54,822 bases of DNA from Gemmatimonadales bacterium (GCA_024278175.1 JAJRTS010000041.1:1-54822); one strand, 5' to 3'; counted from the first letter of the stretch, positions 1 to 54,822 are shown. Program-made: numbers and translations. The notes: a model not told the origin generated them from the letters alone.

Positions 1-15
1 CAGGAGGAAGAACCT

Positions 16-441
16 ATGCACGAATGGAAAAGTATGTCCCATGTGAGGTGGGATTGCAAGTACCATATAGTATTTATCCCGAAGTATCGCAAGAAAATAA
101 TGTATGGTAAACTTCGGCGTGAAATAGGAGAGATACTGAGGGAATTATCCCGGCAGAAAGGGATTGGGATGGTAGAAGGGCATGCAATGCCAGACCATAT
201 CCACATCTGCCTAAGTATCCCGCCTAAGTTCAGCGTATCCCGAGCCATAGGGTACCTGACAGGGAAGAGTGCCGTGCGAATTCATCGGAATTTGCTAAAG
301 CATCGAAAGATGACGGGTCTTCATTTCTGGGCACCAGGCTACTGTGTAAGCACGGTAGGTTTGGACGAAGCAACGATAAAGGAGTACATCCGCAACCAAG
401 AGAAGCTTGAATCTGACCAAGAAGTTTTAGAGTTGGATTAG
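16..441 (+). CDS. tnpA: IS200/IS605-family transposase TnpA
   Basis: This is a 141-residue HUH single-strand transposase, the usual length for the IS200 group. The metal-binding HUH motif is H61-I-H63 in the stretch MPDHIHICLSIPP, and the catalytic tyrosine is Y124 in KEYIRNQEK. Such enzymes cut and rejoin single-stranded DNA at hairpin-marked ends, without target duplication. The start is supported by AGGAGG at 2-7, eight bases before ATG. The reading frame is intact, so the element may still be active. No partner TnpB/RNA-guided nuclease gene is nearby. Confidence 0.95.
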   Translation: MHEWKSMSHVRWDCKYHIVFIPKYRKKIMYGKLRREIGEILRELSRQKGIGMVEGHAMPDHIHICLSIPPKFSVSRAIGYLTGKSAVRIHRNLLKHRKMTGLHFWAPGYCVSTVGLDEATIKEYIRNQEKLESDQEVLELD

Positions 442-452
442 ACTATGAAATC

Positions 453-468
453 AGCCCCAACGGGGCTT
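453..468 (+). terminator. Hairpin behind tnpA, terminator-like
   Basis: AGCCCC and GGGGCT form a short GC-rich stem directly after the tnpA stop and are followed by TT. It could end tnpA transcription or block read-in. A second stem, GCCCCCC/GGGGGGC, follows at about 482-498. Confidence 0.5.
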
Positions 469-507
469 TCCCAACGTGAACGCCCCCCTCTGGGGGGCAA
501 AATAAGG

Positions 508-526
508 CCACGTGCTATGCACGTGG
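508..526. repeat. Probable right-end hairpin of the IS200 element
   Basis: An eight-base perfect stem, CCACGTGC and GCACGTGG, with a TAT loop lies about 65 bases past the transposase stop. IS200/IS605 TnpA recognises subterminal hairpins of this kind at both ends. Just outside it, at 543-566, a 12-base unit ACTAAGCTCTGG is tandemly duplicated. Confidence 0.6.
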
Positions 527-754
527 ATCATTACTCAACATTACTAAGCTCTGGACTAAGCTCTGGTGAATTTAGATCCATTTTTTTCGCATCATTACAT
601 CCAAACATGAAAATAGCAAAAAACCCAAGTAAAAAAACAACACCATCGGTTTCATCTGAACTCCCGGTCTTTGCCAATAGTTGTGATCAGAAAAAAGAAT
701 CACAAAGTAATTATTTGGTTATTTTCCTCCTTTCATTTTGTATCTAACAACTTG

Positions 755-1411
755 CTATAGAGAATCGAAGTCAACGTTTTTCAACTGCTTATAAAGATTT
801 TCCCTAGATTGATATACATTGTCCCAGTGTTGAAAAAGACTGTCCCTGTATTGATATAAGCTGTCGAGGTTTTGGCTTGTACTGTCGAGGTGGAGACGCA
901 TGCTGTCCAGATGTCGCAGATATGGTTTCATGCCTCCCTGCAGGCCCTCAAGAAAGTCGTTTTTTATCTCTTCCTTTGTTCCCGCTGGCAGATGGCTCAG
1001 ATTCATTGTCTTGAGGGTTGCTATAATGAACTTCTCTTCTTGTTCTGGTGTGTGCGAGTAAACTGAATCCATACTGATTGCGCTTTTACCGTCCCAGGGA
1101 ATTACAGACGACACAATCCATTTCTCGTTCGGCCCTTTCTTCCTCCCATATCGCCTGCCGGCTAAAGCCGGGGCGCCCTCCCTACTCAATCCCATAGCTT
1201 TTCTAACAGAATTCACATTCACTTCTTTCTTAAATGACTCTATAAGCTCTTTCATCGCCTTGGTGTTTGCTATTGAATCCGCGAACAAAGTATCCGGCAC
1301 TGTTCGGGCATTATCTTCCGTTTGAGCCATGACCGGACAGTTCACCGCAAAACTTGCAACAAATAAAATGCAGCCAGCGGCGAGCAGAGTTTTATAATTG
1401 TTTTCGCTCAT
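755..1411 (-). CDS. Small exported protein with a C-terminal heptad-repeat tail
   Basis: I do not recognise the family. The 218-residue product has a likely Sec signal peptide (residues 1 to about 29, ending near VMAQ), so it is probably periplasmic or surface exposed. From about residue 167 to the end it is built of seven consecutive seven-residue units of the form xLDSxxx (HLDSMRL, HLDSTSQ, NLDSLYQ, YRDSLFQ, HWDNVYQ and so on). This predicts an amphipathic coiled coil and may resemble an outer-membrane tether or a stalk. A GAGG about eight bases upstream supports the ATG at 1411. Its base composition is clearly lower in GC than the genes to the right, as is the flanking DNA, which suggests it came in with or near the neighbouring IS. 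Confidence 0.7.
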   Translation of the reverse strand: MSENNYKTLLAAGCILFVASFAVNCPVMAQTEDNARTVPDTLFADSIANTKAMKELIESFKKEVNVNSVRKAMGLSREGAPALAGRRYGRKKGPNEKWIVSSVIPWDGKSAISMDSVYSHTPEQEEKFIIATLKTMNLSHLPAGTKEEIKNDFLEGLQGGMKPYLRHLDSMRLHLDSTSQNLDSLYQYRDSLFQHWDNVYQSRENLYKQLKNVDFDSL

Positions 1412-1809
1412 TTTTCTTTCCTCACTTTCAGGACACCATCAGCATTCCCGATAATAGTGAATAACTAACACACGGTTTTCTCATTATATCATTACTTATT
1501 TATAAGCGGTGCGATAGCAAATGTCAAGTTCATCCACTTAGTTTCTTTAGTTGTATTTTTAACTGTATACTAATAAGTTGTATTTTTAACTGTACACTAA
1601 TAGAAATACAAGACAGTTCATTATTGCCACTTACCCGCGCCTCCGCTAACAGGAATTTTGTTGAATTGTATTAGAGGGCTATGAATCAGCCTCCTATCAT
1701 GCTATTTAAAGCCTTTCTGGCGCAGCCCCCCCTCTCCCTGTTATATTACCCGCCCCTGACATTTGTAATCAATATCGATCATCGGGCATAGACATGCGGA
1801 GGAGCTATC
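1412..1809. other. AT-rich intergenic region upstream of gpmI
   Basis: About 400 bases separate the divergent exported-protein gene and gpmI, so promoters for both should lie here. The only distinct structure I see is the 27-base tandem duplication at 1549-1602. I could not pick a convincing -35/-10 pair. Confidence 0.5.
1549..1602. repeat. Two tandem 27-base units
   Basis: The unit begins AGTTGTATTTTTAACTGTA and ends CTAATA. The two copies abut exactly and differ by one base (ATAC against ACAC near the end). Each contains a weak AGTT/AACT dyad, so it may be a duplicated protein-binding site or simply a slippage duplication. Confidence 0.85.
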
Positions 1810-3456
<1,647 letters not shown>

Positions 3457-3964
3457 TCCAGCGATAAGAGGGGCAAAAGTTATTTGATCTCGATTTCGAC
3501 AGAGTTCAAGTTAAAGATGAGATTATTTAAGTGAATTCAGGTCATACCGACCATGAGAAAGCGCTTCGCCGGGTGTTGAATTTGGATATCTGTGCGCGAA
3601 AATGGCGTTTTGGACGCACTGATGCCAAGCTTTCGCAACAGCTATTATTTTGATCAGGCGTCAACAAGTTAAAATCAAGAGAGTACGATTATGACACTTT
3701 GCGTAAAGAATTGAATTTCTTTCCCGCAATACAGTAAGGTTAATAAACATGTTTGTGTATACTTAAAAGAAATTCTCATTTTTCTTTTACAACCTTCAAA
3801 ATTGAACTCATCAGAACAGTCACATTACTCCTCTTTCAGGACAAAATTAAGCTATGAATTTGAAATTATTAATGATCGAGAGGTTGATGATATAGTACCA
3901 ATAATATGCAAGAATATAGATTTCCTTCAAATTCCAGAGGTTCTGCTATAATTAACCAACAAAA
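3457..3964. other. AT-rich stretch without a supported gene
   Basis: Composition drops sharply relative to both flanking genes. Short open frames exist. One with no start codon runs about 3715-3951 and ends in the protein-like string NDREVDDIVPIICKNIDF. A second in another frame runs about 3531-3656. Neither has a ribosome-binding site or complete length. It looks like decayed acquired DNA, but low GC alone makes stray open frames likely. Confidence 0.4.
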
Positions 3965-3965
3965 G

Positions 3966-3991
3966 AGGCGCGGACCAACAGGTCCGCGCCT
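3966..3991 (-). terminator. Rho-independent terminator of the cytochrome operon
   Basis: A perfect 11-base stem, AGGCGCGGACC and GGTCCGCGCCT, has a four-base loop. On the minus strand it is followed by CTTTT. It sits 33 bases past the stop of the multihaem gene, so it should end that minus-strand transcript. Confidence 0.85.
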
Positions 3992-4023
3992 TGCTTTACT
4001 TCAGCACAATTTATCGGCCGCGC

Positions 4024-6723
4024 TCAGAATCCGTGCTTTTCAAACCCACCCTTATTGCGCACCATCCGCTGCATGTTGGGGTGGTGGATCGGGTCCTCCA
4101 TCTCCACTATGTGGCAGACAGTGCAGTTTTTCACGTTGGCCCCGATAGCGTACGGCTCACCCTGGTACTGCATGGGCTGGAGCACGTCGCGGAAAGTACC
4201 ATAGGGGTTCATTGTCGGAAAAATAGCGTGCGGAGACCCGTGGCAGGCAATGCAGTTGATCAGCGCGTTGTCCCTGGAATTGCGGTACAGTTCCTCGAAC
4301 GTTGCGTTGTAGTTGTTGAACGCGCGCGCTCCCGGCGCGGGCTGCTCAAAATCGACGTGGCAGGCAAAACAGTCCGGCTCATTGAGCCAGGGAGTGTTGC
4401 CGATGACGCTGTCTTTGGGCATGCTCCCGAGCTGAATATGCTCGGCCAGTTTTGCCGCGCGCGGCTTGTCCTTCTCGCCCTTAAGCAAGCCGAGCGCCCT
4501 CTCGTTCAGATTGCCGTGGCAGTTGCCGCAGGTCATCTTGCCCGGCTCGAAAGCGGTGCCATGCACGCCGCGAAGGCAGCGGGTAATCCCGCCCCTGGAG
4601 GCCGGATGGCAGTACAGGCAGGCCTCGTCCAGCACCTCGCCCATGTAATTTGCGTGCCAGCCGTGCATCGCCGCGCTGAAATTGAGCACGCCCTCGGTTC
4701 CCTCGGTTCCCAGTGCCGGGTCGGCGTGGCAGCTCTGGCACAGCCGGGGGTTTCCGTCCAGGGCCTGCTGGTAGAGCTGCGTGCCCTCGTTGCGGTCGTG
4801 GACCTTGAGGATGTTGATTGCCGTCTCGTCGGAGATACCGGCGTCCAGCTTACGCGGTCCGCCGCCGTGGCAGCGCCAGCAGTCGGCCTCGGCGCTCACC
4901 GGGGCGACAACTTTTGTCAGTGCCAGCAGCTCTCCGCTCGCGCTGTCACGCGCTTCGATATCCAGCACGGGGTAGGAGTCGAACTTACCGTCATCGCGGT
5001 AGGGCAGCAACGGGATGAATTTGGCCTCGTAGAGCTCCCGTTCATCATCGAACTTAAACGCGCCCCCGGCGGCCGCGTTGCCCGTCAGACCGACATTCCG
5101 CTCCAGCCGGGCGCCATAGAGCTTGTCGGCGAAATCCCAGAAGCGGGTATGGCTGGCCGGGTTGGCGTGCTGCGCTGGTGTTATGTAAGAGATTGTCACG
5201 CCGCCGGTGATCCGCTCCGGTAGCGGGCCGCGACGGATCAACTGGGCCTGCAGGGTGTTGGCCGGCGGCAGAAAGCTGAAAAACTCGTCGCAGTCACTGA
5301 TGCAGTGCATGCCCAGGTCGTTCCAGGCCAGCAGCACGTACTCGCTGGAGTCCGGGTCGAACGGCGGGATTTTTGCTGTTTCGGGCGAGGGTCCCCGCCC
5401 TGTGCCTCCTGCAAACGGAGAGCCCGGTGGGGGCGGTTCGCGGCCCAGGACGCCGTTCCAGATAAACGAGGCCAGCGCCAGTTTTTCCTCGCTGGTACCC
5501 ATGAACGGCGGCATATAGCCCCGGATTTTCCCCTGGCCGGAGATCTGCGCCAGCAGCCCCTGGAAACCGTAAGATTCCACCTTGGGGACGATGTCGTTCT
5601 GCAGCCCGCCGATGGTGTGGCAGGCCATGCATTGCAGGTTGAATACCTCGCGGCCCGCCTCGACACGGTTCTGGTCAGTGACGCTGTCAATCGCGCTCCA
5701 TCTGGCCAGCTTGAGCACACCCTCGGCGTTAATCTTCTCCGCGTCGGTTTTGAGGATGGAGTTCGAATACATGTGGCCGAACAGCACGTAGGGCTTGCGT
5801 GAGATTTCGCGGGTGTACTCGAATCCGCTCATCCAGACCAGGCCGATCGGCACCAGCAGCACAACGGCCAGCCGTTGTACGGTGAGCGATTTACTGGCGC
5901 TCATCAGGACGCCCAGCAGGAAAATCGCCACGGTGGCCGCTATCAGGTAATGGACCCACATGCCGGTGAGCTTGTTCATCTCGAACGCCACCGCGCGCAC
6001 ATCGGCCGGCACCGAGTAGAAATACCACGCCGCGGCCGGGATCAGGCCCAGCAACGGGTAGAGCAGCCACTTGGTGCAGTAGGACACCATCCGCTGGCGG
6101 AACGCGCTGTCCTCGAGAAACAGCGTGGTCACGTAACCGAACAGTCCGGCGAACGTGAAGGCGATAGAGCTGCGGAACATCAGCGACGGCCAGTAGGTGG
6201 GGTTGAAGAAACCGTCCCAGAAGTTGTGAGTTTCCAGCCAGTCGCCGGGGGTGAGCATGAAGCCGACAATGCCGTTGATCACGACCATGCTCAGCCAGGC
6301 GAACAGGAAATAGAGAAAACCGATCCGCAGGCGCGCCTTGCGGTCCATCGAGTCGTAGCGGTAATGGTAGAGCAGCAGGGCCACAATCTCGCCGAGAAAG
6401 AACACCCACTCTATCGCCCAGCCGAACACGAAATTGTGGATCAGCACGGTAGTGGCCGCCGGGCTGACCAGGGCGATAATGAACCAGATCCCCACGCCGG
6501 AAATACCGCCGAAGACCATGGTCAGCAGCAGGAAAAACCAGATGTGTTTTTTCAGGTAGGCGTGGATCGCCGGGCTGCTTTCGCGGAAGCCCTTGAGGTC
6601 TGTCAGCCAGAGGAACAGTCCTCCGCCCACGGCCATGTGCGAGATATAGACGTGGGGTACGGCGATAAGCGCTATCAGGCTGCCGCCGCCGACTGTAAGC
6701 AGTTCCCAGATCGGATAATTCAT
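4024..6723 (-). CDS. Cytochrome bd-type (CydA-like) membrane subunit fused to an eight-haem cytochrome c tail
   Basis: The ATG at 6723 overlaps the upstream stop as ATGA and has GGAAGG nearby, so I prefer it to the longer frame from 6756; it gives 899 residues. Residues 1 to about 315 form roughly eight membrane helices resembling CydA. They include a His near the N-terminus (PHVYISHMAVGGG), the WAIEWVFFLGE acidic helix (E104, E112) and EISRKPY, which matches the conserved E/R region of CydA. At the position of CydA His186 I read MFRSS, so the b558 site may be missing. Eight CxxCH motifs follow, at about 365, 615, 662, 702, 732, 785, 824 and 867. GYMPPFM probably supplies the Met ligand of the first haem. 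The tail would be periplasmic. It probably passes electrons between c-type haems and the membrane site (oxygen or another acceptor). The substrate is not evident. Confidence 0.85.
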   Translation of the reverse strand: MNYPIWELLTVGGGSLIALIAVPHVYISHMAVGGGLFLWLTDLKGFRESSPAIHAYLKKHIWFFLLLTMVFGGISGVGIWFIIALVSPAATTVLIHNFVFGWAIEWVFFLGEIVALLLYHYRYDSMDRKARLRIGFLYFLFAWLSMVVINGIVGFMLTPGDWLETHNFWDGFFNPTYWPSLMFRSSIAFTFAGLFGYVTTLFLEDSAFRQRMVSYCTKWLLYPLLGLIPAAAWYFYSVPADVRAVAFEMNKLTGMWVHYLIAATVAIFLLGVLMSASKSLTVQRLAVVLLVPIGLVWMSGFEYTREISRKPYVLFGHMYSNSILKTDAEKINAEGVLKLARWSAIDSVTDQNRVEAGREVFNLQCMACHTIGGLQNDIVPKVESYGFQGLLAQISGQGKIRGYMPPFMGTSEEKLALASFIWNGVLGREPPPPGSPFAGGTGRGPSPETAKIPPFDPDSSEYVLLAWNDLGMHCISDCDEFFSFLPPANTLQAQLIRRGPLPERITGGVTISYITPAQHANPASHTRFWDFADKLYGARLERNVGLTGNAAAGGAFKFDDERELYEAKFIPLLPYRDDGKFDSYPVLDIEARDSASGELLALTKVVAPVSAEADCWRCHGGGPRKLDAGISDETAINILKVHDRNEGTQLYQQALDGNPRLCQSCHADPALGTEGTEGVLNFSAAMHGWHANYMGEVLDEACLYCHPASRGGITRCLRGVHGTAFEPGKMTCGNCHGNLNERALGLLKGEKDKPRAAKLAEHIQLGSMPKDSVIGNTPWLNEPDCFACHVDFEQPAPGARAFNNYNATFEELYRNSRDNALINCIACHGSPHAIFPTMNPYGTFRDVLQPMQYQGEPYAIGANVKNCTVCHIVEMEDPIHHPNMQRMVRNKGGFEKHGF

Positions 6724-7799
6724 CGCGCCGCCGCCTTCCCGCCACCCATCGCCCACCGGAACATCAGGTACACCACCACCAGTCCGGCCACGAACGTAAT
6801 CAGGAACAACGAAAGCATATCGTACTGCGGCTTGAGCGCCACGTCCTCGATCCGGAAGTACGGCGCAAGGTAACCGCTACGCAGAAACGTGCGCATCATG
6901 ACCATTGCCACCACGGTCAGCACCAGCAGGACAACGGTGGGCCAGAGTCGCTTGAGAGAGGCGGTGACAATCACCGCCAGCGCCAGCACTATCGCGGCCA
7001 GCAGCGTAACCGTGTAGAGCATGTTCCGGCCCATGTAGAGCAGCATCACCTCGCGCGGCAGGGAGATCAGCAGCCAGAAACCGATTACGACCTGGATTAT
7101 CGTGGCCACCGCGAAAATTTTCAGTCCACTGTTGATTTTCTCCTGCGCCCCCTCGATGTCTTTCCGGCGGCGGAAGTCCCAGACAATAGCGCTGAACAGG
7201 CCAGCCACCGCGACACTGGCGGTGATAAAGTGCAGGTAGCGCGGCCACAATGCCGGGTCCGAGGTGTTGAGCAGCGTACCCGAGCGGTTGTCAAAGTAGC
7301 GCACCCACTGCGCGGGGTGGGTCATCAGACTGATATTATTCAGGATACAGAACGCCACGTAGAGCAGCAACAGCGAGGTCACTGCCAGCGACACCGTGGC
7401 GACTGCACTGTTTTTATTGAACTTGCGGGCTGTTACATAGGCGCCGTAGTAGGCGATCATCACCGCCGGGACAACCATGATCCAATATTTGGCCATCAGT
7501 ACCGAGCTGGTGTAGAAAAAATGGCCGTAGAGCACCTGGAAGAACAGCAGCGGCGCCACTCCGAACGTGACCGCGATTGCCAGCGTGCCGGGTATTTTTT
7601 TTGCTAGAACGTCCGGCAGGCCGGGGGGTGCGCTTTTCGCGCTCCCGGTCAAAGAGCTGAACAACAGGATCAGGCTGCCGCCCAGCACGACGTTGACCAG
7701 CAGCAGGTGGAGTGTCAGGGTCAGCATTCCCAGAAACTCTAGGATCCACCACGGCGCGGGCAGCACCTCGGCGGTGGGAATCAGCGTGGCAGGGTCCAT
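6720..7799 (-). CDS. Second bd-superfamily-like membrane subunit of the multihaem complex
   Basis: This predicted integral membrane protein of 359 residues has about eight or nine helices. Its early segment HLLLVNVVLGGSLIL parallels HVYISHMAVGGGLFL of the downstream partner, so the two look like paralogous halves of a bd-type complex. I chose the ATG at 7799 because GGAG lies seven bases upstream on the minus strand; the longer frame begins with TTG at 7817. The stop overlaps the next gene's start (ATGA), a sign of translational coupling and of equimolar subunits. No CxxCH occurs here. Function is inferred from the partner: membrane anchor or haem-b-bearing subunit of a terminal oxidase or reductase. 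Confidence 0.75.
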   Translation of the reverse strand: MDPATLIPTAEVLPAPWWILEFLGMLTLTLHLLLVNVVLGGSLILLFSSLTGSAKSAPPGLPDVLAKKIPGTLAIAVTFGVAPLLFFQVLYGHFFYTSSVLMAKYWIMVVPAVMIAYYGAYVTARKFNKNSAVATVSLAVTSLLLLYVAFCILNNISLMTHPAQWVRYFDNRSGTLLNTSDPALWPRYLHFITASVAVAGLFSAIVWDFRRRKDIEGAQEKINSGLKIFAVATIIQVVIGFWLLISLPREVMLLYMGRNMLYTVTLLAAIVLALAVIVTASLKRLWPTVVLLVLTVVAMVMMRTFLRSGYLAPYFRIEDVALKPQYDMLSLFLITFVAGLVVVYLMFRWAMGGGKAAAR

Positions 7800-7885
7800 C
7801 GCTTCGCTCCTTTGCAAGTACTTGAAAGGTATCTACCTGGAGTTTTGCAGGTCTTTCCGGCTGTCTGAATACTGTTCTTTAGTAG

Positions 7886-8213
7886 AGGGCTCCCCAAAAC
7901 ATTCAGCGGCCCTGAAATCAAATTTGTTATTCTCTGAGACCTTTGAAAAAAATCCGGGTACCATTAGGGGCACCCGACTGGTCGCTTGCGGGCGAACACA
8001 AGGTTCGCCCCTCCAGAATATGTGATATGTCTGGGTTTAAAGTCCATTTTATCATTTATATTTCGATTCAGGGTTGCTAACAAATAATTCTCACAATCGG
8101 CCCGGGATTAAATCAAAGGTCTCTCTTTCTTTCTTTCTTTCTATGTTAAGACTGTGTGAATCAGCCCTTTGGCTGACACTTGACGGCTTGATTTCTGATG
8201 ACGACCCTTTTTA
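7886..8213. repeat. Interrupted copy of a dispersed intergenic element
   Basis: Bases 7886-7931 and 8152-8213 align in order with the continuous element at 14453-14583. Shared strings include AACATTCA, ATCAAAT and, in the second part, AATCAGCC, GGCTGAC and GATGAC. About 220 bases are inserted between them, including another hairpin (7990-8010) and a TTTC microsatellite (8125-8142). The rest of the 7800-8457 gap shows no gene I can support. It separates two minus-strand units, so the promoter of the cytochrome operon should lie near its left edge. Confidence 0.65.
7990..8010. repeat. GC-rich hairpin inside the inserted segment
   Basis: GGGCGAAC and GTTCGCCC form a perfect eight-base stem around ACAAG. 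With AGGGGC upstream (7966-7971) and CCCCT after it, this resembles palindromic intergenic repeats I have seen scattered in other genomes. Copy number cannot be judged from one window. Confidence 0.6.
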
Positions 8214-8457
8214 AAAACATATTTTTTCGAAGATTGGCCTATGTTGCTCGCAACACCGGCAGCAAAAATACCGGCGGCGATGGCCGTGCGGATACTCACT
8301 AAAAAAAGCTGGGAAGGTAACCGGCGAGCCGCGCCGGTTCCCAGTGTTTGCAAGTTGTGTGAAGTATAATCCTATCAGTAACAAAAACCGATGTCAAGCT
8401 GTAATTGTTGCAGGAAATCAACTAAATTAATGATCCTAGTCGGGAAGCAGCCCCGGC

Positions 8458-9669
8458 TCAGAGTTCCACAACCCGGCCCGTATCCGCGGCCTCGGTGGCT
8501 GCGATGCAGATCCGGGTAACCTCGAAAGGGGCCTCGGGCGAGATCATGTGCTCGCGCTGTCCACGAAGGCTGGCGCAGAAGTCGGGGAGCCAAGCCATGG
8601 GCGGGCTCTGCAGTTCCACATCGCGCGGGCCGCTGGCGTTGGTGATCAGCTCCACTCTCTCCTCCAGGTCCTTCTTCTCGATCACGCCCTCTGAGCCGAT
8701 CACCCGCAGACGGTCGTCGCCGTGGGACGGGGCCTGGGAGGGGCGAAGGTAGTCGGCGGTTACCGCGCCCGTGCCGCCGCCCTCGAATTCGAGTGTGACC
8801 ACCGCGTTGTCCTGTGCGCCGGGGTAGTCCCGGTGGGAGGTGTTGCCGTGGAACGCGCTGACCCTTCGCACCGGCTTGTCCATGATCCAGTACAGCCAGT
8901 CCACCGCGTGGATCGCCACCCAGAGGATCGTGCTGCCGTAGATGTCGCGGTGACGGTAGAACCAGGGGCGCTCCTGGCCCCAGCGATACGACTTCTGCCC
9001 GCGCGCCATCGACGGGGTGCCGATCGCCCCGGCGGCCACCATCTGCTTGATCGTGTAGTAGGGGGCCGGGTAGCGCATGGAGAACATCGCCGTAAGCCGC
9101 ACGCCGCTCTGGCGCACCGCTGTTTCCAGCATGGTCAGGTCGTCGTCATTGACCGCCACCGGTTTCTCGCTCATGATGTGAATCCCACGCTCGGCCGCCG
9201 CCGCGCCGGCGAACGGGTTGCGGGCGTAGGGCAGGGCCACCACCACGATATCCAGTTCCTCCCTGCCGAGCATATCCTGGTAGGTCTCGTAGACTTTCGT
9301 CCCGCCTCTTGACCACGGCTGGCTCTGCACCCACTTGCGCTTTGAGTCCAGGTCGTAGCGGCCGCCGCGCCCGCTGCCGTCGGTGTTGTACTGCCAGCTC
9401 CCGTCCTCGAACGCGTAGGCGGTTATGCTGGCTCCCGGCACCTGATCGATAGTCTGGAATACCATGTAGGTATGCCCCGTGGTGCCGATCATCCCGATCC
9501 GCAGGGGAGCCGAGGGGTCGATAACCGCGTCGGAGGCGTGTGCGCTGCGTCCGAACACTCCCAGGCCCGCGGCGGCAAGAGAGGCCGCCCCCGCACCCAT
9601 CGTGCGGATAAACCGCCGTCTGCCGAGACGGGAGCCGGGTACGATTATTTTCTCGCTGTTGTCGCTCAT
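8458..9669 (-). CDS. Tat-exported Gfo/Idh/MocA-family oxidoreductase
   Basis: This 403-residue protein starts with a twin-arginine signal (LGRRRFIRTMGAG, about residues 15-45, ending near SAHA), so it is probably folded with its cofactor in the cytosol and exported. A Rossmann segment RIGMIGTTGHT follows, then the family's MSEKPVAV motif with its conserved lysine. The family oxidises or reduces sugars and related polyols with NAD(P). The substrate here cannot be told, and secreted members are common where sugar derivatives are degraded. GGAGG lies just upstream of the ATG on the minus strand. It is monocistronic, with divergent apbE to its right. Confidence 0.88.
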   Translation of the reverse strand: MSDNSEKIIVPGSRLGRRRFIRTMGAGAASLAAAGLGVFGRSAHASDAVIDPSAPLRIGMIGTTGHTYMVFQTIDQVPGASITAYAFEDGSWQYNTDGSGRGGRYDLDSKRKWVQSQPWSRGGTKVYETYQDMLGREELDIVVVALPYARNPFAGAAAAERGIHIMSEKPVAVNDDDLTMLETAVRQSGVRLTAMFSMRYPAPYYTIKQMVAAGAIGTPSMARGQKSYRWGQERPWFYRHRDIYGSTILWVAIHAVDWLYWIMDKPVRRVSAFHGNTSHRDYPGAQDNAVVTLEFEGGGTGAVTADYLRPSQAPSHGDDRLRVIGSEGVIEKKDLEERVELITNASGPRDVELQSPPMAWLPDFCASLRGQREHMISPEAPFEVTRICIAATEAADTGRVVEL

Positions 9670-9925
9670 CGTGGTCCTCCGGAAACTGTTTGTCTTAACT
9701 GCTGAGGTCTCGATTTCTGCAGAGGGCGCTGAGAGTTTTTTGCGCCCCTTTATGGTTCTTCACAACTCTTTTCATCCCGCTTCATTTGGCGGGCCAACTG
9801 CTGTATATTAATACCCGGGCCCGCTGATCGCCAGAACCGGAGCAAATTATCAAGACCTCACGGGCCAACGGGTAGATCGTCCCCTCCGCGTGGGGATTGC
9901 ACAGCGGAAAGAAGAAAATGATCAG

Positions 9926-9930
9926 AGGAG
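9926..9930 (+). promoter_or_regulatory. Ribosome-binding site that decides the apbE start
   Basis: AGGAG stands seven bases before the in-frame GTG at 9938. The upstream GTG at 9890 has no such site, so translation most likely starts at 9938. Confidence 0.65.
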
Positions 9931-9937
9931 AAGGGGG

Positions 9938-10882
9938 GTGTTGAATGTTTTTGCAACGGCCCTCCCGGAGCTGAAAATGGAATACTACGAGGGCCGCGAA
10001 CACATCATGGGCACGGTCTTCCGGCTGCACGCCTTTCACGAGCCGGGACGCGGCCAGTGGATGCGCGAGCTGGCGGACCGGCTGTTCGACACGCTGCAGG
10101 AGGACGACCGGCGGCTGAGTATTTTCAAGAGCGGCAGCGTTGTCAACCGGATCAACGCCGCCGCCGGAGATGGCCCCGTGCCCGTGGACAAGGACACTTT
10201 CGAGCTGTTCGCGGCCGCGAAGAAGTGGTGGGAGTTCACCGGCGGGCTGTTCGATATCACTATCGGGGCGATGATGCGTGCGTTCGGCTATTACTCCAAT
10301 GCTCCCCTGCCACAGGCAGAACCGCCCACGGTAAAAAAACTGCCCGAACTTACAGGTTGTGATAAGATAAAACTGGATACGAAAAAGATGACGGTAAGTC
10401 TTACACGCCGGGGGATGACTGTTGACCTGGGCGGGTTCGCCAAGGGCTGGGTTGTGCAGCGGCGCAGCGATATCCTTCGCCGGGCCGGCCTTCACGATTT
10501 TGTGATCAGCGCGGGAACGAGCACGGTGATGGCTGCCGGTTCTCCACCCGAGCTGGACGGCTGGCCCACGGAGCTGGAGAGCTACGGCGCGGCGCAACTT
10601 AAGCTCGATTCGCTGGTACTCAAGGACGAATCAGTCAGCGTATCGGCCAATTACCGCAATACACGTAGCGGCCCCGGCGGGATCACGATCCGCCATATCA
10701 TGAACCCGCGCACGTTCGAACCGGTACGGCAGGTGCGCAGGGTGGTGGTGGTAGGCCCGGAGGCCAGTGATTGCGAGGCGCTCTCCACCGCCCTGCTGAT
10801 CCAGGGCGCGACCGAGGGCGTTTTCTCGCTGGCCACCCGTCCGGAAATCTCGGTCCATTTCGATTTCCCGGCTGGCGGGTAG
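9938..10882 (+). CDS. apbE: ApbE-like FAD:protein FMN transferase
   Basis: ApbE enzymes attach FMN from FAD to a threonine of target flavoproteins such as RnfG or NqrC. The 314-residue product shows the early MGTVFRLHAF segment, the flavin-site signature VDLGGFAKGWVVQ and the C-terminal HIMNPRTFEPV (family HIxDPxTG, with N in place of D). The usual glycine-rich GGN segment is replaced by SAGTSTVMAAG. No signal peptide or lipobox is visible, whereas many ApbE proteins are exported lipoproteins, so this one may act in the cytosol. GTG start. No target flavoprotein gene is in the window. Confidence 0.85.
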   Translation: MLNVFATALPELKMEYYEGREHIMGTVFRLHAFHEPGRGQWMRELADRLFDTLQEDDRRLSIFKSGSVVNRINAAAGDGPVPVDKDTFELFAAAKKWWEFTGGLFDITIGAMMRAFGYYSNAPLPQAEPPTVKKLPELTGCDKIKLDTKKMTVSLTRRGMTVDLGGFAKGWVVQRRSDILRRAGLHDFVISAGTSTVMAAGSPPELDGWPTELESYGAAQLKLDSLVLKDESVSVSANYRNTRSGPGGITIRHIMNPRTFEPVRQVRRVVVVGPEASDCEALSTALLIQGATEGVFSLATRPEISVHFDFPAGG

Positions 10883-10994
10883 GGGTGCATCCAGCGCCTA
10901 AAGGGGCGATCTTTCGTTTTATCCGGAATAGATATAAAATTATTCGCAAGCAGCTCTTCATATCCGGTGTGCTTTTTTTACGGGTGGAGGCCAA

Positions 10995-11996
10995 TTGAGG
11001 ATCTTCCTTACCGGCGGCAACGGCTTTCTCGGCAGCAGAGTGGCGGACAGGCTGGCCCGCGCTGGTGGGCACGAGCTTGTACTGCTGGTCCGTCAGGGCC
11101 GCGAGGCCAACGTGCCCAGGCTGCCGGGCGTCAGCACTGTCAGCGGTGACATCACCGACCCGGCGTCCTACGAGAGTGCGCTGGAGCGCTGCGACGCCGT
11201 GATTCACACCGCCGCGCTGGTGTCCACCTGGATGCGGGACCGCTCGCTGTTCGACAGGGTTAACGTGCGCGGCACACTGGAGCTGATCGAAAAAGCCGCC
11301 GCCCGTGGCGTTGGTAAAATCCTCTACGTCTCCTCTTTCCTCGCCCTGCCGCCCTCGCCCGCTGGCGCTGTGCTCGATGAATCCACGCCCGCCCAGCGCT
11401 CCACCCACTACAACGATTACGAGCGCACCAAATACACGGCCAACCTTCGGGTGGCGGAGCTTGTAGCCGAGGGCGCGCCGGTGGTGACCCTGTATCCTAC
11501 CGTTATGTACGGCCCCGGCCCGCTGACCGCCGGCAATCTGCTGGTGGGGATGCTGATCGACCACATGCGCGCCCGGCTGCCCGCGCGGCTGGGTGATGGC
11601 ACTCAGAGCTGGAATTTCGTGTTTGTCGATGATGTGGCGTGGGGTGTGGACCAGACTTTGCATAAAGCGGAACCGGGTGAGAGAATAATTCTCGGTGGGG
11701 AGAACGTGACCATGAGCGCTTTTTTCGACATCATGGGCCAGCTAACCGGCAAAGCACCGCCGCGGCTGGCGCTACCCTGGCCGGTGGCCCGTCTTGCAGG
11801 GGCGGCGGAGGAACTGCTGGCTCTGCTGACCGGACGCACGCCCCTAACCACCCGGGGGGTGATCGACATCTTCCGGCTCAACTGGGTGTTCAGCTCCGCC
11901 AGGGCCGCCACCCGGCTGGGTTATGCTCCCCGGACTCTTCGCCAGGGGCTGGAGCAGACCGTGGAATGGATCAGAAGCGAGGGGCTGGCCGGATGA
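10995..11996 (+). CDS. NAD(P)-dependent SDR resembling plant farnesol dehydrogenase
   Basis: This is an extended short-chain dehydrogenase of 333 residues. It has a Rossmann motif TGGNGFLGS (6-14), SS at 113-114, and Y142-x3-K146 as the catalytic pair. From memory, its C-terminal half (LYPTVMYGPGPLT, FVDDVAWG, GENVTMSAFFDIM) reads much like plant farnesol dehydrogenase, and more loosely like the hopanoid-associated epimerase HpnA family. It starts at TTG, four bases after TGGAGG (10985-10990). Its stop overlaps the next gene's ATG, a putative prenol kinase, which supports a prenyl-alcohol substrate. Oxidation of farnesol or geranylgeraniol to the aldehyde is my inference. An epimerase or reductase role is the alternative. 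Confidence 0.75.
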   Translation: MRIFLTGGNGFLGSRVADRLARAGGHELVLLVRQGREANVPRLPGVSTVSGDITDPASYESALERCDAVIHTAALVSTWMRDRSLFDRVNVRGTLELIEKAAARGVGKILYVSSFLALPPSPAGAVLDESTPAQRSTHYNDYERTKYTANLRVAELVAEGAPVVTLYPTVMYGPGPLTAGNLLVGMLIDHMRARLPARLGDGTQSWNFVFVDDVAWGVDQTLHKAEPGERIILGGENVTMSAFFDIMGQLTGKAPPRLALPWPVARLAGAAEELLALLTGRTPLTTRGVIDIFRLNWVFSSARAATRLGYAPRTLRQGLEQTVEWIRSEGLAG

Positions 11997-12577
11997 CAGG
12001 TGAAACAAAGCGCCAGATCGAGCATATCCTTCCGCTTGGATTCGCGTTCCTGCTGCCGTATCTTTCTCTGGCGCAGGCGGTGTTCGCCTGTCTGGCGGCC
12101 GCCGGTTACGGCCTGTTCGTTTCGGCCAGGATCAACTCTCAGGGAATGCGCGACAACGAGAAAAAGCGTGGCTGGAGCGTGGGCAAGCTCTGTTACGCGA
12201 TTGTTGTGCTGGCGCTGGTGCTGTTGTTTCGGCAGCGGATTCATATTGCCTGCGGCGGCTGGGCCGTGCTGGCGCTGGGAGACTCGATCAGCAATATCGC
12301 GGGCAGGGCCTGGGGCAGCGCTAAAATTCCCTGGTCCGTCAGTCGTACCTGGGTGGGCAGCGGGTTTTACGTGCTGGCCTCGTGGGTCGGCTCGGTGAGT
12401 CTGGTTTGCTGGGCGGTAGCCGTTACCGGCTACGGGTTGCCGCCGTTTGCCGTTGTTGTGGGTGCCTGCCTGGCGGCGTCGATTGTGGCGGCGCTAGTGG
12501 AAACCCTGCCCCTGCCGCTGGATGACAACCTGACCAGCCCGCTGGCCGCCGCCGGGGTGCTGGCGATTTTTTTGTAA
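11993..12577 (+). CDS. Prenol (phytol/farnesol/dolichol) kinase-like membrane protein
   Basis: This 194-residue polytopic membrane protein belongs to the SEC59/VTE5 CTP-dependent kinase group. The diagnostic LGDSISNIAGRAWG is at 95-108, followed by KIPWSVSRTWVGS, which corresponds to the family's K-PW-S-K-S-W-GS segment. Family members phosphorylate lipid alcohols with CTP at the membrane. The ATG at 11993 overlaps the preceding TGA (ATGA), and I prefer it to an upstream in-frame ATG at 11966 inside the SDR gene. Next to a prenol dehydrogenase and a DUF92 kinase it probably converts a free isoprenol to its monophosphate. CDP-archaeol synthase-like activity is an alternative in this fold family. 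Confidence 0.8.
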   Translation: MTGETKRQIEHILPLGFAFLLPYLSLAQAVFACLAAAGYGLFVSARINSQGMRDNEKKRGWSVGKLCYAIVVLALVLLFRQRIHIACGGWAVLALGDSISNIAGRAWGSAKIPWSVSRTWVGSGFYVLASWVGSVSLVCWAVAVTGYGLPPFAVVVGACLAASIVAALVETLPLPLDDNLTSPLAAAGVLAIFL

Positions 12578-12608
12578 ATGCGAAGCCATGCGGGGGGACC
12601 GGATAAAA

Positions 12609-12655
12609 AATCCCCTCTAACAAGAGGGGTGCCCGTCGTAGGCGGGTGGGGTGTG
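12609..12655. repeat. GC-rich palindromic intergenic element
   Basis: CCCCTC (12612-12617) pairs with GAGGGG (12624-12629). A second weak CCCG/CGGG stem follows. It lies between the two kinase genes and could be a dispersed repeat or attenuate transcription between them. It has no T-run, so a terminator is unlikely. Confidence 0.5.
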
Positions 12656-12712
12656 TAATCAGTTTTTCGCCACGATGAATCAATTTTTCAGCACTGGACG
12701 CTGAGGAAAACC

Positions 12713-13447
12713 ATGAACGCTTTTCTGACACCCTGGCCCCTGGCCGAGGCCGTGGGGGTCACCCTCTCCTTTGGGATTGCCGCCCGGGCGCTGGGCGCTG
12801 TCAGCGGCAGCGGACTGGTGGGCGGAATCGTGGTCGGCAGCGCGATCTACCGCTTCTCCGGCTGGCCGGGGTTCGTGGTGCTGGGCGTGTTTTTCGTGCT
12901 CTCAAGCGCCCTGACCCGTTTCGGTTACAGCCGCAAGCACGAGCTCGGTGCGGCCCAGGCCAAAAAAGGCCGGAGGGGAGCGCGTCACGCGGCGGCCAAT
13001 TGCGCCGCCGGAGTGCTGCTGGCCGCCGGTTACAACCTGAACGGCGGCGGCGACCCGCTGTGGGCCGCGGGGCTGGTGGCCTCGTTTGCCACGGCGGCGG
13101 CGGACACCGCCGGCAGCGAGACCGGCCCGGTGCTGGGACGCACCGCCGTGCTGGCCGCCTCGCTAAAGCGCGTAGCTCCCGGCACACCCGGCGCTGTCTC
13201 GGTCGAGGGAACCCTGGCCGGAGTGGCGGCGGCCTCGGTGGTGGCCCTTGCCGGTTACGTGTCCGGTTTACTCGACTCGGCGGCTCTGATCGCTCCGGTG
13301 GTGGCAGCGGCGACAGCCGCCGCGGCGGTCGAGAGCGTACTCGGCGGTTTCCCCGCCGTCCGGCGGACACTGGGCCACGATGGCATGAACCTGCTTAATA
13401 CGGTTATGGGAGCGCTACTGTGCATGGCGATGGTGTGGATAACCTAA
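12713..13447 (+). CDS. DUF92/TMEM19-family protein, prenyl (phytyl) phosphate kinase-like
   Basis: This 244-residue membrane protein has about six helices. Diagnostic segments are FATAAADTAGSETG (D131, E136) and VAPGTPGAVSVEGTLAG (154-170), both typical of DUF92. In plants and cyanobacteria the family member VTE6 turns phytyl phosphate into phytyl diphosphate. The gene follows the VTE5-like kinase after 135 bases and overlaps the UbiA gene. Two successive kinases followed by a prenyltransferase is the order of reactions in tocopherol-type salvage. The prenyl chain cannot be told from sequence; without photosynthesis genes nearby, geranylgeraniol or farnesol is as likely as phytol. Confidence 0.85.
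   Translation: MNAFLTPWPLAEAVGVTLSFGIAARALGAVSGSGLVGGIVVGSAIYRFSGWPGFVVLGVFFVLSSALTRFGYSRKHELGAAQAKKGRRGARHAAANCAAGVLLAAGYNLNGGGDPLWAAGLVASFATAAADTAGSETGPVLGRTAVLAASLKRVAPGTPGAVSVEGTLAGVAAASVVALAGYVSGLLDSAALIAPVVAAATAAAAVESVLGGFPAVRRTLGHDGMNLLNTVMGALLCMAMVWIT
13409..13412 (+). promoter_or_regulatory. Ribosome-binding site inside the DUF92 gene, sets the UbiA start
   Basis: GGAG lies seven bases before the GTG at 13420, within the last codons of the DUF92 gene. It supports a 28-base overlap of the two reading frames and hence coupled translation. Confidence 0.6.
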
Positions 13448-14451
13448 GCAAAAGCGCAACGGACACCCCGGCAAAAAAATCCGTGACCGGGATGATCGGC
13501 AAATACTGCAAGTTCACCCGGCCGTTCACCCTGCTCCCCCCCCTGCTGGGGATTGTCAGCGGGGCGGTAACGGCGCTGGGGGCGAGCGCCTGGCACGGGA
13601 AGCTGGGATTTTTCGAGTTTTTTACAGTGCCTGGGAACTGGATCTATCTATACTATTTGGCACTGGGCGCGGCGATGGCCGCTGTGCTAAACGCCGCCTC
13701 CAACGTGCTGAACCAGATCACCGATTTAGAGAACGACCGGATCAACAAGCCGGAGCGGATGCTGCCCTCGGGCCGGGTGAGCGTGACGGCCGCGGCGGTG
13801 TTCGCGGCCGTGCTTTACGCAGTCGCGCTGGGTCTGGCCTGGCTGGTCTCGCCCGGCGGCAGTCACGAGTGTTTCTGGCTGGCCCTGGCCGCCGCGGTGT
13901 TTACCTACCTGTACTCCGGCATGCCGTTTCGCACCAAGCGTCACTGGTTCGGGGCCAACCTTACGATTGCCATCCCGCGCGGATGGCTGCTCAAGGTGGC
14001 GGGCTGGAGCTGTATCGCCCCGATCGCCACCGATGTCGAGCCGTGGTATATCGGTTCTGTGTTTTTTCTGTTCCTGCTGGGAGCCGCCAGCACCAAGGAT
14101 TTCAGCGACATGGAGGGCGACCGCGCGGCGGGTTGTATCACCATGCCGGTGCGTTTCGGGGTACGGCGTAGCGCATGGATGATCGCCCCCTCGTTCGTGC
14201 TGCCCTGGCTGCTGCTGCCGCTGGGAACAGTGCTGAACAAGCCCGGCGCGGCGGAGCCGGTGCTGACCGGCAACCCGGTGCTGCTGGTACTGCTGGGAGT
14301 GTTTCTGGCCGCTTACGGGGCCTACACCGCCTGGACGATTCTTCGCGACCCGGACAGCCTGGCGGCCAGCGAGAACCACCCCTCGTGGACCCATATGTAC
14401 CTGTTGATGATGGCTGCGCAGGTGGGATTTGCGCTGGCCTATATTTTCTAG
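13420..14451 (+). CDS. UbiA-family prenyltransferase
   Basis: This intramembrane prenyltransferase is 343 residues long with about eight or nine helices. The first aspartate-rich motif is N98-QITD-LEND106, followed by RINKPERMLPSG. The second is K226-DFSDMEGD234. Both bind Mg-diphosphate of the prenyl donor. The NKPxRxLPSG continuation resembles homogentisate phytyltransferase and related enzymes, but the same form occurs in menaquinone and ether-lipid members. The acceptor is therefore unknown. Start is GTG, with ATG at residue 25 as an alternative. Overlap with the DUF92 gene and the nearby prenyl diphosphate synthase make it the likely consumer of the prenyl diphosphate made in this cluster. 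Confidence 0.9.
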   Translation: MHGDGVDNLSKSATDTPAKKSVTGMIGKYCKFTRPFTLLPPLLGIVSGAVTALGASAWHGKLGFFEFFTVPGNWIYLYYLALGAAMAAVLNAASNVLNQITDLENDRINKPERMLPSGRVSVTAAAVFAAVLYAVALGLAWLVSPGGSHECFWLALAAAVFTYLYSGMPFRTKRHWFGANLTIAIPRGWLLKVAGWSCIAPIATDVEPWYIGSVFFLFLLGAASTKDFSDMEGDRAAGCITMPVRFGVRRSAWMIAPSFVLPWLLLPLGTVLNKPGAAEPVLTGNPVLLVLLGVFLAAYGAYTAWTILRDPDSLAASENHPSWTHMYLLMMAAQVGFALAYIF

Positions 14452-14452
14452 A

Positions 14453-14583
14453 GAGGGCCGTTGAAAAAACATTCAACGATCCTGACATCAAATCTATTAC
14501 TTTTCTTAGCTGTCAAGGACCTGTAAATCAGCCTCCGGCTGACCCTTGACAGCTGAATTCCCACGATGACCGTTATTTTTAAC
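14453..14583. repeat. Complete copy of a dispersed palindromic element
   Basis: It starts with a short hairpin (CGTTGAA/TTCAACG). It then carries an 11-base inverted repeat AGCTGTCAAGG (14508-14518) / CCTTGACAGCT (about 14543-14553), with an inner TCAGCC/GGCTGA stem. The rest aligns with the split copy at 7886-8213. It follows the UbiA stop by two bases, so it probably also affects the 3' end of that transcript. It is too short to encode a transposase and looks like a REP or MITE-type element. Confidence 0.7.
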
Positions 14584-14642
14584 ACGCTGTCGGCCCCCAA
14601 GGGGCGCGGTAAGGCGGGGCTGAGCTAAATGGAGCGATGCCG

Positions 14643-16802
14643 ATGATTGGCGACAGCAGGGCCGGGATGGCTTCCGGTACCGGCAAAATATCCAGGCGGC
14701 GGTTTTTACAGGCCGCCACCGCCGCGGCGCTCACCGCAGCAGTGTCCTGCACGGACGCGCCCGCGGTGGCGGAGCGTTCGCTCAGGCGCAAAGTGATTAT
14801 CCTGGGCTACGACGCCGTGGACCCGGTGCTGCTTCGCCGCTGGATGGCCGGGGGGCAGCTTCCCAATATCTCGCGCCTGGCCCGCGACGGGGCTTTCAGC
14901 GAGCTGGGCAGCTCCATTCCTCCCGAATCGCCGGTGGCCTGGTCCACTTTCAGCGTGTCGGCGCAGGCGGGTGTGCATGGTATCTACGATTTTCTGGGTC
15001 GCGACACGGACACCTACGCCCCCAGAATCGCCGCGGTGGAGCCGGAATACCCCGAGTTTCTCTGGGACATGATTCCCTTGGGCAGGCCCGGCGCAAGATG
15101 CCTTCGCGGCGGCAAACCGTTCTGGGTGGTCGCGGCCGAGGACGGAATTAAAACCGCGGTGCTCGAAGCGCCGGTGGCGTTTCCGGCCACTCCCCTGGCG
15201 GCCGGCGGCCTGCTGCTCACCGGGCTGACCACTCCCGACCTGCGCGGGACCCAGGGCACCTATCAATTTTTCACCACCGATATTTACAGCGAGCCGATGG
15301 AGGAAACCGAGTTCGGCGGCAAGATCAGCCCAATCGAGTTTGACTCCGATGGCCGTGCGCGCGCACAGATAATCGGCCCGTGGAACCCGATCACCCGCCA
15401 AAAACGAAACCGCCTGCTGGCGCGCCGCACCGCTCTGGAACGTTCCGGGGGTGTCGGGGCGGAACTGGTGGTGCTTGATACCGAGTTGGCCGCGCTGGAG
15501 GCCCGCAACTACCTGAGCGTACCGGTAACTTTTACCCTGGCCCCGAGCGGGACGAAGCTCGAGGTTGAACTCCAGGGGCATAGCGCAATCCTGGACCAGG
15601 GCCAGTGGAGCGACTGGATAGAGGTGGCGTTCAGCCTCAATTTCCTGATCAAGGTGCGCGGGATAACCCGGTTCCTGCCGGTTGAGCTTGGCGGCGAAGT
15701 GCGGGTCTACATGAGTCCGATCGAAATCCACCCGGAACACCCCGTGCTGCCGATCAGCTACCCGGATGATTTCGCCGCCAGGCTGGCCCGCAACACGGGG
15801 CTGTTCAAAACCCGCGGCTGGGCCGCCGAGACCTCGGCGCTCAAGGAACGCAGGATCGGCGAGGCGGCGTTTATCGAGGACCTGGACCGGATGATCGACC
15901 AGCGCGAGGCGATGTGCATCGAGGTGCTCGACAACGACAAACCCAACCTGTTTTTTGAGGTATTTTCCTGCACGGACAGGGTGCAGCACATGTTCTGGCG
16001 CCTGGAGGACAAGGGCCATCCGCTCTACGACCCCAAGCTCGATAAGCGGTTCGGCGATGCGATCCTTCACGTCTACAAGCGGATGGACCGGTTTGTGGGC
16101 CTGGTGCGCGAGCGCTACGAGGATGAGGATACGTTGCTGATGGTCTGCAGCGACCACGGGTTCTCCTCGTTCCGCAAGGGCGTGAATATCAACACCTGGC
16201 TGGTGGACAGCGGGTACATGCGCCTCAAGGGCCAGGATAATCCGCGTTACAACCTCAAGGACCTGTTCGGCGGTGGTGACTTTTTCGTCAACGTGGACTG
16301 GCGCGGTACGCGGGCCTACTCGCTGGGCCTAGGGTTGATTTTTATCAACCTGGCCGGGCGCGAGAGCCGGGGGATCGTTCAGCCGGGAGAGGAGTATGAC
16401 AACCTTGTGGCAGAGATCGGCAATAAGCTGCTGGAGCTTCGCGACCCGGACGACGAGAGCCGGGTTGTCTCGGCCGTTTATCCCGGCAGGAAAGTATACA
16501 GCGGCAGCCGGATCGGCGAGGCCCCGGATCTTGTGGTGGGTTTCAGCCGCAACTACCGCGTGAGCTGGCAGACCGCCCTGGGCGGAGTGCCGGCCGGGGT
16601 GCTGGAGCCGAACATGGAAAAATGGAGCGGGGATCATTGCTCGGTGGACCGTGAGTTGGTGCCGGGCGTGCTGCTGGCCAACCGCACTTTTTCACTCCCT
16701 CGTCCGGACCTTCGCGACCTAGCCCCCACGGCCCTTCGCTACCTGGGTTGTCCCGTGCCCGACCAGTACGAGGGCCGTGACTTGTTCGGCGCAGAAGTTT
16801 AG
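14643..16802 (+). CDS. Tat-exported alkaline-phosphatase-superfamily phosphodiesterase
   Basis: This is a type I phosphodiesterase/nucleotide pyrophosphatase-like protein of about 719 residues. I take the ATG at 14643, eight bases after GGAG (14631-14634); an in-frame ATG at 14637 is too close to it. The N-terminus has a twin-arginine motif (SRRRFLQAAT) and a possible lipobox AAVSC (Cys 36), suggesting a Tat-exported lipoprotein. The metal sites look complete: D in ILGYDAVD, a nucleophile Ser/Thr in PVAWSTFS, CTDRVQHMFW, CSDHGFSSF and GDHCSVD. The substrate is unknown. Position between a prenyltransferase and a prenyl diphosphate synthase suggests a phosphorylated lipid or its headgroup, but this is inference. 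Confidence 0.85.
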   Translation: MIGDSRAGMASGTGKISRRRFLQAATAAALTAAVSCTDAPAVAERSLRRKVIILGYDAVDPVLLRRWMAGGQLPNISRLARDGAFSELGSSIPPESPVAWSTFSVSAQAGVHGIYDFLGRDTDTYAPRIAAVEPEYPEFLWDMIPLGRPGARCLRGGKPFWVVAAEDGIKTAVLEAPVAFPATPLAAGGLLLTGLTTPDLRGTQGTYQFFTTDIYSEPMEETEFGGKISPIEFDSDGRARAQIIGPWNPITRQKRNRLLARRTALERSGGVGAELVVLDTELAALEARNYLSVPVTFTLAPSGTKLEVELQGHSAILDQGQWSDWIEVAFSLNFLIKVRGITRFLPVELGGEVRVYMSPIEIHPEHPVLPISYPDDFAARLARNTGLFKTRGWAAETSALKERRIGEAAFIEDLDRMIDQREAMCIEVLDNDKPNLFFEVFSCTDRVQHMFWRLEDKGHPLYDPKLDKRFGDAILHVYKRMDRFVGLVRERYEDEDTLLMVCSDHGFSSFRKGVNINTWLVDSGYMRLKGQDNPRYNLKDLFGGGDFFVNVDWRGTRAYSLGLGLIFINLAGRESRGIVQPGEEYDNLVAEIGNKLLELRDPDDESRVVSAVYPGRKVYSGSRIGEAPDLVVGFSRNYRVSWQTALGGVPAGVLEPNMEKWSGDHCSVDRELVPGVLLANRTFSLPRPDLRDLAPTALRYLGCPVPDQYEGRDLFGAEV

Positions 16803-16885
16803 CTTAAATTACCCCCTTGTATCGCTTAGCCGCCCAGGGCGGTGCCTGCCGGAAAGTCCCTCCCCAACCGGAGCTAGATTAAGAT

Positions 16886-17767
16886 ATGAACGGTTTACCG
16901 GAAAAGTTCGCCGAACTGGCGGAAAAAGTGGAGGGCGTGCTGGAGGATTTTCTGCCGGCGAGAGAAGCGATGGCCGCTGAAGTAGTCGAGGCCATGCGCT
17001 ACAGCCTGACCGGCGGCGGCAAACGAATCCGGCCGGTGCTGACAATGCTCTCAGCCGAGCTGGCGGGCCGCAGCGCCGCCGACGTGCTGAAAGCGGCCGC
17101 GGCAATAGAGATGATTCACACCTGCTCGCTGATTCTCGACGACCTGCCGTGTATGGACAACGCCACCGTGCGCCGCGGCAAGCCCGCGCTGCATATCCAT
17201 GTGGGCGAGGCCACCGCCGTACTGGCGGCCTACGCTTTGCTGGCGCGGGCGTTCGAATTGCTGGCCGGGGAGATAGCCGACCACGAACTGTCCCCAGTGG
17301 CGGCTTCCGCCGTTGTCCGTGACGCAGCCTGCTGCGTGGGCGTGAGCGGTATGACCGGCGGCCAGTGGCGGGACCTTAATCCCATCGAAAAAAAATTCGA
17401 AACGCTGGAGTATATCCACAGCCATAAAACAGGCAGCCTGTTTATCCTCTCGTCCACCCTGGGCGCGCGGCTGGCCGGGGCGGAAAGCAGCATTGTGGAT
17501 TGCCTGGCCAGTTTCGCCAAGAACCTGGGGCTGGCGTTTCAGATAGTCGACGACGTGCTGGGCAGCGAGATGCCTGCCCGGCAACTGGGGAAGGATGGTG
17601 CCGACGGGCCGGGCAAGGTGACCTTTGTCAGCACGATCGGGGTGGAAAGCTCGCGGGCGGTGGCCGGGGACCTGGTGCGTACCGCCAAACTGTCGCTGAA
17701 GCCGTTCGGCGCCCGCGCCGCCGAACTGTGTTCGCTGGCCGATTACGTAATCAACCGCAGCAGATGA
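16886..17767 (+). CDS. Short-chain polyprenyl diphosphate synthase (FPP/GGPP type)
   Basis: This 293-residue all-alpha enzyme makes farnesyl or geranylgeranyl diphosphate from isopentenyl diphosphate. The GGGKRIRP segment (43-50) and the first aspartate-rich motif DDLPCMD (85-91) are of the bacterial IspA type with the two-residue insertion. The second motif reads FQIVDDVLGSE (D222, D223, then VLG), where the family normally has DDxxD. The last Asp is a Gly, so catalytic competence or product specificity may differ. The gene lies eight bases before the next CDS and shares strand and spacing with the prenol-kinase and UbiA genes, whose donor it could supply. Confidence 0.88.
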   Translation: MNGLPEKFAELAEKVEGVLEDFLPAREAMAAEVVEAMRYSLTGGGKRIRPVLTMLSAELAGRSAADVLKAAAAIEMIHTCSLILDDLPCMDNATVRRGKPALHIHVGEATAVLAAYALLARAFELLAGEIADHELSPVAASAVVRDAACCVGVSGMTGGQWRDLNPIEKKFETLEYIHSHKTGSLFILSSTLGARLAGAESSIVDCLASFAKNLGLAFQIVDDVLGSEMPARQLGKDGADGPGKVTFVSTIGVESSRAVAGDLVRTAKLSLKPFGARAAELCSLADYVINRSR

Positions 17768-17774
17768 GAGAGCG

Positions 17775-19763
17775 ATGACCGAGCGCGAGCAAAGAGATGC
17801 AAGTGATGAGAACTTGAGCCTGGACGAGGTGCGCTCCCGTCTCAGGACCCTGGGCTATCTGGAAAGCCCGGTGGAGCGTTATCTGGCTGTCAGCCGCCGG
17901 GGGGGGCGCCTGGGCGCTCTGGCGGTGGCCGCGCAGTATGCACTGTTGATCGGCCTGCTGCTGGCCGGCCTGACAACAGTGAGCAACCTGATGGCCGATC
18001 CGGGGTTTATCGCCAACACGGCCGACATGCTGCTGATGATGCTCTATCTGGGAGGCGCTTATTCGCTGGTGCTGCTGGTGCTGCTGCTGGTTCCGGCGCT
18101 GGTGTGGTCGGGGAGGAAAAAACCGGCGCTGGGAAGGATCAGGCTCGGCAGTCCCACCAGGGCGGTGATCATGAGTACCGTCGTTACGGCCTTGCTGTGC
18201 ACGTACCTGCTGGGCTGGTGGCAGGCTGTGATTCGTTCCAGTCAGGCCCTGGTGCCGTTCGGGCTGATTTCAGTGGCCGTGATGGCGACGATCGGCATGG
18301 TGTCGCTGATGGCGGGACGGCTGCTGGGGTTTGTCTATCTGCTGCTCTCCGGGGTGACACGGCAGCGCGTTCGCCGTGGGGGGCGGCATCTGGCGCGCTC
18401 CTACGCTTTCGCGCTGGGAGTGGTGGTGCTGCTCGAGGCTGCCTGGGCCATCGGGGTATTCCGCCATCACAGCGCGGACCATACGCTGGCCGAGGCGCTC
18501 GATATTTACGAGCCGCCGCCGTTGCCCGTGCTGGTACTCGGTCTGGACGGGATGAATCGCGCGAGTGTTGAGAGTCTGGTCGCGGCTGACAGCCTGCCGA
18601 ATTTGTCACGGATGATGGCCCGGGGGTTCACCGCTCCGCTCCAGTCGCGGGGCGAGTATCTGGCGCCGCAGGTCTGGACCACTGTCGCCACCGGAGTCAA
18701 GCCGGAGGTACACGGGATCGAGGGGTTCACCAGGCCCGTGCCCTGGGGTATGAGCCGCACACCCCGTCTTGCTCCGGACAAGCCGGGACTCAAAGCGCTT
18801 TTCGAGCATATTCTGCCGTTCGCGGGCATGATTCGCAGCGTGCCTGTCAGCGCGGCCTCCCGGATGACCCGTACCCTGTGGGAAATCAACGAGTTGTTCG
18901 GCGCAAGCGCGGGTGTGGTCAACTGGTGGGCCACCTGGCCGGCCGAGGTCTCGAACGGTTTTACGATCAGCGAGCGCACGTATCCCAAGATCTCATATAT
19001 CCATCGCCAGCAGGCGCTCAACCCGGCCAACTATTTTCAGCGCGAGGTTTTCCCGGCCGCCGAGTTCGATTCCCTGGTGGGTCTTCGCCAGCGCCTGTTG
19101 GGGTCGTTCGATACCATGCTGGAGGATTTTCCGGCTCTGGCGGCGATGGCCGCCCGGGGCGACAGCGACGAAGTGGCGGAGATGGTGCGTTCGGTGTGTT
19201 TCGCCGACTATTTTTATTGCATGGCGGCGATAGACGCGGACCTTCGCAGGCCGGTGAAATTCATGGCGGTCTATTTCCAGGGGGCCGACGTGCTGGACCG
19301 TCTGGAGGAGCGGGTCGACAACGTACGCAAGGATGAGATTCAACCGCTGATCCGCGAGTATTATCGTTATTGCGACCGCCTGCTGGGGTATCTGATCGAC
19401 AGGTATCATCCGGGGGGCTTGCTGACGGTGGTCTGCGAGCCGGGGAAAAAAGCCCGTCTGGCCGGGGAGCAGGGGCTGGTGCTGTTCCACGGTCTGGATG
19501 TGCGCGCCGGGGCGAGTACCAGGGAGCCGATGATGCTCGAGGACGTGGCGCCTACGGTGCTCTACCTCAGCGGTTTGCCGGTTTCGAGCAACATGAGCGG
19601 ACGGGCGCTTCGTGATGCCGGCGAGGGCGGTCCGGGAGGGGCGAGGCCGCTGCGTTATGTCACTTCGTTCGGGCCGCCGCCCCAGCGACTGGACACCTCG
19701 AGCCGCTACAGCCACGACCGCGAGATGATCCAGCGCCTGCGTTCCCTGGGCTATATAAACTGA
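17775..19763 (+). CDS. Membrane-anchored alkaline-phosphatase-superfamily protein, metal site incomplete
   Basis: This 662-residue protein has several predicted helices in residues 45-230 and a phosphodiesterase-like domain from about 250. The first metal Asp (LGLDGM, D258) and the nucleophile Thr (APQVWTTVATG, T302/303) are present. The place of the family's SDHG is occupied by VVCEPGKKARLAG, and the DxxxH segment reads GADVLDRLEE. The second metal site is therefore missing. It may be a non-catalytic binding protein or a transferase of altered mechanism. It also carries the family's LR-LGY motifs at both ends (RLRTLGYLE, RLRSLGYIN). It lies downstream of the prenyl diphosphate synthase and is probably co-transcribed with it. 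Confidence 0.75.
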   Translation: MTEREQRDASDENLSLDEVRSRLRTLGYLESPVERYLAVSRRGGRLGALAVAAQYALLIGLLLAGLTTVSNLMADPGFIANTADMLLMMLYLGGAYSLVLLVLLLVPALVWSGRKKPALGRIRLGSPTRAVIMSTVVTALLCTYLLGWWQAVIRSSQALVPFGLISVAVMATIGMVSLMAGRLLGFVYLLLSGVTRQRVRRGGRHLARSYAFALGVVVLLEAAWAIGVFRHHSADHTLAEALDIYEPPPLPVLVLGLDGMNRASVESLVAADSLPNLSRMMARGFTAPLQSRGEYLAPQVWTTVATGVKPEVHGIEGFTRPVPWGMSRTPRLAPDKPGLKALFEHILPFAGMIRSVPVSAASRMTRTLWEINELFGASAGVVNWWATWPAEVSNGFTISERTYPKISYIHRQQALNPANYFQREVFPAAEFDSLVGLRQRLLGSFDTMLEDFPALAAMAARGDSDEVAEMVRSVCFADYFYCMAAIDADLRRPVKFMAVYFQGADVLDRLEERVDNVRKDEIQPLIREYYRYCDRLLGYLIDRYHPGGLLTVVCEPGKKARLAGEQGLVLFHGLDVRAGASTREPMMLEDVAPTVLYLSGLPVSSNMSGRALRDAGEGGPGGARPLRYVTSFGPPPQRLDTSSRYSHDREMIQRLRSLGYIN

Positions 19764-19856
19764 GTCACGGGAATCGCCAGCCAGCTTGCAAAACGGGAGA
19801 AACCGTATTTAATTAATCGTGTATCAACAGTTGAAGATATTTTTATTGGATGTTCA

Positions 19857-21056
19857 ATGATCGATGATGTAAGCAGAAATCCCGCCTTGCTCAAGCTCGA
19901 TCTTTATTGCCGGGGAATCAGGCTCGGCGGGGGTTGCCGGGTAACCCAGGACGGCGGCCGGGAGATCATGCGCACCCGCGCCGGTCTGGGCAGCGGGCTG
20001 GAGGTGATCCTGCCGGGAGGGTTGTACACTAATATCCCGGTCACGGAAAGCTTTGCCGCCGACAGCCCCTACGAGCTTATCCGCGATAGCGGCGGCGGTT
20101 ACGTGATCCACCTTGACGGGCGCGCGGTGGCCCCCGTGCGGCTGGCTCCCCGGCCCGAATGGTACGGACAACGGACCGCCACGGGTAAGAAAATGAGCAT
20201 GGTGGGCAGCCTGCAGGGCACGTATCTGGCCATTTACCCGGCCAGGGTCTGCGATTACTGGCTGGAGAAACCAGCTAAAACGAACTGTAAGTTCTGCTCG
20301 GTTGGGCTTAACCTGGGATGTGACGACGCCGATGAGAAATCCGTGGCCGACGTGCTGGAAACGGTGGGCGCGGCTGTGCGGGAAAACCGGATTACTTATG
20401 TGGATTTCAATACCGGGCACTACGCCGGCGATACCTACCTCGATCTTCTGGAGCCGTTTATCCGGGCGGTCAAGCGGGAGTACGGGTTGATGATCGGTGT
20501 GCAGACCCCGCCGCATCACGACCTGTCCCGCTACAAGGAGCTCAGGAAGATGGGGGTCAACCGGGTCAGTTTCTGTTTCGAGATCTGGGACCGCGCCCGC
20601 TTCGCCGAAATCTGTCCGGGCAAGAATCGCGAGTACGGGCTGGACCGTTACCTGGAGGCGATTGAGTACTGTTCCCGGATATTCAACACCACCAACGGGG
20701 AGATCGTAGCGGGGCTGGAGCCGCCGGAGAAATCGATCGAGGCGATCGACTGGATAACCTCGGTGGGCGCGGTGCCCACTGTCTGCGTGTTCAGGCCGCT
20801 GATCGGCACGGACTACGAGCATCTGCCGCCGCCCAATGCCGGGGAGCTGGTGCCGGTGCTGCGCCGGATGTACGAGGCCTGCATGGAGCGCGGCCTGATG
20901 ATCGGGGTGGCCCCGAACGTGAAAGTGTCGCTGGTGCTGCTGCCAGAGGAAGGCCGTTATTTTACAGACAATCCGAGCAGGTTTTTCCTGACAAGGGCCA
21001 GGCACGCCCTGCTGCGGCCGGTGTTCGCGGCGGCGCTGAAGGCGCGGCTGGTCTGA
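19857..21056 (+). CDS. Radical SAM protein with a widened cysteine motif
   Basis: This 399-residue protein has an N-terminal domain of about 125 residues (LLKLDLYCRGIRL) before the cluster motif. The cysteines are C132-x11-C144-x2-C147 (in DYWLEKPAKTNCKFCSVG), not the canonical CxxxCxxC. The TIM-barrel part has a likely SAM-binding region and PGKNREYGLDRYLEA. From memory it is closest to the MSMEG_0568-type radical SAM family, which also has a long Cys spacing and the leading domain. The reaction is unknown. It follows the isoprenoid cluster after 93 bases of AT-rich DNA that may hold its own promoter. No strong ribosome-binding site is seen. Confidence 0.75.
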   Translation: MIDDVSRNPALLKLDLYCRGIRLGGGCRVTQDGGREIMRTRAGLGSGLEVILPGGLYTNIPVTESFAADSPYELIRDSGGGYVIHLDGRAVAPVRLAPRPEWYGQRTATGKKMSMVGSLQGTYLAIYPARVCDYWLEKPAKTNCKFCSVGLNLGCDDADEKSVADVLETVGAAVRENRITYVDFNTGHYAGDTYLDLLEPFIRAVKREYGLMIGVQTPPHHDLSRYKELRKMGVNRVSFCFEIWDRARFAEICPGKNREYGLDRYLEAIEYCSRIFNTTNGEIVAGLEPPEKSIEAIDWITSVGAVPTVCVFRPLIGTDYEHLPPPNAGELVPVLRRMYEACMERGLMIGVAPNVKVSLVLLPEEGRYFTDNPSRFFLTRARHALLRPVFAAALKARLV

Positions 21057-21077
21057 CAATCACAAGGAGGACGGACG

Positions 21078-21350
21078 ATGATGCGTAATTTGAGGAAAAT
21101 CGCACTGCTGGCGTTCCTGTTGCTGGGCGCTGTTACCGGCTACCACTACGTTTACGCTCAGAATTTTCTGGACACCAAGCCCACCATGCAGTTTACGATC
21201 CCGGCGAGTTTCGGGCTGCTGGTGACGATCTACCAGCAGGCGGGCAACACGGTGTTCTGGTTCGAGGCCGAGGACGGTACGCTGCGCCGGGTATTAATGG
21301 ACGGTACGGGTAATTTTGAGCTCGAAGTCTGGTCAATAACACGCCAGTAG
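21078..21350 (+). CDS. Small exported or membrane-anchored protein of unknown function
   Basis: The product has 90 residues. The N-terminal stretch KIALLAFLLLGAVTG is a signal peptide or anchor, leaving about 60 residues outside. AAGGAGG is placed well before the ATG pair at 21078, so it is surely translated. It lies 21 bases after the radical SAM stop. The TIYQQAGNTVFWFEAEDGT segment suggests a small beta-rich fold. I do not recognise it. Confidence 0.65.
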   Translation: MMRNLRKIALLAFLLLGAVTGYHYVYAQNFLDTKPTMQFTIPASFGLLVTIYQQAGNTVFWFEAEDGTLRRVLMDGTGNFELEVWSITRQ

Positions 21351-21395
21351 GGTAAGAATAGCAATCAATAATCCAGTCTGACGGATATGGTCTGA

Positions 21396-22187
21396 ATGAG
21401 CCAGAAGAAAAAGGACTACGCAACGCACGATGGCCACCGCGGGCGACTTCGCGAGCGGTTTCTGGAGCGCGGTCTGGACGCTTTGCGCGATGACGAGATA
21501 ATCGAGTTGCTGCTGACCCTGGGCACCCCCCGTCGCGACTGCAAGGCCCCGGCGCGCGAGCTGCTGGATAAAATGGGCAGTCTGCGCCGGGTGTTCGAGA
21601 CCCCGGTGGAAGAGCTCTCCGCGATCAAGGGCGTGGGGCCGTCCAACGCGATGGCGATCCGGCTGATCCACGAGGTGGCGCGCAAGTACCTTGAGACCCG
21701 GATGACCGAGAGCACTTTCCTCACCGGGTCCTCGGACGTCTACGACTACCTTCGCCACAGTATGCGCGATCTGGATATCGAGGTGTTCAAGGTGATCTAT
21801 CTCGATACGCGCCAGGCCGTGATAAGTGTCGAGGACCTGTTTGTCGGTACGATGAGCTACAACGTGATCTACCTTCGCGAGCTGCTGCGCAAGGCGCTCA
21901 ACAGCAACGCCGCCTCGATAGTGGTGGCCCACAACCACCCTTCCGGAGACCCGGCGCCATCGCCGGAGGACAAGTCGCTCACCCGGGACATAGTCTTTTC
22001 CACGAGCCTGATCGAGGTGAAATTACTCGATCACGTGATCGTCGGCGAGGACTGCTTCTACAGTTTCGCCGACCGGGGCCTGATCGAGGTTTTTTTGCGC
22101 GAGTTCCGCCGCAACCCCTCGATGACCTTTTTCAAGGAAGTGGCCGAGAAGGGCCTGAAATGGGGCAAGGGGAAACCGCAGTCATAG
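21396..22187 (+). CDS. radC: RadC-family JAMM-domain protein
   Basis: This 263-residue protein has a helix-hairpin-helix-like N-terminal part (IKGVGPSNAMAIRL) and the JAMM metal motif HNHPSGDPAPSPED near residue 188. RadC/YeeS proteins are widespread. The old link to DNA repair was not upheld and the biochemical role is unsettled. Start ATG at 21396 has only a weak GGAT upstream. It has no evident link to the neighbours. Confidence 0.93.
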   Translation: MSQKKKDYATHDGHRGRLRERFLERGLDALRDDEIIELLLTLGTPRRDCKAPARELLDKMGSLRRVFETPVEELSAIKGVGPSNAMAIRLIHEVARKYLETRMTESTFLTGSSDVYDYLRHSMRDLDIEVFKVIYLDTRQAVISVEDLFVGTMSYNVIYLRELLRKALNSNAASIVVAHNHPSGDPAPSPEDKSLTRDIVFSTSLIEVKLLDHVIVGEDCFYSFADRGLIEVFLREFRRNPSMTFFKEVAEKGLKWGKGKPQS

Positions 22188-22278
22188 CTTTCAGTGCAGG
22201 CTCTGCTTCGCCGGTTTGTATATGTCTTGACCTTGCAAGCATTGCGTAAATCCGTTTGTAAACAACCAGGGAGAAACC

Positions 22279-23657
22279 ATGCGTACCGCTTCAATAATTA
22301 TCAGTTGTAAGCTTGCGCTGCTGCTTTGTTTGAATTCTGTTATGAGCGGACAGGTCCATGCACAGGTAACCGCAGGGAAAGTGTTGTTCGAGATGTCGGC
22401 GTTTTCATCGGCTGAAGCGGCCGCCGCGGATGGCTGGAGCCACTGGAGTGCGCGCGAGGAAACCAGCCCGCACTTTTTCATCTCCCGGCAGCCCAGCCTG
22501 GACGGCGCGGGAAGCCTCGGCATCAGCGGAGCGTCGAAAAGCGTGGCCAACGGTTGCTGGCACTATCTTGTCCAGGGCGTGAAGGGGGGCGAATTTTACA
22601 GGTTCGAGTCTTTCTACCGCTCCCGTGGCGTGCCCAATCCCAGACACCAGGTGATCGCCATGCTGGACTGGCGCGATGCGGACGGCAGGCGGGTTGCCCA
22701 GCCGGAATACGTGGCCGATCAGGATGCAGACGGCCAGTGGCGCAAGGTGGCGGAGTGTACCGGGCGCCCGAGGGAGCGGCCAGCGCGCGGCTGGAGTTTT
22801 ACCTCAGGTTCTGCCCGCAGGGGACAGTCTGGTGGGACAGGATCAGCCTGACACAGGTGCCTGCTCCCCCGCAAAGAAAAGTGCGGCTGGCCACGGTGAG
22901 CTGCCGCCCCAGGGGCAACTCCAGCGCCGAGGAAAACGTGGAGGAGTTCTGCCGGGTGGCCGAGCAGGCGGGCGAAAAGAACTGCGATATCGTGGTGCTG
23001 GGAGAGGCGATGACGATGATCGGGCGCCGGGGCAAGAACCATTGCGACCCGGACGTGGCCCAGACAGTGCCGGGCCCGGCCACGGACAGGCTGGGCGAGG
23101 TGGCCAGAAAGCACAACATGTACATCGTCGCCTGCCTGGATGAACGGGACGGCGCGGGGGTATATTGCACCGCCGTGCTGATCGACCGGCAGGGAAAAGT
23201 GGCGGGCAAGTACCGTAAGGTGACTATCCCGCGCGAGGAACTGACCAGCGGAATTATGCCGGGAGATGCTTTCCCGGTTTTCGATACCGATTTCGGGCGG
23301 ATCGGCATGATGATCTGTTTCGATTTACAATATACGCGTCCCGCCCAGGCGCTGGCCTTCCAGGGGGCGGAGATCATCCTCTCGCCGATCTGGGGCGGCA
23401 ACGAAACCCTGGCCGCCGCCCGTACGATCGAGAACCAGGTGTACCTGGCGATCTGTGGCTACGACATGCGAAGCGTGATTTACGCGCCCTGGGGCAAACT
23501 GCTGGCAGTTGCAAAGGAGAAGGACCGCCCCTGCGTGGCGTACGCGGATATCGATCTGAACGACCGCAGGGCGTACCGCGATGAATTTCTCGGGGACATG
23601 CGCCTGCGCTATTTCCGGGAGATGCGGCCGGATGTGAAGATTCCGGGAATGGATTGA
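22279..23657 (+). pseudogene. Exported carbon-nitrogen hydrolase (nitrilase family), frameshifted
   Basis: Two overlapping frames make one protein if a single G is restored after 22755, giving GAG GTG TAC for a continuous EVYRAPEG. The N-terminal frame (22279-22851) has a signal peptide and a carbohydrate-binding-like beta domain. The C-terminal frame continues to 23657 with the nitrilase catalytic triad: E in VVLGEAMTM, K in KYRKVTIPREE and C in MMICFDLQYTRP. This family hydrolyses amides or nitriles. As written the product stops early. It may be a real pseudogene or a one-base sequencing error, and the intact downstream frame favours recent decay or error. Confidence 0.8.
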
Positions 23658-23816
23658 GGTTTTTTACCGTACATGCTTTTGCGATATCAGCTTCGTGAAG
23701 TAAACCTCACCACTTGAGCGGTGGCAGATTCAGGATTGTCGGCTCTACGCCCGGCTGGCCCTCTGCCGGACCGTGGTAGGCGTTGCCGCCGCTCAACCGA
23801 AAAAAGCACACTTCTG

Positions 23817-24611
23817 CTAAGACAGGATAACGTGCTCGCACGGCGGGGGGGCGGCTCCGGCCAGCCCCGCGGCCAGTGCTTTGCTCAATCCTTCGGCCGA
23901 GGTGGCGAGCAGGATATTTTTTTTCTTGCCCGGGCCGGTTGTTGTAATCGGTCCCTGACTGCTTAAGACTCTCTCAACCTGCCGGGCCACCGCCGCACCC
24001 GGCTCCAGGATTTCCACCCCCTGGTCCAGCGCGGTCTGCAAAATATCCTTGAGAAAGATGTAATGGGTGCAGCCCAGCACAACCTGGCTGCCGGGAGGAA
24101 GTTCGCCGAGCGTCTGTTTAACCTGCCGCCTGATTTCCGTAGCGACTTCCTCTTGCTGGAAAGAGCCGTCCTCCACCACGGCGGCCAGCATCCCGATCAC
24201 CAGCGGGCGCACGGTCCGTCCCCCGGCGTGACGTTCCACCAGTGAGGTGTATTTTGCGCCCGCGGCGGTGTTGGCGGTCATCAGCACGAAGATCGGGCCG
24301 GGATTTGCGCCGTCGGCGGCCACCTTGATCGCCGGCTCCACGCCCACGAACGGGATGTCGAATGAGTTGCGAAGCTGCTCGATTGCCACTACCGTGGCCG
24401 TGTTGCAGGCCAGCACGATCACCCGCGCGCCGCGCCCGATCAGCAGCCGGGTGATCCTGGTGCAGCGTTCGATAACGAACTCAGGGGACTTGTCGCCATA
24501 GGGGAACGCCCCGGTGTCGGCCAGGTAGGTGGTGTCGGCGTCGGGAAGCAGGCGTTTGATTTCGCGCAGGATCGCCAGGCCCCCCGCTCCTGAATCGAAT
24601 ACACCGATCAT
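23817..24611 (-). CDS. murI: Glutamate racemase
   Basis: This enzyme makes D-glutamate for peptidoglycan. The 264-residue protein carries the DSGAGG segment, catalytic C69 in LACNTATVVA and C181 in LGCTHYIFL, and normal length. I set the start at the ATG at 24611 (MIGVFDSGAG). The frame is open further upstream to 25079, but that part overlaps the lipoprotein gene and has no family resemblance. It starts two bases after the stop of the lipoprotein gene, so the two are probably coupled. Confidence 0.95.
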   Translation of the reverse strand: MIGVFDSGAGGLAILREIKRLLPDADTTYLADTGAFPYGDKSPEFVIERCTRITRLLIGRGARVIVLACNTATVVAIEQLRNSFDIPFVGVEPAIKVAADGANPGPIFVLMTANTAAGAKYTSLVERHAGGRTVRPLVIGMLAAVVEDGSFQQEEVATEIRRQVKQTLGELPPGSQVVLGCTHYIFLKDILQTALDQGVEILEPGAAVARQVERVLSSQGPITTTGPGKKKNILLATSAEGLSKALAAGLAGAAPPPCEHVILS

Positions 24612-24613
24612 GG

Positions 24614-25231
24614 TTACAGGAGGCTGATATTGGCTGAGGAAAGGGATTCCATCATCCGGGTCAGGCAGTCGGCCACGCAGGCTTCGGTGGCGGCGATCCG
24701 GGCCTCGGGTGAGGCTGTAACGGCAACGTCGGCGGTGGCTGAGACTTCCTGCCTCCAGAGGATATCGTTGCCGCGTCTGTTCTGAAGGCTGAACTCCAGG
24801 GTGAGCTTCATCTGCCCCCCCGCCTCCTCGAAGCGGATAATCCGGCCGGCCAGCACGGCGTCGTAGTCGGCCATGCTGGGCAGGCGCAGTACGCCGGCGA
24901 ACAGGCCTGTGGCGCGGAGATAGTCGATAGTGGCCTCGGCCAGCATTGTTTGCGGGGGTACACCCCAGCGGCGGTAGTAATCCACCGCTATCTCGTAATC
25001 GCCCTTGCGGTAGAGCAGGTTGTCCCGCTCGTAGATCCCGTCGGCCTCGAAACGCGGCACGCCGACAGTTATCTTCCACTTCATGGCTGCCGGAGGAGCT
25101 TCCGGCAATATGCGGCCGATAGTGTAGTAGTGGGTTTCCGGTACGGAACCACAGCCGCCCGCCGTCATCAACGTAATCAGCAGCACGGCGCAGGCCGCCA
25201 GGGAAATAAGCGTTTTTGGAAAAGACACCAT
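24614..25231 (-). CDS. PqiC/YmbA-like ABC-transport auxiliary lipoprotein
   Basis: This 205-residue protein has a lipoprotein signal (TAGGC, Cys about 27). It has the family pattern of THYYTIG near the start, then VPRFEADGIYERDNLLYR and a following YYRRWG. The family partners Mce/MlaD-type lipid transporters that move lipids between the membranes. No MCE or ABC gene is in the window, so its partner must be elsewhere. It sits between clpX and murI. Confidence 0.8.
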   Translation of the reverse strand: MVSFPKTLISLAACAVLLITLMTAGGCGSVPETHYYTIGRILPEAPPAAMKWKITVGVPRFEADGIYERDNLLYRKGDYEIAVDYYRRWGVPPQTMLAEATIDYLRATGLFAGVLRLPSMADYDAVLAGRIIRFEEAGGQMKLTLEFSLQNRRGNDILWRQEVSATADVAVTASPEARIAATEACVADCLTRMMESLSSANISLL

Positions 25232-25285
25232 CTTACGCCACCGGGAAAATGGATGCGCCGGCGGGGAGCCGACGCCAAAGAAAGA

Positions 25286-26566
<1,281 letters not shown>

Positions 26567-26611
26567 TTTAAGTTCTGGCTCCGTGTTGAATTCTGTAATG
26601 TCCGGCTGTTA

Positions 26612-27193
26612 TCAGTGGTGCTCGATAATCTCGTCAACCAGGCCGTAGTCCCTGGCTTCCTTGGCGGACATGAAATAGTTGCGGTCGGTGTCTTTCTCTA
26701 CCTTTTTCAATTCCTGTCCGGTGTTCTCGGCCATGATGCCGTTGAGCAGCTTCTTGGTCTTGACAATTTCCTGAGTGTAGATCTCAAGGTCCGATGCCTG
26801 GCCCTGGGTGCCGCCCAGCGGCTGATGGATCATCACGCGGGCATGGGGCAGGCAGTAGCGCTTGCCCTTGTGTCCGCCGGAAAGCAGGAACGCGCCCATA
26901 CTGGCGGCCTGGCCCACGCACATCGTGCTCACGTCGGGCTTGATAAAGCGCATCGTATCGTAAATTGCCAGCCCACTAGATATTACTCCACCGGGGCTGT
27001 TGATGTAAAGAAAAATTTCTTTATCGGGTTCCTGAGCCTCCAGAAACAACAACTGGGCGACCACCAGGTTTGCCACCTGATCGTCCAGAGCCGTGCCGAT
27101 AAAAATGATCCTGTCCTTGAGCAACCTGGAGTAAATGTCGTAGGCCCGCTCGGTGTTGCCGCTTTTTTCTATTACCATCGGAATCAGAGACAT
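26612..27193 (-). CDS. clpP: ATP-dependent Clp protease proteolytic subunit
   Basis: This 193-residue serine protease forms the ClpP barrel. S98 ([11 protein letters not shown]) and H123 ([11 protein letters not shown]) are in place. The catalytic Asp, expected in DTDRDxF, is Asn ([12 protein letters not shown] codon, N171). Some ClpP isoforms are known to carry Asn here, with altered activity or a need for a partner ring. The IGF loop and hydrophobic ClpX-docking residues look normal. Frame and length are intact, so this is not a pseudogene. Confidence 0.96.
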
Positions 27194-27472
27194 CGCGCCT
27201 GCTCCTTCCCTCTCACTTAGCCAGCATTATTCATAAAATATCACCCGCTTCTTTAACGGTAAGTACTCTTATTAACTTACCGGAATACTGCTCAAAACTC
27301 GACCCGATTTGTAATAATAATCCCGCAAAATAAAAAAGGAGCGATATTTTTACCTTCGGCTCGCCTGCTTTGTCCGAAACAGCTATGGCATCGCGGAACT
27401 TGCGGTACACAAGTGCAGCTTCGTTCCCGCTTCCTTGCTCTCGAACAAATCAGGCTTCGTGAATAATCCGGG

Positions 27473-28758
27473 TCAGTCTTCCACTTCCTTGATTTTATTA
27501 TTCTGCTTGAGAAAATCAACCACCTTGTCCACCAGGACCATCGAGTGCAACCGCTCCATCGCCTCGCGGCTGCGGAAATCTTTCCGGATTTCCTCCACCG
27601 GCTGTCCCATCTGAGTGGCGAACTGCTGTATCCGCTCGGAGATATCTTCGTCGGCCACCTCGATTTTTTCCGCCTTCGCCACTTCGCTCAGCACGTACTC
27701 GCGCCGCACACTGAATTCAGCCGCGGGCCGCATGGCCGGGGCAAACTGCTGCTCGTCCACATCGCGGCCCTGCTGCCTGATGTTGGCAATCTGCTGCCTG
27801 ATCGTGGCTTCCACCAGCGATGGCGGGATATCGAACGGGTTCTCCTCGATAATTTTGCCCAGGAGCGCTTGCTCCACGTCATGGTCGGCGCGGCGGGATA
27901 CCTCGTCCTCCAACCTCTCGCGCACCATCTTGCGCAACTCGTCCATCGAATCCAACCGGGCCACTTGCCCGGCGAAACTGTCGTCGAGCTCGGGCAGCTT
28001 TTTTTTTCGCACACCCTTGACATCGACAACGTAGGTTACCTTGCGGTCCTTGAGCGTCTCGTCGGGGTAGTCCTGCGGAAAATCGATCTCGATTTTCTGG
28101 TTCTCTCCCTCGCCGAGGCCCACCAGTGAGTGACTGAACAAGGCCAGCTTGTCCTCGTGGCCCGCCATCACCAACTGGTTGTCCCGTTTGCCCTCTTCGC
28201 TCGTGGCCCCTTCCTCGTCCAAAACGCGGAAATCGAGCAGAAGGTAGTCGCCTTTTTGGGCCAGACCTTCCTTGGGCGCGAAATGGGCTTGCTGGTCGCG
28301 GATGTCCTCTATTGTTTTATCGAGTTCTTTGTCCGTGACCTTGTGGATTTTTTTTCGATTTCGAACCCTTTGTACTTCTTGAGCTCGATTTCGGGAGAAA
28401 CCTCGAAACGGGCCTTGTATTTGAGGTCGAAATTGTCGGCCAGGTCCACGTCCTCCACCAGCGGACGGTCCAGCGGATAGAGGCCGTTATCCTTCAGTGC
28501 CTGCTGGAAGCTTTCGCTTACCACGTTTTGCAGCAGCTCCTCGCGTATTGAATCCGCATAGGTCTTTTCCACCAACTGGCGCGGCGCCTTGCCGGGCCTG
28601 AACCCCTTGATCTTGGCCTCTTTGCGGATTTGCCTGACAAGCTTTTCCCGCTCGGCTTTAACTGTCCCGGCCGCCACGGACACGTCAATCGTGCGCTCGC
28701 ACGGACCGCTTTCGGTCACTTCAACTTTCAGGTCCGCTACTTCGCTCAACTTGCACAC
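27473..28758 (-). CDS. tig: Trigger factor, split by a frameshift at a run of eight A
   Basis: This ribosome-bound peptidyl-prolyl isomerase and chaperone is the first gene of the tig-clpP-clpX set. The frame from 28758 encodes the ribosome-binding domain (IKGFRPGKAPRQ) and runs to a stop at 28309. The frame ending at 27473 encodes the PPIase and chaperone domains. They join if the ribosome slips back one base in the GAAAAAAAA run at about 28349-28357: EKK then IHKVTDKELDK instead of STRSRTK. GAA-AAA-AAA fits an in-phase A AAA AAA slippery heptamer. A missing A in the homopolymer from sequencing is the simpler reading. Internal ATGs cannot give full function. Confidence 0.85.
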
Positions 28759-28791
28759 CCCTTCTATATTTAATTGCCGGCGTCGTCATTT

Positions 28792-28876
28792 TGGTGCGAA
28801 AGGGGGGACTTGAACCCCCACGGGTCGCCCCACAGGATCCTAAATCCTGCGCGTCTGCCAGTTCCGCCACTTTCGC
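28792..28876 (-). tRNA. tRNA-Leu (anticodon UAG)
   Basis: The acceptor arms GCGAAAG (28876-28870) and CTTTCGC (28802-28796) pair fully. The discriminator is A and CCA is encoded (28794-28792). The anticodon stem CAGGA/TCCTG encloses the loop TTTAGGA, giving anticodon TAG for CUA/CUG leucine codons. The TTCAAGT T-loop is present. A variable-arm stem, GTGGGGCGACCCGT, is long, as expected for tRNA-Leu. It lies just upstream of tig on the same strand. Confidence 0.95.
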
Positions 28877-28950
28877 AGTTCTTTCAGTAATCCATAAAAA
28901 TACCAGTCAGTGGCTTGCCTGTCAAGCGATAAGCCCGTCGGGCGGCAGGC

Positions 28951-30144
28951 TCAGAACGAGTATCCCAGCCGGATTGCGCAAACCAGCGCCGAGGGGTGCG
29001 CGCCGTCCGGGTGGACGTAATACTGAAGGTCCGGCTGGACGGCCAGCGTGGGGGTAAGCGCGAAACTGTATGTCAACTCGATTACTGTCTCCGATCCGCC
29101 GCCGGTGTTGCCGGATATCCGGGCGTAGGCCACGCCGATACTGGCCCGGTCGTCAGGGCGCGACAGCCACAGGGCGCTCAGGTGAAGGCCCGTGCCCAGA
29201 TAGCGGCTGATTTCGTTGCGCCCGGCCGGCGCCCAGGCCAGTTCCAGGAATGCGCCCAGCGCACGCGTCGGAGTAAGCTCGTCGTCCGCCCGCGCGTCGC
29301 CAGAGAGCCAGAGCAGCTTGTCGACCACCGCGTATACGCCGTAATTGGATTCGTGGGTCCGGCCGGAAAAAGTATCGGTTGCCGCCAGGTTTGCGCTGTG
29401 GCTCCAGTAGCCGATACGGTAATTGTCCCGCTGCGCGCCGGTGGAGAACGACGGCTCCACTCCCAGCTCGAAAATAGCGAACGACCCGCCGTGGCCATCG
29501 AACGCCGTGTCGAACCCGCTGGTGGTACCCCGCCCGCCGCCGTCGTAAATGCCGCCCGCCAGCTTGAGCGAGGGCATAGGGTGAAACACGCCGGAGAGCC
29601 CCAGGCCGTAGTGGGGGAAGGTGGGCAGCGGGATGACGGATGTGGCCCCGAACGAGCCGTTGATCAGCAGTGAAGCGAATTCAACCGCCACGAACTCGTT
29701 GTTGGCATCCTGTTTGCCCAGCTTGAGCACGGCGTGCCCGTCGTAAAAAGCCTGGCCCAGCCAGTACTCGCTGACCTGGGTGAAATCGTGGGCCTCGATA
29801 TTGCTCGCCGGCTGGTACGCGCCCGGCAGGGCGTCGGTGATCCCCGTGCCGTGACCGTGCTCGCCGCGTACGTGGAACACCACGCCGGGCCAGAATCCCA
29901 GCGCGGACAGATCGGTCTCAATAATCAGTTCCACGTTGCCGCGATACTTGCTGGCTTGCGGGTGGCGTGCGCCGCCGTCCGGTGTGCCGAGCGCCTCGCC
30001 GGCATAGTTGAGCTCCAGCGACAGGGCCGCTGGCAGGGCCTGCCTCACGTCTTGCGCCGCCACGGTGCCGGCCAGGACGGCTAGGGCGGCAAAAGGTATT
30101 ATCGAGCTGCAAAACCTGCTCAGTGGATGTTTAATACTTTGCAT
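28951..30144 (-). CDS. OprB-family carbohydrate-selective porin
   Basis: The 397-residue outer-membrane protein has a signal peptide (ending near VAAQD), alternating beta-strands and a terminal phenylalanine in RLGYSF, the outer-membrane barrel signature. Segments such as KLGKQDANNEF and VIPLPTFPHYG are typical of OprB. It would let sugars across the outer membrane. It is monocistronic and divergent from the DUF1593 gene. Confidence 0.88.
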   Translation of the reverse strand: MQSIKHPLSRFCSSIIPFAALAVLAGTVAAQDVRQALPAALSLELNYAGEALGTPDGGARHPQASKYRGNVELIIETDLSALGFWPGVVFHVRGEHGHGTGITDALPGAYQPASNIEAHDFTQVSEYWLGQAFYDGHAVLKLGKQDANNEFVAVEFASLLINGSFGATSVIPLPTFPHYGLGLSGVFHPMPSLKLAGGIYDGGGRGTTSGFDTAFDGHGGSFAIFELGVEPSFSTGAQRDNYRIGYWSHSANLAATDTFSGRTHESNYGVYAVVDKLLWLSGDARADDELTPTRALGAFLELAWAPAGRNEISRYLGTGLHLSALWLSRPDDRASIGVAYARISGNTGGGSETVIELTYSFALTPTLAVQPDLQYYVHPDGAHPSALVCAIRLGYSF

Positions 30145-30518
30145 TGTATCATTCCGTGCTATATTCTACAGTTTGGCTGCTTGTGCTTGGAATATAATAC
30201 ACGGTGACGTTTATGACAATGGGAATGAGTGTCATGCGCAAGAAAGGGGAGGCTTCGCGGCTGTTCGGGACGCGGGGTGCGCTCATTCAGTTTTTTGTGC
30301 GTACAAATCTGGCTGGCCGATAACCTGAAGGCATGGCAAACGTCCGGCTCAGGGTTGCGGGGTTCTGCCGGCGGCAAGCCGGTCCAGCGCTCTGCCGGTG
30401 ACAAGGCTGCCGGGATTATATTTTACCGGGAGATTGCGGTTCCCGCCATGGTGAGCGCGCATCAGAGTTTATCGCAGCCTTGGGTCCGGACGAATTCAAC
30501 TCACGCAGAGAGCGAATA
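30145..30518. other. Divergent intergenic region
   Basis: These 374 bases lie between the porin and DUF1593 genes. The porin-proximal third is AT-rich and is the likely promoter area. I see no complete gene, hairpin or repeat in it. Confidence 0.4.
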
Positions 30519-31949
30519 ATGAAACCGCGGGTTATCATGCAGGCTGGTGCGGTGGTTTTTTTTCTGGTGGCCATGTTGGCGGCGACAGGGCCACCAGCCT
30601 TGAACGCGGCGGCGGACCCAGATCCGAAACCCCGGGTGATCGTGCTGACTGATATCTCCGGCGATCCGGACGACGAGGAGTCGATGGTCCGCTTGCTGGT
30701 CTACTCCAACGAGTACGACGTGGAGGGCCTGATCGCTACCACCTCGGTCTGGCTGCGCGACACCACTCACGCGGAGTATATCAGTCGCGATGTGGATGCT
30801 TACGAGCAGGTACGTGAAACCCTGCTGGTGCATGCCGACGGTTTCCCCGCGGCCGCACGGCTGCGGGAAGTGATTTGTAGCGGCCAGAGCGGGTTCGGCA
30901 TGGAGGCTGTGGGCCCGGGCAGGCAGACCGAGGGTTCCCGGCAGATAATCGAGGTGGTTGACAGGCCCGATGAACGGCCCGTCTGGGTGGCCGTCTGGGG
31001 TGGGGCCAACACGCTGGCGCAGGCGCTGTGGGATGTCAAGCACGCTCGCTCGCCGGAGCAACTGGCCGAATTCGTCTCCCGGCTGAGAGTCTACGCGATT
31101 GCCGACCAGGACGACTCGGGCCGCTGGTTGCGGATCACGTTCCCGGACCTGTTCTATATTGTCAGCCCCAGCAGGATTGGCGGCGGAGAATACCATTACT
31201 CAACCTGGAGCGGTATCTCCGGCGACAAGCGGTTTCGCAACGGCCCCGGTTACCGTTTCGAGCTGGTGGACAACTCCTGGCTGACCGAGAACGTGATCGA
31301 AAATCACGGGCCGCTGGGACGGCTGTATCCCAAATTTTCCTGGATTATGGAAGGCGATACCCCGTCGTTCCTGAACCTGATCGGCAACGGGCTGGGCAGC
31401 CACGTTTCGCCCACCTACGGGGGCTGGGGAGGACGCTACCGGCTGATTCAGTCCTATGCCGAGACCCGGCCGATTTACACCAACAGCCGGGACGAAGTGG
31501 TTGTCGGCGGCGGGTCCGTGTATTTCAGCGACCAGGCCACGATCTGGCGCTGGCGCGAGGCTTTTCAGCACGATTTCGCCGCCCGGATGGACTGGTGTGT
31601 CAGTAAGGAATACTCCCGGGCCAACCATAATCCGGTCGCTGTCCTCAACGGCGCGCGGGGCAAGGGGATCGTGGCGCTACGGGCCGCGGCGGGCGATACG
31701 GTAAAGCTCTCGGCCGAGGGTTCCGGCGACCCGGACGGGGACGGGATTACGTTAAGCTGGTTCCAGTACCGCGAGGCCGGTACCTGCACAGAGGCTGTCG
31801 GGCTGTTTGCCGCCGAGGGCCCGGTCAGCGGGTTCGTCGCCCCGAAAGTGGAGCGGGAATGCACGGTCCACGTGATCCTGACGGTGCAGGACAATGGTGA
31901 GCCGTCGCTGGTGGGCTACCGCAGGGCGATTATAACGCTTAAGCCCTGA
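30519..31949 (+). CDS. Secreted DUF1593 (nucleoside-hydrolase-like) protein
   Basis: The product has 476 residues from the ATG at 30519 (MKPRVIMQ). The signal peptide ends near NAAADPDPKP. The N-terminal domain has TDISGDPDDEESMVR, an aspartate-rich start like nucleoside hydrolases, and continues through ISGDKRF to about residue 370. A C-terminal beta-sandwich (GSGDPDGDGITLSWFQYR) resembles a cellulose- or polysaccharide-associated Ig-like domain of this family. It is likely a secreted glycan-active or ribonucleoside-type hydrolase. Substrate unknown. A terminator follows within two bases. Confidence 0.85.
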   Translation: MKPRVIMQAGAVVFFLVAMLAATGPPALNAAADPDPKPRVIVLTDISGDPDDEESMVRLLVYSNEYDVEGLIATTSVWLRDTTHAEYISRDVDAYEQVRETLLVHADGFPAAARLREVICSGQSGFGMEAVGPGRQTEGSRQIIEVVDRPDERPVWVAVWGGANTLAQALWDVKHARSPEQLAEFVSRLRVYAIADQDDSGRWLRITFPDLFYIVSPSRIGGGEYHYSTWSGISGDKRFRNGPGYRFELVDNSWLTENVIENHGPLGRLYPKFSWIMEGDTPSFLNLIGNGLGSHVSPTYGGWGGRYRLIQSYAETRPIYTNSRDEVVVGGGSVYFSDQATIWRWREAFQHDFAARMDWCVSKEYSRANHNPVAVLNGARGKGIVALRAAAGDTVKLSAEGSGDPDGDGITLSWFQYREAGTCTEAVGLFAAEGPVSGFVAPKVERECTVHVILTVQDNGEPSLVGYRRAIITLKP

Positions 31950-31950
31950 A

Positions 31951-31986
31951 CGCAAAAAACCGGGGCGACAAACTCCGGTTTTTGCG
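31951..31986. terminator. Bidirectional terminator between convergent genes
   Basis: CGCAAAAAACCGG and CCGGTTTTTGCG form a stem with an A-rich left and T-rich right arm. It serves the DUF1593 gene on the plus strand and the TerB-like gene on the minus strand. Confidence 0.85.
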
Positions 31987-32009
31987 CACCGCACATATTT
32001 ACTCTCGCG

Positions 32010-32492
32010 CTATTTTTTTATACCGGCTTCCTCAAGTACGGCCAGAAAGTCCTTGTGCAGTTTCAGCGAGTCGTCCACCATTTTGACAATCTTTTTCGTC
32101 AGGGAAGTGGACAGTCCCAGCGCACCGGACAACCGCTCCAGAATTTGCCATTCCACGCTGTCGCTCCCGTTGTGCACCAGGGTCATCAGGTAGGCGTCGC
32201 GGAACAGGTAGACACAGGTTTCCGGGTTGGTTATTCCGCTCACCAGTTCACCGAGTTCGCCCTGGTGAGTTTGCGCCTTCTCCCGTCCCCGCTCGATTTC
32301 CTCCGGCTCGACACCGAGATTGTGCTCGATGGAATACTGGAACTTACGTTCATCCACGCTGGCCCCTCCCACCCGGGAGATTTCCAGCAACACGGCCACG
32401 TAGTTTGCGGCGTCCTCACCGGAGAGATCACTGGGAGGGCCAAAGATAGCGCGGGTGGAAAACTCGAAAAAATCTAAATCCTTCTTTGCCAA
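32010..32492 (-). CDS. TerB-like helical protein
   Basis: This 160-residue cytosolic protein with no signal peptide is mostly helical. Its pattern (VAVLLEISRVGGASVDERK and later FRDAYLMTLVHNGSDSVEW) resembles the TerB/DUF533-type acid-binding helical family, in which acidic residues may bind metal. Function is not known. It is isolated on the minus strand. Confidence 0.55.
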   Translation of the reverse strand: MAKKDLDFFEFSTRAIFGPPSDLSGEDAANYVAVLLEISRVGGASVDERKFQYSIEHNLGVEPEEIERGREKAQTHQGELGELVSGITNPETCVYLFRDAYLMTLVHNGSDSVEWQILERLSGALGLSTSLTKKIVKMVDDSLKLHKDFLAVLEEAGIKK

Positions 32493-32654
32493 ATCAACCT
32501 CCTTGTTCGTCGTTGGAATCGGCTCTGTCCGCTACACCCGGTGTAAGATTTTCGCCGTGCTTCTGCTGAAAAGCGAAATACGAAAAAAACTTCTGGTTCA
32601 AAGATAGGCTAACGGGCAAGCCGAGTCAAACCGATAGTTTGGTTTTTCCTTTAG

Positions 32655-34886
32655 CTACCTTTCGCTGACCTCCAGCAGTTTGTCTGTCAGGCGGCTCCGC
32701 CACCGGTCCATCGCGGAGGTTTCTTTGGACTGCTCCCAGAAGTCGTTGAGCGTACTGCTCCCGCCCGCTCCCCGGTTGTCCATTACCTCGGCAAAGAACT
32801 GTTCCCAGAACGCGCTCAGGTCCACGCCGTTTTCCCCGGCGGCCCGCTTCAGCGTCTCGATCAGCCGGCGGTCGTCCCAGGCCTCGCGCAGCCCCTCGGC
32901 GAACGGCATCGGCACTACCTCGAACGGGGTGGTGAACACGTACATCCAGTTGTAGCCGTCCAGCGTGTCGAACCGGTTGCCCCAGTTGTAGGCCCAGACC
33001 AGCGAGCCCACACTGCCGTGGGCCGCGAAATAGTAGCCGAAAGTGTAGCGCGGCACACCGGGGGCTTTGCTGTCGTCGGTAAAGCTGTACTGCCAGAGTG
33101 TTTTGCCCGCGGCCCGGACCTCGTCGGGCAGCTCCCAGTTCTCGTGGATCGCGTTGGTGCAGAAGATGTCCACATCCTCCAGGAAGTCGATCCCGCCGTA
33201 GTAGTGATGGATCGAACCGTAGACCTGCGCCGCCGGGTCGCCCTTGCGCAGCAGCGCCACCTGCTGCTTGAACTGGGGCTTGATGAAATAGAGCATCCCC
33301 ATACCCTCTCTGTACTGGTGGTACTTGGCCGGCTCGTCGAACGGGGTGATTATGATGTTGGGCCAGTTGTTGGCGCGGGCGTGCGCGGCGAACCTTCGCG
33401 ACCACTGCGTTACGTACGGGGCCACTTCCGGCGGCACGTTGTAGGGGTCGCGCCAGGCCAGCTCTTCCCATTGCTCTTCGCTCAACTCCAGCATCGTGCG
33501 GGCCAGTGTGCGGGGCAGGTGCATGGTTTTGGGGAAACCGTAGGGGTTGCCGCCCAGGAAGTAGACCATGTCAGTGATACCGGCACGTCTGGCGGAGGCC
33601 ATCCAGTCGTCTATGATCCGCCAGCCCATGCCGAACGTGTCGCCCTCTTTGGTCAGGTCCGGCCGCTCGGACTGGTACCAGATATTGATCATGTTGTGAT
33701 TGTAGGTAGTGAGCCATTCCATCTCGAACTCGGGGATAAAACGCCTGGTGCAGCCGCCCAGCTTCAGCCCGGCCTCCTCCATCGTCAGCAGCCGCTTGTC
33801 TATTATTTCCACGCTCAGCGGAATCTCGACGGGCTCCACGCCAGCGGCCTCGAACCGGACCGTGGTGCTGTAAGCGCCGGGGCGGGCTGTTCTTTCGTCC
33901 GTGCGGACGTTGATCCAGACCAACTGGCTGTGTCCGGCCGGAACCTCGAACGCATAGGCGGGCCACAGGCGCTGGGGCCACGGTTCGACAAAATAGTCCT
34001 TGACCAGCTTGCCGTGGACTTTCGAGTACTCGGCCACCCGGACCTCGATTTCCGCCACCGCCTTGCCACCGGGGCCGGTGAGCCGCCCCGCGCTGACTGT
34101 CACGTTTTTCAGTTCCCGGCCGTTGGCGTAAACTCCAACCTGCACGGATTCGCATTCGTTGAGGAACATCCGGGCCGCCAGCTCCGCTCCCGCCTCGCCC
34201 TCGCGCGGGGTGCTGATCGGCCGGACCAGGTCCATCCAGTTGCGGGCGAACGGCACCAGCGCCCTGGCGCTCCAGGCGGCGGGGATAACGGCGGGCCGGG
34301 CCAGTTTCCAGTAGGAGGAGTCGATATCGGCGCGCTGCTGAACTCTGGCCACCCACTGGCGGGACTCGCGGTTGAACCGCTCCCGCTCATCGGGCTCGGG
34401 GGCCACCAGATGGAACGCGCGGACAGTGAGCGGGCCGTCCTCGGATACAAGTTGAAAGCGAAGCTTGTTCTCCGGCAGGTGGGTGAAAATAAAATCCGAG
34501 GTGGCGGGCACGCGGGCGGTTTTCCACCGGCCGTCGTACAGGCCGCCGAAACGGTGCAGCTCGCTGTAGTATTCCCCGCTGCCCAGGCCGCTGTAGATTT
34601 CGGCCCGCACCGGCGCGGTCAGGTTATCGAGGTACTCCACTTCCAGCACCACGCACTGGCCGCGCGGCGGACGGTTGCCGCTGAACCAGGGCTCGGCGGT
34701 CAGCGCGCCGGGAGTGTCGGCGCTCAGCACGAACAGGTTTTCCCGCTGCGTCCAGCCCTCGCCTACAGCTACTTCCGCCGGGAGGATCAGCCCGGTGGGG
34801 GCCGAGTACCGCGTCGCGGCGGCGGCGGGAGACAGAAAACAGGCAAGCAGAAGGGTGAGACAGGTGAGCGGATAAAAGATTTTCAT
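32655..34886 (-). CDS. Secreted DUF4091-type glycoside-hydrolase-like protein
   Basis: This 743-residue exported protein has a signal peptide (residues 1 to about 23). The N-terminal beta domains fit an accessory role, then a TIM-barrel-like region carries IIITPFDEPAKYH, an acidic segment typical of glycoside hydrolases in the DUF4091 family, and ends in a helical tail. It is probably active on plant or microbial polysaccharide. It follows the dockerin-bearing gene after 70 bases on the same strand, suggesting one operon. Confidence 0.75.
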   Translation of the reverse strand: MKIFYPLTCLTLLLACFLSPAAAATRYSAPTGLILPAEVAVGEGWTQRENLFVLSADTPGALTAEPWFSGNRPPRGQCVVLEVEYLDNLTAPVRAEIYSGLGSGEYYSELHRFGGLYDGRWKTARVPATSDFIFTHLPENKLRFQLVSEDGPLTVRAFHLVAPEPDERERFNRESRQWVARVQQRADIDSSYWKLARPAVIPAAWSARALVPFARNWMDLVRPISTPREGEAGAELAARMFLNECESVQVGVYANGRELKNVTVSAGRLTGPGGKAVAEIEVRVAEYSKVHGKLVKDYFVEPWPQRLWPAYAFEVPAGHSQLVWINVRTDERTARPGAYSTTVRFEAAGVEPVEIPLSVEIIDKRLLTMEEAGLKLGGCTRRFIPEFEMEWLTTYNHNMINIWYQSERPDLTKEGDTFGMGWRIIDDWMASARRAGITDMVYFLGGNPYGFPKTMHLPRTLARTMLELSEEQWEELAWRDPYNVPPEVAPYVTQWSRRFAAHARANNWPNIIITPFDEPAKYHQYREGMGMLYFIKPQFKQQVALLRKGDPAAQVYGSIHHYYGGIDFLEDVDIFCTNAIHENWELPDEVRAAGKTLWQYSFTDDSKAPGVPRYTFGYYFAAHGSVGSLVWAYNWGNRFDTLDGYNWMYVFTTPFEVVPMPFAEGLREAWDDRRLIETLKRAAGENGVDLSAFWEQFFAEVMDNRGAGGSSTLNDFWEQSKETSAMDRWRSRLTDKLLEVSER

Positions 34887-34956
34887 TGGGGATGCCTGTT
34901 GGTTCAGGTTGTCGGCTGAATGGGCGCTGAACGTCTTTTTTCAGGCGCCCCTTCGG

Positions 34957-36465
34957 TCAGTTGCGTGCGATAGCGAGCATCAATTGGACCAGGTCCAGAA
35001 TGCCGAGCCGCCCGTCGCCGTTGTAATCCAGGCACGGGTCCTCTGTCCCCGCGCCGAGGCCGCGGGCCAGCGCGATAATGTCCTGAATGCCCAACGCTCC
35101 GTCACCGTTGTAATCCCCGGCCGGGTCCAGGTTGCAGGGCTGTTCGTTGAGCAGGATCGCGGCGCTGAAAGCGGGCATTTCCAGGCTGGAGACCTGGCGG
35201 TAGGCGAGGCTCACGTTTTCGTTGCCGTTCTCATCGGCCCAGTACTGCTGGGTGGTTCCGGGGTCCTCGGCCAGCCAGAAAGCACCCCCAAGGTCCACGC
35301 TGCGGGCGTTGTCCGAAGGATTGAGCACCACGAAGCCTTTCTCGTAGTCCCGGCGGAAAACATTGCCCCACAGCACCTGGCTAAGAGAGTTCCACGTACT
35401 TTTGAACGGCCCCAGGTCGATTTCGTAAACCGGGAACCACAGCGGCTTGAAGCTCCACTGTTCGCCGGAACCGTACATCGAGAGGTACATCCGGCCCTGG
35501 TTGCAGAGCAGGTAGGTGCCCGCCAGCCACATCCGCGACTGGGCGTCTGTAAGGTTGTAGTTCGGCCCGCGGCCCTCGCCGAAATAGCCCTCGGCGTGCA
35601 GGAACTTGCCGTTATGCTGAATGAGGGCCGCCTGCTGCATGGCGCTCTGGGCGTCGGTGCTGTTGGACCAGTTGCCCCAGCTCTCCAGCATGGCGGCGTG
35701 GATACTGTCGCCCGTCCAGTAGTGGGTAGCCCGGTCGGCCCAGCCGGTTTGAAGGTTGTCGATATTGGGGTAGAAATAGAAACCCGCCGAGTCCAGCCGG
35801 CTGTAGAGATAGGCCCCGTAGTCGTTGAGTTTGGGGATCCAGTCTCTCAGGGTTACGGTGACGCTGTCATTGAACAGCTCCGGGTAGTTGGTCCGGCCCC
35901 AGATCGCCGGCACGGTGTACGTGTCGGCAAACACGCCGTCGGCCGCGTTGGCGGTCATCTCCTCGATACAGGAGTTGACCCACCACTGGCGATACTCCGG
36001 GTTGTCCAGGTCCATTACCACCCTGCGGTACGGGCTGCCGTGGACCACCATCTCCCCCCGGGCGTTCTTGAGCTGCCAGTCCGGGTGCTGGCGCACGGTG
36101 AACCAGTTGGTGCCTTCCTGGTAGTTGTCGCTGACCCAATTACCTTTGAGCACCATCCAGTAGGTGTCCATGGAATCGACAGTCACGCCCAGCTTGTAGT
36201 GCATGTGGATGAAATTCTCGTTGTACTTGCGGATCCGGTCGATAGCGGCGCGGGTCACTTTCTGGCAGCCCACGTAATGGGTGGCGGCGAACCGCGCCTC
36301 ACCCTCGGAAAGGCTGCTGCTGAGCTGGTCGCTGAAGATGAAAATCGAGCGCCGGTTCTGCTCATCGTACACCGATTTCGGGAAAGGCCGCGCGGCGTTA
36401 AGCCGGATAGCCGCCAGCAGGATTAACATTGTCAGCGAAAATACCGTTCGGGAGATTGACGTCAT
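34957..36465 (-). CDS. Secreted putative glycoside hydrolase with C-terminal dockerin repeats
   Basis: This 502-residue protein has a signal peptide (about residues 1-24). The central domain (YRQWWVNSCIEEM, GVFADTYTVPAIW) resembles the TIM barrel of uncharacterised hypothetical glycosyl-hydrolase families. The end carries two calcium-binding dockerin repeats (DYNGDGALGIQDIIAL and DYNGDGRLGILDLVQL). Dockerins bind cohesin domains, but no cohesin gene is visible in the window. In FCB-type genomes such C-terminal repeats may instead serve as a sorting or anchoring module. GGATGACG at the start supports the first ATG weakly. Confidence 0.75.
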   Translation of the reverse strand: MTSISRTVFSLTMLILLAAIRLNAARPFPKSVYDEQNRRSIFIFSDQLSSSLSEGEARFAATHYVGCQKVTRAAIDRIRKYNENFIHMHYKLGVTVDSMDTYWMVLKGNWVSDNYQEGTNWFTVRQHPDWQLKNARGEMVVHGSPYRRVVMDLDNPEYRQWWVNSCIEEMTANAADGVFADTYTVPAIWGRTNYPELFNDSVTVTLRDWIPKLNDYGAYLYSRLDSAGFYFYPNIDNLQTGWADRATHYWTGDSIHAAMLESWGNWSNSTDAQSAMQQAALIQHNGKFLHAEGYFGEGRGPNYNLTDAQSRMWLAGTYLLCNQGRMYLSMYGSGEQWSFKPLWFPVYEIDLGPFKSTWNSLSQVLWGNVFRRDYEKGFVVLNPSDNARSVDLGGAFWLAEDPGTTQQYWADENGNENVSLAYRQVSSLEMPAFSAAILLNEQPCNLDPAGDYNGDGALGIQDIIALARGLGAGTEDPCLDYNGDGRLGILDLVQLMLAIARN

Positions 36466-36721
36466 CCGTTCCTCTGGAGATATGAGTTGTTAACCCGTGG
36501 TTCAGTTGTGTGTTAACAATAACAGTTGAACGTGGATTTGCATATAGGCGTTTCCACTACAAAACCCGGATAAAACTTTGAAACTTTCCATAAAGAAGTT
36601 AATTTGTCAAAGCGGGTCTGTCGCGGATGAGAACATTTTTTTGAACCGCCGGGGATGTTGCGGTGTCGGACTTTTTAAGAAGACCCGATAACTCACCTGC
36701 CATCCTTACCATGAGGTTCCG

Positions 36722-37489
36722 ATGCTGCCCACAAAGTACGCCTCTTTTCACAAACGGTTCGTCGCCTACGCAATCGACAAGATCCTGGCCGGGTTGCTGT
36801 CCGCGTTCGTGCTGCTCCCGTTCGCCCTGATGACGGCCGGGGGCGAGGTGATAGACAATATTTTCAGCCACGGCTGGCGTTTCGACTTGATTGCCATACC
36901 ACATGCCATGTTTCCAGGTATGTTCGGCGAGTGTTTCGGGACGCTCTCGTCCATTCCGGTAGCGCTGATCGTTTTCTGGTTTCTGCTCTACAAAGTGCTC
37001 GGTTGGCTCTATTTCGCCGTATTCGAGAGCAGCCCGCGCCAGGCCACGCCGGGCAAGATGATGCTCGGGCTGTTCGTCACCGATACCCACGGCCGCCGGA
37101 TAACCTTCCCCCGCGCCCTGGGCCGCACGCTGAGCAAAATACTGAGCCAGTTGTTCTGCTGGCTGGGGTACCTGCTGGCGCTGGTCACTGCGCGCAGCCA
37201 GGCCCTGCACGACCTGATCGCCGATACGCTGGTGCTGGAACCGGCCTATGCGGCCCCCGGCGTGGCTCCGCCCGGCGTGGTCCCGCCCGGCGCGGCCCCG
37301 ACTCCCGACCTGGCCGCCGTGGAAGTTCCCCCGCAGCCGGCTCCCGTCACCGGGCCGCCGGAGTATATTCAGCCCGCGCCGGGGAAGGATTTGACCGAAA
37401 AGCGGCCGGAACCGGGAACGGGAATAACCGAAGAAAAGCCGGACGAGCAGGATTCCGGCAAGGATAAACCGGAACAGGAGAACAAATGA
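36722..37489 (+). CDS. RDD-family membrane protein with a proline-rich tail
   Basis: This 255-residue protein has an RDD domain in residues 1 to about 175 (the start RFVAYAIDKILAG, then SSPRQATPGKMMLGLFVTD, the family signature, and RSQALHDLIADTLVL). The tail is low complexity and rich in proline, glutamate and lysine. Function in most RDD proteins is unknown; some are implicated in transport or in Na/H exchange. Upstream bases 36484-36530 contain two GTTAAC sites. It overlaps the next gene by four bases. Confidence 0.85.
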   Translation: MLPTKYASFHKRFVAYAIDKILAGLLSAFVLLPFALMTAGGEVIDNIFSHGWRFDLIAIPHAMFPGMFGECFGTLSSIPVALIVFWFLLYKVLGWLYFAVFESSPRQATPGKMMLGLFVTDTHGRRITFPRALGRTLSKILSQLFCWLGYLLALVTARSQALHDLIADTLVLEPAYAAPGVAPPGVVPPGAAPTPDLAAVEVPPQPAPVTGPPEYIQPAPGKDLTEKRPEPGTGITEEKPDEQDSGKDKPEQENK

Positions 37490-38025
37490 TGTTACCGACC
37501 AGGTACGCCTCGCTGCTCAAGCGCTTCGGCGCGCTGATCGTGGATGTGGTAATCGTACTGCTGCTGATCGGTGCGCTGGAGGCGGCGCTGGGAGCGCTGT
37601 GGCTCCCGCTGGACTTTATCGGTTACCTGACCAAGTGGATCGGGTTGCGCCACGCTTTCGACTCGATGGTCTACCACCTGCCGGGGTTCCTGCGCGGCGA
37701 GCCGTCGGATATACCGAGTTTTCTCGTGCTGGTTATAGTCGCCCTCTACCATGCAGCGTTCGAGGCCGGCCCGCGCCAGGCCACTCCCGGCAAGATGCTG
37801 TTCGGGATTTTCGTCACTGACCGGCTCGGCCGGCGCATCAGCTGGAGGAGGGGCCTGGGCCGGGGATTCGGCCGGCTGGTGTCGATGGCGATCTGTTTCA
37901 TAGGTTTTTTCGTGGCCCTGCTGGCTCCGCGCAGCCAGGCCCTGCACGACATGCTGGCCTCAACGCTGGTGCTCGAGCTCTCGTCACCGCCGCCGCCACC
38001 TGCGCCAGGGGCAGGGCCACAATAG
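37486..38025 (+). CDS. RDD-family membrane protein, paralog of the preceding gene
   Basis: This 179-residue protein has the same order of signatures (RFGALIVDVV, GPRQATPGKMLFGIFVTD, RSQALHDMLASTLVLEL) and lacks the long charged tail. The ATGATG at 37486 overlaps the previous stop, so the pair is translated together and may form a heteromer. A strong hairpin follows. Confidence 0.85.
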   Translation: MMLPTRYASLLKRFGALIVDVVIVLLLIGALEAALGALWLPLDFIGYLTKWIGLRHAFDSMVYHLPGFLRGEPSDIPSFLVLVIVALYHAAFEAGPRQATPGKMLFGIFVTDRLGRRISWRRGLGRGFGRLVSMAICFIGFFVALLAPRSQALHDMLASTLVLELSSPPPPPAPGAGPQ

Positions 38026-38056
38026 AGTCCGGCCTGAATTAAAGGAAACGCATCCG

Positions 38057-38097
38057 CAGCGTGCGGCCCCGGCCTGACCGGCCGGGGCCGCACGCTG
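38057..38097 (+). terminator. Very stable hairpin after the RDD pair
   Basis: CAGCGTGCGGCCCCGGCC and its exact 18-base complement flank a five-base loop. There is little T-run after it, so it may act as a transcript stabiliser or terminator aid rather than a classical intrinsic terminator. Confidence 0.6.
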
Positions 38098-38253
38098 GAT
38101 TGAGCTTACCCGCCAACCCACTTGCAAAACCCGCGGCACGGCAGTAGATTATCGCCCTAATCCCTTTGCTGACAACAGTTATTACGTTCCGCCGGCTGAT
38201 TTGAACCGCTCCGGCGGGTGGCTAACATCCGGTTCGGACGGAGTCTGGAAACA

Positions 38254-39567
38254 ATGCGCCGTAATATCGTACACCCCCAGGCCGATGAGCTGGTCTACGA
38301 GATCAGGGGCGTGGTGCAGAGCGCCAAACGAATGGAACAGGCCGGGCAGGAGGTAGTCTGGGAGAATATCGGCGACCCGGTGGCCAAGGGCGAAAGAGTG
38401 CCGGAATGGCTTATCGGGCACATGCGGGCCGTGGTGTCCGACTACAAAAGCTGGGGCTACAGCCCAACCCAGGGCGTGGACGAGGCCCGGGATTTTCTGG
38501 CCGGCGCCAACAACGCCCGGGGCGGCGTGCAGATAACCCCCGGCGATATCTATTTCTACAACGGTCTGGCCGATGCGGTCAACAAGCTCTACGGTTACCT
38601 GGACAGCGGCGCGCGCGTGCTTGCGCCCTCGCCCTGCTACCCGATCCACTCCAGCCGTGAGCGTTTCCACGCGGGAGTGGGAGCGGAGGCCGTGCAGTAC
38701 ACGATGACCCCGGCCAGCGGCTGGCTGCCCGACCTGGACGAAATCCGCCGGCAGGTGAAGGATAACCCCGCTATCGCCGCGATTGCGATTATCAACCCCG
38801 ACAACCCCACCGGTGCGGTCTGGCCCGAAGAGACTGTGCGCGGTGTGGTGGAGATTGCCGGTGAGTTCGGGCTGTTCGTGGTGGCCGATGAGATCTACTG
38901 CCGGCTGACCTACAACGGCAAGACCGGCACGCTGCTTTCTTCGGTGGTGGGCAGTGTGCCCGCGATCTCGCTCAAGGGGATCAGCAAGGAGTACCCCTGG
39001 CCGGGCGCGAGGTGCGGATGGATGGAATGTTACAACGTGGACAGCGATCCGGATTTCAAGCGCTACGTGCATTGCATGTTCGACGCTAAAATGCAGGAAG
39101 TCTGCGTCACCACCCAGCCGCAGATGACTGTGGCGCGGGTGATGGGAGACAGCCGCTACGAGGGCCATCTGGAAAGCCGTCGCCAGGCCTACGGCAAACG
39201 CTCCAGGGAGTTCGCCGAGGCGTTCAGCGCTCTGGACGGCGTGCTGGCGGTGCGGCCAGACGGGGCGTTCTACGCGCCGGTGGCGTTCGAGGACGGTGTG
39301 CTCAACGGTCGTCAGAGCCTGCCGGTGGAGAACGCCGAAGTAAAAGCCATCCTGGACGATGCACTGGCGCGTCCGGGACTCTCCGTGGACAAGCGTCTGA
39401 TGCTCCACCTGCTGGCCGCCACAGGGATCTGCGTGGTGCCGCTCTCGGGGTTCAACACAAATGTGCCCGGTTTCCGCATGACCCTGCTGGAACAGGATGA
39501 CGCCAAATGGGCGCGGACGCTTAAAACCCTGCGCGAGAAGCTGGAACAGTATATCGCTTCGGCATGA
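38254..39567 (+). CDS. Class I/II pyridoxal-phosphate aminotransferase
   Basis: This 437-residue cytosolic enzyme probably acts on alanine or another amino acid. The cofactor lysine is K245 in GISKEYPWPGARCGW. INPDNPTGAVWPEE is the substrate/cofactor motif. GGAG (38240-38243) supports the ATG at 38254; the open frame reaches to a GTG at 38218 without a good site. It lies downstream of the RDD pair but behind a hairpin and is monocistronic. Confidence 0.9.
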   Translation: MRRNIVHPQADELVYEIRGVVQSAKRMEQAGQEVVWENIGDPVAKGERVPEWLIGHMRAVVSDYKSWGYSPTQGVDEARDFLAGANNARGGVQITPGDIYFYNGLADAVNKLYGYLDSGARVLAPSPCYPIHSSRERFHAGVGAEAVQYTMTPASGWLPDLDEIRRQVKDNPAIAAIAIINPDNPTGAVWPEETVRGVVEIAGEFGLFVVADEIYCRLTYNGKTGTLLSSVVGSVPAISLKGISKEYPWPGARCGWMECYNVDSDPDFKRYVHCMFDAKMQEVCVTTQPQMTVARVMGDSRYEGHLESRRQAYGKRSREFAEAFSALDGVLAVRPDGAFYAPVAFEDGVLNGRQSLPVENAEVKAILDDALARPGLSVDKRLMLHLLAATGICVVPLSGFNTNVPGFRMTLLEQDDAKWARTLKTLREKLEQYIASA

Positions 39568-39595
39568 CGCCGCGAAAAAGTTAAAAGTTAATTTC

Positions 39596-39630
39596 AGGGC
39601 CGTTGAATATCTCTTTCAACGGCCCTTTAA
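39596..39630 (+). terminator. Intrinsic terminator of the aminotransferase gene
   Basis: AGGGCCGTTGAA and TTCAACGGCCCT form a 12-base perfect stem followed by TTAA. The GGGCCGTTGAA string also begins the repeat at 14453, so the two may share origin. Confidence 0.75.
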
Positions 39631-39703
39631 GGCTAAGTTTTTTGGTGGGCATCCTTAGTAATGGCCTTGAGGAAAACAATTAGATCGCAAACGGAGAATA
39701 CCG

Positions 39704-41380
39704 GTGATGAACGGCAAAAGAAAAAACAGGATCAGGCTTGCGAGTCCGGCACTGCTGGCTGTTCTGCTGGTGAGCCTTGTCACAGCCGGTTGCACTTGGG
39801 AGCGTACCCAGCGGCGGATAAAGTTCCTGGCCCTGAGCGACACCCATATCGCGACGGGTGAGGACCTGGAGCGCTTTCGCGACTTTCTGCACACGGTAGG
39901 CAGTCGCGATGTGGAGTTTGTCGTGGTGCTGGGCGATATTGTAGCCCACCAGCCGGAGTACCTTCCCGGGGTGCGAAGGGTAGCCGGGGGCGCACAGCTT
40001 CCGGTGTACCTGCTGCCGGGTAACCACGACGATAACTACGCCCACAATACGGAGTGGTGGACATCTGTTTTCCCGTCCCCATACTACAGGTTCAGCCACG
40101 ATGGTTACCATTTTATCATGAACTGGAGCCAGGACCGCGAAGCTCCCCTGCCGTGGTTGGAGGCAGCGCTGGATTCCATTCCCCGTGGGGAGCCGATCGT
40201 GTTCTGCCAGCACTTCCCGCCACCGTATTCCGGCGCTCCGGACGAGGGCCCCTGGCCGTTGCTGGCGGAGCGCGAGGACGATCTGGCGATTGCCCTTTCC
40301 GGGCACACTCACCGCAGGATAACTGACTCTGTCGGCACGATACGCAGTGAAACCCTGGACAACTGCTCGATGAATGCCTCGCGCGATGGTCATTTCTACG
40401 AGATCACCCTGAACGGGACGAAAATCGAAAAGATCGAGGAGTTCTCCTTCATGGACCTCGCTCTCGAAAAGCCGGACAACGCCCCGCCCACCGTAACTGT
40501 CGAAAACGACAACGCGTATTTCGTGCTCGACAAGCCAGTGAGAGTGCGGGGCACTGCTGACGATGACGGCGGCGTGGACGCAGTCCAGTGGCGGATTGAC
40601 GATGGGCAATGGCACGGCGCGGAGGGCGCCGGGCAATGGTCTCTTGCCCTGGACCCGGCTGAAATGGAACCCGGCCACCATCTGCTGTGGCTTCGCGGCC
40701 TTGATTCCCAAGGGCTGTACTCGCTGGGATTCACCACGGCCACGCTGTATGTACCCGAGCCGATAGCGGTCGGAAATACCGTGGTGCTCAGCCAGGGCCG
40801 CGGCGGTTACGCCGGCTGTGCCGACATCACGGTCAAGCGTCATGACCCGCGGGCCAACGGCGAGGGAGAAGACCTTGACTGCTGGGTTTACGGACCGGAC
40901 GGCAACCGGGAGTTCAGCGAGATATATATCCGCTTCGGCCTCGAGGATATCCGTCCCCGGCCATCGGCGCGAGTTTCCAGCGTGCGGCTTGAGCTGTTCT
41001 GCTGCCGTCAGAACAAACTCTCGTACGAGGACGGCGAAAACCTCTACAGGGTGGGTGTGCCGGGAGGACAGTGGGATGAGCAAATTTCTTTCGACACGCG
41101 CCCCGGCAGGCCGGGCTGGTATCCCGCATCGGACAACTCACTTGCGGTCGAAACCGCCGAGTGGCCGGTTCCCGCCGATGTGCAGGAAATACGGCCCGAG
41201 ATCAAACTGACTGTCGAGTTGGACGGGTTTGTCGAACAGGTGAAGCGTTGGCTCGACAACCCACGGGAAAACAGTGGCTGGGTGATCAGCCCCCTGCGCG
41301 AGAACTACAATATCTCGTTCCGCTCCAGCGAGTACGACATTCCCTCGTTACGGCCGCGGCTTGTGATCGAATTTGAGTAA
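39704..41380 (+). CDS. Lipoprotein metallophosphoesterase with a DNRLRE-like C-terminal domain
   Basis: This 558-residue lipoprotein has the lipobox in VTAGC (about residue 30). A calcineurin-like phosphoesterase domain shows DTH (LSDTHIATG), VLGDIVAH, GNHDDNYAHN, CQHFPPP and GHTHRR, giving the full set of metal ligands. A middle Ig-like region follows. The final part (SARVSSVRLELFCC, LVIEFE) matches the DNRLRE beta-sandwich of carbohydrate-associated proteins. It would hydrolyse a phosphoester at the cell surface. A terminator follows. Confidence 0.85.
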   Translation: MMNGKRKNRIRLASPALLAVLLVSLVTAGCTWERTQRRIKFLALSDTHIATGEDLERFRDFLHTVGSRDVEFVVVLGDIVAHQPEYLPGVRRVAGGAQLPVYLLPGNHDDNYAHNTEWWTSVFPSPYYRFSHDGYHFIMNWSQDREAPLPWLEAALDSIPRGEPIVFCQHFPPPYSGAPDEGPWPLLAEREDDLAIALSGHTHRRITDSVGTIRSETLDNCSMNASRDGHFYEITLNGTKIEKIEEFSFMDLALEKPDNAPPTVTVENDNAYFVLDKPVRVRGTADDDGGVDAVQWRIDDGQWHGAEGAGQWSLALDPAEMEPGHHLLWLRGLDSQGLYSLGFTTATLYVPEPIAVGNTVVLSQGRGGYAGCADITVKRHDPRANGEGEDLDCWVYGPDGNREFSEIYIRFGLEDIRPRPSARVSSVRLELFCCRQNKLSYEDGENLYRVGVPGGQWDEQISFDTRPGRPGWYPASDNSLAVETAEWPVPADVQEIRPEIKLTVELDGFVEQVKRWLDNPRENSGWVISPLRENYNISFRSSEYDIPSLRPRLVIEFE

Positions 41381-41405
41381 AGAGGTAAAGGGTATCCCTA
41401 TATGC

Positions 41406-41435
41406 AAAGGCCGGGACATCTGTCCCGGCCTTTTT
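41406..41435 (+). terminator. Intrinsic terminator after the metallophosphoesterase gene
   Basis: AAAGGCCGGGACA and TGTCCCGGCCTTT form a perfect 13-base stem with a two-base spacer, followed by TT. It may work in both directions, since the next gene points this way on the minus strand. Confidence 0.9.
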
Positions 41436-41566
41436 GTTGCGGAACCTGCTTCCCGTGCAGCGGATATTTATTGCAATCCTGCTTCTGTCCAACCGTGGCA
41501 CTGAGACTGGTCAAACCCGCTTTATTCCTCGGTAAGAATGAGAAAGTCTGTCGCTGGAAATTATGC

Positions 41567-42775
41567 TCAAGGAACGGTCAGGTTTTCGAGAAAATCGGCG
41601 TGATTTGCACCGCCGTTGGCATTGTTCTCTCTTGCGCGCCAGAGTTTGCCCGCGATATCGATATCGCCGTCGCCATCCACATCGCCGGCCACGGCGTTAT
41701 GGGTGCCCAGGCCGCTGTCGAGAATAACGTGCTCGCTGAAGCCCGGTTGCCGATTGCCGTCGTTCTCCCAGATGAACCAACGGTAGGGCGGTTCTCCCAG
41801 CCATTCCATCTCACCGGCGAAAATATCCGGGTCTCCGTCATTGTCGAAATCAGCCACCGCCAGCGAGTGGTACGGCCCGCGAGCGCTTGAGTCGCTTTGG
41901 GCCAGAATGTGGATTTGCCAGGGTCCGGCTTTGGGGTCGCCGGTGGAGCTGAACCAGGCGATCCGCGCACCGGGGATTTCGCCCTCGGAGAGCACCACGT
42001 CCGGGTGCCCGTCACGGTTTATATCGCACACAGCCGCCTGGCTGGCGAGGTGCCAGGCTGCTGCATCCACTATCCGGTGCGCGGCCCAGCCCCTGCCGAC
42101 TCCGTCATTTTCGAGCCAGATATCGCTGCGCAGCAGGTCGATATCGCCATCGAGATCCATATCCGCCGCCGCCAGCCCGCTGTGCACCGACTCTCCGACA
42201 ACCACTTTTTCCCAGGGATCACGCGGGTTGGCCGCGATCCGGTAATAGCGTAGGTTTTTGACATCCGAACTGGTGACGCCCTGCATCTCTCCGGCCATCG
42301 TCACAATCTCCTCCACACCGTCGCCATCCAGATCGGCGGCCAGCAGGTCATGGACGGAACGGAGGTCTGGGTCGAACACGTGCTCGGCCCAGAGGCTGCT
42401 TGATGCGCCGCCGGGGTTGCGAAACCAACTGCCGCCGGCCACCATGTCCGGCCAGCCGTCGCGGTCCACGTCCAGCATCGCTCCGCCCACGTCCGAGGGT
42501 GATTTTTCGGCAATCACGTGCCTCGTCCAGCTCTCCGGAGCGCTGAATTCAAACCAGACGATCACACCGGCGCGACGGCCTGTAACGAAGTCCAGGTCCC
42601 CGTCACGGTCCAGATCGCAGAGAGCGGTCTGACCCCAGGCGTCGGACTCCAGCTCCCGCTGGATAAAATGATGCCGGAACCAGGTTTTTGGGGCTGGTGG
42701 CTTTTCGCCGGAGGGGCTGATGGTGCAGGAAATCGCTGTAAGCACAAAGACGAGGGTGGTTGGAAGGTATTTCAT
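41567..42775 (-). CDS. FG-GAP/VCBS-repeat lipoprotein
   Basis: This 402-residue lipoprotein has a signal ending in TAISC (Cys about 17). At least six DxDxDGxxD-type calcium-binding loops (DLDRDGDLD, DVDRDGWPD, DLDGDGVEE, DMDLDGDID, DINRDGHPD, DFDNDGDPD) define a beta-propeller of integrin-like repeats. It is likely an exposed binding protein. It lies 12 bases after the GWxTD gene and is probably in the same operon. Confidence 0.88.
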   Translation of the reverse strand: MKYLPTTLVFVLTAISCTISPSGEKPPAPKTWFRHHFIQRELESDAWGQTALCDLDRDGDLDFVTGRRAGVIVWFEFSAPESWTRHVIAEKSPSDVGGAMLDVDRDGWPDMVAGGSWFRNPGGASSSLWAEHVFDPDLRSVHDLLAADLDGDGVEEIVTMAGEMQGVTSSDVKNLRYYRIAANPRDPWEKVVVGESVHSGLAAADMDLDGDIDLLRSDIWLENDGVGRGWAAHRIVDAAAWHLASQAAVCDINRDGHPDVVLSEGEIPGARIAWFSSTGDPKAGPWQIHILAQSDSSARGPYHSLAVADFDNDGDPDIFAGEMEWLGEPPYRWFIWENDGNRQPGFSEHVILDSGLGTHNAVAGDVDGDGDIDIAGKLWRARENNANGGANHADFLENLTVP

Positions 42776-42787
42776 GGGATTCTCCCG

Positions 42788-44542
42788 CTATTTAGGGTCG
42801 TCAGTCTGCCGGTCGGCAGGATCCGTCAGGTCGAAAAACCAGGTCACATCGCGCAGCTCACTGGTGGTTTTGTCTTCAACCTCCAGGTGCAGACTGTAGC
42901 TGCCGGGTTCGAGGTCGGAGGTGTCGATGTTGAAGTACTCGCTGCTGATTTTCCGCCCGCTGCCGGAGCGGCGGTCGAAAGAGAAGCTGCGGCTGTTGCT
43001 GCGGTTCTCCGTCCAACGCTTGAGCGAATTCACATCGCCGCTGAAGCTTTCGTCTTGTTCGGCGTCGTCGGGGTTGACCTTGCTCACCGTGATCATCTCA
43101 CTGTATTCCCGGATGCCGTCGCGGCCCGGTTTCAGGCCATAGATTTCGAAATACACGGACACGACCTCACCGACGGTGAAAATAAGCGAGGGCCGGGGCA
43201 GCAGACCCTCCGCCGAACGGTTGGGAATAGTATTGTCGATATCGAGCGGATGGCCGAATATTATCCCACTCAGGTTGATCGAATCCGGGGCGAATTGTAC
43301 GATGTCCATACTTTTACGGATCACGGGATGAAAGGGAGCCAGGTCCATGCGCAGTACGTAGTAGAAGGCTCCGGGAACGGTCTTCAGGCAGTTGACCGCA
43401 ACCCAAAGGGTGTCGCCGCCGACTGCCATCCTGCGGGCGGGAGAGCGGGAGATGGCAATCTGTTGCCAGGTGGTGTCGAACAGGGCGACAACCGCCGCCG
43501 GTTCCGCGGACGGGTCCAGGCTGTCGGCCGGAAAAGACTGGTAGAACTCCAACTCCACCGAATCTCCCGGCTCCTTGAATTCAGCGGCATAGTAGCGTTG
43601 ATACATATCCCCTGGTTCGGCGGCATCGGTTTCGCCGCCTGTGGACAGCCCGGCTTTCGCATTGCCCGCCGGTACCGGGGAAAAAGTGCCGGAACTCTGG
43701 AGCCCTTCAACAGTGAACGAGGAGTTGCCGTAATGCCATGTTTCGTTTCCCCCACCGGTTGTCGGGGAGGTGCCGCGTACCACACGGTCAGGCGGACCGT
43801 GCTGGAGGTAGAGCAGACCGCGGGGGTCGAGCACGTAGCTCGATGGCCGCTTGAACTCCGGGCGTGGCTGGTCGAAAGGGAAATCTACCAGCGGCGCGGT
43901 GGGATCGAAGCGGGGAGACTTGCCGGCGCCATGGTTGCGCGAGGACCGCGGCAGTTCGTAAACAGGGCTGGAATAGTTACTTTGGGCTACCAGCAGACGG
44001 ATGTAATGGTTTTGCAGGCGTGGATTTTCGGGGCTGATCGGGTCAGGGTCGCGGCTGCGCCAGATTTTTTTGATGAATGAGGCTCGTGCTTCCGGAGAGT
44101 CCAGGGCTTCCCACTGCTGGGCCTCGTTAGGAGTGAAAATGGGCTTCAGATCCTCAAGCAGCGCGGCGAAATCATCATTCCGGGTGGCAATCTCCAGGGT
44201 TTCGAAATAACCCTGCTCAAAACCGGCTGAATCCCCGTCCGCAAGACGCCAGCGGGCGTCAAGCAGCGTACGCTCGGGCCGGTGAAAATCGGGGAAGCGG
44301 TTGGCTAGCTCCTCCAGGGCCAGCCGCGCGCCGGGCTGGTTCCCGTTGACAAGAGCGTACCTGGCCCGCGAAAGCAGCTCCGCCGCGGCGGTGGTGTCGC
44401 CCGGGGCCGGGCTTGAGCCGTCTGTTGCAGCTGTCAGAGTCCGCGGGAATATGTGCGGCAGGAACAAGGAAACCAGCAGAAACAGCGCCAGGTTCAAGAG
44501 AAATTTTTTATTGCGGGAAAAACAGGTGAGCCTGAAACCCAT
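42788..44542 (-). CDS. GWxTD-domain exported protein
   Basis: This 584-residue protein has a signal peptide or N-terminal anchor (residues 11-38). A helical region follows (about 45-115). The GWxTD-type domain has the signature FIKKIWRSRDPDPISPEN and later YLQHGPPDRVVRG. Beta-rich segments end the protein. The domain is common in FCB-type and Acidobacterial genomes; its function is unknown. It is the first gene of a two-gene minus-strand operon with the FG-GAP lipoprotein. Confidence 0.85.
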   Translation of the reverse strand: MGFRLTCFSRNKKFLLNLALFLLVSLFLPHIFPRTLTAATDGSSPAPGDTTAAAELLSRARYALVNGNQPGARLALEELANRFPDFHRPERTLLDARWRLADGDSAGFEQGYFETLEIATRNDDFAALLEDLKPIFTPNEAQQWEALDSPEARASFIKKIWRSRDPDPISPENPRLQNHYIRLLVAQSNYSSPVYELPRSSRNHGAGKSPRFDPTAPLVDFPFDQPRPEFKRPSSYVLDPRGLLYLQHGPPDRVVRGTSPTTGGGNETWHYGNSSFTVEGLQSSGTFSPVPAGNAKAGLSTGGETDAAEPGDMYQRYYAAEFKEPGDSVELEFYQSFPADSLDPSAEPAAVVALFDTTWQQIAISRSPARRMAVGGDTLWVAVNCLKTVPGAFYYVLRMDLAPFHPVIRKSMDIVQFAPDSINLSGIIFGHPLDIDNTIPNRSAEGLLPRPSLIFTVGEVVSVYFEIYGLKPGRDGIREYSEMITVSKVNPDDAEQDESFSGDVNSLKRWTENRSNSRSFSFDRRSGSGRKISSEYFNIDTSDLEPGSYSLHLEVEDKTTSELRDVTWFFDLTDPADRQTDDPK

Positions 44543-44642
44543 GGGGGCACCACGCCGGGGAAGAAGTGAGATACGAATTTATATACTTTCGGGACAATAT
44601 AGAACGGTCACCACCTGAAAACAATTTGTTTAAAACTGTCAG

Positions 44643-44680
44643 AGTGAACTACCGCCAAGCTTGCTTGGTGGTAGTTCACT
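44643..44680. repeat. Perfect-like palindrome, IS200-type end or terminator
   Basis: AGTGAACTACCGCCAAG and CTTGGTGGTAGTTCACT pair over 17 positions with one G-T pair and a CTTG loop. It lies between the GWxTD and ggt genes. Similar GAACTACC hairpins mark ends of IS200/IS605 elements as I recall, so it may be a remnant or a MITE. No transposase is next to it. Confidence 0.65.
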
Positions 44681-44778
44681 GGTGGGTAAAATTTTTCGGC
44701 TGCCGCCACGGGCGCGGCCCGAGCGTTCAAAGGTTTTTCATACATTAAACGGTGCGTCGATTTTTTGGGTCTGTTGGT

Positions 44779-46479
44779 TCACTTCCAGCCCGCGCCTGCC
44801 CCGTCCGACCAGCCGCTCAGCCAGCCGCCGGGTGCTACCATGATCGCGCTGGCGCTGCCGATCTGGTTCCGCTGGCGGAACTCATAGCCCATCTCACGCA
44901 GCCGTCCGGCTGTCTCCGCGCTGAACGTGTCCGGCTCGCGAGTGATCACGTCGGGCAGGTGCTGATGGTGGAAACGGGGGGCGTCCACCGCCTCGCGCAC
45001 GTTCATCCCGAACACGGTGGTGTTGAGGATAATCTGCATCGTGGTGGTTGTGATAGTCGGTCCACCGGCGGCTCCGGCAACCAGCAGCAGCTTCTCACCG
45101 CCATCGGGCTGTACAGTAGTCACTATCGTTGGGGTCATGCTCGAGAGCATCCGTTTGCCCGGTTCGATTTTGTTGGCCGTGCCCTGCACCAGACCGAACA
45201 TGTTGGGCTTGCCCGGAGCGGCGCTGAAGTCGTCCATCTCGTTGTTAAGGAAAAAGCCTGCGCCCGGCACAACCCGGCCGTTGCCGTAGCCGCCGTTGAG
45301 CGTGGTGGTGATCGCAGCGGCGCCGCCCATGCTGTCCACAACGCAGTAGTGAGTGGTCTCCAGGTGCTCGGCGTGGCCGGGAGGCGCAAGACGGCTGCTG
45401 CCCGCCCGCCCGATTGGCATCAGGCTCCTGCGGTTGTCGATATACTCAGCCGAAAGCAGCCCGGCCAGCGGCACGGGCGTAAAATCCATATCGCCCAGCC
45501 AATGGTTACGGTCGGCATAGGCCAACCGCTCGGCTTCCACCACGCGGTTCGTATAGGCCGCGCTGTTGTGGCCCAGCTCTTTGAGCTTGAACGGCTCCAG
45601 CAAGCCCAGCATCTGGGCCAGCACTATCCCGCCGCTGCTGGGCGGGCCCATCGAGAAAATTCGTTTATCGCGGAAGCGGAACGAAATCGGTTGTCGCTCC
45701 ACGGGCCGGTATGCCGCCAGGTCGTCATGGGTGATCAGGCCGCCCTCGCGGCTCATCAGCGCCACCAGGCTGTCGGCTACCCAGCCTGTGTAAAATCCAT
45801 CGCGGCCTTTGGCGGCTATTTCTTTCAGCGTGGCGGCAAGCTCCGGCTGACGGAACATGGAGCCGGGAGCGGGGATTTTGCCCTCCGGGTACAGAACGCG
45901 GGCGGTGGGCTCTATCGAGCCAAGCCACTCTTTATTATTGATCAGGCTCTCGTGGAAACCGTAGCTAACCGGGAATCCCTGCTCGGCCAGGCGGATCGCC
46001 GGGGCCATCACCTGCTCGCGGGTCAGTTTGCCGGAGCCCCGGCGACGGTGGATTTCCAGCAGGCCCGCCACGCTGCCCGGCACGCCGCTGGCTAGCAGGC
46101 CGCGACGGCTGAGTTCCGGGTCAGGTTCGCCCAGGTGATTCAGGAACATGCCGGCGGTGGCCGCGGCAGGCCCCTTCTCGCGGAAATCGAGCGTGGACAC
46201 GGTGCCGTCGGGCGCGCGATAGACCAGGAACCCTCCCCCGCCGATATTGCCCGCGTTGGGGAAAGTAACCGCCAGGGCGAAACCCACCGCCACCGCGGCG
46301 TCGGCCGCGTTGCCTCCGGCAGCCAGAATTTCAAACCCCGCGGCGGTGGCGTACGGCTCCGCACTGGTCACCATCCCGGCCACGGAGTAACCCGGATTCC
46401 GCCGGGCGTCAAGCAGCCCGGGCAAGAGCAAAACCCCGGTCAGTACGCTTGCAAGCAGTAAGTGTTTAAAAGACGTCAT
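44779..46479 (-). CDS. ggt: Gamma-glutamyltransferase/glutathione hydrolase
   Basis: The enzyme cleaves gamma-glutamyl bonds such as in glutathione, in the periplasm. The product has 566 residues from the ATG at 46479, which AGAGGA precedes; a longer start at 46518 is poorer. The signal peptide ends near LLDARRN. The autoprocessing threonine is T375 in HLETTHYCVVD, and the glycine-rich GPPSSGGIVL and NAGNIGGGGF motifs are intact. It self-cleaves into two chains. It has no clear operon partner. Confidence 0.94.
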   Translation of the reverse strand: MTSFKHLLLASVLTGVLLLPGLLDARRNPGYSVAGMVTSAEPYATAAGFEILAAGGNAADAAVAVGFALAVTFPNAGNIGGGGFLVYRAPDGTVSTLDFREKGPAAATAGMFLNHLGEPDPELSRRGLLASGVPGSVAGLLEIHRRRGSGKLTREQVMAPAIRLAEQGFPVSYGFHESLINNKEWLGSIEPTARVLYPEGKIPAPGSMFRQPELAATLKEIAAKGRDGFYTGWVADSLVALMSREGGLITHDDLAAYRPVERQPISFRFRDKRIFSMGPPSSGGIVLAQMLGLLEPFKLKELGHNSAAYTNRVVEAERLAYADRNHWLGDMDFTPVPLAGLLSAEYIDNRRSLMPIGRAGSSRLAPPGHAEHLETTHYCVVDSMGGAAAITTTLNGGYGNGRVVPGAGFFLNNEMDDFSAAPGKPNMFGLVQGTANKIEPGKRMLSSMTPTIVTTVQPDGGEKLLLVAGAAGGPTITTTTMQIILNTTVFGMNVREAVDAPRFHHQHLPDVITREPDTFSAETAGRLREMGYEFRQRNQIGSASAIMVAPGGWLSGWSDGAGAGWK

Positions 46480-46707
46480 GGTTGTCCTCTTGGTTGATCT
46501 GATGCAAGGAAGCAACACGGTAAAATCACTCGAAAAGCAGGCCGAATACTTATAAAGGCCAACAATAACCCGTACCCGTGAGCGTTGTCAACCGCCGGCC
46601 GGGTATGCGAATGAACGCCCGAAAGCTTGCTTTTGCCGGCGTGGAGAATTAACCTTGCTTCGGATCCGTCAAATTTAGCAATAACGCGCATAGCGGGGAG
46701 ATTGAAG

Positions 46708-47550
46708 ATGAAGCTGGCGATGGTTGAAACCGACCGGGGCGCTCACCCGGCGGTGGTGGATAACGACGGGGCATTTGTCGAGCTGAGGGCTGCCGGGCTG
46801 CCCTGGAAAAGTCTGGAAGAGTTGATCGAGGCGGGGGACGCCGCCTGGCGCGAGGCAGCCGATGTGGTGAACCGGGATTATCCCCGGCTGGTAAACCCGC
46901 GGTTGACGGCACCGCTCGTCCGTCCGCAGAAAATCATGTGTATCGGCCGCAACTACGCCGACCATGTTAAGGAAATGGGCAGCAGCCTGCCAGCGCGCCC
47001 GGTGCTGTTCGCCAAGTACGCCAACGCGCTCACGGGTCCCGATGCCGAGATCGCCCTGCCGCCGGTGAGCGCCGAGATCGATTACGAGGCCGAGCTGGCG
47101 GTGGTGATCGGCAGGCGCTGCAAGGACGTGGACCAGGCGGCCGCGCTCGGCTGCGTGTTCGGCTATACCTGCGCCAACGATATTACCATGCGCGACGCCC
47201 AGAAGAGCGACGGCCAGTGGACCCGGGCCAAAAGCCCCGACTCTTTCTGCCCCGTGGGCCCGTGGATCGTCACCGCCGATGAGATTGACGACCCGCAGGC
47301 GCTGGATATCAGCATGGAGCTCAACGGCCGGGTGATGCAGGACTCGAACACGAAGCGGATGGTGTTCGGGGTGGCCGAACTGGTGAGCTACCTTTCGCGG
47401 ACAATGACCCTGCTGCCGGGCGACCTCCTGCTCACCGGCACCCCTGATGGCGTTGGGGCCGGGCGCGACCCGCAAGTCTTTATCAAAAGTGGCGACAGAC
47501 TGAAAGTGACAGTGGCGGGTGTGGGAGAGCTGCGGAATACGGCGCGCTAA
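46708..47550 (+). CDS. Fumarylacetoacetate-hydrolase-family protein
   Basis: This 280-residue cytosolic protein of the FAH fold acts on beta-keto or enol substrates. The ATG at 46708 follows GGGGAG (46695-46700) by seven bases. Metal-binding and signature segments are IGRNYADHVKEMG, DYEAELAVVIG, GYTCANDITMRD and TGTPDGVG. It may be a 2-hydroxyhepta-2,4-diene-1,7-dioate isomerase or acylpyruvase-type enzyme; a precise substrate cannot be named. Confidence 0.9.
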   Translation: MKLAMVETDRGAHPAVVDNDGAFVELRAAGLPWKSLEELIEAGDAAWREAADVVNRDYPRLVNPRLTAPLVRPQKIMCIGRNYADHVKEMGSSLPARPVLFAKYANALTGPDAEIALPPVSAEIDYEAELAVVIGRRCKDVDQAAALGCVFGYTCANDITMRDAQKSDGQWTRAKSPDSFCPVGPWIVTADEIDDPQALDISMELNGRVMQDSNTKRMVFGVAELVSYLSRTMTLLPGDLLLTGTPDGVGAGRDPQVFIKSGDRLKVTVAGVGELRNTAR

Positions 47551-47748
47551 GAAGGGCTGTGGGCTGTTGGTGTGGTGGGGCGGAGAGCGGCATTATTAGA
47601 ATCCTGTTAGCCGCGAGAGTCCTTTCGGGGCGAGCAAACGTAAAACTCACAGAAAGCTAACAGTGATTCAATCCTCCGGAGTTAATGTACGGGCAGACTT
47701 TTCACGCTTTTGCCATCAGTAATACTCCATTCTCAGGTGGGAATCACA

Positions 47749-48435
47749 ATGGCCAAGAAGAACATTCTCGTTGTTGAAGACGAAGAAGACATTCTGGAGC
47801 TGGTATCGTATAATCTGGTGCGCGAGGGCTACACGGTGGGGGGTGTTCATACGGGCGAGGAAGCCCTGATTGCCGTGAACCGCGAACTGCCGGACCTGAT
47901 CGTACTGGACCTGATGTTGCCCGGCCTGGATGGCCTGGAGGTTTGCCGTCAGGTGAAGAGCAACCCGCGTTCGCAGGCCGTGCCGATCGTAATGCTCACA
48001 GCCAAGAGCGAGGAAAGCGATATCGTGGCCGGGCTTGAGCTGGGCGCCGAGGACTACATCACCAAGCCGTTCAGCCCCAGGGTGTTTCTGGCCAGGGTGC
48101 GCGCCGTGCTGCGCCGAAAGAGCAGGCAGGTGGAAGACGAGACCACCACCCTGCGGGTCCACGAACTGGTGATTCATCCCGGCCGTCACGAGGTGAAGAC
48201 CGGCGATGGGGAAGTAGAGCTGACCAGCACTGAGTTCAAGATTCTCCATTTCCTGGCGCGTCGTCCCGGCTGGGTATTTACCCGTAAGCAGATAGTAGAC
48301 GCGGTACACGGGATGAACTACCCCGTTACCGATCGCTCGGTGGATTTCCAGATTGTCGGTTTGCGCAAAAAGCTCGGCGCCGCCGGCGCTTATATCGAAA
48401 CGATCCGTGGCGTTGGCTACCGGTTTAAGGAGTAG
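47749..48435 (+). CDS. PhoB-type DNA-binding response regulator
   Basis: This 228-residue protein has a receiver domain with phosphoacceptor D54 (LIVLDLMLPG), the acidic pair near the N-terminus (VEDEED) and K at MLTAKSEE. A winged-helix OmpR/PhoB DNA-binding domain follows, with VHGMNYPVTDRSVD and YIETIRGVGYRF. AGGTGG lies before the ATG at 47749; the longer open frame is not used. It precedes the histidine kinase by nine bases. Regulation of phosphate uptake is the usual role of this type, but targets here are unknown. Upstream, CTGTTAGC and GCTAACAG form an 8-base dyad that could be an operator. Confidence 0.93.
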   Translation: MAKKNILVVEDEEDILELVSYNLVREGYTVGGVHTGEEALIAVNRELPDLIVLDLMLPGLDGLEVCRQVKSNPRSQAVPIVMLTAKSEESDIVAGLELGAEDYITKPFSPRVFLARVRAVLRRKSRQVEDETTTLRVHELVIHPGRHEVKTGDGEVELTSTEFKILHFLARRPGWVFTRKQIVDAVHGMNYPVTDRSVDFQIVGLRKKLGAAGAYIETIRGVGYRFKE

Positions 48436-48444
48436 CGGCTTACG

Positions 48445-50217
48445 ATGGTCAGAAAACGGCTTCTCTGGCAGATTTTTCCATCCTTCCTGCTGATCACCCT
48501 GCTCTCGCTGGCGGCGGTCTCATGGTACGGGTCCACCGCCTACCGGCAGAATTATTTTGACTCCATCGGCTCCGACCTTCAGGCCAGGGGCCAGCTTGTG
48601 CTGCCCCAGCTTCGTCTGCTGATCGAGCGGGGCCGCCGGAGTGAAATCGACGCTCTGTGCAAACAGCTCGGCCAGAGTTCCGCAACCAGGATCACCGTAA
48701 TCCTGCCCACCGGCCTGGTGCTGGGCGACACCGAGGAAGACCCCTCGAAAATGGAAAACCACGGTTCTCGTCCGGAGATCAGGCAGGCTTTCGAGGGCAG
48801 GGTCGGCAGTTCGATCCGCTACAGCACCACGGTCAAGAAGCGGATGATGTATGTGGCGTTGCCGGTATACCGGCGCAACTCGATGATCGGTGTGGTGCGC
48901 ACCTCGATACCCGTGACCTCTATCGAGGACACGATGGCCGTGATTTACCGCCGGATCGCCCTGGGCGGGGTGATTATCGCCGTGTTGGCCGCCGCGCTCA
49001 GCCTCTGGTTCTCGCGCCGGATCAGCAGGCCGCTCGAGGAGTTGAAAAGAGGCGCGGAGCGGTTCGCGGCCGGAGAACTGGACGTCAAGCTGCCGGTGGA
49101 CGACAAATCCGAGGAACTGGGCAGCCTGGCCGAGACGCTCAACCGGATGGCGGCCGAGCTCGACGACAGGATCCGCACGGTGGTCCAGCAGAAAAACGAG
49201 CAGACCGCCGTGCTGGCCAGCATGGTCGAGGGAGTGGTGGCGGTCGACAGCGAGCAACGGCTGCTCAATATCAACCAGGCCGCGGCGGGCATGTTCAATG
49301 TCGATCCCGGCCGGGCCAGGAACAGGCACATCTCAGAGGTGGTTGACAACCGGTTGCTCCACGAGTTTATCCTCAAAATTCTCGGCGGCCGCCAGGCTGT
49401 GGACGGTGAGATCGTGCTGCACGAGGAGCAAAAAATACTGCAATGCCAGGGCACTCCGCTGCTGGACTCCCAGGGTAATTTTATCGGTGCGCTGGCCGTG
49501 TTCCACGACCAGACCCGCCTTCGCAAGCTGGAAGACCTTCGCCGCGAGTTTGTCAGCAACGTCTCCCACGAGTTAAAAACCCCGATCACCACGATCAAGG
49601 GGTTTGTGGAAACCCTGCTCGACGGGGATCTGAACGAGGCGGAGGACACGCGTAAGTTCCTCGGCATCATCTCCAGACACTCCGACAGGCTGAACGCCAT
49701 TATCGAGGACCTGCTCAGCCTGTCGAGAATCGAGCGCGAGGAGGAATCGGCCGGGATCGAACTGGAGCCGGGCGCCGTTCGCGAAGTGCTGCTCTGTGCG
49801 ATGCAGGGCTGCGAAATCAAGGCCCGCGACAAGAGAATCACCCTTGAACTGACCTGCGACAGCAAGCTCCGGGCCCGGATCAATCCTCCGCTGCTTGAGC
49901 AGGCCGTGGTCAACCTGATCGATAACGCGCTCAAGTACAGCGACCCGGGCGGAACAGTGAAGATTGACGGAATCCAGAACGGCGAGGAAATACGGATTCA
50001 GGTTCTCGACCGCGGCTGCGGCATTCCACCAGGCCATCACGAGCGTATTTTCGAAAGATTCTACCGTGTCGACAAGGCCCGCAGCCGTAATCTGGGCGGT
50101 ACCGGTCTGGGTCTGGCGATCGTTAAGCATATCGCTGTCACTCACTCCGGCTCGGTCAGCGTGCAAAGCGCCCCCGGCGAGGGCAGCCTGTTTACCATCC
50201 ACCTGCCTCTCTCCTGA
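48445..50217 (+). CDS. PhoR-type sensor histidine kinase
   Basis: This 590-residue inner-membrane kinase has an N-terminal helix (about 10-28), a periplasmic sensor loop, a second helix (about 170-190), a HAMP, a PAS-like domain, a HisKA domain with H375 in NVSHELKTPI and an ATP-binding domain with NLIDNALKYS, DRGCGIP and GTGLGLAIVKH. It pairs with the upstream regulator. Confidence 0.93.
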   Translation: MVRKRLLWQIFPSFLLITLLSLAAVSWYGSTAYRQNYFDSIGSDLQARGQLVLPQLRLLIERGRRSEIDALCKQLGQSSATRITVILPTGLVLGDTEEDPSKMENHGSRPEIRQAFEGRVGSSIRYSTTVKKRMMYVALPVYRRNSMIGVVRTSIPVTSIEDTMAVIYRRIALGGVIIAVLAAALSLWFSRRISRPLEELKRGAERFAAGELDVKLPVDDKSEELGSLAETLNRMAAELDDRIRTVVQQKNEQTAVLASMVEGVVAVDSEQRLLNINQAAAGMFNVDPGRARNRHISEVVDNRLLHEFILKILGGRQAVDGEIVLHEEQKILQCQGTPLLDSQGNFIGALAVFHDQTRLRKLEDLRREFVSNVSHELKTPITTIKGFVETLLDGDLNEAEDTRKFLGIISRHSDRLNAIIEDLLSLSRIEREEESAGIELEPGAVREVLLCAMQGCEIKARDKRITLELTCDSKLRARINPPLLEQAVVNLIDNALKYSDPGGTVKIDGIQNGEEIRIQVLDRGCGIPPGHHERIFERFYRVDKARSRNLGGTGLGLAIVKHIAVTHSGSVSVQSAPGEGSLFTIHLPLS

Positions 50218-50367
50218 TCGATCTCGCGGTTCCAGCCTAATTAGAATCTAACGCAACTCCAATATTCACCTATCACCACCGGAATATATTACACACGGAT
50301 TCCATGATCGTGATTGGCGGCAGCGTTGTGAGTGCCGCGATAATCAATGTCTATCCGGGGAGATAGG

Positions 50368-53268
50368 ATGCGGATGAACAGGTTAACGGGCTTTTTTCTG
50401 ACGATTTTTATTAGCTGTGGTCTGATGGTCGCTGCCGGGCAGGCGTCCGCCCAGAGCGCCAACAAAGGGCGGATCTACGGTGTGGTGACCGAGGCGGGTA
50501 CGGGCGGGCCTGTCGAGGCGGCCAACGTGTTTTTGCCGGGTACCAGTATCGGCGCTCTCACCAACGCCGAGGGACGTTTCAATATCAAGGCCGTTCCTCC
50601 CGGCGTTTATACGATACATGTATCAAAGGTCGGCTACGGTACCCGGCAGGCCGAGGTCAGCGTTTTCCCCAACGAGCAGCAGCGTTTCGAGTTTGAGCTC
50701 GCGGTGCAGGTGATCCAGATGGAAACACTGGTGATCGAGGCCGAGGTTCCCGAGCAGCAGCAGCAGGAGGACAAGTTGCTCCAGGAGCGCCAGCGGGCCG
50801 TGGAAGTCCAGGACGCGATCGGCAACGAGGAAATGAGCCGCACGGGCAGCAGTGATGCCGCCGAGGCGGTGAGCAAGGTCACCGGCGCCTCGGTGGCGGA
50901 CGGCAAGTACGTCTATGTCCGTGGCCTGGGCGATCGCTACAGCAGTACCCGGCTCAACGGCTCGGAGCTTCCCAGCGCCGACCCCTACCGCAAGGCGGTC
51001 CAGATGGACCTCTTCCCCTCCAGCCTGCTGGATAAAATCGTCACCATCAAGACGTTCAGTCCGGACAAGCCCGGTAATTTTTCGGGCGGCGTGGTGGAGT
51101 TGTGGACCAAGCGGTTTCCCGAAAAGTTTACTTTCAGCTTCTCCCAGTCCGCCAGCTATAACGAGCGTGCCACGTTTAATAACAGCGCCATTCTCTATCC
51201 CGGCGGCAACAGGGACTGGTTCGGTATGGACGACGGTACCCGCGGGCTGCCCAATCTGCTCAAGCAGCCCGGTTTCAAAATCCCCAGTATCGGCAAGGCC
51301 TGGGGTGACAACGAAGCCGCCCTGAAGTTGGACGCCATCTCCAGGGCGTTCAGCCCGGTGATGGCTCCCAGCAGCGAAAAACTGCCGATGAACCAGGGCT
51401 ATTCGATGTCGGTCGGCAACCGCTTCCAGTTGTTCGGTCGGCCGCTGGGTGTGCTGGGCAGTTTCAGCTACAGCCACAAGGCGAATTTTTACAACGACGG
51501 TACGGTGGGGCGCTGGCAGTTGACCGGCGACGTGAACAAGGTCGAAACCCTGAACAACGACTATCTGCTCAACGATACCCGCGGCAGCAGCGAGGCGCTG
51601 TGGGGCACTCTGATGAACCTTTCCTACAAGCTCACTCCCGACAACGAGATCGGATTCAACTTTATCCACAACCAGAGCGGTGAAAGCGAGGCCCGTTACC
51701 TGGCCGGAGCTTTCCCCCGCGACCTCAGCGGCAACTCGGTATACGAGACCCGTGTGCTGAAGTTCACCGAGCGCTCGCTCGACAGCTACCAGTTCCGCGG
51801 CGAGCACGACGTGCCGCAGTGGCGGGACGCCCATATCGAGTGGGTCGCCTCGCTGAGCGGCACCAGTCAGAGCGAGCCCGACCTGCGCTACTTCACCGAC
51901 AACTACACTATCCGCCAGCGCAACGGCTCGGTTGACACCACCTATGCTATCAGGACCTCGATCTATCCCCAGCCGAATCGCTATTTCCGTAATCTGAAAG
52001 AAGATAACTATAATTTCAACCTTGATCTGGCCCTGCCGTTCAAACAGTGGAACGGACTGCACAGTCTGTTTAAAGTCGGGGGAGCGATCAACGGCACCGG
52101 CCGCCGGTTCCGCGAGAGTCGCTACGAGTTCCGCACGGACATGCGTGAGCACTATTACTCGGGCGACCCCTACGGTTTCTGGCGGAACGACAATGTGGGA
52201 CTGGTCGACACCAGCGGTACGCTCAACCGGTTCGGTAACTATGTGGTGGACGCCAGCGAGGAGCGGGCGAACTACGACGGCGCCAGCACTGTCTCGGCCG
52301 GGTTCGCGATGGTCGAGCTGGCGTTAACCCCCAGGGCCCAGTTTATCGGCGGGCTCAGGGTCGAGCGCACGGATATGAGAGTCACCAGTCTGGATCAGGG
52401 CCTGGACCAGGGAACGATCAGGGAGACCGACTTACTGCCCGCGGCCAACCTGATTTACCTGCTGAGCGACGCCATGAACCTGCGTGCCGCCTACGGACGC
52501 ACCCTGGCGCTTCCCACCTTCCGTGAGATGGCCCCGTACAGCTCTTTCGACTTCGTTAACGACCTGATCTTCACCGGCAACGGAAAGCTGGAGCGTACAC
52601 TGATCGATAATTTCGATCTGCGCTGGGAATGGTTCGTACGCAACGGCGAGGTGCTGGCGGCCAGCGTGTTCTACAAAAAATTTACCAACCCGATCGAGCG
52701 CGTGATCAAAACGATCAACGGCGAGGTGCAGTACCAGAATGTCGACCGGGCCGACCTGGTGGGCCTGGAACTCGAGGCCCGCCAACGGCTGGATAAAATC
52801 CATCCCGCCATCGCCAACTTCCAGGTCGGCGCCAACCTCTCGTTCATCTACTCTAAAGTGAGTATCGCCGAGGAAGAACTGAGCAAGATCAGGGCCTTTG
52901 ACAAAAACGCACCGGCCCGGCGCAGGATGCAGGGACAGTCGCCCTACATCCTGAATGTCAATCTCAGCTACATCAATGATTATTCCGGCACCACCGCTAC
53001 CGTGCTCTATAACATTTTCGGCCAGCGGCTGAGCGAGGTCAGCCTGGGAGGTACGCCGGACGTGATGGAACAGCCGCGTGGATTGCTGGATTTCAACCTC
53101 AAGCAGCGCGTCTGGCGGAACATCAGCCTGAAACTTTCCGCCAGGAACCTTCTCGACTCCAGGATCGAGAAAGTCTACCGCTACAAGGGTAATGATTTCG
53201 TTTCCCGGAGCTACCGGTTCGGGCGCTCGTACTCCCTGGGGCTCAGCTACGACTTTTCCCGGGAATAG
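50368..53268 (+). CDS. TonB-dependent outer-membrane receptor with a carboxypeptidase-regulatory-like domain
   Basis: The product has 966 residues. GGGGAG (50357-50362) precedes the ATG at 50368. After a signal peptide, residues 30-120 form a CarboxypepD_reg-like beta domain (GRIYGVVTEAGTGGP). The plug follows, with YVYVRGLGDRYSSTRLNG and PGNFSGGVVELWTK. The barrel ends in the aromatic C-terminus of LSYDF. There is no SusD partner, so it is a stand-alone transporter. It sits 150 bases after the kinase gene and just before a beta-helix-like exported protein, a pairing seen in FCB-type genomes. Confidence 0.93.
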   Translation: MRMNRLTGFFLTIFISCGLMVAAGQASAQSANKGRIYGVVTEAGTGGPVEAANVFLPGTSIGALTNAEGRFNIKAVPPGVYTIHVSKVGYGTRQAEVSVFPNEQQRFEFELAVQVIQMETLVIEAEVPEQQQQEDKLLQERQRAVEVQDAIGNEEMSRTGSSDAAEAVSKVTGASVADGKYVYVRGLGDRYSSTRLNGSELPSADPYRKAVQMDLFPSSLLDKIVTIKTFSPDKPGNFSGGVVELWTKRFPEKFTFSFSQSASYNERATFNNSAILYPGGNRDWFGMDDGTRGLPNLLKQPGFKIPSIGKAWGDNEAALKLDAISRAFSPVMAPSSEKLPMNQGYSMSVGNRFQLFGRPLGVLGSFSYSHKANFYNDGTVGRWQLTGDVNKVETLNNDYLLNDTRGSSEALWGTLMNLSYKLTPDNEIGFNFIHNQSGESEARYLAGAFPRDLSGNSVYETRVLKFTERSLDSYQFRGEHDVPQWRDAHIEWVASLSGTSQSEPDLRYFTDNYTIRQRNGSVDTTYAIRTSIYPQPNRYFRNLKEDNYNFNLDLALPFKQWNGLHSLFKVGGAINGTGRRFRESRYEFRTDMREHYYSGDPYGFWRNDNVGLVDTSGTLNRFGNYVVDASEERANYDGASTVSAGFAMVELALTPRAQFIGGLRVERTDMRVTSLDQGLDQGTIRETDLLPAANLIYLLSDAMNLRAAYGRTLALPTFREMAPYSSFDFVNDLIFTGNGKLERTLIDNFDLRWEWFVRNGEVLAASVFYKKFTNPIERVIKTINGEVQYQNVDRADLVGLELEARQRLDKIHPAIANFQVGANLSFIYSKVSIAEEELSKIRAFDKNAPARRRMQGQSPYILNVNLSYINDYSGTTATVLYNIFGQRLSEVSLGGTPDVMEQPRGLLDFNLKQRVWRNISLKLSARNLLDSRIEKVYRYKGNDFVSRSYRFGRSYSLGLSYDFSRE

Positions 53269-53366
53269 CGGAAACGCTGCAAGTAACCGCGCCCGGACGG
53301 AAAAAGGCGGTAAAAAGTTAATTACGTTGTCCATTGGCAAACGGTGGACGAGAGGGGCTAGGTCCG

Positions 53367-53401
53367 TTTAAAAATATATTTAAATATATCTTAATATATT
53401 G
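53367..53401 (+). promoter_or_regulatory. AT-rich promoter candidate of the last gene
   Basis: Thirty-five bases of almost pure A/T (TTTAAAAATATATTTAAATA and onward) lie about 60-90 bases before the start. This is the strongest AT block in the region and suits a promoter of a highly expressed envelope gene. The exact -10 is not determined. Confidence 0.45.
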
Positions 53402-53457
53402 CAAGGAATGATCCGGCGCAGTAGTTCGATATTCATTTTCACGGGAAGGGGAAAGAG

Positions 53458-54822
53458 ATGAAAAGATTAGCGTTGTTTGTTCTGATCCCTCTGTTCGCCA
53501 CGATGGCGTTTGCCCAGAGCAAGCCCCAGCGAGATATCAGCGATGCTGATATCAGCGGTTCGGTGGTCTGGAGTGCTGACACGGTGTACGTACTGAGCGG
53601 TTTTGTGTTTATCGAGAGCGGTGAGAGCCTGACGATCCCGGCCGGTACGATAGTGAAGGCTCAGTCGGGCACGGGCGTTGACGCCAGTGCGCTGATAGTG
53701 GCCCGTGGGGGGACGATAGACGCCCAGGGCACGGCGGCGGCACCGATCATCTTCACCACGATCAACGATGACGTGGACGATCCGGCGGACCTTCCGCTGG
53801 ATGCGCGTGGCCTGTGGGGGGGCGTGCTGCTGCTGGGCCGTGCGGGTCTGAACACGGCCGATTCGGTGAACCAGATCGAGGGCATCCCGAGCACGGAGCC
53901 CCGCGGTGCGTACGGGGGCAGTGTTGACGACGACAGTTCGGGAGTGCTGCGCTACATCTCGATCCGCTACGGCGGGAGCAAGCTTGGCGAGGGGGATGAG
54001 ATCAACGGGCTGACCCTTGCGGGAGTAGGCAACCGGACGGTGATCGAGCACATCGAGGTGATGAACAACGACGATGACGGGTTCGAGTTTTTCGGCGGGA
54101 CGGTGAACACGAAGTGGCTGGCATCGTACTTCAACAGCGACGACTCGTTTGACTACGACGAGGGGTTCCGGGGCAAGGGCCAGTTCTGGTTCACGATCAT
54201 CAGCGACGTGAACGGAGTTGGTAACCGGGCCGGGGAGCACGATGGCGGCACCCAGCCCGAGGACGGTACGCCGTACGCGTTGCCTGTGATCTACAACGCG
54301 ACCTATATCGGCGGCGGAGCTGGTAGCGCCAACGTGGAGAACGACCTGGCCCTTATCTTCCGCGACAACGCCGGTGGTGAGTACCACAACAGTATCTTCA
54401 CGGATTTCAACAACGAGGGTCTGAAGATCGAGGACCTGGCCAGCGGCGAGGATAGTCGTGCTCGTCTGGAGGCAGGGGATCTGAAGCTGGAGAACAACCT
54501 GTGGTACGGTTTTGGTGCTGGGAGCGCGTGGACGGAGATCGCGAGCCAGGATTTTGTGCAGACCTACATGTCGGACGCGGCCAACGCCAACGTCATAGTC
54601 GATCCGAAGCTGCGCGGTATCAGCCGCGCTGCGGACGGTGGCCTGGACCCCCGTCTGCTGAGCACGAGCCCGGCGGTGAGCGGCGGCAGTGCGGTTCCGG
54701 TGGGCGACGCGTTTTTCAGCGACGTGAGCTACAAGGGCGCTTTCGATAACAAGACGAACTGGCTGGCCGGCTGGACGATGCTCGATGAGCTGGGCTTCCT
54801 CGGTGATATCGAGGACGAGACG
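53458..54822 (+). CDS. Exported beta-helix-like protein paired with the TonB receptor, cut by the window end
   Basis: This frame is open to the last base, so only 455 residues are seen and the stop is missing. The signal peptide ends near AFAQS. The body has the FCB-type pattern SGFVFIESGESLTIPAGT, then GGTIDAQGTAAAPIIF, LWGGVLLLGR, GFEFFGGTVNTKW and SPAVSGGSA, typical of surface proteins next to TonB receptors in Bacteroidota-like genomes. GGGAAGGGG precedes the ATG. The role is inferred: co-receptor or secreted partner for whatever the receptor imports. A T9SS-type sorting end cannot be checked. Confidence 0.85.
   Translation, partial: MKRLALFVLIPLFATMAFAQSKPQRDISDADISGSVVWSADTVYVLSGFVFIESGESLTIPAGTIVKAQSGTGVDASALIVARGGTIDAQGTAAAPIIFTTINDDVDDPADLPLDARGLWGGVLLLGRAGLNTADSVNQIEGIPSTEPRGAYGGSVDDDSSGVLRYISIRYGGSKLGEGDEINGLTLAGVGNRTVIEHIEVMNNDDDGFEFFGGTVNTKWLASYFNSDDSFDYDEGFRGKGQFWFTIISDVNGVGNRAGEHDGGTQPEDGTPYALPVIYNATYIGGGAGSANVENDLALIFRDNAGGEYHNSIFTDFNNEGLKIEDLASGEDSRARLEAGDLKLENNLWYGFGAGSAWTEIASQDFVQTYMSDAANANVIVDPKLRGISRAADGGLDPRLLSTSPAVSGGSAVPVGDAFFSDVSYKGAFDNKTNWLAGWTMLDELGFLGDIEDET

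Follow-up and report, generated by a model that had tools for sequence, protein, structure and literature searches.

The window examined here is the whole 54,822-nt stretch of JAJRTS010000041.1 (GCA_024278175.1); the draft genome in which it is contig 28 spans 4.18 Mb and is of the Candidatus Glassbacteria type. Its plus strand carries a series of genes for ApbE, an SDR, a CTP-kinase-like protein, a DUF92 protein, a UbiA prenyltransferase, an AlkP-family enzyme (AlkP1), a prenyl diphosphate synthase, a second AlkP homolog (AlkP2), and a radical SAM protein. An earlier note on this DNA had described five of these genes as a prenol-salvage and prenyl-transfer cluster accompanied by an AlkP enzyme, its degenerate paralog, and a radical SAM gene, and all of them are present in the positions and order that it gave. 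The families it named for the SDR, DUF92, UbiA, prenyl synthase (polyprenyl_synt), and AlkP proteins were recovered in Pfam; the kinase had no credible match in HMM searches of Pfam or NCBIfam.

Of three overlapping joints proposed earlier, one is firm. At the SDR/kinase joint, stop and start codons overlap in a genuine ATGA, and the kinase gene accordingly begins at 11993. Between DUF92 and UbiA, an overlap hangs on an uncertain GTG at 13420, a possible UbiA start inside DUF92; start sites in relatives lie farther 3′. The kinase and DUF92 genes are separated by 135 bp containing a hairpin (CCCCTC-TAACAA-GAGGGG, positions 12612 to 12629, unstranded, found in the sequence and by pattern scans), and the prenyl synthase and AlkP2 genes are separated by 7 bp.

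The series is flanked by genes conserved within the family. ApbE, an FAD:protein FMN transferase encoded 5′ of the cassette (9890 to 10882, plus strand; PF02424, 176 bits), figures in Glassbacteria as a conserved neighbor only. The radical SAM gene (19857 to 21056, plus strand), of the variant_rSAM type (NF045502, 222 bits, above cut-off), is kept in three relatives (G001, G003, and G004) and is a family-wide neighbor only. On the minus strand (4024 to 7817), a 910-aa cytochrome c-domain protein, MtrC/MtrF-like with c7 and cbb3-type Pfam matches, adjoins a membrane protein and is likewise kept beside the cluster within the family.

Enzymes encoded by the cassette

The gene at 11993 to 12577 (plus strand) encodes a VTE5/SEC59-type CTP kinase that we regard as a candidate isoprenol kinase on the basis of its motifs, a distant-homolog profile, and its predicted fold. 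An alignment of 18 conserved homologs contains R-[K/Q]-x-x-H, GD, E, and DDN motifs, with R16, H20, GD106, E179, and D186-D187-N188 invariant (numbered from 11966). Against a distant-homolog set, the protein gave a full-length profile match of 99.8% (hhalign), and one distant homolog shows a weak match to PF01148 (CTP_transf_1; E = 0.001) that falls short of the cut-off. The full-length match and the R-x-x-x-H, GD, and E...DN motifs indicate homology to CTP-dependent polyprenol kinases (VTE5/SEC59, COG0170), a class assignment drawn from motifs and distant homologs rather than from reference VTE5 or SEC59 sequences. A sequence search for solved structures of the kinase returned none. The top PDB fold match of its AlphaFold model (pLDDT 88.5) is CdsA, with a probability of 0.95 but an E value of 0.17, and the predicted CdsA-like fold is supportive only. 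The R-[K/Q]-x-x-H motif resembles the R-K-x-x-H clamp modeled for PfPolK (PMC10849223).

The adjacent DUF92/COG1836 protein (12713 to 13447, plus strand) belongs to the VTE6-type family (PF01940, E = 1e-39, 136 bits; curated cut-off 27.5) and is a candidate prenyl-phosphate kinase. VTE6 is At1g78620, a member of COG1836/pfam01940/DUF92 (PMC3223725, PMC5898192), and geranylgeraniol and geranylgeranyl phosphate are further substrates of VTE5 and VTE6 (PMC13415981). For TIGR00297, a fused relative passes the cut-off (206.1 versus 205.85), while the window copy, at 141 bits, does not. The predicted model has a pLDDT of 95; among solved structures, the sequence search returned a chance-level match and the fold search no convincing one.

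In 69 of 199 Acidobacteriota genomes, the two kinases are halves of a single uninterrupted ORF of ∼445 aa (e.g., L053:8624-9970), in many cases beside a UbiA of the window's subfamily. The fusion of two kinases supports successive phosphorylation, first of an alcohol and then of its phosphate. The fusion itself is not new, since SEC59-like/DUF92 fusions with a predicted isoprenoid kinase role have been reported in archaea (Methanosarcina; PMC5898192). A 543-aa fused kinase-DUF92 protein also occurs in another family of the window's phylum (L112:2372-3835, G450), with UbiA absent within 8 kb. In G001, which is of the same genus as the window genome, DUF92 is divided over two frames (L024:9296-10013 and 11029-11118), reflecting assembly error or decay. 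A search for plasmid homologs found none for UbiA and one partial DUF92 match for the fused kinase.

The first gene of the cassette (10995 to 11996, plus strand, TTG start) encodes an extended, HpnA-like SDR, a candidate prenol/prenal or sugar oxidoreductase. It matches the NAD-dependent epimerase/3β-HSD families in Pfam (Epimerase/3Beta_HSD, E = 2e-34) and contains the motifs GGNGFLG and YxxxK. Its proposed identity as a farnesol dehydrogenase (FLDH) found no support; the closest named family is HpnA (TIGR03466), and there the score of 214 bits falls below the cut-off of 367.65. The SDR adjoins the kinase in Glassbacteria, Vicinamibacteria, and divergent Acidobacteriota.

AlkP1 (14637 to 16802, plus strand) is a predicted PF01663 phosphodiesterase/phosphatase with a Tat signal, assigned by Pfam, NCBIfam, and alignment. 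Its metal-ligand Asp/His residues and nucleophile are invariant in six orthologs, which places it in the AlkP superfamily; a sequence search found no solved structure. AlkP2 (17775 to 19763, plus strand) is a membrane-anchored, degenerate homolog (PF01663, 46 bits) in which the DH metal motifs are missing from a four-ortholog alignment.

Between the two AlkP genes lies a short-chain prenyl diphosphate synthase (16886 to 17767, plus strand; PF00348, E = 1e-46), identified by NCBIfam (FPP synthase, 257 bits; cut-off 275), PDB matches to FPPS/GGPPS, and alignment. The first aspartate-rich motif, DDLPCMD, is intact; the second reads DDVLG, with its third D lost, where relatives have DDILD or DDILE. 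The gene is absent from the cluster of the close relative G001, and outside Glassbacteria none was seen with the other cassette genes. The earlier suggestion of a second, de novo source of diphosphate is weakened by this confinement to Glassbacteria and by DDVLG in place of DDxxD; the synthase is a local addition in Glassbacteria, of uncertain activity.

A distinct UbiA subfamily in apparently non-phototrophic hosts

The prenyltransferase (13420 to 14451, plus strand, the GTG start at 13420 being uncertain) is a UbiA-superfamily member by its match to PF01040 (E = 2e-35) and two Asp-rich motifs. Its conserved motifs are NQxxDxxxD, KDxxDxxGD, and a C-terminal ENH-SW-MY signature. In a phylogenetic tree with several long reference branches, three fragmentary references, and a long-branch archaeal sequence within the clade, the subfamily formed one clade (support 99/100) apart from ChlG, DGGGPS, DPPRS, MenA, UbiA, and CyoE. 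A Thermoplasmatota UbiA (L063:4865-5821; 29% identity), which has the motif NAASNVLNQ in common, lies on a long branch inside this clade.

The best PDB profile matches are DGGGPS (6m31, 94 bits) and the chlorophyll synthase ChlG (9sau, 85 bits). The best NCBIfam scores were to generic prenyltransferase, ChlG, BchG, and DGGGPS models, every one below cut-off. The prenyl donors of DGGGPS and ChlG are C20 diphosphates, a point in favor of the activation and transfer pathway proposed below. The placement agrees with the earlier view that this is not a quinone-type enzyme: scores to MenA, UbiA, and MqnP models are 20 to 33 bits, and the protein falls outside those branches of the tree. Three other identities were rejected: DGGGP synthase (76 bits versus a cut-off of 296; separate clade; GGGP synthase [PcrB] not found in the window genome), ChlG/BchG (96 versus 313 bits; BchH absent from the genome), and homogentisate phytyltransferase (HPT; 67 versus 226 bits).

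Other UbiA homologs in the window genome resemble MqnP/UbiA, DPPR synthase (286 bits, above cut-off), and an IspH-UbiA fusion, so those roles are probably filled. The last of these is a 578-aa ORF on the minus strand of another contig (G000:C50, L004:1417-3153), comprising IspH (LytB) and a UbiA-like C-terminal domain.

The host had been described as apparently non-photosynthetic, and the BchH search agrees. BchH is absent from five Glassbacteria genomes, including the window's, and no genome among the 73 screened had a match above cut-off, which argues against hidden phototrophy. One Acidobacteriota carrier (G099) had a BchH match of 791 bits versus the cut-off of 829 and may be phototrophic. 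Canonical geranylgeranyl reductase was above cut-off in 19 of 73 carriers and in no Glassbacteria; since members of its superfamily match everywhere, this gene is uninformative about a reduced, phytyl-like chain.

Conservation and co-occurrence across phyla

Four other genomes of the Glassbacteria family retain the gene order up to their contig ends. In G001, UbiA is followed directly by AlkP2, and AlkP1 is missing along with the prenyl synthase. When the UbiA alignment was used to search 84,980 species genomes, matches came from Acidobacteriota, Krumholzibacteriota, Eisenbacteria, and Latescibacterota. The SDR-kinase-DUF92-UbiA order of Glassbacteria recurs in Acidobacteriota, the order in Krumholzibacteriota is UbiA-x-SDR-DUF92, and AlkP1 adjoins UbiA in Eisenbacteria and Latescibacterota. 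Relatives of the cassette occur in at least two phyla beyond the window's own, and the co-occurrence on which the earlier reading depended is found both in family genomes and elsewhere. Because the gene order is retained across family genomes and partly in other phyla, it is not due to chance.

Among the 199 Acidobacteriota genomes, 61 encode a UbiA of the subfamily (E of at most 1e-20). All 61 also have the fused kinase, and UbiA is present in 61 of the 69 genomes with the fusion (Fisher P = 7e-43, uncorrected for phylogeny). The two genes lie within 1.5 kb of each other in 41 cases and on separate contigs in 17; the latter pairs indicate that the co-occurrence is more than hitchhiking. Immediately upstream of the kinase in several Acidobacteriota loci (L053, L049, L054, and L056) is LptD, in several cases with dTDP-rhamnose RmlA/B/D-like genes as well.

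AlkP1 had been read as riding along with the cluster; gene order and co-occurrence indicate instead that it is probably a pathway member. Divergent genomes retain AlkP, SDR, fused kinase, and UbiA in that order (G097 and G123), direct evidence that AlkP and the SDR belong to the set, and two others (G081 and G237) have AlkP, SDR, and fused kinase together. AlkP1 homologs (E of at most 1e-60) were found in 60/61 UbiA-positive and 53/138 UbiA-negative Acidobacteriota. Strong homologs (360 bits or more) occur in 50/61 and 4/138, respectively, an association that is suggestive because the threshold was picked post hoc, with the scores in view. Weaker AlkP1 homologs stand in tandem, as pairs, in many UbiA-negative Acidobacteriota (e.g., G095:C45 and G108:C18).

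Proposed pathway and its relation to known systems

We postulate that the cassette's enzymes activate an isoprenoid alcohol in two CTP-driven steps and so feed a dedicated UbiA prenyltransferase. This is the best-supported reading, and we put its probability at about 0.6. The VTE5-like kinase would phosphorylate the alcohol, whether C15-C20 or of long chain and whether taken up or recycled, and the VTE6-like DUF92 protein would add a second phosphate, yielding a prenyl diphosphate that in Glassbacteria the adjacent synthase could perhaps also supply directly. UbiA would transfer the prenyl group from the diphosphate to an acceptor, Tat-exported AlkP1 would strip a phosphate or phosphodiester from an exported product or intermediate, and the SDR may turn an alcohol group of the prenol or headgroup into a carbonyl, or the reverse. 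We infer a membrane location for the pathway as a whole, as we do the substrate of each enzyme and the points at which AlkP1 and the SDR act. The salvage and prenyl-transfer idea of the earlier note is partly supported, by the co-occurrence, the UbiA clade, the apparently non-phototrophic hosts, and the fusion, and is weakened as regards FLDH, the synthase as a second source, and AlkP1 as a passenger.

Several observations count against this reading. The kinase superfamily also includes dolichol and diacylglycerol kinases; the SDR is absent from several Acidobacteriota loci; Krumholzibacteriota and Eisenbacteria genomes with the subfamily UbiA have no close kinase, encoding distant homologs or none; and no acceptor-making genes are consistently linked to the cassette.

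An unlikely explanation, yet the strongest of the competitors, is carrier-lipid recycling, in which dolichol-kinase-like enzymes rephosphorylate a long-chain polyprenol and an envelope sugar linked to polyprenyl is assembled or trimmed by UbiA, AlkP1, and the SDR. It stays alive because envelope genes adjoin the loci in Acidobacteriota (LptD and, in several, dTDP-rhamnose genes) and Krumholzibacteriota (a sugar transferase, GT9, and Wza/Wzz-type export genes). The SDR's resemblance to sugar epimerases and HpnA fits as well, as does the linkage of the archaeal DUF92 family, including the SEC59-like/DUF92 fusions, to uppS (PMC5898192). However, the genome's separate DPPR-synthase-type UbiA, noted above, is the one that scores above cut-off for that role, whereas the cassette UbiA matches C20-donor enzymes, and the Glassbacteria cluster lacks a glycosyltransferase but does include a synthase of the short-chain type.

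A scheme in which phytol or geranylgeraniol released into the environment by chlorophyll decay is salvaged to make a vitamin-E- or quinone-like prenylated aromatic would follow the enzyme logic of plant VTE5-VTE6-HPT, and UbiA members score 67 to 98 bits on the homogentisate phytyltransferase model. We consider it improbable, given that those scores lie well under the cut-off of 226, that no tocopherol-pathway gene was recognized among the scanned cluster neighbors, and that so few carriers have a canonical geranylgeranyl reductase. A bacterial ether lipid of the archaeal type, with UbiA acting as a DGGGP synthase homolog on prenylglyceryl phosphate and AlkP1 dephosphorylating, is very improbable: the capacity for such lipids exists in some FCB bacteria (PMC7852524) and 6m31 is the top PDB profile match, but PcrB is missing, the DGGGPS model scores well under its cut-off, and UbiA falls outside the DGGGPS-containing clade.

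Activation followed by transfer most resembles phytol recycling by VTE5-VTE6-HPT in plants and cyanobacteria (tocopherol, phylloquinone), which likewise combines a VTE5/SEC59-type CTP kinase, a DUF92/COG1836 kinase, and a UbiA-superfamily acceptor enzyme. The cassette differs in its non-phototrophic hosts, its clustered and partly fused genes, its additional AlkP and SDR, and a UbiA that neither HMM nor tree places with homogentisate or DHNA enzymes. Archaeal SEC59-DUF92 fusions (e.g., Mbar_A3310; PMC5898192) have the same two-domain order and a predicted role in isoprenoid phosphorylation, but they are linked to uppS, whereas the cassette's partners are a distinct UbiA, the SDR, and AlkP, and Glassbacteria keep the two kinases as separate genes. 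The ebo operon pairs a UbiA protein (EboC) with a PF01663 phosphodiesterase (EboF), as the cassette does (PMC5133447), and the ebo genes listed in the abstract of that paper include no prenol kinases; no EboB/D/E-type gene was recognized near the cassette, and the EboC model scores 42 to 54 bits versus a cut-off of 250. PfPolK of Plasmodium is a VTE5-family CTP-dependent kinase with an R-K-x-x-H clamp in a non-photosynthetic organism; it is eukaryotic, it yielded only a monophosphate when assayed, and no fused or adjacent DUF92 partner is described in the parts of PMC10849223 consulted.

A review (PMC9782597) described the route as two independent enzymes on record for plants and cyanobacteria only. 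The later PfPolK paper, of 2024, presents its kinase as the first of this type from outside photosynthetic organisms (PMC10849223). The route has so far been proven only in plants, cyanobacteria, and, in part, malaria parasites. The earlier note knew of no description of the combination; the Sec59-like/DUF92 fusion does have its precedent in PMC5898192, while a search of CC-licensed papers found no description of a bacterial kinase-DUF92 linkage with UbiA, SDR, and AlkP.

More tentatively, we speculate that several non-phototrophic phyla possess a dedicated prenyl-lipid cycle, a possibility that we rate as unlikely. The product of UbiA would be a prenylated envelope compound of a new class, which AlkP1 and the SDR would process or degrade either in the membrane or beyond it, and the prenol set free would be reactivated by the often-fused two-step CTP kinase, so that the cells would recycle their own isoprenoid as opposed to taking up phytol. 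The cassette offers a concrete bacterial candidate for isoprenoid-alcohol activation, encoded in Acidobacteriota as a single ORF that can be directly expressed and assayed, and it points to an uncharacterized prenylated product in abundant soil phyla.
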